This document shows positions 1 through 64,000 of a DNA stretch of 64,000 bases, piece after piece (positions within the stretch are counted from its first letter, which is position 1; each line of letters begins with the position of its first letter). The stretch covers positions 1 to 64,000 of the forward strand of contig NZ_FQVT01000001.1 in assembly GCF_900129445.1 (NCBI RefSeq), written 5' to 3'. Both the position numbers and the translations under genes were made by a program. This DNA is from Salegentibacter echinorum (GTDB lineage: Bacteria > Bacteroidota > Bacteroidia > Flavobacteriales > Flavobacteriaceae). The notes beneath the pieces were generated by a model, which was not told the origin of the DNA, did no database searches, and worked only from the letters and a program-made list of their open reading frames with translations.

Positions 1-225
1 CAAAAAGGAAAAAGGAAATCGTTGCAAGAAATAGGGATGAACCCGATATTTAAATATAACATGCCTACTAAAATTCCGGCGAAACAGACTGTAAAATTAG
101 TGTATGTGATGCCTAAATTTTCCTTAAGCAATGACCGCCGGGGAATTTTGGAACTAAATGAAAAAAACGGAGAAAGAAATGTGAAACTAAAAATATCCCA
201 TCGGTTTATCAATAACCCAAATTAA
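1..225 (+). CDS. C-terminal end of an unrecognised protein (5' partial)
   Basis: Frame 1 is open from the first base to the stop at 223-225, so this is the tail of a gene that begins outside the window rather than a 67-residue protein. The visible 74 residues are basic, with no obvious transmembrane segment or catalytic motif. The lipoprotein gene follows after 7 bases, so the two may be co-transcribed. Function is not recognised. Confidence 0.5.
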   Translation, partial: QKGKRKSLQEIGMNPIFKYNMPTKIPAKQTVKLVYVMPKFSLSNDRRGILELNEKNGERNVKLKISHRFINNPN

Positions 226-232
226 AAGTATT

Positions 233-598
233 ATGAAAAAGTTCGTTATTTATTCCATGATTTTAATGCTAATCTCCTGCGCAGAAGTTAAAAACAATTC
301 GCCGTCTGAAACCGCTAAAATTGTAGCGGAAAGTTTTTATCAGGGTGATAAAGAGTCTTTAAAAGCTCATACTACCGAGGAAGGATATTCCAATCTTTCC
401 AGTATTCAGGATATGTTTGTTGAGGATGCAAATTCTGAATCTAATTTTAAGGTAATGGATGAAGAGATAGAAGCTGAAGTAGCTTGGATAAAGTATTCTA
501 CAGCCTATGATCCAAAGCCTGGGGTTTTTAATTTAATTAAGAAGGATGGGAAATGGAAGGTTACACACAATGGGCCAAGGGAAAAGGGGCCTTTTTAA
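233..598 (+). CDS. Small lipoprotein, DUF4878/NTF2-like
   Basis: A 121-residue protein with a short hydrophobic signal ending in a lipobox (LMLISC, Cys about residue 16), so it is probably anchored in a membrane on the periplasmic side. The rest (ETAKIVAESFYQGDKESL, later DGKWKV near the C-terminus) has the layout of small NTF2-like DUF4878 lipoproteins: a helix followed by a curved sheet ending in a W-K-V strand. Such proteins have no defined reaction. The last ~55 residues are repeated, diverged, immediately downstream (599-768). The family call is from pattern only. Confidence 0.7.
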   Translation: MKKFVIYSMILMLISCAEVKNNSPSETAKIVAESFYQGDKESLKAHTTEEGYSNLSSIQDMFVEDANSESNFKVMDEEIEAEVAWIKYSTAYDPKPGVFNLIKKDGKWKVTHNGPREKGPF

Positions 599-768
599 AC
601 ATTTTCAATTCAAACTTTAAAGTCCTAAAAGAAACTTCTGACGGTAGCACCGTCGGGGTAAAATTCACCACTTCTTACACCGATGAACCGGAAACCTTTA
701 AGCTCATTATGGATTATGGCAATTGGAAGGTCACGGAACGGGATAAGGGGGAGCGGGCGCCTTTTTAA
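599..768 (+). pseudogene. 5'-truncated paralogue of the preceding lipoprotein
   Basis: The reading frame ending at 768 encodes a segment (SNFKVLKE, then YGNWKVTE, ending ERAPF) that aligns with the last ~55 residues of the upstream lipoprotein (SNFKVMDE, DGKWKVTH, ending EKGPF). Both copies end in the same CCTTTTTAAAC string. There is no signal peptide, and the frame opens inside the upstream gene, so I read this as the surviving 3' end of a tandem paralogue. Divergence between the copies suggests an old duplication. Confidence 0.6.
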
Positions 769-776
769 ACGATGGC

Positions 777-1277
777 TTATTCAACATTCTGAAGTTTAAG
801 TATTTTTCCCAATATAATAACACACCTTACCAGTGCCATTGTAATTAATATTAGTGGCGCAAACAAAAGGCTAAATAAAATCTCTACATTTATACTTTTA
901 GAAAAAGCTTTTAAAAGAAAAGAAACTAAAGCTACTACTAACAGAATTTTGATACAATTTTTTAAAATATGGGTCGCGGTGGAATATAATGGAGTATTGA
1001 AGAATAAACTTAACGCAGAGTCATAGTCTTTAATTCTTTTCTCCTTTTTAGAATTTGCTTTAAAAGTAATTAAAACGGTCAATATGGTTAAAATAAAACC
1101 TGCGCTTGTAAAAGCAATTCCAGCCAAATCACTCATTAAGTTTCGTATTAATTCTTGATTTGGAATAACTATAAAATTACAATATATAAAACTATAGATT
1201 ATAACTCCAAGTATTAAGGATGTCAAGAAATCGTAGAATATAGACCTATTGAGATATTTATTAACTAGGTTGCTCAT
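777..1277 (-). CDS. Four-helix membrane protein, unknown (possible defence effector)
   Basis: 166 residues with four hydrophobic segments at about 17-40, 48-72, 103-124 and 130-157 and a basic loop (KANSKKEKRIKD) between helices 2 and 3. The start codon overlaps the stop of the upstream 321-residue gene by four bases (ATGA), so the two are translationally coupled. No enzyme motif is visible. The pairing of a compact four-helix membrane protein with a ~320-residue soluble partner beside restriction genes is the layout of two-gene membrane defence systems such as Kiwa. Gene order here is the reverse of classical kwaA-kwaB, so that comparison is architectural only. Confidence 0.7.
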   Translation of the reverse strand: MSNLVNKYLNRSIFYDFLTSLILGVIIYSFIYCNFIVIPNQELIRNLMSDLAGIAFTSAGFILTILTVLITFKANSKKEKRIKDYDSALSLFFNTPLYSTATHILKNCIKILLVVALVSFLLKAFSKSINVEILFSLLFAPLILITMALVRCVIILGKILKLQNVE

Positions 1278-2239
1278 TTCAAATCATTTACTACCTGTGT
1301 AAAATCATCATTTATAAGATTATAACTTTCCTTTAAAGACAAATCTGTAGAATCTTCGATTAATTTAGAAATTATTTTCTTGTCCTTCAAAAGGTTAAAA
1401 CTATCTTCATTGCCGGTTCCATCCTCAAAAACCACATCAAATTGATCATAATAAAATGTTTCGGTTGGATCTTTCTTAAATACCTTCAAAGCTTTATTAA
1501 ACATATTTGTAGCAATTTTATTTTTCTTTCGCTCTTCAATTTTTCGACCCTGTTTTTTAAAAAATGCTTCAACTCTTAAAAACTCTGGTCTGTAAACTTT
1601 CGAAACAATTTCAAATCCATTAAAAAATTGAGTTTTAAGTTGCTCATTTATCAAATCTAAATTAGATGGACGCATTTTAATGTTGAAACTAAGCACATTC
1701 TTTACATTCTGAAGTGCATTATCTAAAGTGTCGTTCATATATACAGTTAAGTCAGCGGTCCTTGCCAGCTGTAAATCATCCCTGGCAACCATTTTCAAAT
1801 AATATTCAATATCAGCAATATTAGCACCATTGTGATTTTTTTCAACACAAATAAAATTTTTATCCGATCCAAAATCCACAAAGAAGTGAGTTACTTCTAC
1901 CACCTCTCCAATATTAGTAATGCTTTCCAAATTAAACGTACCCTTTTTCTTAATTTTGGGCCTTCTACCTTTGCGTATTAAGGCCATAGTGAATCTTGCC
2001 CTTCTTTCTTTAGGAATAATGGTTGCACTTGAAAGAAACATTTCACGTTTAGGAAGTTTAGCTCGGTTTTCATTTCTATCCTTTAAAAGACCTTTACCTT
2101 GTTGTTTAATATTTGCTAAATGGTAAAGCGTATCAATACATATTTTATGATTGTTGTGCGTATCTCTTTTATCGGCAAAAGGTTTAAATTCAATTGAATA
2201 AAAATAATATTTAATTTCCTTTACATCTTGATTACTCAT
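1274..2239 (-). CDS. Unknown soluble 321-residue protein coupled to a membrane partner
   Basis: A soluble, charged protein without signal peptide or transmembrane helix. The N-terminus (KYYFYSIEFKPF) looks like a beta strand leading a globular domain. The middle (residues ~125-210) alternates hydrophobic strands and helices, and a very basic stretch (KKQGRKIEERKKNK) lies near residue 230. I do not recognise the family. DUF4868 (KwaB-like) or another Abi-type sensor is possible, but no diagnostic motif supports it. It is the first gene of a two-gene unit with the four-helix protein at 777-1277. Confidence 0.7.
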   Translation of the reverse strand: MSNQDVKEIKYYFYSIEFKPFADKRDTHNNHKICIDTLYHLANIKQQGKGLLKDRNENRAKLPKREMFLSSATIIPKERRARFTMALIRKGRRPKIKKKGTFNLESITNIGEVVEVTHFFVDFGSDKNFICVEKNHNGANIADIEYYLKMVARDDLQLARTADLTVYMNDTLDNALQNVKNVLSFNIKMRPSNLDLINEQLKTQFFNGFEIVSKVYRPEFLRVEAFFKKQGRKIEERKKNKIATNMFNKALKVFKKDPTETFYYDQFDVVFEDGTGNEDSFNLLKDKKIISKLIEDSTDLSLKESYNLINDDFTQVVNDLK

Positions 2240-2311
2240 AAACTGATTTTATTGCTCTCAATTATTTAAAAATTTGTTAACATTTTAGGATTAGCCAACT
2301 ATTAAAACCTA

Positions 2312-2812
2312 TTAAACATTTTGTTCAGCCTCTGTCGCAGGAAGAGGACTATTGGCAATTTCCTTACGCTCAAAAGCTTTGCGCTCTATTTGTTTACGAG
2401 TTTGACGTGTACTCCATTTTTCTTCAGCTATTTTTTTAGAATAAAATTGTCTTTCTTCATCTGATTTTAAAGGCAAAAGTGCTACAAAATGAGTCCAGCT
2501 CAATTGTCGTGTCAGTGAAACGACAATTTGAATATCAGGATAAATTTCAGCAAATTGCATCATTCTATGCAAGTTTTTCGTCCCAAAGCTTCTGCCATAA
2601 TGCTTTACTAATTGTGACGACACTGTCGGCACAATGTTCCCCCCATATTCAGCACGTTCATTTTCCAAGATTTCTTGGTTAATTCGCTTGCCTACTTGCC
2701 AGAACACCATCGTCATTGTACTATTTACCTGCACAGCGACTTCTTTCTTGCCCTGCTCGATAAGTTTACTTAATTCATTAACTAAACCTTTGCTGATTTT
2801 ATTATTGCTCAT
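2312..2812 (-). CDS. DUF1016 N-terminal (YhcG-like) protein, short form
   Basis: The 166 residues match the N-terminal domain of the DUF1016/YhcG family: an alpha-helical region with FWQVGKRINQE, AEYGG, VSSQLVKHYGRSFG and the LSWTHFVALL core. Full-length relatives are ~340 residues with a C-terminal PD-(D/E)xK nuclease domain. Here the protein stops soon after the N-terminal domain (ending TEAEQNV), so it lacks nuclease residues. Short versions are common beside restriction-modification genes and this one may be functional as a stand-alone DNA-associated protein, or may be truncated. Confidence 0.8.
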   Translation of the reverse strand: MSNNKISKGLVNELSKLIEQGKKEVAVQVNSTMTMVFWQVGKRINQEILENERAEYGGNIVPTVSSQLVKHYGRSFGTKNLHRMMQFAEIYPDIQIVVSLTRQLSWTHFVALLPLKSDEERQFYSKKIAEEKWSTRQTRKQIERKAFERKEIANSPLPATEAEQNV

Positions 2813-2854
2813 ATATAAACCATTTTAAGTATTCATAATAGAACTAGTGGATAA

Positions 2855-3300
2855 CTACATTTTACCTATTAATTCTTTGGCTTTGTCCAGCGTATAAGCG
2901 CCTTCCCTCTTTTTTATCAAGAATCATAAAGTAGGAAAAACCTTGCCCTGCTTGACTTTCCCAATTATTACCTAATCGGCATTTGCGTTCGCTATCGGGG
3001 TTATCGCGATCGTCGCCTCTTGTTTCGATTAAAATGATGCGTCTGGAGGTTGTCTTTAAAATAAAATATGGATAGTGATTTACAAATCCATTCAGGAAAT
3101 ATCCTTTTGCTCTATCTAAGTTTCTATGCCAAAATTCAATATTAGGTTTAGTACCAATTTTCATAATTACACGTTCTTCCAGACCATTCATTTTACCTTC
3201 TTTTTCATAAAGGGAATTTCCTTTCGATGCCCCTAAATTACCCGGAACAATCTCCTCAACAATCTCATTTTTTCTTCTCCATTTTGCTACCGTGAATTTG
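2855..3300 (-). pseudogene. C-terminal remnant of a type III-like restriction helicase (Res)
   Basis: The frame reads NSLYEKEGKMN, EFWHRNL, GYFLNGFVNHYPYFI, then IETRGDDRDN and LGNNWE, which is the C-terminal nuclease region of DEAD/DEAH-box type III-like restriction subunits (normally ~900-1000 residues). The motif reads through the annotated-looking start at 3191 up to about 3300, where homology ends. Near 2905-2912 the frame slips: the second frame continues GAYTLDKAKELIGKM and stops at 2855, the expected family ending. All helicase motifs are missing. In the canonical ETKGDDRDN motif the K is R here. Clearly a dead remnant. Confidence 0.75.
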
Positions 3301-3658
3301 AAAGGATTAGTTGTCCTTTTCTTTCTTGCTCTGCCAGTTTAAATTCATTCTCGTTGTAAGCGTAGAAATTATTTAATTCAAAATTAGAAGCATCATCTAT
3401 CACCACAAACGCTACGAATACAAGATTAGAAAAGAGTTTGATATATTTATAGTAAAAATAATCTACTGCTTCAATTTCTTCCTTGTTCCACCAAACTTCT
3501 GTTGGGTTTTTCAGGCAATCCTCTAATGCCGGACGAACAGCCCGTTTTTCTTCTAAGCTCATTAACTCCAGATAATCGTTTTGTTTTATAGTGATTCTTC
3601 TTTTTTCATAATCCTCAAAAATTAAATTTTCCCCATCTGTCTTAACTTCTATAGCCAT
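3287..3658 (-). CDS. Small unknown protein of the restriction locus
   Basis: The ATG at 3658 starts 4 bases after the stop of the methyltransferase 3' remnant, so I prefer it over the ATG at 3679, which would lie inside that remnant. The 123-residue product carries LKNPTEVWWN followed by YYKYI and strands FVAFVVIDD and NNFYAYN. This resembles the compact barnase/EndoU-like PBECR fold of small nuclease domains, but I see no firm catalytic set. Its 3' end overlaps the start of the Res remnant. It was probably the middle gene of a methyltransferase-small-Res operon. Confidence 0.6.
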   Translation of the reverse strand: MAIEVKTDGENLIFEDYEKRRITIKQNDYLELMSLEEKRAVRPALEDCLKNPTEVWWNKEEIEAVDYFYYKYIKLFSNLVFVAFVVIDDASNFELNNFYAYNENEFKLAEQERKGQLILSNSR

Positions 3659-3662
3659 ATTA

Positions 3663-3760
3663 TTAATTTTTGGTTTCAATTATTTTAATTTCCTCCTCCG
3701 TCAATCCATAAAGCTCATAGATCAACTGGCCCATTCCTTCATACTCCTTTGAATTTCCTG
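3663..3760 (-). pseudogene. Duplicated 3' end of an Eco57I-like methyltransferase gene
   Basis: The minus strand reads MGQLIYELYGLTEEEIKI and ends in TKN-stop. The intact enzyme at 4431-8234 ends IDRLVYELYGLTEEEIGI. Only the last ~30 codons are present. The fragment lies between the HEPN gene and the small gene at 3287-3658, so a second methyltransferase gene once stood here, or its 3' end was displaced when the HEPN gene was acquired. Confidence 0.65.
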
Positions 3761-3781
3761 TTCACTTTTCACCGTTGTTCA

Positions 3782-4405
3782 TTAACTAACGGAATGTGAG
3801 TATTTTCTCATAAATAGATTTACTCCTTCTAGCATTAATTTAATTCGATTTCTGTCTGAAACATTTTCCCAATGTCCATGAGCTGCGTCATTTCGTGTGC
3901 CACCCCAAGAGGTTATATCTTTTACATCCTGTTTACTAATTAAATTATGCTTCCTTAATTCCTTAGTATAACTATCTAAGCTCAATTTAATTTGGGACAA
4001 ATCTGTTTCTTCATCTTCTAACCAGTTTCGAAGAAATTCTTCCAACGAGGCTCCAATTAAAACAGCAGGTGCCACGGGATGCACATTTTTATCATTTAGA
4101 AGTGTCTCTGCCTGACTTAAATAATCTGATACAGTCTCTATTTGTATTTCCCGTTCCAAAGATAAATTCCTTAATAAACCATTTTCCACATACTCAACAA
4201 AGGACCTTAAAATTCCTTCTAACTGCATTTTCATAAAAGAAGTATTTGACGAATAGGGTATTTTTTCAATTGCCGGAACAAAACTATTGTTTGTCCCTGC
4301 ATAATTCTTTAAAAATTCAGTAGCCTGCGCCTTAGTACCATAATAATTACTATTTACTTCCGCTAAAATCTTATTAGCTTGCTGTATTAACTCTTCTTTT
4401 TTCAT
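3782..4405 (-). CDS. HEPN-domain protein (candidate RNase toxin or defence accessory)
   Basis: 207 residues, helical throughout. The C-terminal third carries RNDAAHG, which fits the HEPN RX4H signature (R-N-D-A-A-H) placed before the last long helix as in HEPN and DUF4145-type proteins. An upstream helix has LIGASLEEFLRNW. HEPN proteins are often metal-independent RNases in toxin-antitoxin and abortive-infection systems. The gene starts 26 bases after the stop of the restriction-modification enzyme and is probably in its operon. No separate nucleotidyltransferase (MNT) antitoxin is visible next to it. Confidence 0.7.
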   Translation of the reverse strand: MKKEELIQQANKILAEVNSNYYGTKAQATEFLKNYAGTNNSFVPAIEKIPYSSNTSFMKMQLEGILRSFVEYVENGLLRNLSLEREIQIETVSDYLSQAETLLNDKNVHPVAPAVLIGASLEEFLRNWLEDEETDLSQIKLSLDSYTKELRKHNLISKQDVKDITSWGGTRNDAAHGHWENVSDRNRIKLMLEGVNLFMRKYSHSVS

Positions 4406-4430
4406 TATTTTAAATAATTTGAAGTTATTA

Positions 4431-7400
4431 TTAAGCTTCTTCTACTATCCCAATTTCCTCCTCCGTCAACCCATATAATTCATAAACCAGCCGGTCGATT
4501 TCGGCTTCTAAGGAGGAAGTGTCTGCTGTGGCATTCTCTTTTTTTAACTCTATTATTTGATTCACTAAGGTTTCTAAAATTTCTTCTTCTTGAAGAGTTG
4601 CCACTTTGATTGGAAGCATTTGTATTTTGTATTTTTTCCAACGATTAGTACCCATTCCAGTGGTCGTCCCTACGAGATTAAAGTACCATTCAGAAACTTT
4701 GGAGTTCAAGATTGCTAGTAGAAATTTTAATTTCTCTCCTGTCATCAAAAAAGTAGTAGCCTCGGCATAAAAACCAGAATCATCATATGCGAATTTTGGT
4801 CTATCTGATATTTCTCCCCATATTATTTTAGGTTTTTCAAAATCTTCTATATAAACACAATTCCTGAGATTTGTCCAGTGATCACCTTGGTCATATCTTT
4901 CTTGAACTTTTGGTAAGTAGCTTTCGAGAAATCTTTCAATTTCTGGGTAATCTCTCTCTACATTAATTCTAGAGATATCTTTCGCTTTGACACCATTGTG
5001 AGTATTCAGCAAATAAAAGCCATCAAAATCAAATATATACTTCTGTACATCTCTCCCTCGTAAAATGGGTTTTATTAGTTCCTCATTTTTCGGGTCAGCT
5101 AGAATCAAATTCTTTTTAGTCGCTTCATTTAGAATAAAGGCTGCATTATAACCTGTCTTTAATCCAAAATTAATTGTAATAGAAAATTCTTTCAGTAATT
5201 TAGACCCTTTTTCTATTTTCAATTTTAGTTTTGATTCTTCCTCATTACCAATGAACCAATCAGAACTTTTAGGTATTTTAAATTCGAAAGAATTTTGGTC
5301 AAAAAATTCAGATAACGAAGACCCCATGGAATATTCTTTTGAAAGATTTACTACCGGAAAGGACCCCGCTTTATACCCTTTCTGAAGAGTAATAATATTT
5401 GATTCTACAGTGGCTTCTTCAAAAACCTGAATATCTTCAATATTCATTAAGGAAACGGGTTGCAAGTTTTTAACGAAATAGTTTTTAAGGAGATCCCCAT
5501 ATATTCCGCGTAACCAAGAATTAGAAGTTATAAAAGTAAGAACACCATAATCTTTCATAATTTGCCCGCCACGTTCATAAAACAAACAATAAATGTCTGC
5601 ACCTTTAGAATAAGTTTTAAAATCTGCTTTAGAAAAATATTCAGATTGATCCTTTATTTTAGATAAAGAAAAATACGGAGGATTCCCAATCACCACATCA
5701 AAGCCTATATAATCTCCATCATCATTTAAGACCTCCGGAAATTCAAAGCGCCATTCAAAAGCATTTTCATAGATCTTATTGTCTTTGATCTCCTGGATGG
5801 CAGTTTCCAGTTTTTTGCTTTCTTTAGAAAGTTGCTCTACTTTTTTGTTCCACTTCGATTTCTCCCTTTTTGACAATTCAAACATTTTTGGTTGCTCTGT
5901 CATCAAAAAAAGTTTACTTTTTACCTTTTGAAGTTTCTTTATTTTAGGATCATTGGAGGAAATTTCACTTCTAAAATCATTTTTTATATCGTGGATGATC
6001 TTTTCCATCTCACGCTTTTGCTCTTTGTTTTCGGCATTCCGGTAGGTATCTACGCTAGTACGATAGCTGTCAATATTCCATTTGCTTTCTTTTAGCGCTT
6101 TGCTTAAGTCGGCATCCAGGTCAAAACGGCTAATAAGCGAATTTCCGCATTTAATATTGATATCAATATTTGGTAGTGTCTCTAATTCGGTGTCATTCTT
6201 ATAATAAGCATTTTTGAGAAGTTCTATCCATAATCTCAGTCGGCAAATCTTAACTGAATTGGGATTTATATCTACCCCAAAAAGACAGTTTTCAATAATC
6301 TGTTGCTTTTCATGAAAAAGCGCTTCCTGTATTCGCTGGCTTTCCTTAGCTGTTGGATTATATTCAAAGAGCTCGCCTTCTTCATCGGTTACGACAAGTT
6401 CATCGTTCACTACTTCTACCTGGTATTCCTTTAATCGCCGGCCAGAACGATCCTGCAGAATGTTCAGGTCGTTTTTAATGGCGATTATCTCATTAAGTGC
6501 AGAAACCAGAAAATGTCCCGAACCAACCGCAGGATCACAAATCTTTATGCTATTAATAAGCTCATTGGCTTCCTGCCGGTCTTCTATACGATCATACAAC
6601 TGTTCCAGATCCTTACAGTCCCAATTCTTGGTTTCATTAAACTTTTGTACCACCGCTTTCCTGATGGTTTCACGGCACATATACATCGTAATAAAACCGG
6701 GAGTAAAGAAAGAACCATCTTTATAGCCGTTTATCTTTTCGAAAATAAGCCCCAGCACAGAGGCATTAATAAGGGTTTTATTGTCTTCCTGAATCATTTC
6801 CCCACCTTCACTGCTAAAGTCGTAAGAGTTCAGAAATTCAAAAAGATATTCCAGGGCATTGATTTCGCCGCTGCGCTTTTTGCCTTTTTTGTCCTTTAGC
6901 ACCGTAGCGCTATAAATAGGCAGGGTCTTATCGTCCCGAAGGTTGCTAATAAACAGCGTGCTGTGTTCAATATCTGTAGGCTCGAACAATGAACTGTTGA
7001 GATAAGGCACTTTTTCAAACAGTACTTTTACATCTTCATTTCTTTCATTATATTGCCTTGCCAGTACCTGAAAGAACAAACTATTGAGATCATCATAATT
7101 TTGTATCCTTTCCAGGCTAAGGAATTCATAAGACCTGTCGCCTTTATGGTAAGTAATAAGTTGTGCTTCGAGTAATTTTAAGAAAAGAATCCTATTCAGC
7201 CAGGTAATACTAAGCTCCAGTCCTACATTGAAGAGCCGTTCCTGTTGGTTTTTCCCAAAATGCGACGGATTCTGAAGACGACCAATCTTATCTGTACTAT
7301 CCAGTTGGATGATGGCATTTTCTAAGAAAGAACCGGTATTGCGCTGTCCTTCTTTTTGCCGTTCAATGATCTTCTTGCCGCCTTGTTTGGTTTCGGTAAG

Positions 7401-8234
7401 GCCTATAATATGAAGCAGCTCTCCGTAAAACTTTTTATCGAGACTATTGCTATCATTGAAAAACGGAAGCTTCAGCAAATGTTCAGGAGAAAACAGTTTA
7501 AAGAGCGTGATTAGCTTGTTATCATCCTTAGGATTATTGTTTCGAAGCGGTTTTTCATAATTCCGAATGTCGAAATGTGTGCATTCTACTTCCTGTTGTA
7601 GCTGGGCAATAAAAGGTTCGGCTATTTCTTTATAGAAAAAATCGGTGGTTTTTCCGGCCAGTCTTCCGGCTTCAAAATCGGTAAATTGATTTACCAGCTG
7701 TTTGTTTTCAGCAAATGCTTTCTCAAAAATATTGGCATCAAAAATAAACCACTCGTTAATATTGGTAGCGATTAGATATTTTACCTCCAAATTCTTCTGG
7801 GTAATACGCTCTCGAAGATAGTAAAGCACCAGTTCCTGAAATGCCTTAACATTTATCTTCTCTTTACTGAGCATTTCGGTCCGGTTCGTGGGCTTTTTTG
7901 CTTCAATGATAACTCCAACACTGCTTTTCGGCTTATTTCCGTTATGGATTACCAGGTCATTACGACCTTTGGTATTGATAAAATGATTGGGATTGTAGTA
8001 TGTCTTCTTTAGAAAATCTGTGACCAGATTTTTGTGGAATTCCTCGGACTCAGTATCGTTAGTACGATCCAGTAATTCTTTAAGACTACTTTTAAACAGC
8101 TCGATTTTAGAGCGGTTGGGCTTAAGCTTTAAAAAAGCTTTGTTGAGTGCCTTACGTGGCTTAAGGATATGAAAATTCCCTGAATTAATTTTCTGTTCCG
8201 TATGCATGCAGAAATGGGGGTGTTTTAAATACAA
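4431..8234 (-). CDS. Type IIG restriction-modification enzyme (Eco57I-like)
   Basis: A single 1267-residue chain combining nuclease and adenine-N6 methyltransferase. Residues ~60-120 contain RNDLVI...IIEAKKP, the D...ExK nuclease signature. SAM-binding motif I is DPAVGSGHFL (about 567), and the catalytic NPPYF (about 853) follows VVIGNPPY. The last ~350 residues, with a second GRDVQKY-like region, would be the target-recognition part. The chain ends VYELYGLTEEEI, a usual family ending. The start at 8234 may be a few codons early; an ATG at 8207 (MHTEQK) is also plausible. No frame break is seen, so it is probably active. Confidence 0.88.
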   Translation of the reverse strand: MYLKHPHFCMHTEQKINSGNFHILKPRKALNKAFLKLKPNRSKIELFKSSLKELLDRTNDTESEEFHKNLVTDFLKKTYYNPNHFINTKGRNDLVIHNGNKPKSSVGVIIEAKKPTNRTEMLSKEKINVKAFQELVLYYLRERITQKNLEVKYLIATNINEWFIFDANIFEKAFAENKQLVNQFTDFEAGRLAGKTTDFFYKEIAEPFIAQLQQEVECTHFDIRNYEKPLRNNNPKDDNKLITLFKLFSPEHLLKLPFFNDSNSLDKKFYGELLHIIGLTETKQGGKKIIERQKEGQRNTGSFLENAIIQLDSTDKIGRLQNPSHFGKNQQERLFNVGLELSITWLNRILFLKLLEAQLITYHKGDRSYEFLSLERIQNYDDLNSLFFQVLARQYNERNEDVKVLFEKVPYLNSSLFEPTDIEHSTLFISNLRDDKTLPIYSATVLKDKKGKKRSGEINALEYLFEFLNSYDFSSEGGEMIQEDNKTLINASVLGLIFEKINGYKDGSFFTPGFITMYMCRETIRKAVVQKFNETKNWDCKDLEQLYDRIEDRQEANELINSIKICDPAVGSGHFLVSALNEIIAIKNDLNILQDRSGRRLKEYQVEVVNDELVVTDEEGELFEYNPTAKESQRIQEALFHEKQQIIENCLFGVDINPNSVKICRLRLWIELLKNAYYKNDTELETLPNIDINIKCGNSLISRFDLDADLSKALKESKWNIDSYRTSVDTYRNAENKEQKREMEKIIHDIKNDFRSEISSNDPKIKKLQKVKSKLFLMTEQPKMFELSKREKSKWNKKVEQLSKESKKLETAIQEIKDNKIYENAFEWRFEFPEVLNDDGDYIGFDVVIGNPPYFSLSKIKDQSEYFSKADFKTYSKGADIYCLFYERGGQIMKDYGVLTFITSNSWLRGIYGDLLKNYFVKNLQPVSLMNIEDIQVFEEATVESNIITLQKGYKAGSFPVVNLSKEYSMGSSLSEFFDQNSFEFKIPKSSDWFIGNEEESKLKLKIEKGSKLLKEFSITINFGLKTGYNAAFILNEATKKNLILADPKNEELIKPILRGRDVQKYIFDFDGFYLLNTHNGVKAKDISRINVERDYPEIERFLESYLPKVQERYDQGDHWTNLRNCVYIEDFEKPKIIWGEISDRPKFAYDDSGFYAEATTFLMTGEKLKFLLAILNSKVSEWYFNLVGTTTGMGTNRWKKYKIQMLPIKVATLQEEEILETLVNQIIELKKENATADTSSLEAEIDRLVYELYGLTEEEIGIVEEA

Positions 8235-8440
8235 ATAGTATTTAGGGCTACTACTTGTTTAATTCAATCAGATTTAGTGAGATAACGAATTACCTTCGAA
8301 TCTGAACGCGTTAAATTTTTAACAATATATAAAGAAGATTTAAATCTTGAGTTGATTTACTGAAAAATCTTTCAACAATCATAAGTTAAAAGAACCTCTA
8401 AACCAGTTATGTATAATAGTTTCGAAATATTTAAATTGCA

Positions 8441-9000
8441 TTACGCAAATATCGGCCTCGCCTATTCATAAACCCGCTCAAAATTAACCTCTAAATAAGC
8501 TTGAGTAAATTGTTTTGATTCCTCAGGAAGCTCTCTCTGAATATTCTGCAATTTAAACTGTACTTATTTATCCTTCCCATCTACATACGTAATAAACTCG
8601 CCTTGCTTTAACCTGAAAAAAACATCTGCTCTTATTTTTGGAATTTTCTTTTCCCCGGTAGTGACTCGCGTATCAAAATTGAGATTATTGCATCGGTTTA
8701 TACTGGTTGTTTCCTTTTTTCACAATTTCAAAAAAGCGTTCGTAGTATTTCGCGGTATCGAGATCGTTGACTTTCCAAAAAACTGGTAAGATAGATTGCT
8801 CAGAATAGCCAAACAGGTTTTATCGCCATACATCATCTCATTTTTAATTTTGTCCTGTATCACGTAAATTGTGGATAGGAAAATAATAACCTCTTAAAGG
8901 TTGCCGGAATGCGGTGCATATTTAGAAGTCTAATTGTGGGTGCTTCTTTCATCATTTAAAAGGATGGTTTTGTCCGCGCACACTTATTTGTTTGGTAATG
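8441..9000 (-). pseudogene. Decayed 3' end of coupling-protein gene, copy 1
   Basis: This ~560-base stretch aligns with the end of the intact TraG/VirD4-like gene (positions ~13665-14225): the same order of segments for the family ending (cctattcataaacccgctc), the 'gtttggtaatgg' box and the 'catcatc' region can be followed by eye. Many substitutions and small indels break the frame. It ends at the same stop-codon position as the intact gene. The rest of 8235-8440 shows no gene. Confidence 0.8.
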
Positions 9001-9097
9001 GGTAAGTCCCACCAAAAATTAATTCTAAAATTCTTTCTATTCGTTGGCTCTAAGTGGTTTTGCAATTCATTTCTTTTGTGTTCGGAAATAAAAACAT

Positions 9098-9340
9098 TTA
9101 AAATTTCTCATACTTGGTGGGTGACTTGCAGGGTACTTGCAGGGTACTTGGGGGGTACTTGCGGGGTTCTTGTTCAGTAACTTGCAGGTTACTTTCGTGA
9201 TACTTGCTCGTTGTCTTGCTCGGTAACTTGCTCGGTTTGCTGAATTTCTGATGCGGGGGCAGCACCATTCTTAAAAAGTTTTCAGGGAAACAAAAGCAAT
9301 CTTCATTATAGTGCTCCAATAACCTGGGGATTCCTGAATT
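9098..9340 (-). pseudogene. C-terminal remnant of an AlbA/HATPase_c_4 (RecG-like) regulator
   Basis: The minus strand reads NSGIPRLLEHYNEDCF and FPENFLRMVLPP, the region that ends the HATPase_c_4 domain in 'ATP-dependent DNA helicase RecG-related' AlbA proteins (GTGIPRIL..., FRVTLP). A low-complexity S/K/P/Q-rich tail follows, which is where the 11-base repeat lies. Nothing resembling the AlbA N-terminal domain is present upstream, so only the last fifth of the gene survives. The remaining bases to 9462 hold nothing I can identify. Confidence 0.45.
9110..9235. repeat. Imperfect 11-base tandem repeat, about 11 units
   Basis: Units of the form TACTTGCAGGG (also ACTTGGGGGG, ACTTGCGGGG, ACTTGCTCGG) run head to tail. 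The first four units are nearly identical and later ones diverge, with 12-base variants. Because the period is not a multiple of three, each unit shifts the frame, so the repeat either arose after the host gene died or encodes a cycling low-complexity tail. There are no unique spacers, so it is not a CRISPR array. Confidence 0.75.
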
Positions 9341-9462
9341 TTGACGATGGTGTCGGCATTATATTTTTAAGTGCTCTGTAGGTACTTACGCCAAGATTGT
9401 TAGTTAACGAGTTTTAAAATAAGGCCTATGCGGTTATTAATAATCCAAATCTAAGCCTTGCT

Positions 9463-10725
9463 TTAAAATTTAAAAACATCCTGCATCAATGCTATTTCAT
9501 TTCCTGGAATTCCGAGTTCCAAAGCTAGCTGCTCCCATTTTGCTACCTGATTTTGAACTGAATTTATAATTCTTTTTGTTTCGGTTTCTTTGAGACGAAA
9601 ATAGGGTGCAACTTCTTTCGCTAAGTCTATTTCCAAAGCGTTATCATCTTCAGAAATATTAAGCTTTAAACCAGCGCTATTAGGCGTAGGATTGATGTCG
9701 TAAGCTGGCGAAAGTACCCAGCCGGAATTCGTTAATAAGAATCCGTGATTTCGGAGGTGATCGTCTGTATTGGAAACACAGATATTAAACACAATACGGG
9801 TCCATAGTTTTTTAAGGTCGTTATCTATATCGGCACCTTGTTGCATTAGAAATTCTACAAGTTCCAAATAGCTGGCGCCATCTTGATAATCGGTTCCATC
9901 GGTATAGCCTAACAAGGTCATTGCCGAAGCAAAATGAATACGCGTTCCATCATTTTTTCTATCAAATCGCTGCGTTAAAAACGTATGTTGATGATGGGAG
10001 AACTTTTCCACTCTAGACGGTGCCATACCAATCCCAGACAGGACTGCAAGTCGATAAACCAGCATTTCCCAGGCACCCATATCGCGTGAATCATTTTGAC
10101 TCGGAAATTTGGCAATCCATAAATGACCATCAGTATCCCGGATATTTGCTTTTGGGCGGGCTCCTCCCAAAGATGATCCCGGTGCCATTAACATATTGAG
10201 CCATTTTACATATTCTGGGTTTTCAGAAGCATCATCTTTCTCTAACTGCAAGCTTGCATACTCAAGATCTCTTAGTGCCGCAAAAGGTGGTGCGGCCATT
10301 TCTTTGTTATCATCCAAAAAATAACCATTTTGTTCGGTTTTAAAGCGGAGACCGCCCATCCGGTTACCATCAAACACCCCAAGTAGGTAATCGGACTCCA
10401 TTAATGTTTTTGCACGGCGATCTTCTCGACGCGCTTTTGCAGCCTCTTTTCGAAGCATAAGGACGCGTCCCCATCGGTCTGGTGATGAATCGAGGAATAT
10501 TCCAAAATTAGATTTTTCATCATTAAGGAACTGCATTCCTTCAAATAATTGCAAATCTGGGTCTATGATTTGGGCAAAATCCGATTGCAACCACTTCTTA
10601 TCATATTCGAAAGAGAATATTTCTTTACCTCTTGAAGGCGTAGCATACAAAATACCCATCAAAAAGGGTTCTTCTATGCCTTCCCAATCTGCATAAACCA
10701 ATATTTCTTTTCGCGCTTTTATCAT
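9463..10725 (-). CDS. hipA: HipA-family serine/threonine kinase toxin
   Basis: 420 residues, the usual length for a full HipA with N-terminal subdomain. The P-loop-like segment is SSLGGARPKANI (about 190), followed by LWIAKFPSQ. The catalytic loop is NTDDHLRNHGF (about 320), and the Mg-binding AYDINPTP lies ~20 residues later. HipA toxins phosphorylate aminoacyl-tRNA synthetases and induce dormancy. The start overlaps the last base of the hipB stop (TAATG-type coupling at 10725). All catalytic residues are present. It sits as cargo between decayed coupling-gene copies 1 and 2. Confidence 0.92.
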   Translation of the reverse strand: MIKARKEILVYADWEGIEEPFLMGILYATPSRGKEIFSFEYDKKWLQSDFAQIIDPDLQLFEGMQFLNDEKSNFGIFLDSSPDRWGRVLMLRKEAAKARREDRRAKTLMESDYLLGVFDGNRMGGLRFKTEQNGYFLDDNKEMAAPPFAALRDLEYASLQLEKDDASENPEYVKWLNMLMAPGSSLGGARPKANIRDTDGHLWIAKFPSQNDSRDMGAWEMLVYRLAVLSGIGMAPSRVEKFSHHQHTFLTQRFDRKNDGTRIHFASAMTLLGYTDGTDYQDGASYLELVEFLMQQGADIDNDLKKLWTRIVFNICVSNTDDHLRNHGFLLTNSGWVLSPAYDINPTPNSAGLKLNISEDDNALEIDLAKEVAPYFRLKETETKRIINSVQNQVAKWEQLALELGIPGNEIALMQDVFKF

Positions 10726-11045
10726 TATTCCTTACTATTTTTAGGGCCGCGTTCCTTGACGGTGAGATTGGCATCCTGTATTTTCCTACCTAATACATCA
10801 TCCTCTGCCAAAAGAAGTAAATCTTTTTCCAAACCTAATACTAACAGGACTTGAAGAACAATCCCTAAAGAAACTGCCGAACTTCCATTTTCTATTGAAG
10901 ACAATGTTGGTCTGGATATACCAGCACGCTCAGAAACTTGCGCCATGGTAAGTTTTCGGCGTAAGCGCGCCAACTTAATATTTTCTCCCACAGTTTCTAA
11001 AATCCTTCTATTTTTAGGAAGTAAAACAATCTTATTTCGAGACAT
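10725..11045 (-). CDS. hipB: HipB-like HTH antitoxin
   Basis: A 106-residue protein with a central Xre-type helix-turn-helix: IKLARLRRKLTMAQVSERAGISRPTLSSIENG. It has a ~20-residue basic N-terminal extension (PKNRRILETVG) and a ~25-residue C-terminal tail that in HipB proteins contacts HipA. It precedes and is coupled to hipA. An inverted repeat lies directly upstream (11057-11080) and is the likely binding site for autorepression. Confidence 0.9.
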   Translation of the reverse strand: MSRNKIVLLPKNRRILETVGENIKLARLRRKLTMAQVSERAGISRPTLSSIENGSSAVSLGIVLQVLLVLGLEKDLLLLAEDDVLGRKIQDANLTVKERGPKNSKE

Positions 11046-11056
11046 AACGTTAAGTA

Positions 11057-11097
11057 TATTTTACAAATATATGTAAAATAATAAAGAGTATTTTACA
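11057..11097. promoter_or_regulatory. hipBA operator: palindrome plus third half-site
   Basis: TATTTTACA (11057-11065) and its exact reverse complement TGTAAAATA (11072-11080) are 6 bases apart, 12 bases upstream of the hipB start. A third TATTTTACA follows at 11089-11097. Perfect 9-base arms at a HipB promoter fit autoregulation; binding is inferred. Confidence 0.7.
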
Positions 11098-11305
11098 TTA
11101 CTTAATAATAGGTATATTCAGCGCATTAAAAGCTCAAGCCCTTAACTCTTTCTTTCGGCTTTTCTTGGTTTACTTACATACATTATTTACTCTGGTAGAT
11201 TTTAGCGTTTTATTTATAAGGCTGTTAAACAAGATCATCAATTTCACATCAAATTGTATTATTTTGACGACACTGTCGTCACAATATTCACTTCAGAGTA
11301 TAGAC

Positions 11306-11336
11306 TCAATTCGGGACACAGTGCGTCCCGAATTGA
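11306..11336. repeat. Perfect 12-base inverted repeat in the cargo junction
   Basis: TCAATTCGGGAC (11306-11317) and GTCCCGAATTGA (11325-11336) flank a 7-base loop, followed by five A. Between hipB and copy 2 (11101-11368) I see no gene. Just before it, at 11262-11300, the minus strand reads NIVTTVSSK, similar to the AEYGG-IVPTVSSQL segment of the DUF1016 gene at 2312-2812, so a tiny DUF1016 relic may be here. Function of the hairpin is unknown; terminator or recombination site are both possible. Confidence 0.55.
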
Positions 11337-11368
11337 AAAAGCGTTGATTTAATAGAAAAAATCACTTT

Positions 11369-11505
11369 TCATTTATCAAATAACGACCGAACCTCCTCAT
11401 AAACCAATTCAAAAGTAGCCACTAAATCTGCTTGGGAATACTGTTCCAATTCTTCGGAAAGTTTCCTTATAATCTTTTGTATTGTAAACTGTACCCTCTT
11501 AGCTT
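11369..11505 (-). pseudogene. Decayed 3' end of coupling-protein gene, copy 2
   Basis: About 135 bases match the last ~45 codons of the intact gene at 13665. The conserved 'cctcctcataaacc' box and the 'tattgtaaactgtac' box are in the right order, and the end is at the homologous stop (SLFDK-stop versus SIFNQ-stop). Similarity is lost near 11505. It is the shortest and one of the more diverged copies. Confidence 0.75.
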
Positions 11506-11660
11506 TTCAATCCAAATTGTCTAATAATCATTGTAGTGGTTGCATTCGAACTATTCTAGACTAATTTTCAAAAAATTCTTTGTTTCAGATATATTATATT
11601 GATTTCATCAATCGTTCACTTTTTTCGTAGTTTGCGCGCTCAATTCTCCAAAGAAAATAA

Positions 11661-12302
11661 ATGGAAGTTCATAGGATAAAAGCCTTACACGCTAATACTA
11701 TTCGTTATACATTTTTTTTTATCGGTCTTATATGTTTTGGACTGGGCGTAGCCTTTGCCGTTAAGGTTAAATATTTAGGCTTACATCCCTGGGATGTTCT
11801 GAACGTGGCGCTATTTGAACATTTTGGTTTAAGTATTGGAACCTGGAGTATTATCGTGGGTTTAGTTCTCATTGGTGTCTCGTTGCTTGTGAGTAAGAAA
11901 TATGTCAATATAGGAACATTTCTAAATGCTTTACTCATCGGTCCTATTATGGACTTTTTTCTTTGGTTAGATATATTGCCGGACGCTAGTCATAATTGGA
12001 CGGACTACCTTTTGCTGCTTTTTGGCATTTTGCTCATTGGGTTAGGGGGAGGTTTATACGTATCGGGTAATGTAGGTGCTGGACCGCGTGACGGATTTAT
12101 GCTTTCCATTTCGGAAAGATTTAGGTTATCTGTAGTAAAAGCAAGAATCGTTGTCGAACTCACCGTGCTGGCTCTCGGATTTCTTCTTGGCGGTCCGATT
12201 TTTTGGGTTACTTTCATCTACACTTTAATACTGAGTCCAATTTTTCAATTTTCATTAAAGTTTTTTACATATTTGCGAACACAATTAGAAGGGAGGTATT
12301 GA
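11661..12302 (+). CDS. YczE/YitT-like integral membrane protein
   Basis: 213 residues with five to six transmembrane segments (about 15-35, 54-76, 85-103, 115-136, 163-186, 190-208). VSGNVGAGPRDGFMLSIS is the signature segment of the YczE (DUF6198) membrane family, whose role is unknown; some members lie beside regulators or exporters. It is the only plus-strand gene in this mobile region and is isolated, with its own upstream gap. It is bounded by coupling-gene copies 2 and 3, so it appears to be cargo. Confidence 0.8.
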   Translation: MEVHRIKALHANTIRYTFFFIGLICFGLGVAFAVKVKYLGLHPWDVLNVALFEHFGLSIGTWSIIVGLVLIGVSLLVSKKYVNIGTFLNALLIGPIMDFFLWLDILPDASHNWTDYLLLLFGILLIGLGGGLYVSGNVGAGPRDGFMLSISERFRLSVVKARIVVELTVLALGFLLGGPIFWVTFIYTLILSPIFQFSLKFFTYLRTQLEGRY

Positions 12303-12369
12303 TCCTTAGTATCGCATATGATGTTCATTAATTATTTTAAAATCAAATTTTAGTTTCCCGGGTCAGTCC

Positions 12370-12680
12370 CTATTTATTAAATATCGACCTCACCTCCTCA
12401 TAAACCCGTTCAAAATTAGCCGCTAAATCTTCTTGAGAAAACTGCTTTGTTTTTCCGGTAATGCTCTCTGAATATTTGCCAATTTAGACTGCACTTTTTT
12501 ATCCTTCTCGTCGGCATAAGTGATAAACTCGCCTTGCTCCAAACGAAAGAACTCATCTGCCCGTATTTTAGGTATTTCTTTTCCCCTTTTTAATTCGGGT
12601 ATCAAAATCAAGGTTATGGCTACGGTTTACGCTTTTGTTCGGATTTTTTATAATTTCAAAAATCGTTCGTAATATTTGTT
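12370..12680 (-). pseudogene. Decayed 3' end of coupling-protein gene, copy 3
   Basis: This ~310-base copy is the best preserved of the remnants. It follows the intact gene from the stop (SIFNK-stop) through 'cctcctcataaacccgttc', 'gctctctgaatatttgccaatt' and 'gaaagaactcatctgcccg' to the 'aaaatcgttcgtaatatttg' box (equivalent to ~13975), with a short damaged stretch near 12590. High similarity to the intact gene suggests a more recent event than copies 1 and 2. The rest of the 12303-12751 gap contains nothing else I can name. Confidence 0.85.
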
Positions 12681-12751
12681 TTGTTTCATCTCAGGAATGT
12701 GAAAAATAATTAAAGTAAGGTTGTCTATGGTTTGGTGATTACTGTATTTCA

Positions 12752-13492
12752 TTATAGTTCGACCAAGGATTGGCCTAATAACAATGCCCCAATACAGATT
12801 AATCCTATATAAACGTAATTTAGAAATATGCCATCTTTTAACCTGTGATTTAAAAACCTTCCAAGAAAAATAGTGGGGATCGCAACCGGTAAGGATATGA
12901 GAAAATAATAGGTTACTGTTGGGGTCCAGAGACCTTTGTACCAATAACCAAACATACCAATCATACTGGCCGGTAAAAAATAGGCTTGTAAGGTCGCCCT
13001 AAAATGTTTGGCCGTCCAATTGCGCATATTGCCATAGATCACAAGTGGAGGGCCATTAAGGCCATAAGCACCACCAAAAATACCTGATAAAAAGCCGCAA
13101 ATGAAAAGCCAAGCTTTATTATCAGTTTTTAATTTAAAATCGTTTTTTGAAAGTAAGGAATAGATAGCATATAAAACAATCAGTATTCCCAATCCTGATT
13201 TTATAAGGTTTTCATTTCCATAAACAAGTAACAATAATCCTACAGGAATACCAATGGCTGCAAAAAGCAATAACCATTTTGCACTATTAAAATGTATTTG
13301 TTTCTTGTCTTGTACAACCACAATTGCAGCAATAGTAATCGATAAAAGCACGGAAAGAGGAACAGCAATTTCTATTGGGATAAAAAGTATAAGAAGGGGA
13401 ACGGCTACCATGGATTCCCCAAAACCAAAAGTTGAACGAACCAAGGTAGCAAGGAAAATGATAATTAAGATGTAAAAAGTCACTAAATCCAT
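12752..13492 (-). CDS. TauE/SafE (TSUP) family anion permease
   Basis: 246 residues with seven to eight membrane segments and the family signatures FGFGESMVAVPLLIL near the N-terminus and LSGIFGGAYGLNGPPLVIY in the middle. TSUP proteins export or import sulfite, sulfonates or organosulfur anions across the inner membrane; the substrate here cannot be read. It has a stand-alone promoter region (13493-13664) and lies between copy 3 and the intact coupling gene. Confidence 0.85.
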   Translation of the reverse strand: MDLVTFYILIIIFLATLVRSTFGFGESMVAVPLLILFIPIEIAVPLSVLLSITIAAIVVVQDKKQIHFNSAKWLLLFAAIGIPVGLLLLVYGNENLIKSGLGILIVLYAIYSLLSKNDFKLKTDNKAWLFICGFLSGIFGGAYGLNGPPLVIYGNMRNWTAKHFRATLQAYFLPASMIGMFGYWYKGLWTPTVTYYFLISLPVAIPTIFLGRFLNHRLKDGIFLNYVYIGLICIGALLLGQSLVEL

Positions 13493-13664
13493 TTATTTCA
13501 AGGTGGAATGTTGATTTCGGGAAGTCAACCTATCTAGGATATTTTTTACTTTTCCTAGCTACATAATTTGTTACAAAAGTACTAATATCACTTTAGATTG
13601 TAAGGTTGAAAAAGGTTCAAGATACCATCAAATTCAGTAATAAAATTGTTGAAGATGGCCATAT

Positions 13665-15248
13665 TCATTGATTAAAGATGGATCTCACCTCCTCATAGAC
13701 CCGTTCAAAATTAGCCGTTAAATCTTCTTGAGTAAACTGTTTTGGTTCTTCCGGTAATGCTCTCTGAATATTTGCCAATTTAAACTGCACTTTTTTGTCC
13801 TTCCCATCGGCATAAGTAATGAACTCCCCTTGCTGCAAACGAAAGAACTCATCGGCCCTAATTTTCGGGATTTCCTTTTCTCCTGTGGTGACCCGTGTAT
13901 CAAAGTTAAGATTGTGTCCCCGATTTACACTGGTGGTCTGTTTCTTTACAATCTCAAAGAATCGTTCGTAGTATTTGGCGGTATCGGGATCGTTAACCTT
14001 TCCAAAAAACTGATAGGACAGATTGCTTAATATCGCCTTACTGGCTTTATCACCGTACATCATATCGTTTTGGATTTTGTCCTGCATCACGTAGATGGTG
14101 GCAATATCATAACTCCGCAGGGTTGCCGGAATACGGTGCATATTAAGCAAACGGATGGTCGGGGCCTCTTCCATCATTAAAAAGGATGGTTTTTGTCCGC
14201 GTACACTCATTTGTTTGGTAATGGTGTGGATAATAGTCGCAATAACCGGGGAGTAAGAGCTTTCAAACTTAGGATTATTCACTATTGAAATTACAGCCGG
14301 ATTTTCTTCACTGTTGATATCAAGTGGCACTTCATCTTTGGAAAGTACCATAAAAATCCGTTGGGTGCTGATACGCTTTAAGGCATTGGCCAGTGTACTT
14401 TTCACCCCGGCAGTTTGCCGTTCGGAATCTTTCCCACTGATAAACGCATCGGCCATGGCCCTGGAGGTGGTATTGGTTTCTAAAAATTGCACCAGGCTAT
14501 CGGTATCCAAATATTGGTAGATAGCAATCAAATGGGGGAGGGTGCAAAACTCAGGATAGGAGGTTTTAAGTTTCCAGATGAGCCCGCCGATCAATCCCTC
14601 CGCAGCATCATTAAAAAACCTGGTGGTCCCGGACGCATAGGAATCCCTTTGCTCCAACAGGTTTTCGATAAGCACTCGCGAGACCTCATTCACACTCTCT
14701 TCGTTTTCCAAATAGCGCGGGGCTATGGGGTTCACCCTGTGAATAATATGATCAAAAGAAATAATTTTAAACGGAACATCATGATCCTTAAACAAGGGGT
14801 AAGCCATCTCAGTAAGCTCAAAATCCTTGTAATCGTGGATGATGCCGCAAAAGCTTTCCTTTTGAAAATGCTTTAAAAACCCATACACCACACTTTCGGT
14901 CTTCCCACTTCCTGCAGAACCAATAATGGAAGCACCGCGTTTGATGTTATCGAGTTTAAAATTACCCTGCTTAGTGGCAAAGCTCACCCGGTATTTTAGG
15001 TCGCTGTTTTTTGGATTATCTGAGGTATGCAGAAAAACGTACATCCCGGTGTTGATGAGCAAAAGTGGACAGCCAAAATATAGAAGCAATACGAAGATGG
15101 TATTGGCAGTGTAGAGACTAAATATAAGTATACCGATCAATAGGAGGTTAATCATAAACGCATAGCGCGTCAATCGGAATATCCCATAAAATAACAGGCT
15201 GCTTAGAGCAAGGATCATGAGGATTGTAAAAAGACTGTCTGTTTCCAT
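13665..15248 (-). CDS. bfmC: Type IV coupling protein (TraG/VirD4, BfmC-type)
   Basis: 527 residues. Three N-terminal hydrophobic segments (to about residue 75) anchor it in the inner membrane. The P-loop is IGSAGSGKTES (about 110), and SIVNNP and SFLMMEEAP (Walker B-like) follow. The C-terminal ~120 residues are the part repeated as decayed copies upstream. Such ATPases pass the relaxase-DNA complex to a conjugation channel supplied by another element. It starts 12 bases after the relaxase gene in one operon (mobilization genes A, B, C). Shorter than full VirD4 because it lacks an all-alpha domain. Confidence 0.85.
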   Translation of the reverse strand: METDSLFTILMILALSSLLFYGIFRLTRYAFMINLLLIGILIFSLYTANTIFVLLLYFGCPLLLINTGMYVFLHTSDNPKNSDLKYRVSFATKQGNFKLDNIKRGASIIGSAGSGKTESVVYGFLKHFQKESFCGIIHDYKDFELTEMAYPLFKDHDVPFKIISFDHIIHRVNPIAPRYLENEESVNEVSRVLIENLLEQRDSYASGTTRFFNDAAEGLIGGLIWKLKTSYPEFCTLPHLIAIYQYLDTDSLVQFLETNTTSRAMADAFISGKDSERQTAGVKSTLANALKRISTQRIFMVLSKDEVPLDINSEENPAVISIVNNPKFESSYSPVIATIIHTITKQMSVRGQKPSFLMMEEAPTIRLLNMHRIPATLRSYDIATIYVMQDKIQNDMMYGDKASKAILSNLSYQFFGKVNDPDTAKYYERFFEIVKKQTTSVNRGHNLNFDTRVTTGEKEIPKIRADEFFRLQQGEFITYADGKDKKVQFKLANIQRALPEEPKQFTQEDLTANFERVYEEVRSIFNQ

Positions 15249-15259
15249 AGTAGCTAAAT

Positions 15260-16312
15260 TTAGATTCCGATTGAACTTGATTTTACAGCGATATCAACTC
15301 CCTTACGTAGTTTATGAAATAGTTTCAGAGCGAGTTGCGTCTGACTGACAGGGATGCTGGGCACCATTGGGATACCTGTTTCCTTTAATATTTTAAAAGC
15401 AATGGCTTTTTCACTGGCAGGTAACCCGGTTAAAGAAGCAAAGTAGTTTTTTGGGTTCTTGATAAACTGCTTCCTTGCTTTATAGGTTTCTACGAAGTTT
15501 CGCTGATACCCGAATGTTTGGTCAAATGTTTTTTCAGCGTTTTTAAAAAATTGATCTCGGTCAAAACCGCGTTTTACTGTTTTACCATTTAATTCGACCT
15601 GAGAAGCTCGGTATTTGCTTCCGGGCGATAAACTGAACCTATTGGATGCATCTTTACGACTTACAATGATATGGATGTGACTTTGGTTGCCTTCCTTTTG
15701 CATTCCCTGCACGATCCGCTGACCATTTTGTTGGTGTGGCGCTTGACGTTCCAGCTGATCAATTTGCCGTTGCATAATTTTGGTGCTTCCTGCTATTTCA
15801 CCGCGTTCCACTTTTCGTATATTGGTCTTTAGCTGAAGGATTTTTGTGGCATAAGGCTGATTCTCTTTTACCTGTTTATCGGTACCCTTAAATGCTCGCC
15901 GGTGTTCAATTTTTGCATAGTATTTAATATTATCGATGCTTACCGGTCGCCCATTGATTTCGCGGTTAAAGGATTTCACGTAATCCTTCATTAATTCTCG
16001 CGTGTACTTTTTAAGATCTTCACTGCTATCTTGCAATCGTCTTAATTCGTACTTAGAAGGACTGACGGTAATGGAGTAGAAGCGAGGTTCGGTTTTTTCC
16101 AATTTTGCAGTATTTTTATCAATAGCTTTGACCACTTTTGAAGCTGAAATTTCATCTTCATATTGATTGAAAAAGTGTTCTATATTTTCTGCAGCTCCAG
16201 ATGGCAATTCTCCTTCTAAAGCTTGGTTTTCTTTTTCCAGATAATCCACAAAATCTGCTGAACTTTTGGAATAACTAGCGCCCAATTTTTGTGGTGTGAT
16301 CGTGATATACAT
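15260..16312 (-). CDS. bfmB: MobB-type relaxase (BfmB/DUF5712)
   Basis: 350 residues opening MYITITPQKLG, typical of Bacteroidota MobB relaxases. The metal-binding HIHIIVSRKD (H-x-H) lies near residue 215, with FYSITVSPSKYE upstream. A long basic helical linker (residues ~155-205) separates strands of the relaxase fold. It would nick at oriT and stay linked to DNA during transfer. The gene starts 12 bases after bfmA. Full length is retained, so the element could still be mobilized. Confidence 0.82.
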   Translation of the reverse strand: MYITITPQKLGASYSKSSADFVDYLEKENQALEGELPSGAAENIEHFFNQYEDEISASKVVKAIDKNTAKLEKTEPRFYSITVSPSKYELRRLQDSSEDLKKYTRELMKDYVKSFNREINGRPVSIDNIKYYAKIEHRRAFKGTDKQVKENQPYATKILQLKTNIRKVERGEIAGSTKIMQRQIDQLERQAPHQQNGQRIVQGMQKEGNQSHIHIIVSRKDASNRFSLSPGSKYRASQVELNGKTVKRGFDRDQFFKNAEKTFDQTFGYQRNFVETYKARKQFIKNPKNYFASLTGLPASEKAIAFKILKETGIPMVPSIPVSQTQLALKLFHKLRKGVDIAVKSSSIGI

Positions 16313-16323
16313 AGCTAGAAATT

Positions 16324-16704
16324 TTAGAGTTTGTTCTTGGGATGTCGTTTTTCCTGGAAGCGTACTTCCTTCTTTTCTTCCGTGAATTTCTTTTCCAGGA
16401 TTAGCGGCTTCTTTTGAGGTGTATCGATTTGGAAAAGGGATTCGATCATGGCCACGGTAGGTTTGGTTTGGGTCTTTTCCATATCCTTCATTATGGCAAT
16501 CACCGCATTGATCCGTTTCTTTAAATTGGCTTCAATGGTTCGTCCGGTAGGTCCCAATCTTTCCCGTGGCGAGATTTCGTTGTAGAAGAAAAAATCGAGC
16601 ATGGTGGCCAGGGCTTCGGTGTGGGAATTGAAGTGTTTTTTGGAAAATTGCTGGAAACGTTTTGCCGTTTCTTTTTTAAACCTAATGCCGCTAAATGAGT
16701 TCAT
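16324..16704 (-). CDS. bfmA: BfmA/BtgA-type mobilization accessory protein
   Basis: 126 residues. The N-terminal half (SGIRFKKETAKRFQQFSK, HTEALATMLDFF) is a ribbon-helix-helix-like DNA-binding region, and the C-terminal half is a charged helical tail ending KRHPKNKL. In Bfm/Btg elements this protein binds the transfer origin and aids the relaxase. It is the first gene of the mob operon. Two copies of an 11-base direct repeat lie 10-62 bases upstream of the start and are good candidates for its binding site. Confidence 0.8.
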   Translation of the reverse strand: MNSFSGIRFKKETAKRFQQFSKKHFNSHTEALATMLDFFFYNEISPRERLGPTGRTIEANLKKRINAVIAIMKDMEKTQTKPTVAMIESLFQIDTPQKKPLILEKKFTEEKKEVRFQEKRHPKNKL

Positions 16705-16713
16705 AATTCGCTG

Positions 16714-16766
16714 ATTTGTCGCAAATTCTTCCCTAAAAATGAACGTTGGCAGCGCATTTGTCGCAA
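16714..16766. promoter_or_regulatory. Direct repeat pair upstream of bfmA
   Basis: ATTTGTCGCAA occurs at 16714-16724 and again at 16756-16766, exactly 42 bases apart (four helical turns). The spacing and position between the start codon and the hairpin cluster fit an accessory-protein operator or the arm of an oriT. Inferred from position only. Confidence 0.55.
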
Positions 16767-16826
16767 TTGGCTAAACGTCACGAAACTGCAATGATTTTAA
16801 GTCGCTGGTAATCAGCAACTTAAAAA

Positions 16827-16898
16827 CGAAAAGGAGTATGTAACGCGGCTCTGCCCGTTACCCTCTTGCTACTCCTTTTCGCCACGAGTACTCGTGGC
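16827..16898. other. Candidate oriT: nested inverted repeats
   Basis: CGAAAAGGAGTA (16827-16838) pairs perfectly with TACTCCTTTTCG (16870-16881). Inside the loop GTAACG (16840) pairs with CGTTAC (16856). Directly adjacent is a perfect 18-base palindrome, GCCACGAGTACTCGTGGC (16881-16898), and AATCGCGATT lies at 16921. This non-coding 440-base gap lies upstream of the relaxase genes, where the transfer origin is expected. The nick site is not identified. Confidence 0.6.
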
Positions 16899-17086
16899 AA
16901 AAATTTCGTACAATACCGCTAATCGCGATTGCCGTCGCAAGCAGATTGCCATTTTAGGAAAATCAATTTCCGGTATGTTAATAATTGAAATGCAGGGTAT
17001 CAGCGAAAGTCAAAAATAGGATCCCTGGTAAAATTAAAAGCTGATTTTCAGCTAACTAAAGATAGTAATTTTTTTGGAAACCAATC

Positions 17087-17120
17087 ATAAAAAAAGACCT
17101 CTGAAAATTCAAAGGCCTTT
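17087..17120 (-). terminator. Rho-independent terminator after the RadC-like gene
   Basis: On the minus strand the stem AAAGGCCTTTG/CAGAGGTCTTT with a 6-base loop is followed by a run of T. It begins 23 bases past the RadC-like stop, separating that operon from the oriT region. Confidence 0.75.
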
Positions 17121-17142
17121 TAGATTAAAAAAAATATTACTT

Positions 17143-17592
17143 TTAAAGAATACCTTCATCGGCAAAACTGTAATACCGTCCATTCGGGGAAATGATCAAA
17201 TGATCTAAAACTTTAATATCAAAAAGTTCCCCGGCATGCTTAATTTTTTGGGTGAGGCGTTTATCGGCTTCACTAGGTCGAAGGGTCCCACTTGGATGAT
17301 TATGTAGTAATATCAAAGCCGTCGTGACTGACTTTAACACCACGGCAAACAAGATACGAACATCGACTAAAGTACCCGTGATTCCGCCGGTTGATAATTC
17401 GTAAATACCTTTTACCCGGTTGGCATTATTGAGCAGCATAATTTTAAAAGTCTCTTGCAGTTCAATACTGTTTTTGTTCCACTGCCCAAAGGCTAGATCT
17501 GCCGCACTTTGGGAACAGGTTATTTTAGGAAGCAAATTCACTTGAGTACTTCCGTTGTAACTTATGGCTATTTCATTAACTTTGGTTTTCAT
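17143..17592 (-). CDS. RadC-like JAB-domain protein
   Basis: 149 residues forming a single JAB/MPN-like domain. The zinc motif is HNHPSGTLRPSEAD (H-x-H...D) with the upstream glutamate in the LQETF segment. It lacks the N-terminal helix-hairpin-helix of chromosomal RadC. Short RadC-like proteins are carried by many mobile elements, and their biochemical role is not established. Together with ssb and the DUF6876 gene it makes the accessory operon of the element. Confidence 0.85.
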   Translation of the reverse strand: MKTKVNEIAISYNGSTQVNLLPKITCSQSAADLAFGQWNKNSIELQETFKIMLLNNANRVKGIYELSTGGITGTLVDVRILFAVVLKSVTTALILLHNHPSGTLRPSEADKRLTQKIKHAGELFDIKVLDHLIISPNGRYYSFADEGIL

Positions 17593-17619
17593 TGTTAGCT
17601 TGATTAAAGGGTTAATAAT

Positions 17620-17651
17620 AGAGGGCGTAACTTTCGACAGGAGCGCCCTCT
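17620..17651. repeat. Intergenic hairpin, copy A (DUF6876/RadC gap)
   Basis: AGAGGGCG and CGCCCTCT are 8-base arms around a loop with the core TTTCGAC. The same structure recurs at 18071-18102. It lies 6 bases past the DUF6876 stop. Confidence 0.65.
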
Positions 17652-17657
17652 TTAATT

Positions 17658-18038
17658 TTAATATTCGCTGGGTAACATCAGCGTATTGTTGACAAAAAAC
17701 AATCGCAGTTTATCGAGTGGGAAATCCATTACCCGGTAGCGGTGTTTCTCCAATATATTATCGTTGCTGTCGGAATACATTATTTCAGCCTCGTAACCTT
17801 TAGCATTTTGCTCCACTTTAGAAAGTCTTTTACAATCGATCGTAATAAACGCGCTACGTGCTATATGGCATTTTGCAATTACTGAAGCATCTGTAATCAG
17901 CCAAAAACATTGGGCAGCTTCCGCCAAATATTTCAATCCGTTAGTGTACCGGGTGTTTAACAATGGGATTTGAAATAAGGTTTCAGAACCGTGAAAATGT
18001 TGCAAGCCTTCTTTAATTTCATTAATTTGTGCTTTCAT
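17658..18038 (-). CDS. DUF6876 family protein
   Basis: 126 residues. LKYLAEAAQCFWLITDASVI is the recognisable family segment, preceded by LQHFHGSETLFQIP. DUF6876 proteins occur in Bacteroidota mobile elements between ssb and radC-like genes, as here. No catalytic residues are known. The start at 18038 has a good upstream A/T-rich gap, and the second hairpin (18071-18102) lies just before it. Confidence 0.7.
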   Translation of the reverse strand: MKAQINEIKEGLQHFHGSETLFQIPLLNTRYTNGLKYLAEAAQCFWLITDASVIAKCHIARSAFITIDCKRLSKVEQNAKGYEAEIMYSDSNDNILEKHRYRVMDFPLDKLRLFFVNNTLMLPSEY

Positions 18039-18070
18039 AATTTTTTTTAGTTTTATAAGTTATTTATAAA

Positions 18071-18102
18071 AGAGGGCGTGACCTTCGACTGAAACGCCCT
18101 CT
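18071..18102. repeat. Intergenic hairpin, copy B (ssb/DUF6876 gap)
   Basis: AGAGGGCGT and ACGCCCTCT are perfect 9-base arms around a loop with CTTCGAC. On the minus strand it follows the ssb stop by 15 bases and is followed by TTTTAT, so it may act as a partial terminator. It matches copy A in both arms and in the loop core. Confidence 0.7.
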
Positions 18103-18117
18103 TGTTTAATTACCGTG

Positions 18118-18462
18118 TTATGAATTGCCGTTTTTAGTGCCTAAAAGCAAAATTTCATTTGCTTCTACCTCTGTGATATAGCGTGTAACCCCGTCTTTCT
18201 CGTAACTGTGGGATTTTAGTTTTCCGCTAATTCCAATTTCTTTTCCCTTACCGGCATATTTCTCAATAATTTCGGCAGTTTTGTTCCAGGCTACAATGGT
18301 GTGCCATTCGGTTTTTTGAACTTTCTCTCCATTGGCGTTTTTATAAAACTCATTGGTGGCCAGTGAAAAGCGGACTACTTTTTTACCGCTATCCAGGTTA
18401 GTGATTTGTGGTGCTTCGCCCAGGTTTCCGATTAACTGTACTTGATTTTTTAAAGTGCTCAT
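18118..18462 (-). CDS. ssb: Single-stranded DNA-binding protein
   Basis: The OB-fold pattern is clear: NQVQLIGNLGEAPQI, KKVVRFSLATNEFYKN and WHTIVAWNKTAEIIEKY. I start at 18462 (MSTLKNQ) because this gives the standard N-terminus; the in-frame ATG further upstream adds residues unlike the family. The 114-residue product lacks the acidic C-terminal tail of housekeeping SSB, as is usual for plasmid or element forms. It would protect the transferred strand. Confidence 0.9.
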   Translation of the reverse strand: MSTLKNQVQLIGNLGEAPQITNLDSGKKVVRFSLATNEFYKNANGEKVQKTEWHTIVAWNKTAEIIEKYAGKGKEIGISGKLKSHSYEKDGVTRYITEVEANEILLLGTKNGNS

Positions 18463-19253
18463 AATAAAAGATTTAAATTGATTAAAAATGCTACCCAAAC
18501 CTTTTGGATAGTTTTGGTTTATATTTTTTTTAAGCTGATTTACTTATTATATCCAGAGCGTTTTCCTTTTTTTAGTCCCGCTTCCTTTTTGATGTTTTTA
18601 AATGATTTCATAATGATCTTTTTAGATTTACTTCCTACAGAGCCGTCCGCTGTTACCTTCTTTTTGTTGCTGATACATTTTCAAGACCTGGAATTAAGAA
18701 GGAGTTATAAAAGGGAGGCACGACCGGTTATGCACTCCGTTTAACTTCCAGGTATTGGTATTTTGCTTACAAAAAAAGGGTAGGGGCAGCGGTGGCTCGG
18801 GGGTAGGTTTAAATAACTATGATGAATTATAAAAACACGGGAAGGGGGACTACATGAAAGAATGACATCCTATTAAAGCGAACGCTATTCCCAATTTTAA
18901 GTTGGGAGTGGAGTGAAGTCTTCCGCCGGGGCGGAAGGTGTAATGCAATTGACAACTAAAATTGGGGAATGTGTTCAAGACTTTGGGAGGGGAAGCTCTT
19001 TGTCCTAATAGTGTCTTACTATGAAGCATTTTGGAAGTAGTAATAAAATTAAAACAAGATCTATCTCATAATCTCCATTGGAGACGTTTATGGCTTTGAT
19101 GAAACCATCAAAAGGCGCCCGCACCTGTTTGCCGCTGCCCTACAAGGTCTTTATCTTAAATTGATAAGCTGTAGTTATCAACTATTGATGAAATTAGTCC
19201 TATAAGTTATGAAAAAATGGAGTTACTTTGCTGTAAATTAATTTTGATATTAT
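18463..19253. other. 790-base gap: element edge with possible relics
   Basis: No convincing gene. A short minus-strand frame (18541-18611) reads MKSFKNIKKEAGLKKGKRSG, perhaps a small basic peptide ahead of ssb. CTTCCGCC/GGCGGAAG (18920-18937) is a tight hairpin. At about 19060-19160 the minus strand reads QVRAPFDGFIKAINVSNGDY, like the barrel-sandwich segment of RND membrane-fusion proteins, which may be a relic. A near-inverted pair (GTAGGGGCAGCGG about 18780; CCGCTGCCCTAC about 19130) brackets part of the gap. One edge of the mobile element probably lies here. Confidence 0.4.
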
Positions 19254-20744
19254 ATGTTTAAATATGGAATTGATCGGTTATCAATAAAAAAAGTAAAGGA
19301 CATAGTCGATGGCACTTTGAGAGGGAATTTAACAGATACAGCAAAGGAAAGGATAAACTCAAGTAGAAAAAAAGTAGAGGTTATAGCCAAGCAAAATAAA
19401 GCAGTCTATGGTATTAATACTGGATTTGGTCCGTTGTGTGATAAACAAATAGCCCCAGATGAAACTAAAAAGTTACAAGAAAATTTATTGATAAGCCATG
19501 CAGTTGGAGTTGGAAAGCCTATTGACAAAAAGTTGTCAAAAATTATGATGATCTGTAAAGTACACGCGCTATGTCAGGGATTTTCTGGAGTAAGGCTTAG
19601 CTTGATTGAGCGAATTATATATTTTATAGAAAATAACTTACTTCCAGTAGTGCCAGAACAAGGCTCTGTAGGTGCTTCAGGAGATTTAGCACCCCTATCT
19701 CACTTATTTTTGCCTTTAATAGGAGAAGGCGATTTTTGGATTGAAGATGATATTTGTTCAGCTAAAAAAGTCTTATCCTCTCACGGATTGAAGCCATTAC
19801 AATTAGAAGCTAAAGAAGGTCTAGGGCTCATAAACGGAACGCAATTTATTTTGGCCCATGCTATTAAAGGGCTTGATAAGATGAAATACCTACTGGATTT
19901 AGCAGATGTATCGGGGACTATGAGTCTAGAAGGGTTTCAGGGAAGTGCTGCTCCGTTTAAAAAAGCTTTGCATGAAATTCGTCCTTTTCCAGGGAATTTA
20001 AAAGTAGCCAAGAGAATTCGAAAATTGCTAAAAGATTCTCAGAATATAGAAAGTCATTTAGAGTGCAACCGTGTACAAGACCCTTATTCAATTCGATGTA
20101 TTCCTCAAGTACATGGTGCTTCTAGAAATGCTTATTATCATTTAAAAGAGTTGACAGAAATAGAAATGAATTCTGTTACCGATAATCCGATTGTTTTGAG
20201 TGAAACCGAAGCTATCTCTGGTGGTAATTTTCATGGACAACCTTTGGCAATGGCTATTGATTATGTCGCCTTGGCTGCCTCAGAATTAGGAAATATTTCT
20301 GATAGACGATGTTATTTATTATTAGAAGGCAAATATGGTTTGCCAAGATTACTTACGAAAAACGAAGGATTAAATTCGGGCTACATGATTCCGCAATATA
20401 CTACAGCTGCATTGGCGGCAGAAAATAAATCCTTGTGCTTTCCGCCATCGGCAGATAGTATACCAACATCTTTAGGACAAGAAGATCACGTATCTATGGG
20501 AAGTATTTCAGGCCGTAAACTGAATCAGATTTTAGAAAATATCGAAAAGATTCTAGCAATAGAATTAATGTTTGCAGTACAAGCCGTAGAATTTAGAAGA
20601 CCCAATACATTTTCAAAAATTATAGAGGAAAATATTGTAATTGTCCGAACTAAAGTAGATAAGTTAAAGGATGATAGAATATTAAAATACGACATCGACA
20701 ATATGATTGATTTAGTAAAAAACCAATCTTTAATTGTTAAGTAA
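19254..20744 (+). CDS. hutH: Histidine ammonia-lyase
   Basis: 496 residues, the usual length. The MIO prosthetic group forms from the ASG triplet in GSVGASGDLAPLSHL (about residue 142-144). YGINTGFGPL near residue 55 and GGNFHGQP (about 325) are other conserved active-site segments. It removes ammonia from L-histidine to give urocanate in the cytoplasm. hutU starts 12 bases after its stop, so they form one operon. All catalytic residues are intact even though the next pathway gene is broken. Confidence 0.95.
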   Translation: MFKYGIDRLSIKKVKDIVDGTLRGNLTDTAKERINSSRKKVEVIAKQNKAVYGINTGFGPLCDKQIAPDETKKLQENLLISHAVGVGKPIDKKLSKIMMICKVHALCQGFSGVRLSLIERIIYFIENNLLPVVPEQGSVGASGDLAPLSHLFLPLIGEGDFWIEDDICSAKKVLSSHGLKPLQLEAKEGLGLINGTQFILAHAIKGLDKMKYLLDLADVSGTMSLEGFQGSAAPFKKALHEIRPFPGNLKVAKRIRKLLKDSQNIESHLECNRVQDPYSIRCIPQVHGASRNAYYHLKELTEIEMNSVTDNPIVLSETEAISGGNFHGQPLAMAIDYVALAASELGNISDRRCYLLLEGKYGLPRLLTKNEGLNSGYMIPQYTTAALAAENKSLCFPPSADSIPTSLGQEDHVSMGSISGRKLNQILENIEKILAIELMFAVQAVEFRRPNTFSKIIEENIVIVRTKVDKLKDDRILKYDIDNMIDLVKNQSLIVK

Positions 20745-20756
20745 ATTACTTATAAT

Positions 20757-22754
20757 ATGACATTTCAAGAAAAAATTCTACAAGGAATACCGAATAATCT
20801 GCCTGCAAAAAAAGCTTGCGTTAAGAATATTAATAGAGCACCCAGACGTAAAGATATTTTATCAACTAAGGAAAAACAATTAGCAATTAAAAATGCTTTG
20901 AGGTACTTTCCTAAAGATTGGCATCAAGAATTAGCGGTTGAATTTGCTGAAGAATTACTCAGTTTTGGTCGTATTTATATGTATCGATTTAAACCGGATT
21001 ATCAAATTTATGCAAGAAATATTGCTGAATATCCTGGGAAATCTTTGCAAGCTAGAGCTATTATATTAATGATCCAGAATAATCTTGATCCAGAGGTGGC
21101 GCAGCACCCTGAAGAATTAATTACTTACGGAGGTAATGGATCGGTGTTTCAAAATTGGGCTCAATATCTTTTGACAGTTCAGTATTTAGCTACAATGACC
21201 GACGAACAGACCTTGCACTTATATTCTGGACATCCCATGGGCTTATTTCCATCCTCGAAGAGTGCTCCAAGAGTTGTTATTACCAATGGAATGGTAGTGC
21301 CCAATTATTCGCAACCAGATGACTGGGAAAAATTCAATGCGTTGGGCGTTTCTCAATATGGACAAATGACTGCAGGCTCGTTTATGTATATTGGACCGCA
21401 AGGAATTGTTCATGGAACCACGATTACTGTAATGAATGCATTTCGGCAAATCTTGCCGAAAGGTGAGAATCCAAATGGAAAAATTTTCTTAACCTCTGGA
21501 TTAGGAGGAATGAGCGGTGCACAACCGAAAGCAGGAAACATTGCCAATTGTATTACTATTTGCGCAGAAGTTAATCCGAAAGCAGCAATGAAAAGATATG
21601 AACAAGGCTGGGTAGATGTCCTAATTGATGATCTGGATAAACTAGTCGATAGAGCAAAACAAGCTCAAAAAAATAATCAAGTTATTTCCATTGCCTATAT
21701 AGGTAATGTAGTTGATATCTGGGAACGTTTTTATGAAGAAAATATTTATATTCATATTGGTTCAGATCAAACTTCACTGCATATTCCATGGACAGGAGGA
21801 TATTATCCGGTGGGTATTTCTTATGAAGAATCTAATCGACTGATTCGAGAAGAACCAGCTTTATTTAAAGATAAAGTGCAGGTATCTCTAAGAAGACAAG
21901 CAGCCGCTATAGGTAAGCATACTACAAGAGGTACCTATTTTTTCGATTACGGTAATGCGTTTCTACTGGAAACTTCCAGAGCAGGAGCAGATGTAATGGC
22001 AGAGAATAATATTGATTTTAAATATCCATCATATGTGCAAGACATACTGGGGCCAATGTTTTTCGACTATGGTTTTGGGCCATTCCGTTGGGTTTGTACT
22101 TCAGGTAAACCGGAAGATTTGGACACTACAGATAAAATAGCTGCAACAGTATTGCAAGAAATCATGGAAAATTCTCCAGAAGAGATTCAGTCCCAAATGG
22201 AAGACAATATCAAATGGATTAAGAATGCTAAAAAGAATAAAATGGTCGTTGGTTCGCAAACACGTATATTATATACAGACGCTGAAGGTAGATTAAAAAT
22301 TGCAAAAGCATTTAACGACGCTATAGCAGCCGGAAAAATAGGGCCTATAGTTTTAGGAAGAGATCATCATGATGTAAGTGGTACGGATTCCCCCTACCGG
22401 GAAACCTCTAATATCTATGATGGGAGTAAATATACTGCGGATATGGCCATTCATAATGTAATTGGTGATAGCTTTAGAGGCGCTACCTGGGTGTCCATTC
22501 ACAATGGCGGAGGTGTAGGTTGGGGAGAAGTAATAAACGGGGGATTTGGAATGGTGTTAGATGGTACACGGGAGGCTGAAGCAAATTTAAGGAATATGTT
22601 ATTTTATGATGTTAACAATGGAATCGCACGTAGAAGCTGGGCCAGAAATAAGGAAGCTGGCTTTGCTATTAAAAGAGAAATGAAAAGAACGCCAAACCTA
22701 AAAGTGACACTTCCAAATTTAGTTGAAGATACTATTTTAAATAATTTATTTTAA
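20757..22754 (+). CDS. hutU: Urocanate hydratase (long form)
   Basis: 665 residues; longer than the ~555-residue enzyme of Gammaproteobacteria but like the extended Bacteroidota form. Conserved features include FQNWAQY, YSGHPMGLFPS, LTSGLGGMSGAQPKA for NAD+ binding and HNGGGVGWGE near the C-terminus. The product of the reaction is imidazolonepropionate, the substrate for HutI. It is in an operon with hutH. The gene that follows is a hutI remnant, so the locally encoded pathway stops at this product. Confidence 0.95.
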   Translation: MTFQEKILQGIPNNLPAKKACVKNINRAPRRKDILSTKEKQLAIKNALRYFPKDWHQELAVEFAEELLSFGRIYMYRFKPDYQIYARNIAEYPGKSLQARAIILMIQNNLDPEVAQHPEELITYGGNGSVFQNWAQYLLTVQYLATMTDEQTLHLYSGHPMGLFPSSKSAPRVVITNGMVVPNYSQPDDWEKFNALGVSQYGQMTAGSFMYIGPQGIVHGTTITVMNAFRQILPKGENPNGKIFLTSGLGGMSGAQPKAGNIANCITICAEVNPKAAMKRYEQGWVDVLIDDLDKLVDRAKQAQKNNQVISIAYIGNVVDIWERFYEENIYIHIGSDQTSLHIPWTGGYYPVGISYEESNRLIREEPALFKDKVQVSLRRQAAAIGKHTTRGTYFFDYGNAFLLETSRAGADVMAENNIDFKYPSYVQDILGPMFFDYGFGPFRWVCTSGKPEDLDTTDKIAATVLQEIMENSPEEIQSQMEDNIKWIKNAKKNKMVVGSQTRILYTDAEGRLKIAKAFNDAIAAGKIGPIVLGRDHHDVSGTDSPYRETSNIYDGSKYTADMAIHNVIGDSFRGATWVSIHNGGGVGWGEVINGGFGMVLDGTREAEANLRNMLFYDVNNGIARRSWARNKEAGFAIKREMKRTPNLKVTLPNLVEDTILNNLF

Positions 22755-22769
22755 TTTTCACCTTGTCAA

Positions 22770-23105
22770 AAAAATAATTCAATTCTACTAATTTCTGGGA
22801 AAGATATTAATTGAATTACCTACAATTCAGAGATCTTATTTACTTGTGGAAAATGGTTTAATTTCTCACTTCGACAAAATGGCAGAATACCAAAAAATAA
22901 TTGATTAAGGCTTAATGTTAGCTCTGGTTGTTGATTACAACTCTGATTCTATCTTTCTGGAAATATGAATATAGTGGTTTTCTCGATCTATATTAAACGG
23001 AAAATCCGTCCTTGGTAAGACTTTTAGTGGTGAAACAATTGATGTTAATTATACTGTGAGTTTAGGGCATAAAATTGATGTGCTAACCAATAAAAGGATG
23101 CCATA
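22770..23105 (+). pseudogene. hutI: Wrecked hutI (imidazolonepropionase) remnant
   Basis: Around 22797-22910 the plus strand, after one frame slip, reads GKDI then ELPTIQ, SYLLVENGLISHFDKMAEY, which is the N-terminus of HutI (GKDI-ELP-I-AYLLVENG-I). A one-base excess near 22808 breaks the frame and a TAA ends it at about 22908. Metal-binding and catalytic parts are absent. A further open piece (about 23010-23103, KTFSGETIDVNYTVSLG) is not recognised. The position right after hutU is where hutI normally sits. Confidence 0.6.
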
Positions 23106-23190
23106 GACTTGAATCCGGTAATAAAATGGATACAATAAATCAATGTTTATACATTTTCTAAAATGTCTCTTGTTATTTATAATTTTCCTC

Positions 23191-24069
23191 CTAAAGTAAT
23201 TCTAAAAAATCATCTAAAATAGGATTGGTGTTTTTTCTATCCCATACGACCGATAAAGTTGTTCGCTGTGGAATATCTACTAATTCAATAAACTTGACAT
23301 TTTCATAATATGGGATTTGTAATGATTTAGGAATAATAGAAATACCAAAATTATTTTCAATTAGTTTGAAAATAGAATTAGCATGTATACTACTATGAGA
23401 TACTTTTGGAATAAAATCATTATCGTCAAAAATTTGCATTATTTTTTCAAAATACGATGGACTGAATTTAGGATCAAACAATATGAAAAATTCATCCTTA
23501 AATTGAGATAAATTCTTGTAATTGGAACTATCGATTGGATGATCTTTAGGTAAAACTAAACAGAAAGTTTCTAATAAAACAGATCGAAGACTCAAACCCG
23601 TCGGAACCCTCTCTAATCTAATAAAGCCTATATCGATATTTTGTAAAAGTAAATTTTCTACTTGTTTCTGGTTATCCATCTCTTTCAGAACGAAGTTAAT
23701 ATTTGGGGAGATCCTTTTAAATTTTAATAATAATTCTGGAATGATTTTTTGTATTGCAGACCCCACATAGCCTATAGTCAAACTACCCTCCTTACCGTTT
23801 TGGAGTAATTTAGCATGGTTAATTATTAGATTTAAGTTTTTTAAATTTTTTGTTATTTCATGTTTAAAATATTCTCCTACGTGTGTCAGTTTTACTTTTC
23901 TATTGTGTCGTTCAAATAATTGGATTCCCAAATCATCTTCCATTTGTTTGATTTGCCTACTAAGCCCAGGTTGCGAAATGTACAATTTCTCTGCGGCTTT
24001 TCTAAAATGGAGATCTTCAGCCACTGCTAAAAAATATCTAAGATGTCTAAATTCTATTTGATTACTCAT
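23191..24069 (-). CDS. LysR-type transcriptional regulator
   Basis: 292 residues from the ATG at 24069 (MSNQIEF). The winged HTH is HLRYFLAVAEDLHFRKAAEKLYISQPGLSRQIKQ-type, residues ~5-60, and the effector domain is the usual two-lobed fold (SLTIGYVGSAIQ opens it). It is divergent from the SusC gene with a 166-base gap that has two GGTATCAA repeats, so I expect it to control the transporter operon and itself. It might alternatively control hutHU, which lies on its other side. Confidence 0.9.
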   Translation of the reverse strand: MSNQIEFRHLRYFLAVAEDLHFRKAAEKLYISQPGLSRQIKQMEDDLGIQLFERHNRKVKLTHVGEYFKHEITKNLKNLNLIINHAKLLQNGKEGSLTIGYVGSAIQKIIPELLLKFKRISPNINFVLKEMDNQKQVENLLLQNIDIGFIRLERVPTGLSLRSVLLETFCLVLPKDHPIDSSNYKNLSQFKDEFFILFDPKFSPSYFEKIMQIFDDNDFIPKVSHSSIHANSIFKLIENNFGISIIPKSLQIPYYENVKFIELVDIPQRTTLSVVWDRKNTNPILDDFLELL

Positions 24070-24070
24070 A

Positions 24071-24110
24071 GGTATCAATAATTAGCTAAGTTAGTCTTAT
24101 TTGGTATCAA
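24071..24110. promoter_or_regulatory. Direct repeat in the LysR/SusC divergent region
   Basis: GGTATCAA at 24071-24078 and 24103-24110 lie 32 bases apart, about three helical turns, on the same face. The first abuts the LysR start codon. This suits LysR-family binding, but the repeats are short. Confidence 0.45.
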
Positions 24111-24235
24111 AAATAATACTAAATTTGAATTATTCAAGTTGAAAGAACGATTGTTGTGAAATTATTGTTCAGTATTAAAAAAATTTAGATCTTTCTCTCA
24201 TAAACATTGTTATCATTATCAAAAATCAATTATTC

Positions 24236-27200
24236 ATGAAAAATAAATTACAATTAATTTTGACACTATTTTTAGTGTTGATTTTACAGTCAAGCATTGC
24301 GCAAGAAAAGACAGTTTCGGGTATTGTTACGGGGGAGGATGGTATACCTATGCCTGGTGTGACTGTAATGGTTAAGGGTACTAAAACCGGAACCCAAACC
24401 AATTTTGACGGAAAATATTCTTTAAAAGCTAATATAGGTGATGTTCTTAATTTTAGTTTTATGGGTAAGAAAGTTGTGAATCGAGTAGTTGGTATTGAAG
24501 ATGTTATTGATGTTAAGATGCAGAAGAGCGCGGAGGCTCTTGATGAAGTAATGGTGGTTGCCTACGGATCTTCGGATAAGCGGAGTTTTACCGGGGCAGC
24601 GGAAACCGTGAATTCCGAAGCACTTACTCGTAGTTCTACAGCTAGTTTTGAAACTGCCCTTCAAGGAAAAGTTTCTGGGATTAACATTTCTACTTCGGGA
24701 CAGCCGGGTGGTAAATCTAACGTTCAAATAAGGGGTATTGGATCTATAAGTGGTAACACCCAGCCTTTGTATGTATTGGATGGAGTAGTAATTAACACCA
24801 ATTCAAATTTAAGAGCCGGTGATGATATGGTGGGAAGCACTGGATATAATCCTTTATCCACTATTAACTCTGAAGATATTAAAAGCATTACAGTTTTAAA
24901 AGATGCTGCTGCTTCCTCGCTTTATGGATCCAGAGCCGCAAACGGTGTTGTTATTATTACTACGAAAAAGGGCAAGGATGGAGAGACAGAAATTACACTT
25001 GGTGTTGAAACAGGGTATAGTCAAAATCTTACAGAAGAAAACCTTATAAATAACGACCAATTTAAAGACCTTTGGATTGAAGGTCAGATAAATCAATATA
25101 TTCAAAATAGTGAAAACGCTGAATTTACCAGGGTCTATGCTAATAATTCCCTTTATAGTTCCTATGAAAATCAGGCTACAAGTGATTATACAGATATATA
25201 TGGTAGTAATAATGTTAATTCAGACTGGCTTGACGCTATTTATCAGAATGGTTTAATTCAGAAATACAATCTTTCAGCAAGGGGAGGAAATGAAAAAACC
25301 TCTTTTTATATCTCGGGGAATTTTTTGGATCAAACAGGCACAATTATAGAAACAGGTTTAAAACGCTATTCTGGGAGATTAAACCTTGAAAACCAGGCAA
25401 AAGATTGGCTTAAACTCGGAGTCAATTTAACGGTAGCAAAGTCTGAAAGAGACGCCGCAAACTTTGACGGTTCATATGCCGGAGGTTTGAATCCGCTGTA
25501 TATGGCTAGAGTACTTCCACCTGCAGCATCAATATATGATTCGGAAGGCTATAGAGGTTTTGCAAACCTTCCCAATGATATTGAAAAAAACGCCAATCCA
25601 ATAGGGGTTTTAAAGGTCGGAGATTATGAAAATACCGAATTTAGGGTAAGGGGAGATGCCTTTGCAGAATTTCAAATTTTGGAGGCCCTTAGTTTTAAGA
25701 CCACTTTTGGTATAGATCAGCAAACGATTGATGAAACATTATACGACAATAAAGAGTTTGGTGCAGGTGGTGGTATTTGGAATGGTGTTCTTAACCGTGT
25801 GAAGAGTGAGGTATTGCAATACACAACCACAAACGTATTAAACTATAATGATAACTTTGAGAATCATGGCCTTGATATTTTGGTAGGACAGGAGTCACAA
25901 GTTTCTAAAATGAGCTCAATAAATGTCTATGGCTATGATATTTTAGACAGTGAATTATTATCAGCCAGCAGTATTGGTACGCTTTGGAGCCATACTGGTT
26001 TTGCAGAGAACTATTCACTTTTGTCTTATTTCTCGCAGATCTCATACGATTTTGATCAAAAATATTATGTAGCAGCAAGCTTTAGGCGGGACGGCTCTTC
26101 GCGATTTGGAAAAGATTCCCGTTGGGGAACATTTTGGTCCGTTTCTGGAGGTTGGGTAGCCACCGAGGAAGATTTTCTGAAGATAGATGGTTTGGAATAT
26201 TTAAAGTTCCGGGGAAGTTATGGAACTAATGGAAACTTGCCGCCTCAATATTATGCCGCCTTAGCATTTTTTGCAACAGATGGTAAGGGGTACGGGGGAG
26301 AATCTGGTTTGTCTTATGGGCAATTACAGAATCCAGATCTTTCCTGGGAATTAAGTAAAAACTTTAATATTGGAGTGGATGTCAACCTATTGAGCAATTT
26401 AGATTTAACGGTTAATTACTTCAGAAAAAAGACCGAAGATTTATTGCTGAATGTTCCCGTTTCCTTAAGCACCGGTTTTATGACCCAATTGCAAAATTAT
26501 GGTTCGATGATCAATAAAGGATGGGAGTTTGAAGTTGGATATAATTTTGTTTCTACCGAAGATTTTTCCTGGAGCAGCAGCGCTAACCTAACTATTCTTG
26601 ATAATAAGATTACCAAACTTAAAAACGATATAGTTCCTACATATAGTTCAAGATATGGTCAGGATCCTTTGATTATTAAGGAAGGCGAAAGTATCTATTC
26701 GTTTTATTTAAGAGATTATGCTGGTGTAGATCCTTCTACCGGTTATGCACAATATCATATTTTGGATGATGGAAAAAGGACTGGTGAGCTTACAACGAAT
26801 GCTCAAGAGGCTGGATACGGAATTTTTGGGGATGCTTTACAGGATTTTCAAGGTGGTTTATTCAACCAGTTAAATTATAAAAACTTTACATTCGATTTCC
26901 AATTTACTTTCGGTCTGGGAGGTAAGGTGTATGATCGTACTGCTTTTAAACGCGACGACGATGGATTTGCCCCTCAATATACCAATACAGTTGCTCAACT
27001 TGATCCCTGGAATCCAAATAATACAGATGCTACTGTGCCTATAAGGATCAATGGTAACCCAACATTTTCAAATGATGTTTCTACAAGACATTTATATGAT
27101 TCAGATTACCTTAAACTAAGGAATGTTAAATTGACTTATAATTTACCATCCTTATGGGATACTATAACTGGCGGCTCTGTTTACGTGCAGGGGGATAACC

Positions 27201-27316
27201 TATTCCTCCTAACCGAATTAGATGGATATGATCCCGAAGCTGTGGTTGATGGAGTAAATTTCTTTCAGGTGCCAACGGCCAGGACCATTTTGTTAGGGCT
27301 TCAATTACAATTTTAG
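24236..27316 (+). CDS. SusC/RagA-family TonB-dependent outer-membrane transporter
   Basis: 1026 residues. The signal peptide ends about residue 22 (SSIAQ). A carboxypeptidase-D-like domain follows (TVSGIVTGEDGIPMPGVTV, ~27-110). The plug domain (~115-245) carries IRGIGSI, YVLDGV and SLYGSRAANGVVIITTKKG. The rest is the 22-strand barrel, ending in an aromatic strand (ILLGLQLQF). It imports a large ligand with SusD as lid, powered by TonB. The ligand is unknown; neighbouring PepSY and reductase genes suggest a metal chelate rather than a glycan. Same operon as susD and PepSY. Confidence 0.95.
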   Translation: MKNKLQLILTLFLVLILQSSIAQEKTVSGIVTGEDGIPMPGVTVMVKGTKTGTQTNFDGKYSLKANIGDVLNFSFMGKKVVNRVVGIEDVIDVKMQKSAEALDEVMVVAYGSSDKRSFTGAAETVNSEALTRSSTASFETALQGKVSGINISTSGQPGGKSNVQIRGIGSISGNTQPLYVLDGVVINTNSNLRAGDDMVGSTGYNPLSTINSEDIKSITVLKDAAASSLYGSRAANGVVIITTKKGKDGETEITLGVETGYSQNLTEENLINNDQFKDLWIEGQINQYIQNSENAEFTRVYANNSLYSSYENQATSDYTDIYGSNNVNSDWLDAIYQNGLIQKYNLSARGGNEKTSFYISGNFLDQTGTIIETGLKRYSGRLNLENQAKDWLKLGVNLTVAKSERDAANFDGSYAGGLNPLYMARVLPPAASIYDSEGYRGFANLPNDIEKNANPIGVLKVGDYENTEFRVRGDAFAEFQILEALSFKTTFGIDQQTIDETLYDNKEFGAGGGIWNGVLNRVKSEVLQYTTTNVLNYNDNFENHGLDILVGQESQVSKMSSINVYGYDILDSELLSASSIGTLWSHTGFAENYSLLSYFSQISYDFDQKYYVAASFRRDGSSRFGKDSRWGTFWSVSGGWVATEEDFLKIDGLEYLKFRGSYGTNGNLPPQYYAALAFFATDGKGYGGESGLSYGQLQNPDLSWELSKNFNIGVDVNLLSNLDLTVNYFRKKTEDLLLNVPVSLSTGFMTQLQNYGSMINKGWEFEVGYNFVSTEDFSWSSSANLTILDNKITKLKNDIVPTYSSRYGQDPLIIKEGESIYSFYLRDYAGVDPSTGYAQYHILDDGKRTGELTTNAQEAGYGIFGDALQDFQGGLFNQLNYKNFTFDFQFTFGLGGKVYDRTAFKRDDDGFAPQYTNTVAQLDPWNPNNTDATVPIRINGNPTFSNDVSTRHLYDSDYLKLRNVKLTYNLPSLWDTITGGSVYVQGDNLFLLTELDGYDPEAVVDGVNFFQVPTARTILLGLQLQF

Positions 27317-27334
27317 AACTTAAAAAGCATTAAA

Positions 27335-28783
27335 ATGAAAAATATTATAAATAGCATTCTAATTGTAGGATTAATTGTTCTTCAAGGATGCAGCGAAGAT
27401 GTACTTGAACAAAGACCAGATCACGTTATCTCGGAGAACCTTGTACTTAATTCCGTAGAAAAACTCGATAAATTATTGACCGGAACTTACAATGAAATAT
27501 CCCGGAATACTTATTTAGGAAGGGTTTTGTACAAAAGGGCAGCGGTAAAAGGCACAGATTTTAGATTTGTAGAAACTACGTATAATCCCAGGGATTATGA
27601 ATTAATAGCCTATAAGTATGAAGAAAGTAGTAATAATAGTGGAACCTGCGAAGACTTATGGATTCAGTCTTTTAAAGCTATAAATAATCTGAATCTGATC
27701 ATTAATAATATAGAAGCTGCGGAAGGTAACGCTGAAAAAAAACAGGAGGTTTTGGGAGAGGCTTTAGGCCTAAGAGGAATGGTTTATTTTGATCTGGCCA
27801 GAACTTTCGCTTATCCCTGGAAAAGGGCCGGAGCGACTTCCCAGGGTTTACCCGTAAAACTTTCTTCGGATGAAATTGTTACCGAGAGAAGTAGTCTCGG
27901 TGAGACTTATAATCAAATTATTCTTGATATGGAGAGTGCTCTGGATTTATTAGGCGAAAACGACTGGGATCAAGGAAGCACTAAGTATTTAACTAAAACC
28001 GGGGTTGAAGCTTTATTAGCCCGAGTATATCTTTATAAAGAAGATTGGGAAAATGCCTTTAAGTATGCAAAAGAAGTAATCGCTACCAGAGGTGAAAGTA
28101 ATTTAATGGGCGTTAATTCCTATGCTTTTGAAGACTATAATTCAGAATCTCTTTTCGAATTGAGTATTACCAGCCAGAACTCGCTTGGTAGTAACGGTTT
28201 GGGAGCCCAATTTGATTTAAAAAACGGAGGACAAGGGGACATCATAGCCACGCAAACCTTTGTAAATCTTTTAAGTGCCTATGAAGGAGATCCAAGAGCT
28301 GCATTGCTCGAGGAGGACAAAGAAGGTACGAATAATGCATTTGTTAAATATGTGAATCGTAGTGAAGGTGGTGGATTAAGTGCACACAACATTCCTGTAG
28401 TAAGACTTTCCGAAATGTATTTAATAGCCGCAGAAGCAGCTGCTAATGGTGCTGGAGGAGGTGACTCTGAGGCATCAAATTACCTAAATACCCTTATTGA
28501 AAAAAGAACTACAAATTTCACTACTAATCAGGCTACGGAAACCGGCGAGGCATTAAAACAAAGAATTGCGGAAGAGAGAAGAAGGGAGCTTGCTTTGGAA
28601 GGACATGGTGTTTACGATTATATTCGGAGGGGTGAAGATATTAATCGTCCAGTTAATGAACACGAGAATACTGGAGTAGATGTATCTAATTTGGATATTC
28701 AGGCTACAGATAACAGGACTATTTGTCCCATCCCTGCCAGTGAAATTGAAGCTTCGGGAATGGAACAAACTGAAGGATATTAA
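27335..28783 (+). CDS. SusD/RagB-family surface lipoprotein
   Basis: 482 residues with lipobox VLQGC (Cys about 19). TPR-like helices carry the family pattern: EALGLRGMVYFDLARTFAYPW, GVEALLARVYLYKEDW, and the C-terminal RLSEMYLIAAEA...RRRELALEGHG box. It forms the lid of the SusC transporter on the cell surface. It lies 18 bases after the SusC stop. No glycosidase, sulfatase or peptidase gene accompanies the pair, unlike typical polysaccharide loci. Confidence 0.95.
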   Translation: MKNIINSILIVGLIVLQGCSEDVLEQRPDHVISENLVLNSVEKLDKLLTGTYNEISRNTYLGRVLYKRAAVKGTDFRFVETTYNPRDYELIAYKYEESSNNSGTCEDLWIQSFKAINNLNLIINNIEAAEGNAEKKQEVLGEALGLRGMVYFDLARTFAYPWKRAGATSQGLPVKLSSDEIVTERSSLGETYNQIILDMESALDLLGENDWDQGSTKYLTKTGVEALLARVYLYKEDWENAFKYAKEVIATRGESNLMGVNSYAFEDYNSESLFELSITSQNSLGSNGLGAQFDLKNGGQGDIIATQTFVNLLSAYEGDPRAALLEEDKEGTNNAFVKYVNRSEGGGLSAHNIPVVRLSEMYLIAAEAAANGAGGGDSEASNYLNTLIEKRTTNFTTNQATETGEALKQRIAEERRRELALEGHGVYDYIRRGEDINRPVNEHENTGVDVSNLDIQATDNRTICPIPASEIEASGMEQTEGY

Positions 28784-28842
28784 AAAACATAAAGGATTTA
28801 ATTTCTGAACTTAATAATTAATCCCCTCTTTATTTAAAAAAT

Positions 28843-29562
28843 ATGGTAAAAAGAAAAACAGCCTTAAAAATAAGGCAGGCACATAGATACCTTGGCCTAT
28901 TCATAGGAATTCAATTTATTATGTGGACCGTAAGTGGTTTATATTTTAGTTGGACAGATATAGATGAGATACATGGCGATCAATTTCGTAAAACCGAAGT
29001 GGTTCAAACAAATTATTCTAATTTAAAAAGTCCTTCGGAGTTTAATTCCAGTTCTGGAATTCATTCTATGGAACTCAAAACTATTGCCGGGGAGCCTTAT
29101 TATTGGATTAACCAAAATATACTTAGAAATGCAAGAACAGGTAAAGTTAAAAAGAATCTTTCTGAAACTGAGGCTATCGCCGTCGCCAATAAAAATATGA
29201 TAGATGGGTTGGAGGTTACCCAAGTAGAAAGAATAACTTCAACAGGAGATCATCATGAATACAGGAGTGGACCTTTGCCGGCCTACGTGATTTCCTATAA
29301 AACCCCTGAAAATATCCGAGCATACGTTTCAGTGGCCGATGGAACATTTAGAACATTGAGGCACCGGGATTGGCGTTGGTTTGATTTCCTTTGGATGACA
29401 CATACCATGGACTACGAAGGTAGAGATGATTTCAATAACATAATATTGAGAGCTTTTTCCTTTCTTGGATTGATTACTGTATTTAGCGGCTTTTTATTAT
29501 GGTATACTTCATCTCCAACCGTAAGAAAATTTACAAAAAAGAAGAATAAAAAAAGAAAGTAA
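28843..29562 (+). CDS. PepSY-domain inner-membrane protein
   Basis: 239 residues. A first membrane helix (YLGLFIGIQFIMWTVSGLYF, ~17-36) is followed by two periplasmic PepSY-like units (~60-165), HRDWRWFDFLWMTHTMDY, and a final membrane helix (~205-225) before a very basic tail. PepSY-TM proteins reduce or release iron from siderophores, as in XusC of the Bacteroides XusABC system. Histidines in helix 1 flanks (RQAHR) and DFLWMTHTMD could bind heme. It ends the SusC-SusD operon before a strong terminator. Confidence 0.85.
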   Translation: MVKRKTALKIRQAHRYLGLFIGIQFIMWTVSGLYFSWTDIDEIHGDQFRKTEVVQTNYSNLKSPSEFNSSSGIHSMELKTIAGEPYYWINQNILRNARTGKVKKNLSETEAIAVANKNMIDGLEVTQVERITSTGDHHEYRSGPLPAYVISYKTPENIRAYVSVADGTFRTLRHRDWRWFDFLWMTHTMDYEGRDDFNNIILRAFSFLGLITVFSGFLLWYTSSPTVRKFTKKKNKKRK

Positions 29563-29653
29563 CTACTTCTAATATTTTTAGATTTACTAGTTCTTATCAT
29601 CATGTTTAAAAGATAGTAGAAGGAAATGCCTTTTTATTCCAGAGGATTAGTCG

Positions 29654-29687
29654 AAAAAAGGTTGTCGGATTTGTGGCAACCTTTTTT
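29654..29687 (+). terminator. Strong terminator closing the SusC-SusD-PepSY operon
   Basis: AAAAAAGGTTG and CAACCTTTTTT are perfect arms around a 12-base loop, ending in a T run. It excludes an upstream start for the following reductase gene. Confidence 0.9.
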
Positions 29688-29757
29688 ATTCTTTGAAAAG
29701 ATTACCCCGGATATTAGCACTTTTAATATAAGTCTAAAAAACGTAAAATTAAAAAAA

Positions 29758-30807
29758 ATGAACAGATTTCATTCGTTTAAGATAAAAGAGGTTATTCGCG
29801 AAACTCCTCAGGCAGTAAGTTTGTCTTTTGAAATACCAGGAAAATTGCAAAATGATTTTCAATTTTATGCAGGTCAGTACATTACTATAAAAACCTTAAT
29901 CGATGATATAGAAATACGTAGAGCATATTCTCTGTGCTCCGCTCCAGATTCTGATGAATTTAAGGTAACCGTAAAAGAGGTTGAAGGAGGAAGTTTCTCG
30001 AAGATTGCGAATAATAAATTGGTTTCTGGAGATATACTTGAAATATATCCACCAGAAGGTAAATTTATTCTAAAGTCAGAAGGGCGAATTAAAAATTACG
30101 CAGCGTTTGTTGCAGGAAGTGGGATTACACCGGTTATATCAATAATAAAAACCGTGTTAAGAGACGAACCCCAAAGCAAATTTGTACTTATTTACGGCAA
30201 CAAGTCACCAGAAGACACTATTTTTTTTAAAGAGTTACTCGAACTTCAGGCCAAACATTCCAATCGACTATTTATTGAGTTCGCTTACAGTAGAAAACGC
30301 GAGAAAAATGCATATTATGGACGTATTGAGAAGAGCTTGGTAAACTATGTAATTAAAAATAAATTTAAAGATTATCCATTTGATGCTTTTTATTTGTGCG
30401 GCCCTGAGCCTATGATTGATCTTGTAACCGATGTCCTAAAAGAAAACGACGTACAAGAAAAACAAATTCATTTTGAACTTTTTATGAGTACTGCTGAGGA
30501 AAAAGAAATAAAATCTGATTTAACTGGTAAAACACAGGTCAGTATCCGTATAGATAAGGAAGATTTTGAATTTAGCATGGACAAAAAAGAAGTGGTCTTG
30601 GATAGAGCTTTAGAAGATGATATAGACGTGCCTTATTCGTGCCAGAATGGAAACTGTAGCAGTTGTATGGCTAGGGTAACCGAAGGCAAAGTCGAAATGA
30701 ACAAAAATCAAATTCTTACTGATGAAGAAATTGAAGAAGGCTTTATTTTAACCTGTCAGGCACATCCAACTACTCCTACCCTAAAGATAGATTTTGATGA
30801 TCTTTAG
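29758..30807 (+). CDS. PaaE-like flavin/2Fe-2S NAD(P)H reductase
   Basis: 349 residues from the ATG at 29758; the longer frame would run through the terminator. Domains: FAD-binding (RAYSLCS, ~60), NAD(P)-binding (FVAGSGITPVISI, ~120; YLCGPEPMI, ~225), and a C-terminal plant-type 2Fe-2S ferredoxin (CQNGNCSSC...TCQ, four cysteines, ~297-335). The layout matches PaaE/HmpX-type electron-transfer reductases. Next to PepSY genes it may feed electrons to a ferric or other metal chelate reductase; this is inference. All cofactor motifs are intact. Confidence 0.9.
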   Translation: MNRFHSFKIKEVIRETPQAVSLSFEIPGKLQNDFQFYAGQYITIKTLIDDIEIRRAYSLCSAPDSDEFKVTVKEVEGGSFSKIANNKLVSGDILEIYPPEGKFILKSEGRIKNYAAFVAGSGITPVISIIKTVLRDEPQSKFVLIYGNKSPEDTIFFKELLELQAKHSNRLFIEFAYSRKREKNAYYGRIEKSLVNYVIKNKFKDYPFDAFYLCGPEPMIDLVTDVLKENDVQEKQIHFELFMSTAEEKEIKSDLTGKTQVSIRIDKEDFEFSMDKKEVVLDRALEDDIDVPYSCQNGNCSSCMARVTEGKVEMNKNQILTDEEIEEGFILTCQAHPTTPTLKIDFDDL

Positions 30808-30961
30808 GTCATTTCTAATAGTTCAGCTAGCTCTTTCTGTTTGGTTATTATATAAAGGTGGATACTTCTACCTGTTTTATAAATCTAAGGAAAAGATAGA
30901 TCTTATTATACTTCCATATCATTTCTTTATACTTTACTTAGAGCATATGAGGGATATCTAA
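30797..30961 (+). CDS. 54-codon hydrophobic ORF, perhaps a glycosyltransferase tail
   Basis: A frame overlapping the reductase stop reads LIVQLALSVWLLYKGG, then FYKSKEKIDLIILPYHFF and YLEHMRDI-stop. The pattern of a hydrophobic segment followed by YK-KEKI resembles the C-terminus of some family 2 glycosyltransferases. No domain can be confirmed at this length, and it could equally be chance or a relic brought in with the PepSY duplication. Confidence 0.2.
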   Translation: MIFRSFLIVQLALSVWLLYKGGYFYLFYKSKEKIDLIILPYHFFILYLEHMRDI

Positions 30962-31011
30962 TAATAATGTAGGATAGATAAAATTTATAGCCATGGTCTA
31001 TACGTTAATTG

Positions 31012-31613
31012 TATAGATATAGATGAGATACACGGCGATCAGTTTCGAAAAACCGAAGTGGTTCAAACAAAATATTCTAATTTAAAAAGTCCTTCGGAGT
31101 TTAACTCCAGTTCTGGAATTCATTCTATGGAATTCAAAACTATTGCCGGGGAGCCTTATTATTGGATTAACCAAGAAATACTTAGAAATGCAAGAACAGG
31201 AGAAATCAAAAAAAATATTTCTGAAGCTGAAGCAATCGCCGTAGCCCATCAAAATATGATAGATGGATTGGAGGTTATACAAGTAGAAAGGATAACTTCA
31301 ACAGGAGATCATCACGAATACAGGAGTGGACCTTTACCAGCCTACGTGATTTCTTACAAAACGCCTGAAAATATACGGGCATACGTTTCTACAGCGGATG
31401 GAACATTTAGAACTTTAAGACATCGAGATTGGCGTTGGTTTGACTTCCTTTGGATGACACATACCATGGACTACGAAGGTAGGGATGATTTTAATAACAT
31501 TTTCCCTTCTTGGATTGATTACTGTTCTTAGCGGCTTTTTATTGTGGTATACTTCGTCTCCAACTATTAGAAAATTTCAAAAAAAGAAAAAGGAGAAGAA
31601 AATCAGAAAGTAG
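31012..31613 (+). pseudogene. Truncated, frameshifted second copy of the PepSY gene
   Basis: From about 31012 the sequence is very similar to the PepSY gene from codon ~45 to its end (same FRKTEVVQT, SGIHSMEFKTIAG, HRDWRWFDFLW). The first ~44 codons, including membrane helix 1, are missing. Near 31500 a 14-base deletion relative to copy 1 shifts the frame before the second helix; the original ending can still be read in the other frame to the TAG at 31611. Differences are mostly silent, so the copy is a fairly recent or converting duplicate. Confidence 0.9.
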
Positions 31614-31657
31614 TTAAATTCAGATTATCGATTTCGAATTTTATAATCTGGTATCTT

Positions 31658-31693
31658 ACTCCTTCGAGTTTGTTCTCGAGGGAGTTCTTTTTT
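31658..31693 (+). terminator. Rho-independent terminator after the PepSY relic
   Basis: ACTCCTTCGAG pairs with CTCGAGGGAGT (one wobble) around a 6-base loop, followed by TCTTTTTT. It faces the convergent MFS gene that ends at 31776 and may be bidirectional in effect. Confidence 0.8.
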
Positions 31694-31775
31694 AAACTGA
31701 ATATTCGATAGTAACTTATTAACTTCTAAAGTAGTTGCATTAAATGTTTTGGGTAAATACTACTTATTTTTTATT

Positions 31776-33017
31776 CTATCGGTTTATACCTTGTCTTGTC
31801 TTATTATTAAAGCTTTTATAAAAATAAAGTAATCCAATAGCGGTAATTATAATGATGCCGGCAATAATGAAGGGATAATAAAACCCACCGGCAATGAGCC
31901 AGGTTCCTATGATCGGGCCTAAAATCTGTCCGACACTGTTTGCCGAGGTCTGTACAGAAATATTGCTGCCCGCCTTTTCTTTTGAAAGTAAGGAAACGGC
32001 TGAGAGTAGGTTAGGGGTTACCATTGCTCCACCAGTGGCGAATGTTACAATCAGTACATAAACATAAATTTCATTGCCGAAAAAGGGGAATGCGATTAGT
32101 GAAATGCCTGAAATCAATAATCCTGCTCCAATTTGTTGTTTTGCTGTTAATAATTTTTCACCATAAGTGGCAAATACAGGTTGTAATACCGCCATTACCA
32201 CCCCACAAAGCATAAAACCAATTCCTATCTGATTACTTGAAAATAACAACTGATTTTTTCCATAAATTGAAAAAACCGTTTCAAAGAGGGTCACTACAAA
32301 CTGCATAACAAAAGAGAGCAGTAATAGGACAATAAAGAACCTACTAAAACTAAAATTTAATTTTTGCTTTCCTGAAACAAACCTGCTAACCGGTTTTGTA
32401 TTCCTAAGCCATTTAATCAAAATAACCAATACCGTAAAACCTAAAAGTGCAACCAAAATAAAAGGAACTGAAAACCGGTCCAGATGGAATATTCCCAGCG
32501 AATATTTAAAATGTAGGTTGGTTTGGGAGAGAAAACTACCTAAAACAGGCCCAAAAATAACCCCTGAACTTATCGCTACCCCAGACCAAGCCATAATTTT
32601 AGTCCTATGTTTTTTAGAAGTGATATCACTAAGAAATGCGTTACTGACAGGAATAACAGCCGAAGTGAATATACCTCCGAGAATACGCGCTATATAGAGC
32701 ATTGTAAGGGAGGTTGCCAATCCCGTAAGCAGTTGCATTATTATAAATCCAATTAATCCAACAATGATAATGGGCTTACGTCCATATCTATCGGATAGTT
32801 TCCCCCAAAGTATGACGAAAAGAAGCTGAAAGAGCGGATAGATACTCGTTAATAAGCCAATATGAAAATTGATCGAATTAGTATCGAGGTTAGCTCCTAA
32901 AGCAAGCCTTTCGGTATAGTATGGAAGGATTGGCAATAGAATACCATAACCAAGCATTACCATAAATAAACTCAGCAGGACCAAAAAAATCCTGCCGAGC
33001 TTGCTTTTTTCTATCAT
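31776..33017 (-). CDS. Major facilitator superfamily efflux transporter
   Basis: 413 residues with 12 membrane helices. The MFS motif A is GKLSDRYGRKPIIIVG (~73-88), and motif C-like SGVIFGPVLGSFLS is near 150, typical of drug-proton antiporters of the TetA/Bcr type. Substrate is unknown. The start codon overlaps the stop of the copper ATPase gene by one base (33017), so it is the last gene of the long minus-strand operon. Confidence 0.88.
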   Translation of the reverse strand: MIEKSKLGRIFLVLLSLFMVMLGYGILLPILPYYTERLALGANLDTNSINFHIGLLTSIYPLFQLLFVILWGKLSDRYGRKPIIIVGLIGFIIMQLLTGLATSLTMLYIARILGGIFTSAVIPVSNAFLSDITSKKHRTKIMAWSGVAISSGVIFGPVLGSFLSQTNLHFKYSLGIFHLDRFSVPFILVALLGFTVLVILIKWLRNTKPVSRFVSGKQKLNFSFSRFFIVLLLLSFVMQFVVTLFETVFSIYGKNQLLFSSNQIGIGFMLCGVVMAVLQPVFATYGEKLLTAKQQIGAGLLISGISLIAFPFFGNEIYVYVLIVTFATGGAMVTPNLLSAVSLLSKEKAGSNISVQTSANSVGQILGPIIGTWLIAGGFYYPFIIAGIIIITAIGLLYFYKSFNNKTRQGINR

Positions 33018-35179
33018 TATTTCTTTCCGATTTTCTTTTTCAGTAACTGAGCATTAATGGCCACTATAATGGTACTTAAACTCATAAGTACAGCTCCAAC
33101 GGCTGGGCCTAAAACAAAACCGGTAGAATAAAGCACTCCGGCAGCCAACGGAATGGCAATTACGTTATACCCAGTCGCCCAAATAAGGTTCTGGATCATT
33201 TTGTTGTATGTAGCTTTTCCGAATAGAATCAAGTTAGCAATATCTTGTGGGTTGCTGTTTACCAAAATAATATCGGCAGTTTCAGCAGCTACATCTGTAC
33301 CCGAACCTACCGCAATACCCACATTTGCCTGGGCCAAAGCTGGTGCATCGTTCACGCCGTCGCCGGTCATTGCCACAAACTCTCCTTTACTTTCCAATTC
33401 TTTAACAATCTCCACTTTTTGATGGGGTAAAACTTCGGCGTAGTAACCGTCCAATCCAAGTTTATCACTAACAGCTTTGGCAGTTCTTTCATTATCACCG
33501 GTAGCCATTAAAACTTTTATATTATTCTTTTTAAAGACTTTTATCGCTTCGGCAGATTCCGGTCTTATCTCATCGGCAAGTGCAATATATCCTGCCAGTT
33601 CTCCATCAATCAAGACAAAAACAACAGTTTCTGCGGCATCGCTATAAGCATCCTCGGGAATAGTTATTTTTTCATCCCTTAAATACCCTGGGCTTACAAC
33701 TTTTACTTGCTTTCCTTCTACATTTGCCTCTACACCTTTACCGGTAATTGCGTTAAAGTTTTCTGGATTTGGAATAGCTACTTTACCTTCTTTTACTTTT
33801 TTAATTATTCCTACGGCAATAGGGTGTTCCGAGCTTTGCTCCAAAGCACTCGCCAACCGTAATATTTCCTCTTTCGAAAAATTTTCATCTACAGATTCAA
33901 TTCTTGTAACCCCAAAATCCCCTTTGGTAAGCGTTCCCGTTTTATCGAAAAGCAAAGCTGAAATTTTTCGGGACTCTTCAAAAGCGGTTCTATTACGAAT
34001 CAACAAACCGTTCTGAGCAGATACAGCTGTAGAAATAGCAACCACTAAAGGAATCGCAAGACCTAAAGCGTGCGGACACGCAATAATCATTACTGTTACC
34101 ATTCTTTCCAATGCATAAACAAATGGAAAGCCCAAAATGAGCCAAACCGCTAATGTTCCAAATCCAATCCCCAATGCAACGTAAGTCAACCATTTTGCAG
34201 CCCTATCAGAGAGATTTTGCATTTTTGATTTAGACTTTTGTGCTTCCTCGACCATAGTGATGACCTTGTTGAGATAGCTGTCTTTTCCGGTATGCTCTAC
34301 TTTTACTTTTAAACTGCCATTACCGTTTACCGAACCTCCAATTACTTTATCTTTTTTATCTTTTTTTACCGGTTTAGATTCTCCGGTAAGCATGGATTCA
34401 TTTAGATAACTGGAACCTTCTACTATAATACCATCAGCAGGAACTTTTTCCCCTGGTTTTACAAGTATTACGTCATCTTTCAGTAAATCTTCCAGAGGAA
34501 TATCTTCAATAGTATCTCCTTTTACACGATGTGCCTCGGCAGGCATCATGCTTACTAACAGCTGCAAGGCTTTAGAGGCGCCCAAGACGCTTTTCATCTC
34601 TATCCAATGACCTACAAGCATAATAGCAATAAGCGTAGCCAGTTCCCAGAAAAAATCGACACCTTCTAAACCAAACACCGTTGCCGAACTATAGAAGTAA
34701 GCCACGGTAATGGCCATAGAAATAAGGGTCATCATTCCCGGTGCGCCTTTTTTAACCTCGGACCAGAACCCGGTAATAAATGGCCAGCCGCCATAGAAAT
34801 ATACTACCGAAGAAAGAGCGAATAAAATATACTGGTTTCCAGGAAGCAAAAACTCATACCCAATAAAATCCTGTATCATTGGGGAAATGATCAGGATGGG
34901 AATGGTCAAGATTAAAGTTACCCAAAACCGTTTTCTAAAATCGGCAATCATCATTTTATGATGGTCGTGCCCGTGTTCTCCGTGTCCTGGATTGTGACCA
35001 GAATGGTCTCCACTGTCGTGGTTCATCTTACTATGATCCATAGCCTTTTCGTGGCCGTGCTTTGTTTTTTCGGTATGATGGTCTTTTATCTCTTCTTCTT
35101 TTTTTTCTGCTTCTATCTTTGTGGAATCCTTCCCTTTGCCTTTATGGCCGTGATTTTTGTGGTCTTTGTGATTTTCCAT
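33017..35179 (-). CDS. copB: Copper-transporting P1B-type ATPase (CopB-like)
   Basis: 720 residues. The first ~75 residues are rich in His and Lys (repeats of HGHEK, HSGHNPGHGEHG) in place of a CxxC HMA domain. The membrane metal site is ACPHALGLAIP: CPH rather than CPC marks the CopB subgroup. The phosphorylation loop is FDKTGTLTKG, the actuator has LTGES, and the hinge has MTGDGVNDAPAL. CopB-type pumps export copper or silver from the cytoplasm. Start chosen for the His-rich region; PPK2 precedes it by 12 bases. Confidence 0.93.
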   Translation of the reverse strand: MENHKDHKNHGHKGKGKDSTKIEAEKKEEEIKDHHTEKTKHGHEKAMDHSKMNHDSGDHSGHNPGHGEHGHDHHKMMIADFRKRFWVTLILTIPILIISPMIQDFIGYEFLLPGNQYILFALSSVVYFYGGWPFITGFWSEVKKGAPGMMTLISMAITVAYFYSSATVFGLEGVDFFWELATLIAIMLVGHWIEMKSVLGASKALQLLVSMMPAEAHRVKGDTIEDIPLEDLLKDDVILVKPGEKVPADGIIVEGSSYLNESMLTGESKPVKKDKKDKVIGGSVNGNGSLKVKVEHTGKDSYLNKVITMVEEAQKSKSKMQNLSDRAAKWLTYVALGIGFGTLAVWLILGFPFVYALERMVTVMIIACPHALGLAIPLVVAISTAVSAQNGLLIRNRTAFEESRKISALLFDKTGTLTKGDFGVTRIESVDENFSKEEILRLASALEQSSEHPIAVGIIKKVKEGKVAIPNPENFNAITGKGVEANVEGKQVKVVSPGYLRDEKITIPEDAYSDAAETVVFVLIDGELAGYIALADEIRPESAEAIKVFKKNNIKVLMATGDNERTAKAVSDKLGLDGYYAEVLPHQKVEIVKELESKGEFVAMTGDGVNDAPALAQANVGIAVGSGTDVAAETADIILVNSNPQDIANLILFGKATYNKMIQNLIWATGYNVIAIPLAAGVLYSTGFVLGPAVGAVLMSLSTIIVAINAQLLKKKIGKK

Positions 35180-35190
35180 AATTTCTATTT

Positions 35191-35922
35191 TTAAGTATTA
35201 GGATATTTTAGGTTTAGTTTTTTTAAATGCTCCGTAATTATGTTGGCAACGCTATAGTTACGATACCAACGTTTATCTGCGGGTATAATATGCCAGGAAG
35301 GTTCATCGCAGTCATTTAACACCATATTGTAGCCAGTTCTATAAGCATCCCATTTTTTGGCTGCCTTCTTATCATTAGCACTATATTTCCAGCGCTTATG
35401 AGGCTTTATAAGTCGTTCTTTTATGCGCTCTTTTTGTTCTTCTTTCGAGATATGGAGAAAAAATTTGAGTACGTGAATGTTACTCAGTTTAAAATGCTGT
35501 TCAAGATGCTTTATAAGTTTGCAGCGGTGTGCGAGAATCTCTTCTGGAAGGGAATTGTTGAGCCTTGGCATAATTGTATCTTCGTAATAGGAACGGTTAA
35601 AGACCTGGATCATACCTTTGGCGGGAATGTGCGGGTAGACCCGCCACAAAAAGTCATGTTCCAGTTCTTCCTGCGTTGGTTTTTTAAAGGATTTAACCTG
35701 AACGCCTTGGGGGTTCATACTGCTGAGGGCGTGACGAATGGTTCCGTCCTTGCCGGAAGTATCCATGCCTTGTAGGATAATAAGCAAACCAAAACGCCCA
35801 TCGGCATAAAACATATTCTGAAGCTCAAAAAGTTCTTTGCGAAGCTGTACCAGATTTTTCTTTGCCCCGCCTTTTGAAATCGTTTGTGGTGGTTTGGTTG
35901 AAATTTTATCTAAATCTATCAT
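35191..35922 (-). CDS. Polyphosphate kinase 2 family phosphotransferase
   Basis: 243 residues of PPK2 type. Walker A is GMDTSGKDGTI (~55-65) and the Walker B/lid region is FNRSYYEDTIMPR (~110-122). The family transfers phosphate between polyphosphate and nucleotides; length fits the single-domain class. In this operon it could supply ATP or GTP when respiration is impaired, or mobilise polyphosphate as a copper-chelating pool; both are inferences. Confidence 0.9.
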   Translation of the reverse strand: MIDLDKISTKPPQTISKGGAKKNLVQLRKELFELQNMFYADGRFGLLIILQGMDTSGKDGTIRHALSSMNPQGVQVKSFKKPTQEELEHDFLWRVYPHIPAKGMIQVFNRSYYEDTIMPRLNNSLPEEILAHRCKLIKHLEQHFKLSNIHVLKFFLHISKEEQKERIKERLIKPHKRWKYSANDKKAAKKWDAYRTGYNMVLNDCDEPSWHIIPADKRWYRNYSVANIITEHLKKLNLKYPNT

Positions 35923-35932
35923 TTTTAAGCTT

Positions 35933-36226
35933 TTATCTTAATTTTTTTCGCATTGCTTCCGTTAGGTTTTCAGCATAGACACCGTAGGCATCTACCAGAA
36001 GTCCTTTAACTCCATTTTTGGAGGATATAGCATATAAAATACTATTATCATCGGTGCTGCTCATTCCTTCAAAGCGATAGGTTTTATCTACTTTAAAATC
36101 TTCTGGCCGGATCTCAATTTTAAGGGAAGGACATTCTAAGCACTCTGGCTTTAAATTGAAATCATAAGGATAGTCGTTTGCTTGTAAGTCATTTATGGCT
36201 TCTGAAAGTGTATCGTAATTTTTCAT
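35933..36226 (-). CDS. Small conserved protein, unknown
   Basis: 97 residues without a signal or membrane helix. YPYDFNLKPECLECPSL contains a C-x2-C pair, followed by RFEGMSSTDDNSILYAISSKNGVKGLLVDAYGVY-type segments. Relatives are often labelled 'phosphoribosylpyrophosphate synthetase', but at 97 residues it has no PRPP-binding loop and cannot be that enzyme. Widespread in Flavobacteria; role unknown. It lies 6 bases after the preceding gene's stop. Confidence 0.75.
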   Translation of the reverse strand: MKNYDTLSEAINDLQANDYPYDFNLKPECLECPSLKIEIRPEDFKVDKTYRFEGMSSTDDNSILYAISSKNGVKGLLVDAYGVYAENLTEAMRKKLR

Positions 36227-36232
36227 CTGTCT

Positions 36233-36925
36233 TTATTTATAGTTTATTGTAAAAAAGCTGTTATCTTCTTCTGTAAATTCCTGAAAGGTCAATAAACCTT
36301 CTTCATTTAATTTTTCGATAACGGTATAATTGAGTTGTTTAACGCGAATTCCCCAGGCATAGGCTTTAATATTAATTTTTGATTTTATAGTGTTTTTCCC
36401 ATCCTCTAATTTTCGGTCATAAATTTTTATGATGCTTTTGGAACCAAAGAAGTTTAACAAGCCCGAGTCAAAACTCATTTCCAATTCAATATCTTTCAGG
36501 TTTTCTAAATCGTAGAGCTTTTTAAAATTTTCAGAAACGGTATTAATTTCAGTTTCTTTTGATTTTGGCTTGGAAAACGGAAAAGCCATTATCATTACAT
36601 TGGCGTCATCTGGCTCACAACGATAGGTAGTAGTGTATTTATCGGTTGATTTTCTGTCTTTATCAAACAATTCCGTAACCACCTTAATTTCATAAACTCC
36701 ATTCTTATCGATAATTTTTCCGGATGAAAAAGTTTGTTTATTGAGAAAATCACCTTCTTTATCAAAATTTTTTCGCACTACATCCCTGCCTGAAATCTGC
36801 CCGATGAGCATTTCGTTTTGAGCATTTATATCTGTACAGCCCAAAATAAAATAGAACAATGCTGCCGTGAACATCATAGCTGTGCTATATGCTCTACGAT
36901 CTTTTTTATTGAATTTGCTAAACAT
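36233..36925 (-). CDS. Secreted TapB/DUF3108-like protein
   Basis: 230 residues. A signal-like hydrophobic segment (TAMMFTAALFYFILGC, Cys about 30) suggests a lipoprotein or secreted protein. The rest alternates strands with polar turns (VYEIKVVTELFDKDRKS, FFGSKSIIKIYDRKL), a layout seen in DUF3108/TapB beta-rich periplasmic proteins. No catalytic motif. Membership of this copper operon is the only clue to function. Confidence 0.55.
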   Translation of the reverse strand: MFSKFNKKDRRAYSTAMMFTAALFYFILGCTDINAQNEMLIGQISGRDVVRKNFDKEGDFLNKQTFSSGKIIDKNGVYEIKVVTELFDKDRKSTDKYTTTYRCEPDDANVMIMAFPFSKPKSKETEINTVSENFKKLYDLENLKDIELEMSFDSGLLNFFGSKSIIKIYDRKLEDGKNTIKSKINIKAYAWGIRVKQLNYTVIEKLNEEGLLTFQEFTEEDNSFFTINYK

Positions 36926-36964
36926 TTGCGTTATAAATTACATTTAGATACTTGATTGTGTATG

Positions 36965-37507
36965 CTATTCTATTTTTTTTAAAATAAATTCTACCCGTTC
37001 AGTTGGTGGCAAAACTGGAACAGAAACAATTGGAAATCCTAGGGATGTGTAAACATTTATTATTAATTGATGTATTTTCTTTTGCGCCTCTTCATCCTCA
37101 GTACGGGCATAATCTTTGGTGAATGGTAATCGGTCTAAAATGAATATTTTTTTATAGGAAGTGTTTTTAACTGCGGTGAGCAGCTTCTCATCATAATCAA
37201 GCTTTAAAAATTGATAGTATGCCATAGCATCTGGAATGGCCCTATCTAAGAAAACCAAGTCTTGGGGCAATATGGAAGCTTCTTGTTCTATTTGCATATC
37301 CAAGACCCCTATTTGAAATTTCTTACGATTGCTTCTTAAATCTTCAACCGTTTGGCCTTCGGTGCGCATGGTGTCTATATAATGCCTTGCGTGCTCAATG
37401 GTTGTTTTATAACCTCTCTCAGCCAACATGTTGATTACAGTGGTTTTTCCAGTGCTAGGCCCACCGGTGATCACATGCCAATTGGTGCTTGCTTTTTTGG
37501 TGTGCAT
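36965..37507 (-). CDS. AAA_28 (NadR-like) P-loop NTPase
   Basis: 180 residues. P-loop ITGGPSTGKTTVINML (~10-24), then IEHARHYIDTMR. Walker B-type FLDRAIPDAMAYYQF near 85 and a lid RLPFTKDYARTEDEE near 130 fit AAA_28 small kinases. Relatives phosphorylate nucleosides or other small metabolites, but the substrate is unknown. Complete single domain. Confidence 0.8.
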   Translation of the reverse strand: MHTKKASTNWHVITGGPSTGKTTVINMLAERGYKTTIEHARHYIDTMRTEGQTVEDLRSNRKKFQIGVLDMQIEQEASILPQDLVFLDRAIPDAMAYYQFLKLDYDEKLLTAVKNTSYKKIFILDRLPFTKDYARTEDEEAQKKIHQLIINVYTSLGFPIVSVPVLPPTERVEFILKKIE

Positions 37508-37524
37508 TTTATATGATTAAAAAG

Positions 37525-38895
37525 TTATACATTTTCTATACTATATAGCTGAGGTATTTCAGCATCCCAATCGTAAGTTTTCTTTATGTCCTTCTGCAAT
37601 GCCTCTGCACTATCTTTTTCACCGTGTACTATGAAAATGCGCTCTGGTGCATTTTTTATTTTGCCAATCCATTCTATAAGTTCTTTATGGTCAGCGTGAG
37701 CCGAAAGTCCTTCAATTTCCGCAACTTCCATATCAAAAGGAACCCATTTTCCATACACTTTGAGTACTTTATCGCCTTCCAATAATTTTCTACCTCGCGT
37801 ACCTTCAGCCTGATAACCTATAAAAAGCAAGGTGTTAGTTGGGTTTTGGGCTTGGGTTTCAAGATAATTTAGCATTCTACCTCCTGTTAGCATTCCGCTG
37901 CCTGCAATGACGATTTTTGGTGTGTTATCGCTTCGTAATTCCATAGTTTCGCGATAGCTACTAACAATTGTAAAATTTGAACACATTTCATCACATTCAC
38001 TCTCATCTAATCTGTGCCAATCTCTTGTGCGATGAAACAATTCTAATACACTAGCACCCATTGGGCTATCCATTATCATTTGTACTTTTGGGATTTTCTT
38101 CTCTTTCAATAGTTTCCAAAAAATCAGCATCATCAGTTGGGCGCGTTCTACCGAAAAACTTGGAATAAAAAGACTTCCACCTCTATTGATTGTGTCATTG
38201 ACCAATTTTTCAATCTTCGGAAGTGCTTCCGCTTCGTCTGGGTGAAATCTTCCACCGTAAGTGGATTCTATAAATAGTACATCGGCTTTTTTCGGTTTTA
38301 ACGGTGGATATAATAGTAAATCGTTAGTTCTGCCAATATCTCCTGAAAACACAAAACGTTTCCCGTGCACATCCAACTGAATGTAAGTAGCTCCCAGAAT
38401 GTGACCGTTATATTGGAATCGGGCCCTTATGCCATCAAACAATGGAATCCATTGTGCTTGCGGAATCCCTTTAAAGTGCGGAATGGTTTTTTCTACATCA
38501 TTCAAGTCGTACAATGGTTTAGCAGGATTGTGTTTGGAATAGCCTTCTTTATTGGCGCGTTCGGCTTCCTGTTCTTGTATTTTGCCACTATCGTTCAAAA
38601 TGATTTCAGCAATATCCAAAGTGGGATTAGTACCGTAAATGACACCTTTAAATCCTTGTTTTACTAACCTTGGCAAATATCCTGTATGGTCCAAATGGCC
38701 GTGGGTAAGCAAGACCATATCAATTTCTGAAACTTCAACGGGTGGATATTCCCAATTTTTAAGGCGTAATTCCTTTAGCCCTTGAAAAAGTCCGCAATCT
38801 ATGAGTATCTTTCTATCTCCTGTGTCCACGAGGTATTTTGAGCCGGTTACTGTACCTGCTGCGCCTAGAAAGTGAATGTTTATATTATTGCTCAT
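37525..38895 (-). CDS. MBL-fold beta-CASP RNA-processing exonuclease-like protein
   Basis: 456 residues. Zinc motif LTHGHLDHTGYLP (~64-70), further metal ligands in the FIESTYGGRFH and SAHADHKEL segments, and the beta-CASP insert (PSFSVERAQ, MGASVLEL, IAGSGMLTGGRM). The carboxy end HGE is also typical. Family members cleave RNA (CPSF73/RNase J relatives), often called YsnF/Mbl-RNA specificity proteins. Found in bacterial stress islands with universal stress proteins, as here. Confidence 0.88.
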   Translation of the reverse strand: MSNNINIHFLGAAGTVTGSKYLVDTGDRKILIDCGLFQGLKELRLKNWEYPPVEVSEIDMVLLTHGHLDHTGYLPRLVKQGFKGVIYGTNPTLDIAEIILNDSGKIQEQEAERANKEGYSKHNPAKPLYDLNDVEKTIPHFKGIPQAQWIPLFDGIRARFQYNGHILGATYIQLDVHGKRFVFSGDIGRTNDLLLYPPLKPKKADVLFIESTYGGRFHPDEAEALPKIEKLVNDTINRGGSLFIPSFSVERAQLMMLIFWKLLKEKKIPKVQMIMDSPMGASVLELFHRTRDWHRLDESECDEMCSNFTIVSSYRETMELRSDNTPKIVIAGSGMLTGGRMLNYLETQAQNPTNTLLFIGYQAEGTRGRKLLEGDKVLKVYGKWVPFDMEVAEIEGLSAHADHKELIEWIGKIKNAPERIFIVHGEKDSAEALQKDIKKTYDWDAEIPQLYSIENV

Positions 38896-38907
38896 TAATA
38901 ATTGTTT

Positions 38908-39750
38908 TTAAATTGTTCTACATAAGTTTTCAGAATCTTCTAAAACCTTATTGTATCTTCTTTTAGTAACCCCAATCTGCTCTAAGATTGCAGGGTTTTC
39001 GTGAATCTCTTTACAGAGCACGAATCCCTTCTCCAACAACTTCCTTTTTTCGGCTTTGGTCAGCGTTGTTAGAGCGGTTAAAGGGTGCAGACCAGACTTG
39101 TCAATCCTGTTTTTTAAGCCATCGCCCCTTGGGTAATCCCAGCTTGTCAATAATAGCCCAACGCATTTACCATATTGTATAGCATCACTTGTAAATCGGG
39201 TGTTGGTATATAAACCTCCTTTGTGAATTTTAGCTTCGTGACCTTTTTGGCGCTTCCATTGTTTTTCAACGTCCAAAAATCTTGAATGGATATAAAGGGG
39301 CACTTTAACATTGCAAACCCGCCCTTGATCACTATGGTATTTACATTCAATCATATAATGTTCGTTATCCTGTTGGGCTATCACATCTGTTTCGTGCTGC
39401 ACGCAATTGCCCTGCACAATCACACCCACCTGTGTTACAAACCCTTCGTGCGTTAATAGTTTGCTCACAAACCTTTCAAATGGAAAGCCTGTTGGGCCCA
39501 GCTCCATCAAAGCTTTTTTGAGTTTGTACTTTGAAGCACTTACCCTCGATCTCGATTTTAGCATCTTGAAAGCCAATTGATAGATTTTCTTGGTGGTCAT
39601 TCCTTCTTCAATCTGCGCTTGTACTTTCCGGGCTATATCCTGAATAATATCCTCATCTGCCCGTGAACGCCGCAAGGATTTGATGAGTTTGTTTACATCA
39701 AAGGCTTCATACTCGCCGGAATATTTTTTTATTAGGACTGGTTTATTCAT
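38908..39750 (-). CDS. ATP-cone protein fused to a PD-(D/E)xK nuclease domain
   Basis: 280 residues in two parts. Residues 1-90 are an ATP-cone (LIKKYSGEYEAFDVNKLIKSLRRSRA), normally the nucleotide sensor of ribonucleotide reductase and NrdR. Residues ~95-200 are a restriction-like fold (HETDVIAQ...YMIECKYH, with D and ExK) of Mrr type. Single-chain fusions of the two are known in bacteria, but their role is not. It may be a nucleotide-gated DNA or RNA nuclease. Nuclease residues are intact. Confidence 0.8.
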   Translation of the reverse strand: MNKPVLIKKYSGEYEAFDVNKLIKSLRRSRADEDIIQDIARKVQAQIEEGMTTKKIYQLAFKMLKSRSRVSASKYKLKKALMELGPTGFPFERFVSKLLTHEGFVTQVGVIVQGNCVQHETDVIAQQDNEHYMIECKYHSDQGRVCNVKVPLYIHSRFLDVEKQWKRQKGHEAKIHKGGLYTNTRFTSDAIQYGKCVGLLLTSWDYPRGDGLKNRIDKSGLHPLTALTTLTKAEKRKLLEKGFVLCKEIHENPAILEQIGVTKRRYNKVLEDSENLCRTI

Positions 39751-39752
39751 TG

Positions 39753-40583
39753 TTATATTTTAATGGTCATTACCGGCAGGTCAAATTTTTGTACGACATC
39801 CTCTGCGACACTTCTGGAGAACAGGCTTAAAAAACCAGTTTTTCCTTGCGTACTCATCACGATAATATCCACCGGGTTGTGTTTTGTAAAATGACTGACC
39901 CCTTCGGCTACCGACGGCCCATTGTATACGTGTGTTTTTACCTGTTTCAGTTCGGGGAAACCTTTTAAAAATTCTTTTATTGGGGCGCGACCATCCTTAA
40001 TACTATTAAAGTCTGTCTCGGTATTTATACGCAACAGGTTTAAACTGGTATCAAGTTTCTGAGCCAGTGGGATTACTTCCTTAAAAGCTCTGCTCACATC
40101 TTCTTGAAAATCGGAAACAAAAAGGATATTTTGCCAGGGGAAACTTGCTTCTGTTTCTTTGGCCACGATTACGGGTACGTTGGCATATCTGACGATTTGG
40201 TCGGTATAGCTGCCCATAAGTTCCCCCAAAAAGCCTTTTTTCCCGCTAGTACCTATCACGATAAAATCATGCTTATAATATCCGGAATGCTGAAGGATAT
40301 TTCTTTGACCAGGATTATAATCTATAAAGGTGCGGCATTCCAGCCCTTCCCGTTCTCCGATTTTTTCCAATTCCCTTAATTCCGTTTTTGCCTCGCCTAT
40401 TTTTGCTAAAACTTCGGGATATCTTTTTTCCTTGGTTTTATCCAGGTCCACCCAGTCCATCGGTGTTTGGATCATATGGAGGAAGTGTATCTCCGCATTA
40501 AAGGCCTGGGCAAGTTTTATTCCCAATTGTGCAGCCTGCTGGCTACTTTTGGAAAAATTTGTTGGTACGAGTATGTTTTTCAT
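39753..40583 (-). CDS. Universal stress protein with two Usp domains
   Basis: 276 residues in two Usp repeats. The first opens ILVPTNFSKSSQQAAQLG and ends at GTSGKKGFLGELMGS, an ATP-binding G-x2-G-x9-G(S) type motif. The second opens NILFVSDFQED and ends STQGKTGFLSLFSRS. Tandem Usp proteins bind ATP and help survival in starvation or redox stress. Placed 2 bases before the ATP-cone gene, so they are coupled. Confidence 0.9.
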   Translation of the reverse strand: MKNILVPTNFSKSSQQAAQLGIKLAQAFNAEIHFLHMIQTPMDWVDLDKTKEKRYPEVLAKIGEAKTELRELEKIGEREGLECRTFIDYNPGQRNILQHSGYYKHDFIVIGTSGKKGFLGELMGSYTDQIVRYANVPVIVAKETEASFPWQNILFVSDFQEDVSRAFKEVIPLAQKLDTSLNLLRINTETDFNSIKDGRAPIKEFLKGFPELKQVKTHVYNGPSVAEGVSHFTKHNPVDIIVMSTQGKTGFLSLFSRSVAEDVVQKFDLPVMTIKI

Positions 40584-40615
40584 AATTTATTGGTTTTAAA
40601 TTGTTTTCGTTATAA

Positions 40616-41677
40616 TTAAGCTATGGTTATACTATCTTCCAGATATACCTGTTGGACGGATTGCAGTAATTCAACCCCTTTAATAAAAGGCTTTTGAAAT
40701 GCTTTTCGACCCATAATCAATCCAGAGCCGCCAGCTCTTTTATTAATAACTGCTGTTGTTACCGCTTCAGTCAAATCTGATTCACCTTTTGAGCCACCAC
40801 CAGAATTGATCAATCCTATTTTGCCCATATAGCAATTGGCGACTTGTAACCGACAAAGGTCAATGGGATGTTCTGTAGTTAGTGTTTTATACATTTCATC
40901 GTCATATTTTCCAAACCCAATTTCTTTAAATCCGAAATTGTTTGTAGGTAATTTTTGTTTGATGATATCTGCCTGTATCGTTACTCCAATATGATTGGCT
41001 TGCCCGGTTACATCGGCCGATACGTGATAATCTTCTTTACCGGTTTTAAAAGCTTCATTCCGGGTGTAACACCATAGAATGGTAGCCATACCTAAATTGT
41101 GGGCTTCCTCAAAAGCTTCGGCAATTTCTTTTAGCTGCCGGTTGCTTTCCTTTGAGCCAAAATAGATGGTAGCACCTACGGCAACGGCTCCCATATTCCA
41201 AGCTGATTTTACTTTTCCGAATAGTGTTTGGTCATATTTGTTCGGGTAGGTAAGCAGTTCATTGTGATTAATCTTCACGATAAACGGAATTTTATGGGCA
41301 TATTTTCGTGCGTTTAACCCTAAAACCCCAAAGGTGGAAGCCACTCCATTACAACCTGCTTCTATTGCCAATTTTATAATATTCTCCGGGTCAAAATAAT
41401 CCGGGTTTTTATAGAATGAAAAAGCAGCACTGTGCTCAATACCCTGGTCTACGGGAAGGATGCTCAAATAGCCTGTACCGCCAAGGTTTCCGTGGTTATA
41501 CAATTGAGAAAGACTTCGCAGTACCTGTGGATTTCTGTTACTTTGAACAAATATCTTATCTATGTTTGCTTTACTGGGGGTTTGCAGTTCATCCTTTGTT
41601 ATTTTTTCACAAACGTGTTCTAAATAGAAGTCTGCTTTCTCTCCTAAAAGTTCTATTACATTTTTGCTTGTTTTCAT
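40616..41677 (-). CDS. fbaB: Class I (DhnA/FbaB-type) fructose-bisphosphate aldolase
   Basis: 353 residues. [11 protein letters not shown] is the N-terminal family box, [19 protein letters not shown] and the C-terminal [17 protein letters not shown] segments form the phosphate-binding and Schiff-base barrel. This archaeal-type class I enzyme uses a lysine and no metal, unlike the Zn-dependent class II enzyme. It reversibly splits fructose 1,6-bisphosphate. The archaeal-type GAPDH gene precedes it by 11 bases. Confidence 0.88.
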
Positions 41678-41688
41678 CTCGATAGTGT

Positions 41689-42702
41689 TTAATGGATTCC
41701 TAAACTTTCATTTGTTTTGGCGATGGATTTTACCCCATCTGTTTCAATTCCAGTTAATGCCCTAATGGCATCAATTGTTTCAGGGATTACAATAGCTTGA
41801 TTATCGACTACATAAGCATAGAAAAGTTCGTCGCCCTGTACTTTTAGCATATTTTCCCATAGGGCTACTTCGTACATATCGCCCCAGGGCCTGCCCATAT
41901 CCAAGAACATTTCCTTAATGGTATTATTAGAAACCAAACCCTGGTCATATTGAATTAGTTTAAGCCGGCTGGAGGTTTTGAGCGCGTTTAGCACTTCTTC
42001 CTTCGACGCTTGTTTTTTTAACTTCACGTTCCAATAATGCATATGGCTCAGGGTTTCCGGTACTTTTACTGCGGCAGTGATAACATCCAAGTCTGGATCG
42101 ACACTTTTGGCGTCGGGTCCTTGATGGCTTGGGATATCCTTTTCGGGAACCATCGTGTTCATTATTCCACCGAGGTGGCTTTCCCAAGGATCGGTGGCTC
42201 TTCTTAAAAGTGTACCTCTGGCATACTCAAGTAATTCAGCTCTTTTTAAAGCTGTCAATGTTCTCAAGATAGAGGTGGTGTTACAGGAAACAACTCTTGT
42301 AGCATTAAGATTTATAGCCGATTTATAATTGTTTTCTGCACTAAAGGAATGGCCTGTGGTTTCGTGTTTTTCGCCACCTTGTAGAATAAATTTGATGCCT
42401 TTTTCTTTATAAATTTTTACATTTTGTGCCGCTATTTTTTTCGGGGTGCAATCCACCACAAGATCCACTTTTTTCAAAAGGTCTTGTATATCACCTTTTA
42501 CTGAAATGCCTTCGGACTTCATTTTATTAGCTGCCTCCTGAGTTGCTGCGTAGATATCGTACTCTTTTCTTACGGTATTTTGAATACGCCAATCGCTAAT
42601 GATATCGCAAATGCCCGTGAGTTCCATATCGTCTTGTTTATTAATGGCATCGGCAACTCTTTTACCGATTACCCCGTATCCTATAACTGCTATATTTTTC
42701 AT
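41689..42702 (-). CDS. Type II (archaeal-type) glyceraldehyde-3-phosphate dehydrogenase
   Basis: 337 residues. NAD(P)-binding [13 protein letters not shown] (~8-20); catalytic cysteine in [12 protein letters not shown] (Cys about 140). The sequence follows the archaeal GAPDH family and not the common bacterial GapA. Catalyses oxidation of glyceraldehyde 3-phosphate. Uncommon in Bacteroidota chromosomes, so it was probably acquired by transfer, together with the neighbouring aldolase. Catalytic residues intact. Confidence 0.88.
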
Positions 42703-42717
42703 AAAGATTGTTTTTAA

Positions 42718-44070
42718 TTAATTATGGTTATCATTTTTTTCAGTTTCCATTCCCATCGGCATATTGCCTTTATCGTCTGTATGGGAAATCATAAAAAGAC
42801 GTTCCGCGAGAATTATTAGAGCAATCCCAATTGCCGCAACGATAAGTATGAAGGGATCGTTCAGGTATTTTATATAAATAAAGGCCGAGAGTACTGCAAC
42901 ATCCAGTAGAATGGCAATCACAGGGATAATTGGTTTAAAATCAACTTCTTTTCTAAGATAGCGGAACAGCCCCCAATGAATTGCGATATCCATAACGAGG
43001 TAAAATATAGCCCCGATGGATGCAATTCTGGTTAAATCAAACAGGATCGTCAATAAAATAGCAAGGGAAACGGTAAATATGAGTGCCGGATTCTTTAAAC
43101 TGCCCAATTTGGTCAAGGAAGGCACCTGTTTCATATTGCTAAGCATCGCCAACAGGCGTGATGATGAGAACACACTGGCAATGACCCCAGAGACCGTTGC
43201 TATTATGGCAATACCAATCGTAATCCAGGATCCCCATTCGCCAAAAACAGGTCTTGCTGCCGCCGCAAGGGCATAATCTTTTGCTGCAATAATTTCGGGG
43301 ATACTTAAACCACCGGCCACGGCCAAAGCCAGTGCTACGTAGATAAGTGTACAAATAAGAATAGAAATAATAATGGACCGTCCCAGGTTTTTATGCGGGT
43401 TTTTAATATCCCCGCCTTGATTGGTAATAGTAGTAAAACCCTTATAAGCAAGTATAGACAAGGCTAAAGCGGCCACAAATCCGAAACCTGGTGGTAATGT
43501 CTCGGTATTTTCGGGAATATAGTTTCCCGTAATATCGGCAAAACCTGAAATTGCAAGGCCGGCGATGGCCAGTATTGCTATTCCCATCACCTTTATTATA
43601 GCGGTAAATGTCGCAGTGGCACCAATAACCTTATTGCCCAGGATGTTCACTATATAAGCAACAACAATTAGCCCAACACCCAGGGTAGAAGCATAACCTG
43701 CATAAGACTCCGGAAATAACCTAAGGGTATAAGCTCCAAAAGTACCGGCCACCAGACTTTCGGAGACTACCATAGAGACGTACATCAACAAAGAAAAAAC
43801 ACCTGTGGCCGTTCCTGGGCTATAGGATTTTGAAAGAAATTTCACGACGCCACCAGACGATGGAAATGCATTTGAAAACTTTACATAAGAGTACGAGCTA
43901 AAACCTACCACAATAGCTCCCGCAATAAATGCTATTGGAAATAGATCTCCTACTAATTCAGCTATTTGACCCATTAGCACAAATATGCCAGCACCAATCA
44001 TTACACCTGTACCAAGGGATATGGAACCTAATAGGGAAAGCTTATCTTTATTCTCTCTGTTATTCTTCAT
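42718..44070 (-). CDS. APC-family amino acid permease
   Basis: 450 residues, about 12 membrane helices. The opening LGSISLGTGVMIGAGIFVLMG is the APC signature of the first helix, and YKGFTTITNQGGDIKNPHKNLG is a typical cytosolic loop. Substrate not readable. The window ends in the start of a second gene with an almost identical opening (63938), so the locus has two related permeases. Confidence 0.88.
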   Translation of the reverse strand: MKNNRENKDKLSLLGSISLGTGVMIGAGIFVLMGQIAELVGDLFPIAFIAGAIVVGFSSYSYVKFSNAFPSSGGVVKFLSKSYSPGTATGVFSLLMYVSMVVSESLVAGTFGAYTLRLFPESYAGYASTLGVGLIVVAYIVNILGNKVIGATATFTAIIKVMGIAILAIAGLAISGFADITGNYIPENTETLPPGFGFVAALALSILAYKGFTTITNQGGDIKNPHKNLGRSIIISILICTLIYVALALAVAGGLSIPEIIAAKDYALAAAARPVFGEWGSWITIGIAIIATVSGVIASVFSSSRLLAMLSNMKQVPSLTKLGSLKNPALIFTVSLAILLTILFDLTRIASIGAIFYLVMDIAIHWGLFRYLRKEVDFKPIIPVIAILLDVAVLSAFIYIKYLNDPFILIVAAIGIALIILAERLFMISHTDDKGNMPMGMETEKNDNHN

Positions 44071-44076
44071 TTTAAA

Positions 44077-45432
44077 TTATTTTTCCCTGTTTTTAATCGA
44101 AGATTTCGGGTTAAAATTTCTAATAATCAGGCGATTACTCTTTTCGTAAGAAAAATAGCTTACCACCCAATTAAAACCAACCATCAATTTATTTCTAAAT
44201 CCGCTTATGGACATCAAGTGTACTATAGACCATAGCAACCAGGCGAAATAGCCAGCAAACTTCAATTTCCCCAAGTCGGCTACTGCCTTGCGTTTACCTA
44301 CTGTGGCCAAGGAACCTTTATCTTTGTATTTAAAAGGTTTTACGGATTTGTTTTCTATGATACTGAGTATGGAGTCGCCGAGGTATTTTCCTTGTTGAAT
44401 AGCTGCTTGTGCAACTTGTGGATGGCCATTTGGGGTGTCTTTGGAAATAAGTGCTGCTATATCGCCAATGGCAAATATGTTTTTATAGCCTTCTACTTTT
44501 AAATTGCTATCGGTCTTGATACGATTGCCCTTAACTACGTGTTTTTTGTCAACGCCCTTTGGGAACTGTCCTTTTACGCCCGCCGTCCAGATAAGGTTTT
44601 TGGCCAAAATGGTCTTGCCACTGTTAGTGGTGACTTCGTTGCCATCATAATTGCTAACCGCTTCATTTAACTGTACATTTACCTTCAAACCCTCTAAATA
44701 TTTTAGGGTTTTCGAAGATGCTTTATCAGACATTGTATTTAGTAATTCATCACCGGCTTCTATTAAATAAATATTCATAATTGAAGAAGGGTACTCCGGG
44801 TAATCTTTTGGGAGGATGTATTTACAAAATTCAGCTAACGCACCGGCCATTTCCACGCCAGCGGGGCCACCGCCCACTATTACGAAATTAGTAAGCGCAT
44901 CGCGTTCCTTATCATCACAGGTGATGGCAGCCTGTTCTAAATTCTGTAACATCATATGACGAATGTTTAGGGAATCGCGAATGTCTTTCATCCCAAGGCT
45001 ATGTGACTCGACCTTATCCATACCAAAAAAATTGGTAATTGTTCCGGTTGCCATTACGAGATAATCGTAATGAACCTTTCCTTTATTGGTTGTAATAACG
45101 TTTGAAGAAGGGTGGATTTCTTGTACTTCGGCCAAACGGAACAAAACGTTTTTATAGCCATTGATTTGCTTTCTGAATGGAAATACAATACTGTCTGGCT
45201 CCAGGGCACTCGTTGCCACCTGATAAAATAAAGGTTGAAATTGATGAAAATTATTTTTGTCAAATATTATGACTTGAACATTCTTATTTTTTAGCTTTTC
45301 TACCAAAGCTAAGCCTGCAAATCCGCCACCAATGATTACCACACGTGGTAATTTAGTATCGGGTAGGCATATTTCATCTGTTATCTTACAACTGGATTCC
45401 AACATAATGTTATTTAGGTGCTTTTCTTTCAT
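44077..45432 (-). CDS. Type II NADH dehydrogenase-like FAD oxidoreductase
   Basis: 451 residues. FAD-binding VIIGGGFAGLALVEKL (~32-46) and NADH-binding VIVGGGPAGVEMAGALAE (~188-205). AIGDIAAL and QAAIQQGKYLG are flavin-contact segments of the NDH-2/FIP2 family; a C-terminal hydrophobic stretch fits membrane attachment. It passes electrons from NADH to quinone with no iron-sulfur cluster and no proton pumping. The start overlaps the upstream USP stop by one base. Confidence 0.88.
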   Translation of the reverse strand: MKEKHLNNIMLESSCKITDEICLPDTKLPRVVIIGGGFAGLALVEKLKNKNVQVIIFDKNNFHQFQPLFYQVATSALEPDSIVFPFRKQINGYKNVLFRLAEVQEIHPSSNVITTNKGKVHYDYLVMATGTITNFFGMDKVESHSLGMKDIRDSLNIRHMMLQNLEQAAITCDDKERDALTNFVIVGGGPAGVEMAGALAEFCKYILPKDYPEYPSSIMNIYLIEAGDELLNTMSDKASSKTLKYLEGLKVNVQLNEAVSNYDGNEVTTNSGKTILAKNLIWTAGVKGQFPKGVDKKHVVKGNRIKTDSNLKVEGYKNIFAIGDIAALISKDTPNGHPQVAQAAIQQGKYLGDSILSIIENKSVKPFKYKDKGSLATVGKRKAVADLGKLKFAGYFAWLLWSIVHLMSISGFRNKLMVGFNWVVSYFSYEKSNRLIIRNFNPKSSIKNREK

Positions 45433-45890
45433 TATTTATTTCTATCTCTTGCAATCAATACTGAACATTTGGCGTTTGTGGATAAATATTGGGATACAGA
45501 GCCCAATATTAAGCGTGAAAGTGCACCGTGACCTTGAGAACCAACTACAATTAAATCTGCACCCCAATCTTCTGCTTTTTCATTAATAGCACTTTTGGCC
45601 AGTCCACCCACAACACTTGTTGTTATGCTAAGTGTCTTACTTTTTCTCTGGATTTTTTCAGAAGCTTCTGAAACGATTTTGTTTCCCAATTTCTGAGCAC
45701 TACTTCTAATTTCTTCCAGATAATTCCCTGTCCTGCCGCCCATAGAATGCAATCCCAAACCGGTTGATTTAGGAGCTTCATAAACATTTATAATATGAAT
45801 TTCACAATTTGAGGACAAGGTCAGCTTGTTAAGTTCATCAATTGCTACTTTACTAAAATCTGAACCATCTATTGCCAATAAAATTTTCAT
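45432..45890 (-). CDS. Single-domain universal stress protein
   Basis: 152 residues from the ATG at 45890, which gives the family N-terminus MKILLAIDGSDFSKVA; the longer frame adds 14 residues without homology. The ATP-binding motif is VVGSQGHGALSRLILGSVS near residue 120. It is coupled to the NDH-2 gene and follows a 150-base gap, so a promoter may lie at 45891-46042. Confidence 0.88.
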   Translation of the reverse strand: MKILLAIDGSDFSKVAIDELNKLTLSSNCEIHIINVYEAPKSTGLGLHSMGGRTGNYLEEIRSSAQKLGNKIVSEASEKIQRKSKTLSITTSVVGGLAKSAINEKAEDWGADLIVVGSQGHGALSRLILGSVSQYLSTNAKCSVLIARDRNK

Positions 45891-45931
45891 TTTTTTCGTC
45901 TTTTTAATCCCTGATTTCGGGTTTAATTCCA

Positions 45932-45950
45932 CTAATTCTGTCCGAATTAG
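45932..45950. promoter_or_regulatory. Palindrome ahead of the USP gene
   Basis: CTAATTC (45932) and GAATTAG (45944) are perfect 7-base arms, 5 bases apart, in the only larger gap of this operon. It may be an internal operator. Confidence 0.35.
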
Positions 45951-46042
45951 ATTTACCTGTCAAGCCAAAGGATTTAGTAATCGAATCATTTGGTGTATTT
46001 CTTTTCCATATCTCTTTTATAAACTAGTTGTATTGTATAAGC

Positions 46043-46825
46043 TTAAGCTTTTTTGGTTTTTAAATAATCCACTGTTTCTTTTACCGATAATGGATACGTA
46101 GCATTTCCTGTGCGTACATAAAAAGTGGTTTTTCCTTCATCACTCACATAAACCGGTTCGTTGGAAGGTTCAATATCCACTACGCATACATCTTTCTCCT
46201 CAATATTGTAGAACGAAATATGGTTGCTGAAACAAAACTCGTGGCCCAGTTGTGTAGAAATAATCCTGAACACCGCACGTTCATACCCATCCCTGTTTTT
46301 GTGCTTTAGGGTTTTATAATCTTTTCCCAACCCCAGAACATTTCCGTCGTCATCAACACCAATTATTAATTTTCCACCTTTTGCGTTCATAAAACCTGTG
46401 ATGGTTTTAGCTATGATAACTTCCAGCTCCCGGTTGGTTGTTTTACGGTAATAATCGTAGCGTATGGAAGACTTAAATTCCACCCGCTCATTTTCCCCGG
46501 CCTGGATCAATTCCTCAATATCACGAACAAGCAGCCGCTGTTGTGCTCCAATAATTTCATTTTTCTTTTTCAGGTTTATCCAGAATAAACCTGAAACTAC
46601 CCCTAAGAAGCCTCCCAATAGAGTTAATAGACCACCCATACCCCGCATATCGAAAGTGAAAGATTCCACAAAACGTTCTTCTAAGACTTGTTGAAACAAT
46701 GGGAAAGAGAAGGCCGTATTACTGAACTCAAACCAATAGATTACCATTGTGAAAGGGTGTACCAGGAAATAAAAAATGCCTGCCCCCAATACTAAATGAA
46801 TGAATAGGATCTTTAATTTTGCCAT
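46043..46825 (-). CDS. AlbA_2 (Schlafen-like) domain membrane protein
   Basis: 260 residues. Two membrane helices in the first ~85 residues (HLVLGAGIFYFLVHPF, GGLLTLLGGFLGVVSGLF) are followed by an AlbA_2/Schlafen nucleic-acid-associated domain: ENERVEFKSSIRYDYY, FMNAKGGKLIIGVDDDGNVLG and GYERAVFRIISTQLG. In most relatives this domain is joined to a HATPase_c_4 regulator; here it is joined to a membrane anchor. Function unknown. Confidence 0.8.
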   Translation of the reverse strand: MAKLKILFIHLVLGAGIFYFLVHPFTMVIYWFEFSNTAFSFPLFQQVLEERFVESFTFDMRGMGGLLTLLGGFLGVVSGLFWINLKKKNEIIGAQQRLLVRDIEELIQAGENERVEFKSSIRYDYYRKTTNRELEVIIAKTITGFMNAKGGKLIIGVDDDGNVLGLGKDYKTLKHKNRDGYERAVFRIISTQLGHEFCFSNHISFYNIEEKDVCVVDIEPSNEPVYVSDEGKTTFYVRTGNATYPLSVKETVDYLKTKKA

Positions 46826-46848
46826 AGCATTTTTTCAATTTTTAAATC

Positions 46849-47124
46849 CTATTTGTTTTTTATTTGAGCATTGTAAAATGCCGCTATACAGGCTCCTATG
46901 AGCCATCCCAAAATAAATATCTGTATAATGCCAATAAGTGCTTCCCATAAGGGTACATCCATCCTAATAATACTGGTAACATCCAATCCGTGCGCTAGGC
47001 TGTTAAAAAATGTTATGGATGCTTCCTTTCCCGCTGTAGCCATTACAATCATACAGCCCAGGTAAATCAAAGCTCCTGTTAGACCAAGGGCAAAACCGAA
47101 TTTCTTTACGTTTAATCGATACAT
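46849..47124 (-). CDS. DUF5676 membrane protein
   Basis: 91 residues with two hydrophobic segments (FGFALGLTGALIYLGCMIVMAT, ~10-30, and ALIGIIQIFILGWLIGACIAAFY). This is the small DUF5676 family, common in Bacteroidota copper and mercury clusters. No function assigned; presumed inner-membrane. Confidence 0.75.
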   Translation of the reverse strand: MYRLNVKKFGFALGLTGALIYLGCMIVMATAGKEASITFFNSLAHGLDVTSIIRMDVPLWEALIGIIQIFILGWLIGACIAAFYNAQIKNK

Positions 47125-47142
47125 AATTTATGAGTTTTAAGG

Positions 47143-47361
47143 TTAGTTATCTGAGTTTAATAATTTCTTGGATTCTTCGAATTCTTCTTTTGAAATTTCG
47201 CCCTTGGCAAACCTGTTTTTTAGGATGTCCAATGGCTTTTCCTTTTTCGGTTTTTGGTATGGGATATCAGTTGGGATAAAGAAAATCCAAATGATAAACG
47301 CCATCCAAATAATCCACCATATCAGGTGCATACCTCCGAAACTTCCGTCGTGAAAAAACAT
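47143..47361 (-). CDS. SHOCT-domain small membrane protein
   Basis: 72 residues from the ATG at 47361 (MFFHDGSFGGMH). One membrane helix (LIWWIIWMAFIIWIFFI) precedes a C-terminal SHOCT helix pair (LDILKNRFAKGEISKEEFEE). SHOCT proteins oligomerise or help membrane proteins; many lie in copper clusters. I exclude the upstream extension, which overlaps the copper-chaperone gene. Confidence 0.8.
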   Translation of the reverse strand: MFFHDGSFGGMHLIWWIIWMAFIIWIFFIPTDIPYQKPKKEKPLDILKNRFAKGEISKEEFEESKKLLNSDN

Positions 47362-47383
47362 AATTTTTGATTTTAAGTTACTT

Positions 47384-47596
47384 TTATAGTTTTTCAATTG
47401 TGTAACCCTCCAGGTCGCTGAGTTGCTTTTGTAACTCATCTACTGAAAGCGTTTCCTTCATAGTGATGACTGTAGCTCCTTTTGGTGCCAGAAAAATTTC
47501 TGCCTTTTCAATCTTTGGGTGGTCTTCCAAGGTTTTTTTGACCCTGCTAACGCAGCCGCCGCAACTAATACCATTAATTTGAAATTTTTGTTTCAT
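47384..47596 (-). CDS. HMA-domain copper chaperone
   Basis: 70 residues, a single heavy-metal-associated domain. Copper-binding GISCGGCVSRV (CxxC, ~11-14), with ferredoxin-like strands AEIFLAPKGATVI. It would bind Cu(I) in the cytoplasm and hand it to the CopB ATPase encoded 12 kb downstream in the same run. Complete. Confidence 0.88.
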   Translation of the reverse strand: MKQKFQINGISCGGCVSRVKKTLEDHPKIEKAEIFLAPKGATVITMKETLSVDELQKQLSDLEGYTIEKL

Positions 47597-47606
47597 ACCA
47601 TAAATT

Positions 47607-47834
47607 TTAGTGATGTTGTCCTTCTTTTTTTTTGTCCTTCTTTTTTAAGTTCTCATTGGACAATCCGTGCGTATGGCTCCCGTGCCGCATTGGCATTAGC
47701 AAGTGTACTGCGAACATTACTATAATAAATGCAAAAAGCCAGGTGCCACCACCAATTCCAATAGATGGTGCTAAAAAGATGAGTAAAAGCGGCAGTCCAC
47801 AACCGAGGACCATCCATAACCAGTGATTTTTCAT
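47607..47834 (-). CDS. Small membrane protein (DUF2933-like)
   Basis: 75 residues with two hydrophobic segments (WMVLGCGLPLLLIFLAPSI, GGTWLFAFIIVMFAVHLLM) and a His/Lys-rich tail (HGSHTHG, KKEGQHH) that could bind metal. DUF2933-like proteins are common in copper clusters. It is the first gene of the 20-gene minus-strand run. Confidence 0.65.
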   Translation of the reverse strand: MKNHWLWMVLGCGLPLLLIFLAPSIGIGGGTWLFAFIIVMFAVHLLMPMRHGSHTHGLSNENLKKKDKKKEGQHH

Positions 47835-47877
47835 TGTTTTTTATTTTAATTAATGTTTATTCCCCGCCTTTTTAAGA

Positions 47878-47936
47878 CCTGAACTGGCTTATGTTGTAAT
47901 TGGGGGATTATCAACACAAGCCTTAGGGAGTTCAGG
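47878..47936. repeat. Long stem-loop ahead of the copper operon
   Basis: CCTGAACT + GGCTTATGTTG pairs with CAACACAAGCC + AGTTCAGG (one mismatch plus an internal bulge). It lies between the AraC-HMA gene and the operon it probably controls. Its outer bases (AAGnCCTG...CAGGC) recur in the hairpins at 57479 and 59639. Confidence 0.6.
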
Positions 47937-48016
47937 CTTTAGGGTTTTTAATATTATAATTAACACGAAAGCTATCTGTTTTTATGCTACTTCATCTGCA
48001 TAACTTTCGTTGTTAT

Positions 48017-48598
48017 TTATATAATTTCATCATAGAAATTTCGTTTCCATTTTTCTGTGTTTTTATAGTCGCTCATACTCATTCCCACAATCTCTTTAAA
48101 CTGTCTTGATAAATGGTTAATGCTACTATAATCCAGCATATACGCCACATCTGAAAAAGAATATTGGTTTAATTGAATAAGTTCTTTTACTTTTTCAATT
48201 TTCAGTTTTATAAAGTATTTTTCAATGGTGGTGTTTTCATTTTTAGAAAACAGCCTGCTCAGTATTTTATAATCCCTGTTGAGCGTAGAAGACAAATGTT
48301 CTGAAGTATTTGTTTTTAAATGAAGTGGTAACTGAGTAAGCAGTTCGATTAGAATGATTTTTACTTTTTCAACCAGCATTTCCCCTTCACTTTGTACTAT
48401 CTCAAAATCATTGGAATGAAGTACTTTGGTAACTTTATACGTAACCTCCGTGTTTGTGTTTTTTGAAGATTCAACCAATAGTTTACCTAATTCCAAAGAG
48501 AGTACGGTTATTCCCATTTCTTCCAGTTCTTGCGTTATTACTTTTAGACAACGGCTACATACCATATTCTTTATCCAGAATTCTTTCTGTAAATCCAT
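48017..48598 (-). CDS. AraC-type regulator with an N-terminal HMA-like domain
   Basis: 193 residues. Residues 1-75 look like a metal-binding HMA fold with the CxxC motif MVCSRCLKVI (~12-16). Residues ~100-190 are an AraC DNA-binding domain (IEKVKELIQLNQYSFSDVAYMLDYSSINHLSRQFKEIVGMSMSDYK). A single chain thus joins copper capture to DNA binding. It precedes the copper operon on the same strand, and a 9-base inverted repeat lies just upstream. Close paralogue at 59820-60386. Confidence 0.85.
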   Translation of the reverse strand: MDLQKEFWIKNMVCSRCLKVITQELEEMGITVLSLELGKLLVESSKNTNTEVTYKVTKVLHSNDFEIVQSEGEMLVEKVKIILIELLTQLPLHLKTNTSEHLSSTLNRDYKILSRLFSKNENTTIEKYFIKLKIEKVKELIQLNQYSFSDVAYMLDYSSINHLSRQFKEIVGMSMSDYKNTEKWKRNFYDEII

Positions 48599-48614
48599 AG
48601 TATTAATTATTTAT

Positions 48615-48639
48615 TCTTAGAATGGTATTTATTCTAAGA
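48615..48639. promoter_or_regulatory. Inverted repeat upstream of the AraC-HMA gene
   Basis: TCTTAGAAT (48615-48623) and ATTCTAAGA (48631-48639) are perfect 9-base arms with a 7-base spacer, 17 bases upstream of the start. A good candidate autoregulatory operator. Confidence 0.5.
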
Positions 48640-48738
48640 GATTATAAATTTCTGTTTTTCAAATAGTTGAAGGTGTGGTATGCTCAGGATAGAGCGCACC
48701 AGTTGTTAGCCTTTGCGTAGTACAGGCCAACATATAGG

Positions 48739-48763
48739 GTAGGTTGTTTGAAAAAGAACCTAC
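48739..48763. terminator. Hairpin after the first HYC_CC_PP gene
   Basis: GTAGGTT (48739) pairs with AACCTAC (48757). It follows the stop at 48775 on the minus strand by 12 bases but lacks a clean T run, so terminator activity is uncertain. Confidence 0.35.
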
Positions 48764-48774
48764 TTAGGAAGAAA

Positions 48775-49191
48775 TCAAATTAAATATACCTCGTGGAGTA
48801 CCTGAAAATCTTTCGGTATGAGGGGTGGGTCATAATCCCTAAATGGGATTATATTTTGCTCCAAGCCTTCGAATAGATTTACGTAAGTGTAAAAAAATGT
48901 GTGTAGGAAAATCAGTTTATGATTTTCCATCTCAAATGAAGCTTTTTGAAAGTTATCGCTGCTTTCTTTAACTATAGATTTATTATCACAGCAACCTTTT
49001 TTTTCGAACGAACATTTTTTTGAAGGATTGGTCTGGGCTTTCATCGCGTTATCACAAACCTGAGCTTTATTTAAAACAGCCATATCCACGAGTTTATCAC
49101 AGCAGAAATGCATGTTCACAGTAAAAGACGATGAAGCAAACATTACTGCAAGTATCAATGAAACAGCTATTATTTTATTAAAGCTTTGCAT
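48775..49191 (-). CDS. HYC_CC_PP family protein (copy 1)
   Basis: 138 residues with an N-terminal signal-like helix (ISVSLILAVMFASSSFT-type). The Cys-rich segments are VNMHFCCDKLV and CSFEKKGCCDNKS, and the ending FRDYDPPLIPKDFQVLHEVYLI is shared with copy 2. The family is tied to heavy-metal loci in Bacteroidota; Cys and Met residues likely bind Cu. Divergent from copy 2 with a shared 249-base promoter region. Confidence 0.8.
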   Translation of the reverse strand: MQSFNKIIAVSLILAVMFASSSFTVNMHFCCDKLVDMAVLNKAQVCDNAMKAQTNPSKKCSFEKKGCCDNKSIVKESSDNFQKASFEMENHKLIFLHTFFYTYVNLFEGLEQNIIPFRDYDPPLIPKDFQVLHEVYLI

Positions 49192-49425
49192 AATACGAAT
49201 ATAAAAAAATTAACAAATGTTAATTAATTTTTTAATATAATTCTTAATAATGAATTTTTTAGAACTTATTTTTGCCGAATATACTGCAAAAAAGAGAATA
49301 GAAATATGATATTTATCATATTTTTAGAAGTTTGATTCTTTTATTTTTGGCGAAAATAGTATAGGAAGTAAAAGTTTAACATAACGAAAAGCATTAATAA
49401 TGTTTTTATATTTCGTTGTTTTGTA

Positions 49426-49433
49426 TATATTTG
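49426..49433 (+). promoter_or_regulatory. Bacteroidota -7 element TATATTTG, nearly abutting the start codon
   Basis: TATATTTG matches TAnnTTTG. It ends only 7 bases before the ATG at 49441, so the transcript would start at or next to the start codon, i.e. leaderless or nearly so. Confidence 0.45.
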
Positions 49434-49440
49434 CATTGCG

Positions 49441-49857
49441 ATGAGATTATTTTTCCATAAAATATTGTCTATTTCTATGTCGGTTCTGGTGTTTTTCATC
49501 ACAACCTCTTTTAGTATTAATATGCATTTTTGTGGAGAAACCTTAGCAGAGTTTTCATTCGGTCATTCAGCAGAAGCCTGTAGCATGGAGAATGAGCATT
49601 CAGATCTGGAATGTGAGTTTGATATGAATAAGGACAATTGCTGTTCAGATGCACAAATAGCGAATGATGGTCAAGATGATTTAAAAACCTCTTACACTAA
49701 CTTAAGTTTTGAGCAACAAATCTTTGTTGCGACATTTTTATATTCTTATATCAATCTCTTTGATGGGCTGGATAAAAATATTGTTCCATTTAGAGATTAT
49801 ACACCTCCTTTTCTCATAAGAGATTTCCAGAAGATACACGAGACGTATTTAATTTGA
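49441..49857 (+). CDS. HYC_CC_PP family protein (copy 2)
   Basis: 138 residues, same length and layout as copy 1: signal-like helix (~6-25), INMHFCGETLAEF, then a Cys-rich stretch (LECEFDMNKDNCCS), and the ending FRDYTPPFLIRDFQ. Lies on the plus strand 148 bases before cusA, so it may be the first gene of the efflux operon. Identity to copy 1 is moderate, so the duplication is old. Start fixed by the adjacent promoter. Confidence 0.8.
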   Translation: MRLFFHKILSISMSVLVFFITTSFSINMHFCGETLAEFSFGHSAEACSMENEHSDLECEFDMNKDNCCSDAQIANDGQDDLKTSYTNLSFEQQIFVATFLYSYINLFDGLDKNIVPFRDYTPPFLIRDFQKIHETYLI

Positions 49858-50005
49858 TTTTAAACAGTTCTCTATCCCAACATTTATTGGAGTAGAGAGT
49901 AAATAACCCTATGGTTAGTTCCATTTTGGGTTCATTTTGTTGTGTTTAATTTTCTAATTTTATCAGAAGGTTATTCCATGTATAACTGTTTAATTATCAA
50001 TAAAG

Positions 50006-53000
50006 ATGCTAAATAAAGGCATAAAATTTCTTATAGAAAACAAACTAGTAGCAATTATCCTCCTGGTCCTTTTTGTAGGCTGGGGCGTGGTGAATGCACC
50101 GTTTAATTGGGAAACCGGGTTAATTCCACGAGACCCCGTGGCAGTAGATGCCATTCCCGATATTGGCGAGAACCAGCAAATTGTTTTTACGAATTGGGAA
50201 GGAAAATCCCCACAGGATATCGAAGACCAGATTACCTATCCGCTTACCACTTCACTTTTGGGTATTCCCGGTGTAAAAACCATCAGGAGTTCCTCTATGT
50301 TTGGTTTTTCCAGTATCTACATCATTTTTGAAGAAGATATTGAATTTTACTGGAGCCGGAGCCGGATTTTGGAAAAACTCAATTCCCTGCCGGCAAACCT
50401 GCTTCCCGAAGGCGTAAACCCTGCCCTGGGTCCCGATGCAACTGGGCTGGGCCAGGTTTTTTGGTACACCTTAGAAGGACGTGACAAAGATGGCAATGTT
50501 ACCGGTGGCTGGGATTTACACGAACTGCGAAGCATTCAGGATTATTATGTGAAATATGGACTTTCCGGTGCCAGCGGGGTTTCCGAAGTTGGATCCATAG
50601 GTGGCTATGTGCAGGAATATCAAATAGACGTAGACCCCGAACTAATGCGCCAATACGATATTTCCCTGGCACAGGTGGTAAAGGCAGTAAAGGAAACCAA
50701 CCGTGATATTGGTGCACAAACCCTGGAAATAAATCAAGCCGAATATTTGGTACGTGGGCTGGGCTACGTTCAGGAAATAGAAGATATTGAAAATGCCGTG
50801 GTAACTTCAGAAGAATTTACCAGTATCAAAATAAGCGACATCGCCAAAGTAAACCTAGGTCCGGAAACCCGCCGTGGTATCCTGGACAAAGAAGGTGCCG
50901 AGGTGGTTGGCGGAGTGGTTGTGGCCCGTTATGGTGCAAATCCGTTGGAAGTAATAAATAATGTAAAGGATAAAATAAATGAACTTAGCCCGGGTCTGCC
51001 CACCAAGGTGCTGGAAGATGGTCGCGAGTCGCAGGTAACTATTGTTCCATTTTACGATCGCACACAACTGATTCAGGAAACCCTGGGCACACTTAATGAA
51101 GCCCTTACATTGGAAATCCTGATTACGGTACTCGTAATTATTGTTATGGTTTTTAACCTACGGGCCTCCATCCTCATTTCCGGTTTATTGCCAGTAGCGG
51201 TTTTAATGGTCTTCATCTCGATGAAGTTCTTTAATGTCGATGCCAATATCGTGGCCCTTTCCGGGATTGCTATTGCTATTGGAACCATGGTTGATGTGGG
51301 CGTGATTTTATCTGAAAATATCATCCGCCATCTCGATCAGGACAAAGAACGGAAATATTTGACCACGAATGAAATCGTGTACAATGCCACTGCCGAGGTT
51401 TCCGGGGCAATTATGACAGCGGTACTTACCACCATCATCAGTTTCCTGCCGGTCTTTACCATGGTGGGCGCAGAGGGGAAACTTTTCCGCCCACTGGCAT
51501 TTACCAAGACCATGGCACTGGTGGCTTCCCTCGTGGTTGCGCTTTTCCTTATTCCGCCATTTGCCGCATCTTTCTTTAAGAAACGCACCCGGCGTACTTC
51601 CGCGGGCTGGGTAATACAGGGGATTCTGATAATTGCAGGGCTTACCGCTATTGTTTTTGGATATTTCATAGGGATTGTTCTAATCGCTTTTGGCGTAACT
51701 GGAATTTTGCTTCTAAAGAAGAAAATAAGTCCCAAAAGATCAAATGCTATCAATATTGCTATTTCGGCTTTTGCCATAGTGCTACTTTTAGCCGAGTATT
51801 GGCGTCCGTTGGGTCTGGAAAAAAGTGTTTTCTGGAATTTTATTGTGGTAGGGGTTATCGCCTTTGGTTTGCTGGGTGTTTTTGCCCTGTTCCAAAAATT
51901 TTATACCCGCATCCTCAATTGGGCCTTGAGCAATAAGTTGCTGTTCTTATCGGTGCCCACCGTTTTGGTTATCCTCGGTTTTATGATTATGCGCAACATC
52001 GGGCAGGAATTTATGCCCTCGCTCAATGAAGGCTCCTTCTTGTTGATGCCCACTTCGCTGCCCCATGCAGGTGTAGAGGAGAACAAACGGGTCTTGCAAC
52101 AACTGGATATGGCCGTGGCCGCTATACCCGAAATCGAGACGGTAGTGGGCAAAGCAGGTCGTACAGAGTCAGCCCTGGACCCGGCACCTATATCCATGTA
52201 TGAAAATACAATCCAATACAAACCTGAATATATGCTGAATGAACTTGGCGAACGCCAGCGTTACCAGCTAAATGAAGACGGGTTATTTAAGCTAAAAAAT
52301 GGCAAATTAGCAATAAACCCAAGTTTAGAGGTGGACGAAGATGCTGCTGGCAGTTATAATGACAGCGAAATCGTGGAATTCCACCGCGTAAAAAACAAAC
52401 AACTCATTCCAGATGATGACGGCGAATATTACCGTAACTGGCGCCCTGAAATAGAGTCACCAGATGATATCTGGAACGAGATCACCGCCGCCACCAAGCT
52501 GCCGGGGGTAACCTCGGCACCCAAGCTGCAGCCTATCGAGACACGGCTGGTAATGCTTCAAACGGGGATGCGTGCACCTATGGGAATCAAAGTACAGGGA
52601 CAAAACCTTCGACAAATAGAAGATTTTGGCCTCCAACTGGAAGACCTGTTAAAGGAAGTGGAAGGTGTAAAAGACGAAGCCGTTTTTGCCGACCGTATTG
52701 TTGGAAAACCTTACCTGCTCCTTGATATCAAGCGTGAACGTTTGGCTCGTTATGGTATTAGCATAGAAGAGGTGCAGCAACTCCTCGAAGTTGCCGTTGG
52801 TGGAAAACGTCTAAGCCAAACCGTCGAAGGTCGTGAACGCTACGGTGTACGCGTACGCTACCCAAGGGAATTGCGTGACAGCCCGGAAGATATGGGCAAT
52901 ATCTATGTTCCGGTTGAGGGCGGCTCGCCGGTGCCGTTAGATGAGTTGGTAGATATCCGTTATGAGCAGGGGCCACAGGTAATAAAAAGCGAGGATACTT

Positions 53001-53788
53001 TCCTTATAGGCTATGTGCTTTTTGATAAACAGGATGGTTTTGCCGAAGTGGATGTAGTAGAAAATGCCCAGACCCTTATTCAGGATAAAATCAATAACGG
53101 GGAGCTTAGAGTGCCCAAAGGCCTCAGTTATAATTTCACGGGAACTTACGAGAACCAGATTCGCGCTGAAAAGACGCTGAGTGTTGTGGTGCCGCTGGCA
53201 CTAATGATTATCTTTTTGATCCTGTACTTTCAGTTCAAAAAAGTATCAACTTCTTTGATGATTTTTAGCGGAATCTTAGTAGCATTTTCCGGTGGGTTTA
53301 TCCTCATCTGGCTCTACGGACAAGGTTGGTTCCTGAATTTCGACTTTTTTGGCGAAAACCTTCGGGATATGTTCCAGATAAAAACTATAAACCTGAGTGT
53401 GGCCGTATGGGTGGGCTTTATCGCCCTCTTTGGTATCGCTACTGATGATGGCGTGGTAATGGGTACCTATCTTACCCAAACTTTTGATAGGAATGAGCCC
53501 AAGGACCGGGAAGAAATTCGTAAATCGGTGGTGCAAGCAGGTTCTAAGCGTGTTCGTCCCGCCTTGATGACCACGGCTACAACAATTCTGGCGCTCTTGC
53601 CCGTACTGACGTCTTCTGGGCGTGGAAGTGATATTATGATCCCTATGGCCATCCCCGCGGTTGGAGGTATGTCTATAGCATTAATCACATTGTTTGTAGT
53701 GCCGGTGTTATTTAGTTGGAGAAAAGAAGCCGGCATAAAAACCCTGGAGACGGCAAATAATGACAAGAGAATTGAAAACAGAAAATAG
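50006..53788 (+). CDS. cusA: CusA-type Cu/Ag RND efflux pump
   Basis: 1260 residues. RND membrane helices begin at ~15 and ~350 (ITVLVIIVMVFNLRASILIS). GMVDVGVILSENI carries the helix-4 acidic proton-relay residue. The Met-rich periplasmic cleft is represented by RLVMLQTGMRAPMG and PISMYENTIQYKPEYM, as in copper/silver CusA and not in CzcA. An inserted ~90-residue block (~535-630) adds hydrophobic helices and explains the extra length, as in other Bacteroidota CusA. Its end overlaps no neighbour's start; cusC begins 16 bases on. Confidence 0.93.
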   Translation: MLNKGIKFLIENKLVAIILLVLFVGWGVVNAPFNWETGLIPRDPVAVDAIPDIGENQQIVFTNWEGKSPQDIEDQITYPLTTSLLGIPGVKTIRSSSMFGFSSIYIIFEEDIEFYWSRSRILEKLNSLPANLLPEGVNPALGPDATGLGQVFWYTLEGRDKDGNVTGGWDLHELRSIQDYYVKYGLSGASGVSEVGSIGGYVQEYQIDVDPELMRQYDISLAQVVKAVKETNRDIGAQTLEINQAEYLVRGLGYVQEIEDIENAVVTSEEFTSIKISDIAKVNLGPETRRGILDKEGAEVVGGVVVARYGANPLEVINNVKDKINELSPGLPTKVLEDGRESQVTIVPFYDRTQLIQETLGTLNEALTLEILITVLVIIVMVFNLRASILISGLLPVAVLMVFISMKFFNVDANIVALSGIAIAIGTMVDVGVILSENIIRHLDQDKERKYLTTNEIVYNATAEVSGAIMTAVLTTIISFLPVFTMVGAEGKLFRPLAFTKTMALVASLVVALFLIPPFAASFFKKRTRRTSAGWVIQGILIIAGLTAIVFGYFIGIVLIAFGVTGILLLKKKISPKRSNAINIAISAFAIVLLLAEYWRPLGLEKSVFWNFIVVGVIAFGLLGVFALFQKFYTRILNWALSNKLLFLSVPTVLVILGFMIMRNIGQEFMPSLNEGSFLLMPTSLPHAGVEENKRVLQQLDMAVAAIPEIETVVGKAGRTESALDPAPISMYENTIQYKPEYMLNELGERQRYQLNEDGLFKLKNGKLAINPSLEVDEDAAGSYNDSEIVEFHRVKNKQLIPDDDGEYYRNWRPEIESPDDIWNEITAATKLPGVTSAPKLQPIETRLVMLQTGMRAPMGIKVQGQNLRQIEDFGLQLEDLLKEVEGVKDEAVFADRIVGKPYLLLDIKRERLARYGISIEEVQQLLEVAVGGKRLSQTVEGRERYGVRVRYPRELRDSPEDMGNIYVPVEGGSPVPLDELVDIRYEQGPQVIKSEDTFLIGYVLFDKQDGFAEVDVVENAQTLIQDKINNGELRVPKGLSYNFTGTYENQIRAEKTLSVVVPLALMIIFLILYFQFKKVSTSLMIFSGILVAFSGGFILIWLYGQGWFLNFDFFGENLRDMFQIKTINLSVAVWVGFIALFGIATDDGVVMGTYLTQTFDRNEPKDREEIRKSVVQAGSKRVRPALMTTATTILALLPVLTSSGRGSDIMIPMAIPAVGGMSIALITLFVVPVLFSWRKEAGIKTLETANNDKRIENRK

Positions 53789-53804
53789 AAGAAAGCCTTT
53801 TACT

Positions 53805-55061
53805 ATGAAATCAAAAGATATTTTAATAATAAAATTGAATAGAAGAAGCGAAATGCTGACGGTGCTTGTCTCTCTTTTCTTTTTTCTTACAGGAACAGCC
53901 CAGCAGCTTCAGCCTTACCTTACCCAGGCTTTGGAAAACAACCCGGAGATACAAGCGTTTGAACTGCGCTATGAAACGGCCCGGGAGAGGATTGAAGAAG
54001 TTGGGGTACTCCCGGAAACCAAGTTCAGTGTAGGCTATTTCGCCAGCGAACCAGAGACCCGAACAGGCCCGCAGCAGTACAAACTATCGGTGCAACAAAT
54101 GATTCCGTGGTTTGGGACTATCACGGCAAGGGAGAATTATGCATCAAGCCTTGCCGATGCCCAATATGTGGAAATTGCCACGGCCCAGCGACAACTGCTT
54201 TTAAATGTGACCGAAAATTATTACAGGCTTTACGCCATTAGGGCAAAGCAACGGGTACTGGAAGAAAATATAGAGTTGCTGGAAGCCTATGAGCAGCTTG
54301 CGCTTACTTCCCTGGAAGTGAACCAGGCTTCATCGGTAGATGTGCTTCGTCTGCAAATGCGGCAAAACCAGCTACGGGAACGTTTTGAAAACTTCGATGA
54401 AGAGTTTAAGTCGGAAAAAGCCACTTTCAATACCCTGCTCAATACTGAACCCGGTGCCGCGGTAGAAGTTTACGACTCCCTGGCGGTGCCAAAGGAAGAC
54501 CCGATACAGTTGCCAGAAGTGCCACAGGTGCACCCGGAGTTGTTGCGTTTTGACAAGCTGTATCAATCGGTAGGGGAAGCAGAAAAGATGAACCGAAAGG
54601 AAGCTTTGCCAGATTTGGGTTTTGGCCTGGATTACGTTTCGGTTGGAGAAGCCACTGCGATGCAAGCCCCGGATAGTGGTAAAGACATCCTGATGCCGAT
54701 GGTCTCTATCACGGTTCCAATTTTCGGTAATAAATACAAATCGGTTACGCGGCAAAATGAACTGAAGCAACGTGAGCTAAATGCACAACGGGAGAACCGG
54801 CACAACGAATTGGTGTCGCGCCTGGAAACGGCTGTGAGCAATAGGGCAGAGTCTCGCATAAGCTACCGTACCCAACTGCTCAACATCGAGCAAGCCAATG
54901 ATGCCGAAGAAATCCTCAGGCGGAATTACGAAACCGGTACCATAGATTTCAATGATGTGCTGGACGTACAGGAGTTACAGCTAAATTTTGAGCTGAACCT
55001 GATAGAAGCGGTAAAAAACTATTACCAAGCCAGTGCGAACATTAATTATTTAAGTGAATAA
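53805..55061 (+). CDS. cusC: TolC-family outer-membrane channel (CusC)
   Basis: 418 residues from the ATG at 53805; an earlier in-frame ATG overlaps cusA. Signal peptide through ~33 (FFFLTGTAQQ). Long helices with heptad-like repeats (ENYYRLYAIRAKQRVLEENIELL, VDVLRLQMRQNQLRERFE) make the periplasmic tunnel. The TolC partner of CusAB completes a pump from periplasm to outside. It lies between cusA and cusB. Confidence 0.9.
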   Translation: MKSKDILIIKLNRRSEMLTVLVSLFFFLTGTAQQLQPYLTQALENNPEIQAFELRYETARERIEEVGVLPETKFSVGYFASEPETRTGPQQYKLSVQQMIPWFGTITARENYASSLADAQYVEIATAQRQLLLNVTENYYRLYAIRAKQRVLEENIELLEAYEQLALTSLEVNQASSVDVLRLQMRQNQLRERFENFDEEFKSEKATFNTLLNTEPGAAVEVYDSLAVPKEDPIQLPEVPQVHPELLRFDKLYQSVGEAEKMNRKEALPDLGFGLDYVSVGEATAMQAPDSGKDILMPMVSITVPIFGNKYKSVTRQNELKQRELNAQRENRHNELVSRLETAVSNRAESRISYRTQLLNIEQANDAEEILRRNYETGTIDFNDVLDVQELQLNFELNLIEAVKNYYQASANINYLSE

Positions 55062-55086
55062 TTCAGAATAAATTAAAACAAAAACG

Positions 55087-56916
55087 ATGAAGAAATATAT
55101 CATTTACACCGGATTAGTGTTAGCAGGATTGCTCCTTGGCTATCTGTTCTTTGGTGGCAATTCGTCTGAAAAAAATGTCGAAACAGCCACTACAGAAGAA
55201 CACAATCACGAGGAGGAAAACCAGCTGTGGACCTGCTCTATGCACCCGCAGATTATGCAGCCCGAACCGGGCGATTGCCCCATTTGCGGGATGGACCTTA
55301 TCCCTGCCGAGAGTGGCGGCGGCGAGGTTGGGCCGCAACAAATAGAAATGTCTGAAACCGCCCTGGCTCTGGCCAATATCCACACCGTGGAGATCGGCGA
55401 TAGCCTCTTAGGGGATCACGACCTGGTGCTCTCCGGGAAGATCGTGGAGAACGAAAAGGTGAAAAGTGTGCAGGCTTCTTATTTTGGCGGCAGGATAGAA
55501 AAACTTTATATAAATTACACCGGGGAGGAAGTACGCCGCGGGCAGGTGTTGGCCACTATTTATTCCCCAGAGCTGGTCTCTGCCCAGCAGGAATTGCTTA
55601 CCGCTGCGGGGATGAAGGACTCTCAGTCCCGGTTATACGAATCTGTACGCCGAAAATTGAAATTATGGAAACTCAGCGACAAGCAAATTGAAGAAATTGA
55701 AGCTTCTGGGGAAGTTAAAGAATATTTCCCTATTTATGCTACGGTTTCAGGTACGGTGACCGAAAAACTGGTGGAAGAAGGTGATTATGTAGAGCAGGGC
55801 CAGTCCCTTTATGAGATTGCCAACCTTAGTATTGTATGGGCACAATTTGATGCTTATGAAAACCAGATTGCCCAGCTTGAAGAAGGGCAACAGATTAGCG
55901 TGACTGCCAATGCCTTGCCGGGAAAAGAATATGAAGTGCCCATTACTTTTATTGAACCACTGCTTAATACTGCCACCCGTACGGTAACTGTACGTGCAGT
56001 CCTGCCCAATAAGGAAGGTCGTCTAAAACCCGGAATGTTCGTGCGTGGAAAAGTGGCACCGGCCAAGAAAAAAAATGCAGATATTGAAGAACCCCAGCTT
56101 ATTACAGTGCCAAAATCGGCCGTGATGTGGACCGGGGAACGTTCGCTGGTTTACGTACAACCCAATCCAGACAGGCCTGTCTTTGAAATGAGGGAAGTGA
56201 GCCTGGGTGCCGCAGCGGGTGGTAATTATGCGGTTACAGATGGCTTGAGTACCGGAGAGCGCATTGTGGTAAACGGTGCCTTTACCGTAGATGCTGCCGC
56301 ACAACTCCAGGGCAAAAAGTCTATGATGAACAAGGACGGAGGCAAGACATCTACCGGTCACGAGGGCCACGCCGGTATGGACATGGCAGGTAGCGAGGGT
56401 AATGCCAATATGGAAACGGCAGGAACCGGCAACGTTGACCATACCGAAATGCAGGAACGCATCGTGGTACCTGAAGAGTTCACCAACCAGCTAAATGGCG
56501 TTTTTGATCAATATTTGAAGTTGAAAAACGCCCTGGTGGAAGATGAGGCCAAAACCGCCCAAGCAACTGCAAATAAAGTACTGGAAGCAATGAACAAGAT
56601 AGATATGAGTCTTTTAGAGGATCGTGAAGCCCATAACCACTGGATGCTGATTTCAAAAGAAGTAATTGGTGCTGCGGAAAAAATAACGGAGAGTGAAGAT
56701 ATTTCTACTCAGCGGGATCATTTTAAACACCTGTCTGCCCATTTGAGCAAAGCGATGCAACTTTTTGGAGTGGGACAGACCGTTTATAAGCAATTTTGCC
56801 CTATGGCAGATGACAATGCGGGAGCCTACTGGCTCAGCCGTTCAGAAGAGATCAAAAACCCTTATTACGGTAGCGCAATGTTAACCTGCGGCGAAATCGT
56901 GGAAACTATAAACTAA
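55087..56916 (+). CDS. cusB: CusB periplasmic adaptor with HMBD and DUF3347 domains
   Basis: 609 residues. Signal anchor at 5-22. A heavy-metal-binding YHS-like domain (LWTCSMHPQIM...CPICGMDLIP, ~47-75) comes first. The membrane-fusion core (~95-400) has IYATVSGTVTEKLVEEGDYVEQG and RPVFEMREVSLG. A Met/His-rich linker (KTSTGHEGHAGMDMAGSEG) follows, then a C-terminal DUF3347 domain (QFCPMADDNAGAYW, NPYYGSAMLTCGE). It links CusA with CusC and may pass metal from the DUF3347 proteins. 25 bases after cusC. Confidence 0.92.
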   Translation: MKKYIIYTGLVLAGLLLGYLFFGGNSSEKNVETATTEEHNHEEENQLWTCSMHPQIMQPEPGDCPICGMDLIPAESGGGEVGPQQIEMSETALALANIHTVEIGDSLLGDHDLVLSGKIVENEKVKSVQASYFGGRIEKLYINYTGEEVRRGQVLATIYSPELVSAQQELLTAAGMKDSQSRLYESVRRKLKLWKLSDKQIEEIEASGEVKEYFPIYATVSGTVTEKLVEEGDYVEQGQSLYEIANLSIVWAQFDAYENQIAQLEEGQQISVTANALPGKEYEVPITFIEPLLNTATRTVTVRAVLPNKEGRLKPGMFVRGKVAPAKKKNADIEEPQLITVPKSAVMWTGERSLVYVQPNPDRPVFEMREVSLGAAAGGNYAVTDGLSTGERIVVNGAFTVDAAAQLQGKKSMMNKDGGKTSTGHEGHAGMDMAGSEGNANMETAGTGNVDHTEMQERIVVPEEFTNQLNGVFDQYLKLKNALVEDEAKTAQATANKVLEAMNKIDMSLLEDREAHNHWMLISKEVIGAAEKITESEDISTQRDHFKHLSAHLSKAMQLFGVGQTVYKQFCPMADDNAGAYWLSRSEEIKNPYYGSAMLTCGEIVETIN

Positions 56917-56959
56917 AGCAGGGAAGAACAAATTTTTATAACCTTTAAAACTTATTAAG

Positions 56960-57472
56960 ATGAAAAGAACAATGATGATGCTCCTTCTAACTTTGTTAAG
57001 CATGGGAGTTTATGCACAACACGACCACGACAATATGGCTGGTCATGGTGAAGAAATGCAAATGTCGCCTAAGTTCAAAGACAAAGATCTGGGCGCTGCT
57101 TATGGGCATTACCTTGAGGTAAAAGATGCCTTGGTGGCTTCAGATGAAGAAAAAGCCATTGATCATTCAGTTATGCTCAAAAAAGCTTTGGCAAATGTGG
57201 AAAATGCGGATGCGGCACGCGAAACAGCTTCAAAAATGGCCGGTGCCACTTCCCTAGAAGATCAACGCGGAAATTTCAATGCCTTGAGCAATGAAATGGC
57301 AAAACTTGTTAAAAATGGGAAGCTTGCCAAAGGCGAAATCTACCTGGAATATTGCCCCATGGCCAATTCCAACAATGGCGGCTATTGGCTTTCCAATGAA
57401 AAGGCAATCAAGAATCCATATATGGGTCAGAAAATGCTGAAATGTGGTAGTGTAAAAGAAACTATCAATTAA
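56960..57472 (+). CDS. Periplasmic DUF3347 protein
   Basis: 170 residues. Signal peptide ends at GVYAQ (~19). A His/Met segment (HDHDNMAGHGEEMQM) leads into one DUF3347 domain, four helices ending EYCPMANSNNGGYW and NPYMGQKMLKCGSVKETIN. Conserved Cys and Met in CPM and C-G near the ends are likely Cu(I) ligands. Stand-alone version of the CusB C-terminal domain. Confidence 0.85.
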   Translation: MKRTMMMLLLTLLSMGVYAQHDHDNMAGHGEEMQMSPKFKDKDLGAAYGHYLEVKDALVASDEEKAIDHSVMLKKALANVENADAARETASKMAGATSLEDQRGNFNALSNEMAKLVKNGKLAKGEIYLEYCPMANSNNGGYWLSNEKAIKNPYMGQKMLKCGSVKETIN

Positions 57473-57478
57473 TAAAGT

Positions 57479-57528
57479 CCTGCAAGGTATGGATAGACTC
57501 TTTTTTATGGGGCTATCCATTTTGCAGG
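57479..57528. repeat. Stem-loop in the DUF3347 cluster (member 2)
   Basis: CCTGCAA + ATGGATAG pairs with CTATCCAT + TTGCAGG around a 16-base loop. Outer bases AAAGTCCTG and CAGGCACAAA match the hairpin at 59639. It could terminate the upstream transcript but has no T run after it. Confidence 0.6.
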
Positions 57529-57546
57529 CACAAAAACAAGGCTACA

Positions 57547-58002
57547 ATGAAAAATTCAATTAAAGTTATCATGACATTGTTCTAGCTGACGGTATTGCTG
57601 GTTGGCTGCAATTCTTTCACTGAAAAGCAAAAAGAAGAAAAAGCACAAAAAGAAGTGATGCCGCCTATGGAAATGGAACCGGTCACTGCCGCCGTAGAAA
57701 AATCCACTATAGATTACCGGGTAGGGGACAAACTGCCCAATGACCTGGTATGTATGGTGAACGATGCTTATATGGCCAAACCGCAAATCCCTGTCCCGGT
57801 AAATGGGAAAACCTATTACGGCTGCTGTGAGATGTGCGTTGGCACCTTGAACAACGAAGAATCTGCAAGGATGGCGACCGATCCCCAAACAGGGGAAAGA
57901 GTGGATAAAACCGAAGCCTTTATTGTACTGCTTGACGCGAATGGCCGGGTTGGCTACTTTAATTCAGAGGTGAATTACACAGCTTACGCAAAAAAGAGCT
58001 AA
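57547..58002 (+). pseudogene. TRASH/YHS-like lipoprotein with a stop in its signal peptide
   Basis: The frame starts ATG at 57547 (MKNSIKVIMTLF), hits TAG at 57583-57585, then continues LTVLLVGCNSF, a lipobox. A single T-to-A change from TTG would give the stop. Beyond it the frame is open to 58002: CCEMCVGTLNN is a Cys-pair motif like TRASH or YHS metal domains, followed by IVLLDANGRVGYFNSEV. If the stop is real the protein is not exported. A TTG at 57595 could start a shorter product without export signal. Confidence 0.65.
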
Positions 58003-58039
58003 GCATAACAAAACTTATTTCAACTTAAATTTAGAAGAT

Positions 58040-58372
58040 ATGAATGAGATCAAAGCCTTTATTAGACCTGAAAGACTTAGTGAAGTAACCCTGAACCTGC
58101 GGGAAGAAAACTTTTGTTGTTTTACAGTATTTCAGGGCGAGGGGGTTGGTGATTACACTGATTCCAAAACCGCTTCCCCCAGCTTGAATTTTCCATTTAT
58201 GCACAGCAAAGTCATTAAAATGGAGATAGTGTGCGAAAAAGAGGATGTAGATAAAATTGTAAATATTATAAAAGTAAGTGCCCGTACTGGCAAAAGCGGG
58301 GACGGGCTCATCTATGTAAGCGACGTGGAACAGCGTATAAAAATAAGGACTGGGGAAAAGGAAAGCCGGTAA
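58040..58372 (+). CDS. PII-like regulatory protein (PII-NG type)
   Basis: 110 residues with the PII fold: MNEIKAFIRPERLSEV, then strands KMEIVCEKEDVDKIVNII and GDGLIYVSDVEQRIKIRTGE. The T-loop (residues ~38-55) lacks the GYx motif (uridylylated Tyr) of nitrogen PII proteins. Such PII-NG proteins are genetically linked to CusABC-type efflux. They sense nucleotides or metal; the ligand here is not known. Confidence 0.75.
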   Translation: MNEIKAFIRPERLSEVTLNLREENFCCFTVFQGEGVGDYTDSKTASPSLNFPFMHSKVIKMEIVCEKEDVDKIVNIIKVSARTGKSGDGLIYVSDVEQRIKIRTGEKESR

Positions 58373-58496
58373 GTGCTTTTTTTGTTTCCGGTCGAACAAC
58401 CAAGTAAAATACTAAGTTCCGGGCTGTGTTTTATGGCATCCGGAAAATTTAATTAATTGCAGTAACAGAAATATCAACCTTTTAAAAACAAGAAAA

Positions 58497-59084
58497 ATGA
58501 AAACAGTAAAAGTAAGTTTGGGAGTGATGGCTATGGCATTTGCCGTAATAAGCACTTCTTGCAAGAACAACGAGAAAAACAGCAATACAACTATTGAAGA
58601 CGCGGCGACCGAGCGCGCTGTCCCGATGGAAGAAAACAGGATGGAAAGCAGCAATGCTGCCCAAACCGATGCCAGCCTGACCACATACTTGGAGCTTAAA
58701 AATGCCTTGGTAAATGACGATCAGGAGGCCGCGGCCAAAGCCGGGGAAAAAATGGTGGGACAGTTAAAGACCTTTAAAACGGAAAACTACGAACAGAACG
58801 ACCAACAAGAACTGCAAGATATCATAGAAGACGCCACTGAGCATGCCGAACACATTGCGGAAAGCCCCATAGGCCACCAGCGGGAACATTTCGACATTTT
58901 GAGCAAGGACATGATAGACCTGATTGACATTGTCGGAACCAGCCAAAAGTTGTACCAAGCTTATTGCCCGATGTACAATAATAACAAAGGTGCACAGTGG
59001 TTGAGTGTAACCAAAGAAATCAAAAATCCCTATTATGGAAGTAAAATGATGGATTGCGGAGAGGTGCAAAGAGAAATTAACTAA
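58497..59084 (+). CDS. DUF3347 lipoprotein (copy 3)
   Basis: 195 residues with lipobox VISTSC (Cys ~21) and a linker rich in Asn/Glu/Met (NTTIEDAATERAVPMEENRME). The DUF3347 domain follows (LTTYLELKNALVNDDQEAAAKAG to NPYYGSKMMDCGEVQREIN), with AYCPMYNNNKGAQW. Its stop TAA is directly followed by the ATG of the heme-binding gene, so the two are coupled. Confidence 0.85.
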   Translation: MKTVKVSLGVMAMAFAVISTSCKNNEKNSNTTIEDAATERAVPMEENRMESSNAAQTDASLTTYLELKNALVNDDQEAAAKAGEKMVGQLKTFKTENYEQNDQQELQDIIEDATEHAEHIAESPIGHQREHFDILSKDMIDLIDIVGTSQKLYQAYCPMYNNNKGAQWLSVTKEIKNPYYGSKMMDCGEVQREIN

Positions 59085-59537
59085 ATGAAGACAATCAAAA
59101 TCATTGCACTGGTTTTTTTAGTTGTGTTGGTGGGCATCCAGTTTGTGCCCACCAATCGCAACCAAAGTGAAGTGGTGCCAAAATCAGATTTTATGCTGGT
59201 GAACAATGTCCCGAAAGACGTACAGGATAAATTAAAGGTTTCCTGTTATGATTGCCATAGCAACAATACAGCATACCCTTGGTACAATAAAATACAACCA
59301 GCTGCCTGGTTTTTAGAGGATCATATAAAAGAAGGAAAAGATGAATTGAATTTTAATGAATGGGGTGAATATTCCGACCGAAGAAAAAACAGCAAACTCC
59401 GGTCAATCATCAGTCAGATTGAAGATGATGAAATGCCACTGGACTCCTACACTTTTATTCATGGGGATGCGAAACTTTCCAAAGAAGAAAAAACAGAAAT
59501 GATACAATATATGACCCAGCTTAAAAATAGTTTATAG
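59085..59537 (+). CDS. Heme-binding domain protein (Haem_bd, CxxCH)
   Basis: 150 residues. N-terminal membrane helix (IIALVFLVVLVGIQF) is followed by CYDCHSNNTAYPWYNK, a CxxCH heme-attachment site (~46-50), as in Haem_bd (PF14376) proteins. Exported small cytochrome. It could move electrons to or from the multicopper oxidase. It has no spacer from the upstream DUF3347 gene. Confidence 0.85.
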   Translation: MKTIKIIALVFLVVLVGIQFVPTNRNQSEVVPKSDFMLVNNVPKDVQDKLKVSCYDCHSNNTAYPWYNKIQPAAWFLEDHIKEGKDELNFNEWGEYSDRRKNSKLRSIISQIEDDEMPLDSYTFIHGDAKLSKEEKTEMIQYMTQLKNSL

Positions 59538-59638
59538 GGGATTTTTAAAATAAACAATATCATATCCCAAAAAAGGAAAGGAATTTTTTCATTGATTGGT
59601 TAGTTAATCTTTTTCTTTTGAGAGTATGATGTTAAAGT

Positions 59639-59697
59639 CCTGTGAGGGAAGAGTGTTTTTTGTTTAATTAGTTTATAAAGCCTCTTTCCTTGACAGG
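59639..59697. repeat. Stem-loop before the second AraC-HMA gene (member 3)
   Basis: CCTGT + AGGGAAGAG pairs imperfectly with CTCTTTCCTT + ACAGG. Flanks TTAAAGTCCTG...CAGGCACAAAG match the hairpin at 57479. It sits in the otherwise empty 59538-59819 gap, upstream of the regulator. Confidence 0.55.
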
Positions 59698-59819
59698 CAC
59701 AAAGATTAAAAAATAAAATATTGTTAGACTACTGGGAAAAACATGGGCGTGGTAGCTTAAATAAATGCTTAGGGTATGATAAAAAATAAATTTTTAAAAA
59801 ACATTACCAAAAAATTATC

Positions 59820-60386
59820 ATGGTAGAAGTCTTTGTTAAAAATATGGTCTGTAACCGGTGTATTAAAGTAATTAAAAACGAGTTACTTGAAGCCGGGGTG
59901 GAAGTAACAAAAGTAGAACTAGGCCGGGTAGTTTATAAAAGCAAAAATATAGCTCGTGATTCTAAAAAGTTAGAAAAGGTCCTCGATGAAAATGGTTTTG
60001 AAATATTGGAGGGATCCGATAAAATTTTAGTCGAGAAGGTAAAACAAAGTCTTATACGGCTTTTGGAAAACCTTCCCCTGCAAAAAACGGGGACTTTATC
60101 CAGCTACTTATCCAAAGAAACCGAAACTGATTATTCGCGCTTGAGTCGAATTTTTTCCTATACCGAAAATATAACGGTGGAAAAGTATTTTATAAAACTG
60201 AAAATTGAAAAGGTAAAAGAACTTATCCAGTTCAAGACCTATAATTTTACCGAGATAAGTGAGCTATTGGATTATACTAATGTAAATTATCTTTCCCGGC
60301 AATTTAAAGCAGAAACAGGGATGAATTTATCTGAATATAAGGAACTTAATAAAAATTTTAGAAATTCTTTAGACCAAATTTTATAG
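59820..60386 (+). CDS. AraC-type regulator with HMA-like domain (copy 2)
   Basis: 188 residues, closely related in layout to the regulator at 48017. N-terminal MVCNRCIKVI (CxxC), and an identical stretch (VEKYFIKLKIEKVKELIQ) inside the HTH region, ending NYLSRQFKAETGMNLSEYK. It opens the right-hand block of this island. One copy may serve each block. No spare DNA-binding or ligand domain other than HMA. Confidence 0.85.
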   Translation: MVEVFVKNMVCNRCIKVIKNELLEAGVEVTKVELGRVVYKSKNIARDSKKLEKVLDENGFEILEGSDKILVEKVKQSLIRLLENLPLQKTGTLSSYLSKETETDYSRLSRIFSYTENITVEKYFIKLKIEKVKELIQFKTYNFTEISELLDYTNVNYLSRQFKAETGMNLSEYKELNKNFRNSLDQIL

Positions 60387-60460
60387 ATGTTTAACCAAAT
60401 TATGACAATATATCTTTTTTCTAACCAGTAATTTAGGAAAAAATTAAAACCAGTCAAGAT

Positions 60461-61009
60461 ATGAAAAATAGATTTTTAAGTTTTAGTGTGTTTTTATTCA
60501 GTATGATTGTATTTACTTCCTGCCTTGATAACAAAGCAAAACAATCGGTAGAAATAGACACCCCAGAAGAGGTTAAAAAGGCCGAAGAAAAAACAGCCGA
60601 TATTGCCGACCAGGATTTTATAGATGGGATGACAGGAAAAATCTGGCATAATTACCTGGAAATTAAAATAGCATTAACCAACGCTGATGCCGGTCAGGTA
60701 CAGGATGTAGCCCAAAGTATGGCTGAATCTTTTTCTAAAGAACGGGCAAATATGAAAACTTTGGCCCAACAAATGTCGGAAACCGAGGATTTGGAAAAGC
60801 AAAGGGAATTATTCGCAACGTTTACAGAAAAAGCAGGCCCTATGTTTGAAGAAGCACTTTCGGGGGGAACTATTTATAAAAAATTCTGCCCCATGGCTTT
60901 CAATAATGAGGGCGCCTATTGGTATGCAGATGTAGAGGAGGTCAATAATCCATATTTTGGCGATAAAATGTTGCGATGTGGCTCTGTAAAAAAGACGATT
61001 AAAAAATAA
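60461..61009 (+). CDS. DUF3347 lipoprotein (copy 4)
   Basis: 182 residues. Lipobox VFTSC (~21). The DUF3347 domain spans ~45-180 with the pattern KFCPMAFNNEGAYW and NPYFGDKMLRCGSVKKTIKK. It is the most diverged of the four copies in the middle (ADAGQVQDVAQSMAESF). 31 bases before the DUF305 gene. Confidence 0.85.
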   Translation: MKNRFLSFSVFLFSMIVFTSCLDNKAKQSVEIDTPEEVKKAEEKTADIADQDFIDGMTGKIWHNYLEIKIALTNADAGQVQDVAQSMAESFSKERANMKTLAQQMSETEDLEKQRELFATFTEKAGPMFEEALSGGTIYKKFCPMAFNNEGAYWYADVEEVNNPYFGDKMLRCGSVKKTIKK

Positions 61010-61040
61010 AAAAACCAAAATCAACCTAAAAATCAGAAGA

Positions 61041-61532
61041 ATGAAATCAGAAGATAAGAAGCATCATAACAATGGGGGCAATTACCGGAATTTTTTTCTA
61101 ATGCTCAGTTTGTCTTTTATAGCCATGTACATCACTATGTATATGAATACCTATGAGTTTGACCATGTATATTTTAGCCTTACCCGGCTGTATATGACCT
61201 GTTTGGGTATTTCGGCAATGGCAGTAATTATGCTTTCGCTAATGCGTAAAATGTATAAAAACAAGAAGAAAAATATAGCCATTTATCTTGGTAGTCTTGT
61301 CTTGTTTGTTTCGGCATTAGGCTTGGTTAGGGCACAACGCCCCATAATTGGTGATATTCTTTATATGAAAGCGATGATCCCCCATCACTCCATTGCCATT
61401 CTTACCAGTAAGCGTGCAGATATAGAAGACCCGGAAACCAAAAAACTGGCTAAAGAAATTATTGAAGCCCAGGAACGGGAAATCGCACAGATGAAAAAGA
61501 TTATTTACAGGCTGGAAAACGAAGAAAATTAA
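61041..61532 (+). CDS. DUF305 membrane protein
   Basis: 163 residues. Three hydrophobic helices (~15-32, 45-68, 76-95) then a four-helix DUF305-like end: MIPHHSIAILTSKRADIEDPETKKLAKEIIEAQEREI, with the metal-binding HH pair. DUF305 proteins are ferritin-like and accompany copper genes. The membrane anchor at the front is longer than in soluble DUF305 proteins. Confidence 0.8.
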   Translation: MKSEDKKHHNNGGNYRNFFLMLSLSFIAMYITMYMNTYEFDHVYFSLTRLYMTCLGISAMAVIMLSLMRKMYKNKKKNIAIYLGSLVLFVSALGLVRAQRPIIGDILYMKAMIPHHSIAILTSKRADIEDPETKKLAKEIIEAQEREIAQMKKIIYRLENEEN

Positions 61533-61594
61533 TAGTCTTTCACTCAAATTCATCTGAATCAAAAAAATAATATCAGGGTATTAAAATTACTTTC

Positions 61595-63934
61595 ATGAAT
61601 AAATCTACCTTTTCACTAATACTGTTTATATTTTCCGTTTTGAGTTCTTATGGCCAGCGTCATACAGATAAATCGGTAGAAGGAAATATAAACAATCTAC
61701 CGGTACGCGAATACCATATAACCATAGATCAGGAGAAAGTAACCAAGGCCGAAGGCAAAGAGGTTATGGGAATGACTATAAATGGGAGTATCCCCGGACC
61801 AACCTTAGAATTTACCGAAGGAGAATATGCGGTAATTTACGTGGAAAATAACATGGACGTGGAAACCTCCATACACTGGCACGGGATGATTTTACCAAAT
61901 TTCTTTGATGGGGTACCTTATTTAACCACGCCTCCCATAAAACCGGGAACCACTTTTAAATATGAATTTGAGATAAAGCAGCACGGTACTTATTGGTACC
62001 ATTCCCATACGATGCTGCAGGAACAGAGCGGGGTTTTTGGCTCTTTGGTAATTCATCCCAAGGAAAAAACATTGGAATATGACAAAGAACTGGTACTTGT
62101 ACTTTCAGACTGGACCAATGAAAAACCAAAAGATGTACTAAGATTTCTTAAAAGGGGTACCGAATGGTATAATATTAAAAAAGGTACTGCCACCCCACTT
62201 AATCAGGTAATAAAGCGTGGTGCTTTAGGCGCACAATTAGATTTTTGGAGACAGCGAATGGAAGGTGCCGATATTGCAGACATTTACTATCCCGCATTTC
62301 TAATTAATGGCGAAGAAAAAATTGAATATCCCGAATTCGAACCCGGGGAAAAAGTTAGAATGAGAATTATTAATGGAGCTGCCTCTACTTCTTTCTGGAT
62401 GACCTTTGGAGGTAATATGCCTACGCTGGTTTCTGCTGATGGTGTAGATGTAGTGCCGGTGGAAAAGAATAAAACTTTTATTGCGGTAGCAGAAACCTAT
62501 GACTTTATCGTCACTATTCCCGAAGACGGAAAAATGGAATTCAAATCTATGGCCCAGGATGGCTCTGGTACGGCTTCGGCCTATCTTGGTACCGGCAGGG
62601 TTCTTCCTGCACCTAATGTGCCGAAGCCAGATAAAATTGCTATGATGCAACGAATGGCAAAAATGGATATGAGAATGGGTGCACCCGCCCTAAAATTCAA
62701 TCCAAGCAACGTAGATCCTTATGAAATGATGGATAAGTGGGGAATGCAAATGGATGATATGAAAATGAAACCGAACAATGAAATGCAGGGGATGGATCAT
62801 AGTGGTATGAAAATGGCGGATTCTACATCAATGGATATGAAGCAAGAAGGACAGATGTCTGATGCGAATTCTTCGGACAGTCAGATGAAAATGGATGGTA
62901 AAGAAAATATGGAAGGGATGGATATGTTTTCTGAATTTAATTATGATTTCCTGGAAGCCAAAAACCCCACTACCCATCCTGAAGATGCGCCTGTAAAAGA
63001 AATCCTGTTGAATTTAACTGGAAATATGAATCGCTATGTATGGAGTTTAAATGGGGTGCCGCTTGCTGAAACCGATAAGATAAAAATTGAAGGGGATGGC
63101 GTTACCAGGATCACCTTTAACAATCTTACCATGATGCACCACCCTATGCACCTGCATGGCCATTTTTTTAGGGTAATCAATAAAAACGGCGAGCATTCCC
63201 CTTTAAAACATACCGTGAATGTCGCTCCCATGCAAAAAGTAACCATAGAGTTCTATGGTAATGAATATGGCGATTGGTTCCTGCATTGTCACATCCTTTA
63301 TCATTTAGATTCCGGGATGGCAAGAGTGGTAAGTTATGATACCAAAAGGGATGAGCGTTTAGAGCCTTTCCCATTGAGAAACCTTATTAGGGAAACCAAT
63401 AAATTTTATACCTGGGGAATGCTGGATGCTGCCTCACATATGACGACATTAAATGTAGTAAGTTCTAATATAAGAAATCAATTTAACATCCTGGCAGAAT
63501 ATGGCTGGAATCAAAATATTGAAGCTGAATTCTCCTATGAATATTATCTATATGATTGGGTAAGCTTGTTTGCCGGGGTTAATGTAGAGAATGAAATGAA
63601 GAATAGTATGGAAGAACTCAATACCACGGCTATTGGAGGTGTCCGGTATTTTACCCCCTATATGTTTGCACTCGACCTACGTGTGGACAATAAATTAAGG
63701 CCACAAATAAGCCTTGCCCGGGAAATTATGATTTTTCCGCGACTCGCAGTATTCGGGAAATACGAATTTCAGGCCGATTTTGGCTGGGTAGATGACCTGC
63801 CCGAAGGTGATAATTTTAAGAAAGAAGAAACCTGGAGTGCCGGGCTGGAATATTTTGTAGATAAAAACTTTTCATTAATGGGTAGTTACGACAACCGCTT
63901 CGGTGCCGGAGGTGGATTGTCAATAAGGTTTTAA
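61595..63934 (+). CDS. Multicopper oxidase (CopA) fused to a CopB-like barrel
   Basis: 779 residues. Signal peptide to ~20. Cupredoxin domains carry SIHWHGMILP (~98) and WYHSHTMLQEQSG (~136) type I/III copper ligands, and HHPMHLHGHFF plus WFLHCHILYHLDSGM (~525-575) complete the trinuclear site. A Met/Asp/Ser-rich loop (~375-450, MKMKPNNEMQG, MDMKQEGQM) likely binds Cu(I). The last ~180 residues are amphipathic strands (WVSLFAGVNVEN, ending GGGLSIRF) as in CopB barrels. CopA and CopB are normally separate proteins. Confidence 0.85.
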   Translation: MNKSTFSLILFIFSVLSSYGQRHTDKSVEGNINNLPVREYHITIDQEKVTKAEGKEVMGMTINGSIPGPTLEFTEGEYAVIYVENNMDVETSIHWHGMILPNFFDGVPYLTTPPIKPGTTFKYEFEIKQHGTYWYHSHTMLQEQSGVFGSLVIHPKEKTLEYDKELVLVLSDWTNEKPKDVLRFLKRGTEWYNIKKGTATPLNQVIKRGALGAQLDFWRQRMEGADIADIYYPAFLINGEEKIEYPEFEPGEKVRMRIINGAASTSFWMTFGGNMPTLVSADGVDVVPVEKNKTFIAVAETYDFIVTIPEDGKMEFKSMAQDGSGTASAYLGTGRVLPAPNVPKPDKIAMMQRMAKMDMRMGAPALKFNPSNVDPYEMMDKWGMQMDDMKMKPNNEMQGMDHSGMKMADSTSMDMKQEGQMSDANSSDSQMKMDGKENMEGMDMFSEFNYDFLEAKNPTTHPEDAPVKEILLNLTGNMNRYVWSLNGVPLAETDKIKIEGDGVTRITFNNLTMMHHPMHLHGHFFRVINKNGEHSPLKHTVNVAPMQKVTIEFYGNEYGDWFLHCHILYHLDSGMARVVSYDTKRDERLEPFPLRNLIRETNKFYTWGMLDAASHMTTLNVVSSNIRNQFNILAEYGWNQNIEAEFSYEYYLYDWVSLFAGVNVENEMKNSMEELNTTAIGGVRYFTPYMFALDLRVDNKLRPQISLAREIMIFPRLAVFGKYEFQADFGWVDDLPEGDNFKKEETWSAGLEYFVDKNFSLMGSYDNRFGAGGGLSIRF

Positions 63935-63937
63935 GCG

Positions 63938-64000
63938 ATGCAAAACTATAAAAAAAACAGTCTTAGTTTAGTTGGAGCGATTTCCATGGGTACCAATGTA
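63938..64000 (+). CDS. Start of an APC-family amino acid permease (3' partial)
   Basis: The 21 visible codons read YKKNSLSLVGAISMGTNV after MQN, which aligns with KDKLSLLGSISLGTGV of the permease at 42718-44070. The gene runs off the window end. It starts 3 bases after the oxidase stop, so it is in the same operon. Confidence 0.6.
   Translation, partial: MQNYKKNSLSLVGAISMGTNV

Follow-up and report, generated by a model that had tools for sequence, protein, structure and literature searches.

Decayed 3′ ends of a mobC-like coupling-protein gene lie between cargo genes in Salegentibacter echinorum and behind live genes in related loci

In integron cassette arrays, new cargo enters beside a fixed gene and older cargo shifts back, and CdiA can be set beside the orphan 3′ regions of Rhs. 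The T6SS immunity-gene arrays of Vibrio cholerae are described as products of sequential displacement (Kirchberger 2017, PMC5361080); according to that account, older 3′ parts are shifted downstream and arrays move blockwise by ordinary recombination. Accretion of IMEs and CIMEs through site-specific integration is on record, and for Firmicutes, site-specific integration of IMEs within the traG gene of ICEs has been reported (PMC5704250). For hybrids of SXT/R391 ICEs, which carry the Red-like genes s065 and s066, conserved core genes are reported to allow recombination and exchange, chiefly by way of recA (Garriss 2009, PMC2786100). In the locus described here, the repeated units are ends of a conjugation gene, and we consider it probable that cargo is gained or replaced through homologous recombination at the border of the backbone, with the old 3′ end sometimes left behind as a scar.

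The coupling gene, its remnants and its cargo

The window is the whole stretch of DNA that was analysed, 64,000 nucleotides from S. echinorum. An earlier note had claimed that the 3′ end of the coupling gene recurs in it, on one strand and up to the homologous stop. This was confirmed in two ways: an nhmmer nucleotide profile, made from the final 600 nt of 150 intact mobC genes, and a tblastn search of the same genome located the same three fragments, whose coordinates are shifted by a few bases from those in the note (Table 1). All three remnants lie downstream of the live mobC on its own strand and stop no more than 2 nt from where the model ends, with differing start points, and each is decayed, with in-frame stops. 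A repeat search of the window returned the four-copy family plus longer pairings. The NCBIfam family Bacteroid_MobC scores the live gene at 174 bits, below the family's 900-bit cutoff. Live mobC is the final backbone gene ahead of the cargo. Domain matches were found for the TauE, YczE-like and HipBA cargo that the note had placed between the copies, the YczE-like score falling short of its cutoff, and a putative regulator relic at 9101-9358 had no match in Pfam.

Table 1 Features of the cargo region and its borders in the window
Feature	Position	Strand	Match
Right border gene, convergent with mobC	233..598	+	neither Pfam nor NCBIfam match
3′-end remnant of right border gene, towards cargo	607..768	+	nhmmer E 3.1e-23, model 89-250 of 250
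Cargo 4, past c1: large Eco57I-type restriction-modification protein	4431..8234	-	DUF7149, DUF7814, Eco57I, TaqI_C
Remnant c1 of mobC 3′ end, longest of three	8442..9001	-	nhmmer E 6.6e-132, model 44-599
Cargo 3: HipA-like toxin	9463..10725	-	HipA_C E 8.4e-52
Cargo 3: HipB-like antitoxin	10725..11045	-	HTH_3
Remnant c2 of mobC 3′ end	11373..11512	-	nhmmer E 2.8e-16, model 460-599
Cargo 2: YczE-like membrane protein, c3 to c2 interval	11661..12302	+	NCBIfam NF052291, 144 bits, cutoff 205 not reached
Remnant c3 of mobC 3′ end	12375..12678	-	nhmmer E 4.9e-63, model 291-598 of 600
Cargo 1: TauE/SafE family exporter, live mobC to c3 interval	12752..13492	-	Pfam PF01925
mobC-like coupling-protein gene, live (VirD4/TraG type)	13665..15248	-	Pfam T4SS-DNA_transf, TrwB_AAD_bind, TraG-D_C
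Backbone MobB family relaxase	15260..16312	-	DUF5712 E 8e-111; NCBIfam MobB_relaxase 400 bits, over cutoff 200

The claim that cargo was added stepwise at this gene end, each step leaving a remnant, keeps its core in the common end and strand and loses its dating. Remnant c3, which had been taken for the youngest, is not private to the window's element, since TauE and c3's left portion recur in the element on contig C32. The TauE region (12658-13595) is 95.9% identical between the two, and c3 and the C32 remnant have the TauE junction and the first ~78 nt of c3 in common. A mosaic signal between these two remnants is of modest significance (p=0.027), and c3 is possibly a mosaic; its start at profile position 291 is the product of a later deletion within c3. 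A live 3′ end is itself replaceable and a remnant can be a mosaic, so that percent identity to the live gene does not serve as a clock and dating the copies by it is unsafe. The c2 region (11306-11512) aligns at 73% with L198, a related locus, across the latter's live mobC end (-152 to +62).

At the other border, the right border gene's remnant shares 36% of its amino acids with its live gene; it is a mirror of the mobC remnants. A right border gene lies downstream of mobC in inverted orientation in 69 of 162 loci, and homology between elements starts again mostly at its stop (-30 to +60 nt in 85 of 126 pairs). The contig on which the window lies terminates at the border gene, and TraG matches occur elsewhere in the genome, on contigs C18, C8 and C9. 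These sequence features suggest that the window's element is a full conjugative element split by assembly, in which case the label 'mobilizable element' used in the earlier note may be too narrow. The combination of a MobB relaxase and a MobC-like coupling protein, a trait of Bacteroidetes conjugative elements (CTnDOT-like mob/tra), is present.

The mobC stop and changes of lineage

Of 249 pairs with mobC identity of at least 85%, 229 were analysed for homology at the border. At 85-90% identity, mean coverage of the upstream 1.5 kb is 98-99%, and downstream homology reaches the mobC stop in 14 of 208 pairs; among closer pairs the figure is 14 of 21. On these alignments, the mobC stop is the boundary between the conserved conjugation backbone and the cargo region. 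In the close-pair comparison, three of 18 pairs at 90-99% fall in neither group, with a short common stretch past the stop.

The earlier note had also pointed to recombination at the gene end, and mobC lineage switches do accompany cargo change in the clearest set of loci (L060, L069, L089 and L066), where the final ~240-400 nt of mobC belong to another lineage and come with different cargo. L069 and L089 have no mismatch over 1247 nt and then differ at 71 of 334 positions (p<=5e-5). At informative sites in this divergent tail, L069 agrees with L066 at 68 and with L089 at seven, and L069 and L066 have 6.4 kb in common spanning the mobC stop. L060 differs from L089 at 28 of 1338 positions and then at 64 of 243. 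The sequences thereby show that homologous recombination in mobC joins the backbone of one element to the mobC 3′ end and cargo of another. L081 and L114 differ in cargo although their mobC genes are identical over the final 60 nt, and no lineage switch is seen in this pair. Recombination was found along the whole of mobC, and lineage switches sit at differing points within it; we claim no hot spot at the 3′ end because nearest-neighbour sharing is 77-95 of 150 in every pair of gene windows, with no special drop there.

One empty site was identified. In Galbibacter L041, the remnant and 5.2 kb of older cargo correspond to the live mobC end and cargo of Mesonia L044, at 99.5% over 5327 bp, and the L044 element is without the 3.7-kb insert of L041. 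The two are near-identical from about -46, the live end of L041 itself being different, and the strongest split lies 1077 nt away from the mobC end. The left part of the L041 remnant is still mobC-like, which indicates homology on both sides in this locus. The earlier note's proposal of empty sites thus holds for the L041 element, and no site of this kind turned up for the steps in the window itself. Both c3 and the L041/L044 pair are cases in which a remnant may have supplied the homology for an exchange, a possibility that the note had not foreseen.

For three of nine remnants, the cargo behind the remnant sits directly past a live mobC stop elsewhere (L041/L044, YczE/L115 and an ars-like block/L085). 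Among the other loci of the 162, no match at E 1e-15 was found for the older cargo of the L121, L122, L123 and L200 remnants or for the window's restriction cargo, and the HipBA pair behind c2 has only distant relatives there. All matches in a plasmid search were below 60% identity.

Remnants in related loci and what could have made them

The related loci comprise 150 from a first set (163 examined, less eight duplicates and five without an intact gene) and 12 from a second (20 examined, less seven duplicates and one without an intact gene), with up to four candidates taken per genome among the matches listed. Downstream mobC remnants were detected with the 3′-end profile in seven of these 162 loci, nine in all. 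The loci are not drawn at random: the window and L009 constitute the original observation, and L121-L123 and L200 were retrieved since a fragment had already been noticed there; omitting those six leaves a remnant in one of 156, namely L041. The remaining 155 loci have no remnant, seven of them having less than 1 kb downstream. A C-terminal query gave an intact gene with a downstream same-strand remnant in five of 80 genomes (G000, G030, G094, G100 and G215); it covered 80 of 94 matching genomes, the other 14 including weak matches. Cargo flanked by the same 3′ end, as had been expected in relatives, is present in a second element of the same genome and in five other loci.

All nine remnants lie on mobC's own strand and extend to no more than 4 nt from the profile end, with starts at profile positions 44, 175, 179, 264, 291, 397, 460, 491 and 522; the two unrelated loci L009 and L121 have starts no more than 4 nt apart. 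Profiles built as controls, one from the 5′ end of mobC and one from each end of mobB, had no match at E<=1 beyond the genes themselves in 150 loci. One extra 3′-end match (L196, E 0.27) lies upstream and falls short of the gene end, and was judged to be chance.

The common stop, the shared strand and the variable starts would also be accounted for by tandem accretion and deletion, whereby a related element integrates alongside and its backbone is later lost down to the mobC 3′ end. We think this unlikely: deletion ends should scatter over the ~5.4-kb backbone, but all nine remnants fall within the last ~560 nt of mobC. There is also no mobB fragment among 161 loci, a count that survivorship could bias, longer repeats being lost by recombination, and no integrase is apparent among the ORFs listed at the junctions.

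It is quite improbable that the gene's own end was duplicated locally and decayed, with cargo inserted between the copies afterwards. Six of nine remnants have their own live gene as closest relative, by a wide margin in L121, L122 and L123 (87-93% nt, next best 73-79%), and in L121 and L122 the remnant begins only ~390-410 nt from the live stop. The L123 remnant looks fresh, with 94% aa identity to the live end. Such closeness in most remnants is, however, expected with a close-kin donor and resident, equally with a local duplicate. A seventh remnant, c1, is closest to the sister gene on C32, and the own live gene ranks only 58th for c2 and 30th for the L200 remnant. In L041, it is another element's mobC end and cargo that match the remnant end and the 5.2 kb behind it. 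Differences between remnant and live gene cluster in the last quarter (17 of 107 in L121 and 16 of 84 in L123), as expected if the live end had been replaced, the tail being variable generally. Local duplication may still apply to L121, L122 and L123. Pieces adjoining the L121 and L123 remnants may be fragments of TnpB and IS3 transposase, but Pfam is silent on them even at E 0.1.

Cargo might also have integrated site-specifically at the end of mobC and rebuilt that end each time, in the manner of islands at tRNA genes. This reading can draw on the traG precedent of Firmicutes IMEs (PMC5704250) and on the near-coincident starts in L009 and L121, but is very improbable and was rejected on the nine differing remnant starts, with no constant junction, lineage switches at varied points, and TauE, YczE and HipBA cargo without a recombinase (none among TauE, YczE, HipB, HipA, the restriction protein or five ORFs beyond, the proteins scanned in the window).

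A candidate mechanism and its relatives

Under homologous recombination at the backbone border, incoming DNA consisting of a mobC 3′ part and cargo would cross over homologously in mobC, and its far end would join the resident mobC 3′ end upstream of the crossover. In the product, live mobC would be followed by the new cargo and then by the shortened older 3′ end with the cargo behind it, and repeated rounds could build the window's array. The far joint could be illegitimate (homology-facilitated illegitimate recombination) or could use remnant homology already in the donor; observed starts vary, yet the left edge in L041 is mobC-like. Dependence on RecA is inferred, and the far joint may be illegitimate. 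Remnants might later serve as extra homology blocks for cargo exchange. A bolder extension, which we find doubtful, is that the mobC 3′ end acts as a portable homology arm: cargo between two 3′ ends would be a recombinase-free cassette, moved by RecA (excised or copied) with any related mobC end or remnant as its target, giving a homology-only, integron-like array with a mirror system at the right border.

Arrays of this kind would be a partly readable record of how Flavobacteriaceae conjugative elements gather toxin-antitoxin, transport and restriction genes, with dead mobC ends marking some past steps and the last conserved gene serving as the exchange border. The interval from mobC to the convergent border gene is a predicted cargo site in many loci, and the mixing of lineages in coupling-gene trees is a warning for phylogeny.

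Of the systems described, SXT/R391 ICEs also exchange through conserved core genes, and the relevant part of PMC2786100 does not describe an array of displaced core-gene ends. The integron comparison is itself made for sequential displacement in PMC5361080; unlike in integron arrays, the repeats here are gene ends of variable length, and homology is the likely driver. Rhs has a constant 5′ part with displaced 3′ regions strung behind the live gene (PMC5361080), but its selected product is the variable 3′ region, whereas the 3′ end of mobC has a single unchanging role and brings cargo along with it. The likeness to the V. cholerae T6SS arrays lies in a conserved anchor and homologous addition behind it, and may extend to the illegitimate far joint proposed there; in those arrays, however, the displaced 3′ parts hold functional cargo, the immunity genes (PMC5361080), whereas here they are conjugation-gene ends and the cargo is unrelated. 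Traits of sequential displacement found here are an anchor with exchange tracts ending in mobC, displaced 3′ parts on the same strand, and a simpler state in L044 relative to L041. By analogy, the process appears to resemble the sequential displacement of T6SS and Rhs in a new setting, that of conjugative elements.

Remnants of the mobC 3′ end

The window covers the first 64 kb of C28, one of 40 contigs of the genome. Its minus-strand backbone run, which includes what we take to be an ssb-like ORF, ends at the stop codon of mobC, the MobC-like coupling-protein gene. The cargo beyond it is interspersed with three decayed mobC 3′ ends, c1 to c3.

Features of the window, with rows after mobC in the order met past its stop codon; E and model start refer to the mobC 3′-end profile
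Feature	Position	Strand	Remarks
DUF6876 protein		minus	backbone
RadC-domain protein		minus	backbone
mobA-like ORF		minus	backbone; named by position, without Pfam match
MobB relaxase		minus	backbone
mobC (MobC-like coupling protein)	13665-15248	minus	backbone; stop at 13665
TauE
c3	12375-12678	minus	E 4.9e-63, model start 291
YczE-like gene			strand opposite to its neighbours
c2	11373-11512	minus	E 2.8e-16, model start 460
Inverted repeat	11307-11336		30 nt just past c2 stop; inverted and terminator-like as judged by eye; 100% identity to an L010 site on opposite strand
HipB-HipA
Relic ORF			no Pfam match; adjoins c1
Imperfect 11-nt tandem repeats	9113-9206		within relic ORF
c1	8442-9001	minus	E 6.6e-132, model start 44
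Eco57I-type restriction-modification protein	4431-8234		1267 aa, with DUF7149 and DUF7814; weak likeness to BREX PglX methyltransferases, below cutoffs
Right border gene remnant	607-768	plus	162-nt 3′ end, adjoining gene, facing cargo
Right border gene	233-598	plus	convergent with mobC

A 600-nt profile of the mobC 3′ end, built from 150 intact genes, matches c1, c2 and c3 up to model position 598-599. We examined 162 distinct loci with intact mobC, gathered in two fetching rounds (150 + 12; downstream sequence under 1 kb in seven loci). Nine downstream remnants were found in seven of the 162, which is not a frequency, as some loci were picked because a fragment had already been seen; 5 of the 80 genomes with mobC-type matches carry a remnant, which is closer to one. 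The common strand and end point reported in the earlier note hold throughout, as all nine lie on the gene strand and finish within 4 nt of the profile end. Control profiles for the mobC 5′ end and for both ends of mobB matched nothing at E<=1 in the original 150 loci; in the 12 later ones nothing scored below E 3. One additional 3′-profile match (L196, E 0.27), upstream and away from the gene end, was taken as chance. Searches of loci with their own proteins gave no mobB fragments; the remaining hits were a single antisense match to mobA, weak at E 7e-4, and ssb paralogues of full length in 4 + 1 loci.

With a full-length query, C-terminal mobC parts also appear in at least five further loci without an intact gene; such fragments were seen in L124-L128 and L201, with no intact gene within the stretch examined. 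Short pieces adjoining the remnant starts at L121 5672-5821 and L123 15090-15272 have no Pfam match, and presumably resemble transposase fragments (TnpB, IS3).

Cargo borders and exchange across them

The mobC stop codon is the border. Among mobC pairs 85-90% identical, the upstream 1.5 kb is homologous over 98-99% on average, while downstream homology touches the stop in only 14 of 208; in closer pairs it does so in 14 of 21. The same small gene that bounds the window's cargo on the far side (233-598), convergent with mobC, stands at the far cargo end in 69 of the 162 loci. In 126 pairs with ≥85% homology through this gene, homology starts between -30 and +60 nt from its stop in 85, extends into shared cargo in 40 and begins within the gene in one. 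Cargo in those 69 loci thus lies between two convergent gene ends. In the window, the right-border remnant mirrors the mobC scars. An 85-nt 3′ piece of the border gene was also seen in L137.

The clearest set of comparisons offers direct evidence for crossovers in mobC that bring cargo. Over the first 1247 nt, mobC of L069 (Leeuwenhoekiella marinoflava) and that of L089 (Galbibacter orientalis) agree without a mismatch; over the last 334 nt there are 71, and unrelated DNA begins directly past the stop, with homology returning at about +4.1 kb. Informative sites in those last 334 nt of L069 favour L066 (Gillisia lutea) by 68 to 7 for L089, and L069 and L066 have 6.4 kb in common across the stop (94.6%). 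Between L060 and L089 the switch falls about 243 nt before the mobC end. Where mobC is 90-99% identical, the last 30 nt average 0.73 identity if cargo differs (7 pairs, not independent) and 0.92 if it is shared (8 pairs, not independent). There are exceptions: L081 and L114 have identical last 60 nt yet different cargo, and L091 and L094 share cargo yet have last 30 nt at 0.47. We claim no recombination hot spot at the 3′ end, since neighbours disagree similarly in windows all along mobC and the strongest split between L041 and L044 lies 1077 nt from its end.

Origin and age of the remnants

An empty site, as the earlier note proposed to look for, was found for the L041 element, and none for the window's own steps. 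In L041 (Galbibacter orientalis) the order is live mobC, 3.7 kb, remnant and older cargo; in L044 (Mesonia aquimarina), a live mobC end and its cargo correspond to this remnant and older cargo with 99.5% identity over 5327 bp. Agreement is almost complete starting some 46 nt ahead of the stop; further left both are mobC-like but different. Because of this match, and because the live mobC ends of the two loci differ, the sequences identify L044 as the state without inserted cargo, and the L041 remnant end as belonging with the older cargo; the direction of change is probably from L044 to L041.

In 3 of 9 cases the older cargo behind a remnant adjoins live mobC in another locus, L041/L044 being one. 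The YczE gene, behind c3 in the window, follows the live stop in L115 (Gelidibacter algens) in the same orientation (homology from mobC -308 to +714, 76.6% over 1063 nt). An ArsR/phosphatase-like/SBF-type block (Pfam), for which we assume an arsenic function, lies behind the remnant in the C32 element (L009) of the same genome and starts 21 nt past the live stop in L085 (Galbibacter pacificus; 75-76%). Five of the nine had no match in other loci among the 162. For HipBA, which lies behind c2, all relatives are distant: nine other loci have HipA downstream of their mobC, at 53-55% aa identity.

Compared with all 162 live genes, six of nine remnants are closest to their own, as local duplication would give; close donor/resident kinship would give this too, and duplication could be the source of the L121, L122 and L123 remnants. 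c1 is closest to the C32 sister gene, with its own second, and the c2 and L200 remnants are closest to other genes, their own ranking 58 and 30.

The window and C32 elements have TauE in common, as well as ~78 nt at the start of the remnant (2 mismatches); beyond this, 40 of 230 positions differ, a split of modest significance (p=0.027), and the cargo past the remnant's stop is unrelated. Together with L041/L044, this suggests exchange inside remnants. The same junction in C32 is longer by about 196 nt, ~115 of them mobC; the c3 start is secondary, the window having lost this piece, as judged by eye, at a short AAATA repeat. Dating the copies by identity, as had been proposed, is unreliable, because the live end is replaceable and identity to it is no clock. 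By position c3 would be youngest, as suggested, and c1 oldest if additions always entered beside the live gene, a rule that would not hold where cargo is exchanged at remnants.

Sister elements, mechanism and precedent

Three further intact mobC genes occur in the genome. That on C32 has its remnant 2 kb downstream; those at C18:62194-63768 and C18:103708-105228 (82% and 77% aa identity to the window's) have no remnants in the flanks read. An IS1595-family transposase gene (Pfam) lies between mobC and TauE in L009 (8316-9218), and the window junction lacks it. L009 13617-14290, compared with window 9338-11100, keeps HipB-like sequence and has lost most of HipA, an antitoxin-like gene without toxin. 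As TraG matches occur on C18 (~12 kb past one intact mobC), C8 and C9 (4278 bases each), and the border gene sits at a contig end in C28 as well as in C32, the window's element is probably a complete conjugative element whose assembly broke off at a repeated tra operon.

Overall, the comparisons demonstrate crossovers in mobC with cargo change; in one case they show that cargo was added and that an older 3′ end stands next to the older cargo. The far joint would lie in resident mobC, upstream of the crossover. It may be illegitimate (homology-facilitated illegitimate recombination), for which the varied remnant starts argue, or form through homology to a remnant brought by the donor, for which L041 argues. 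The former is proposed for T6SS arrays (PMC5361080), and RecA dependence is assumed by analogy with SXT/R391 (PMC2786100). Among the open-licence papers listed by literature searches, no title or opening of an abstract describes such an arrangement. As a process it is a variant of sequential displacement and border recombination. What is new to us is the setting: a conserved coupling gene whose dead ends stand as scars and may serve as homology arms, together with a mirrored right border.
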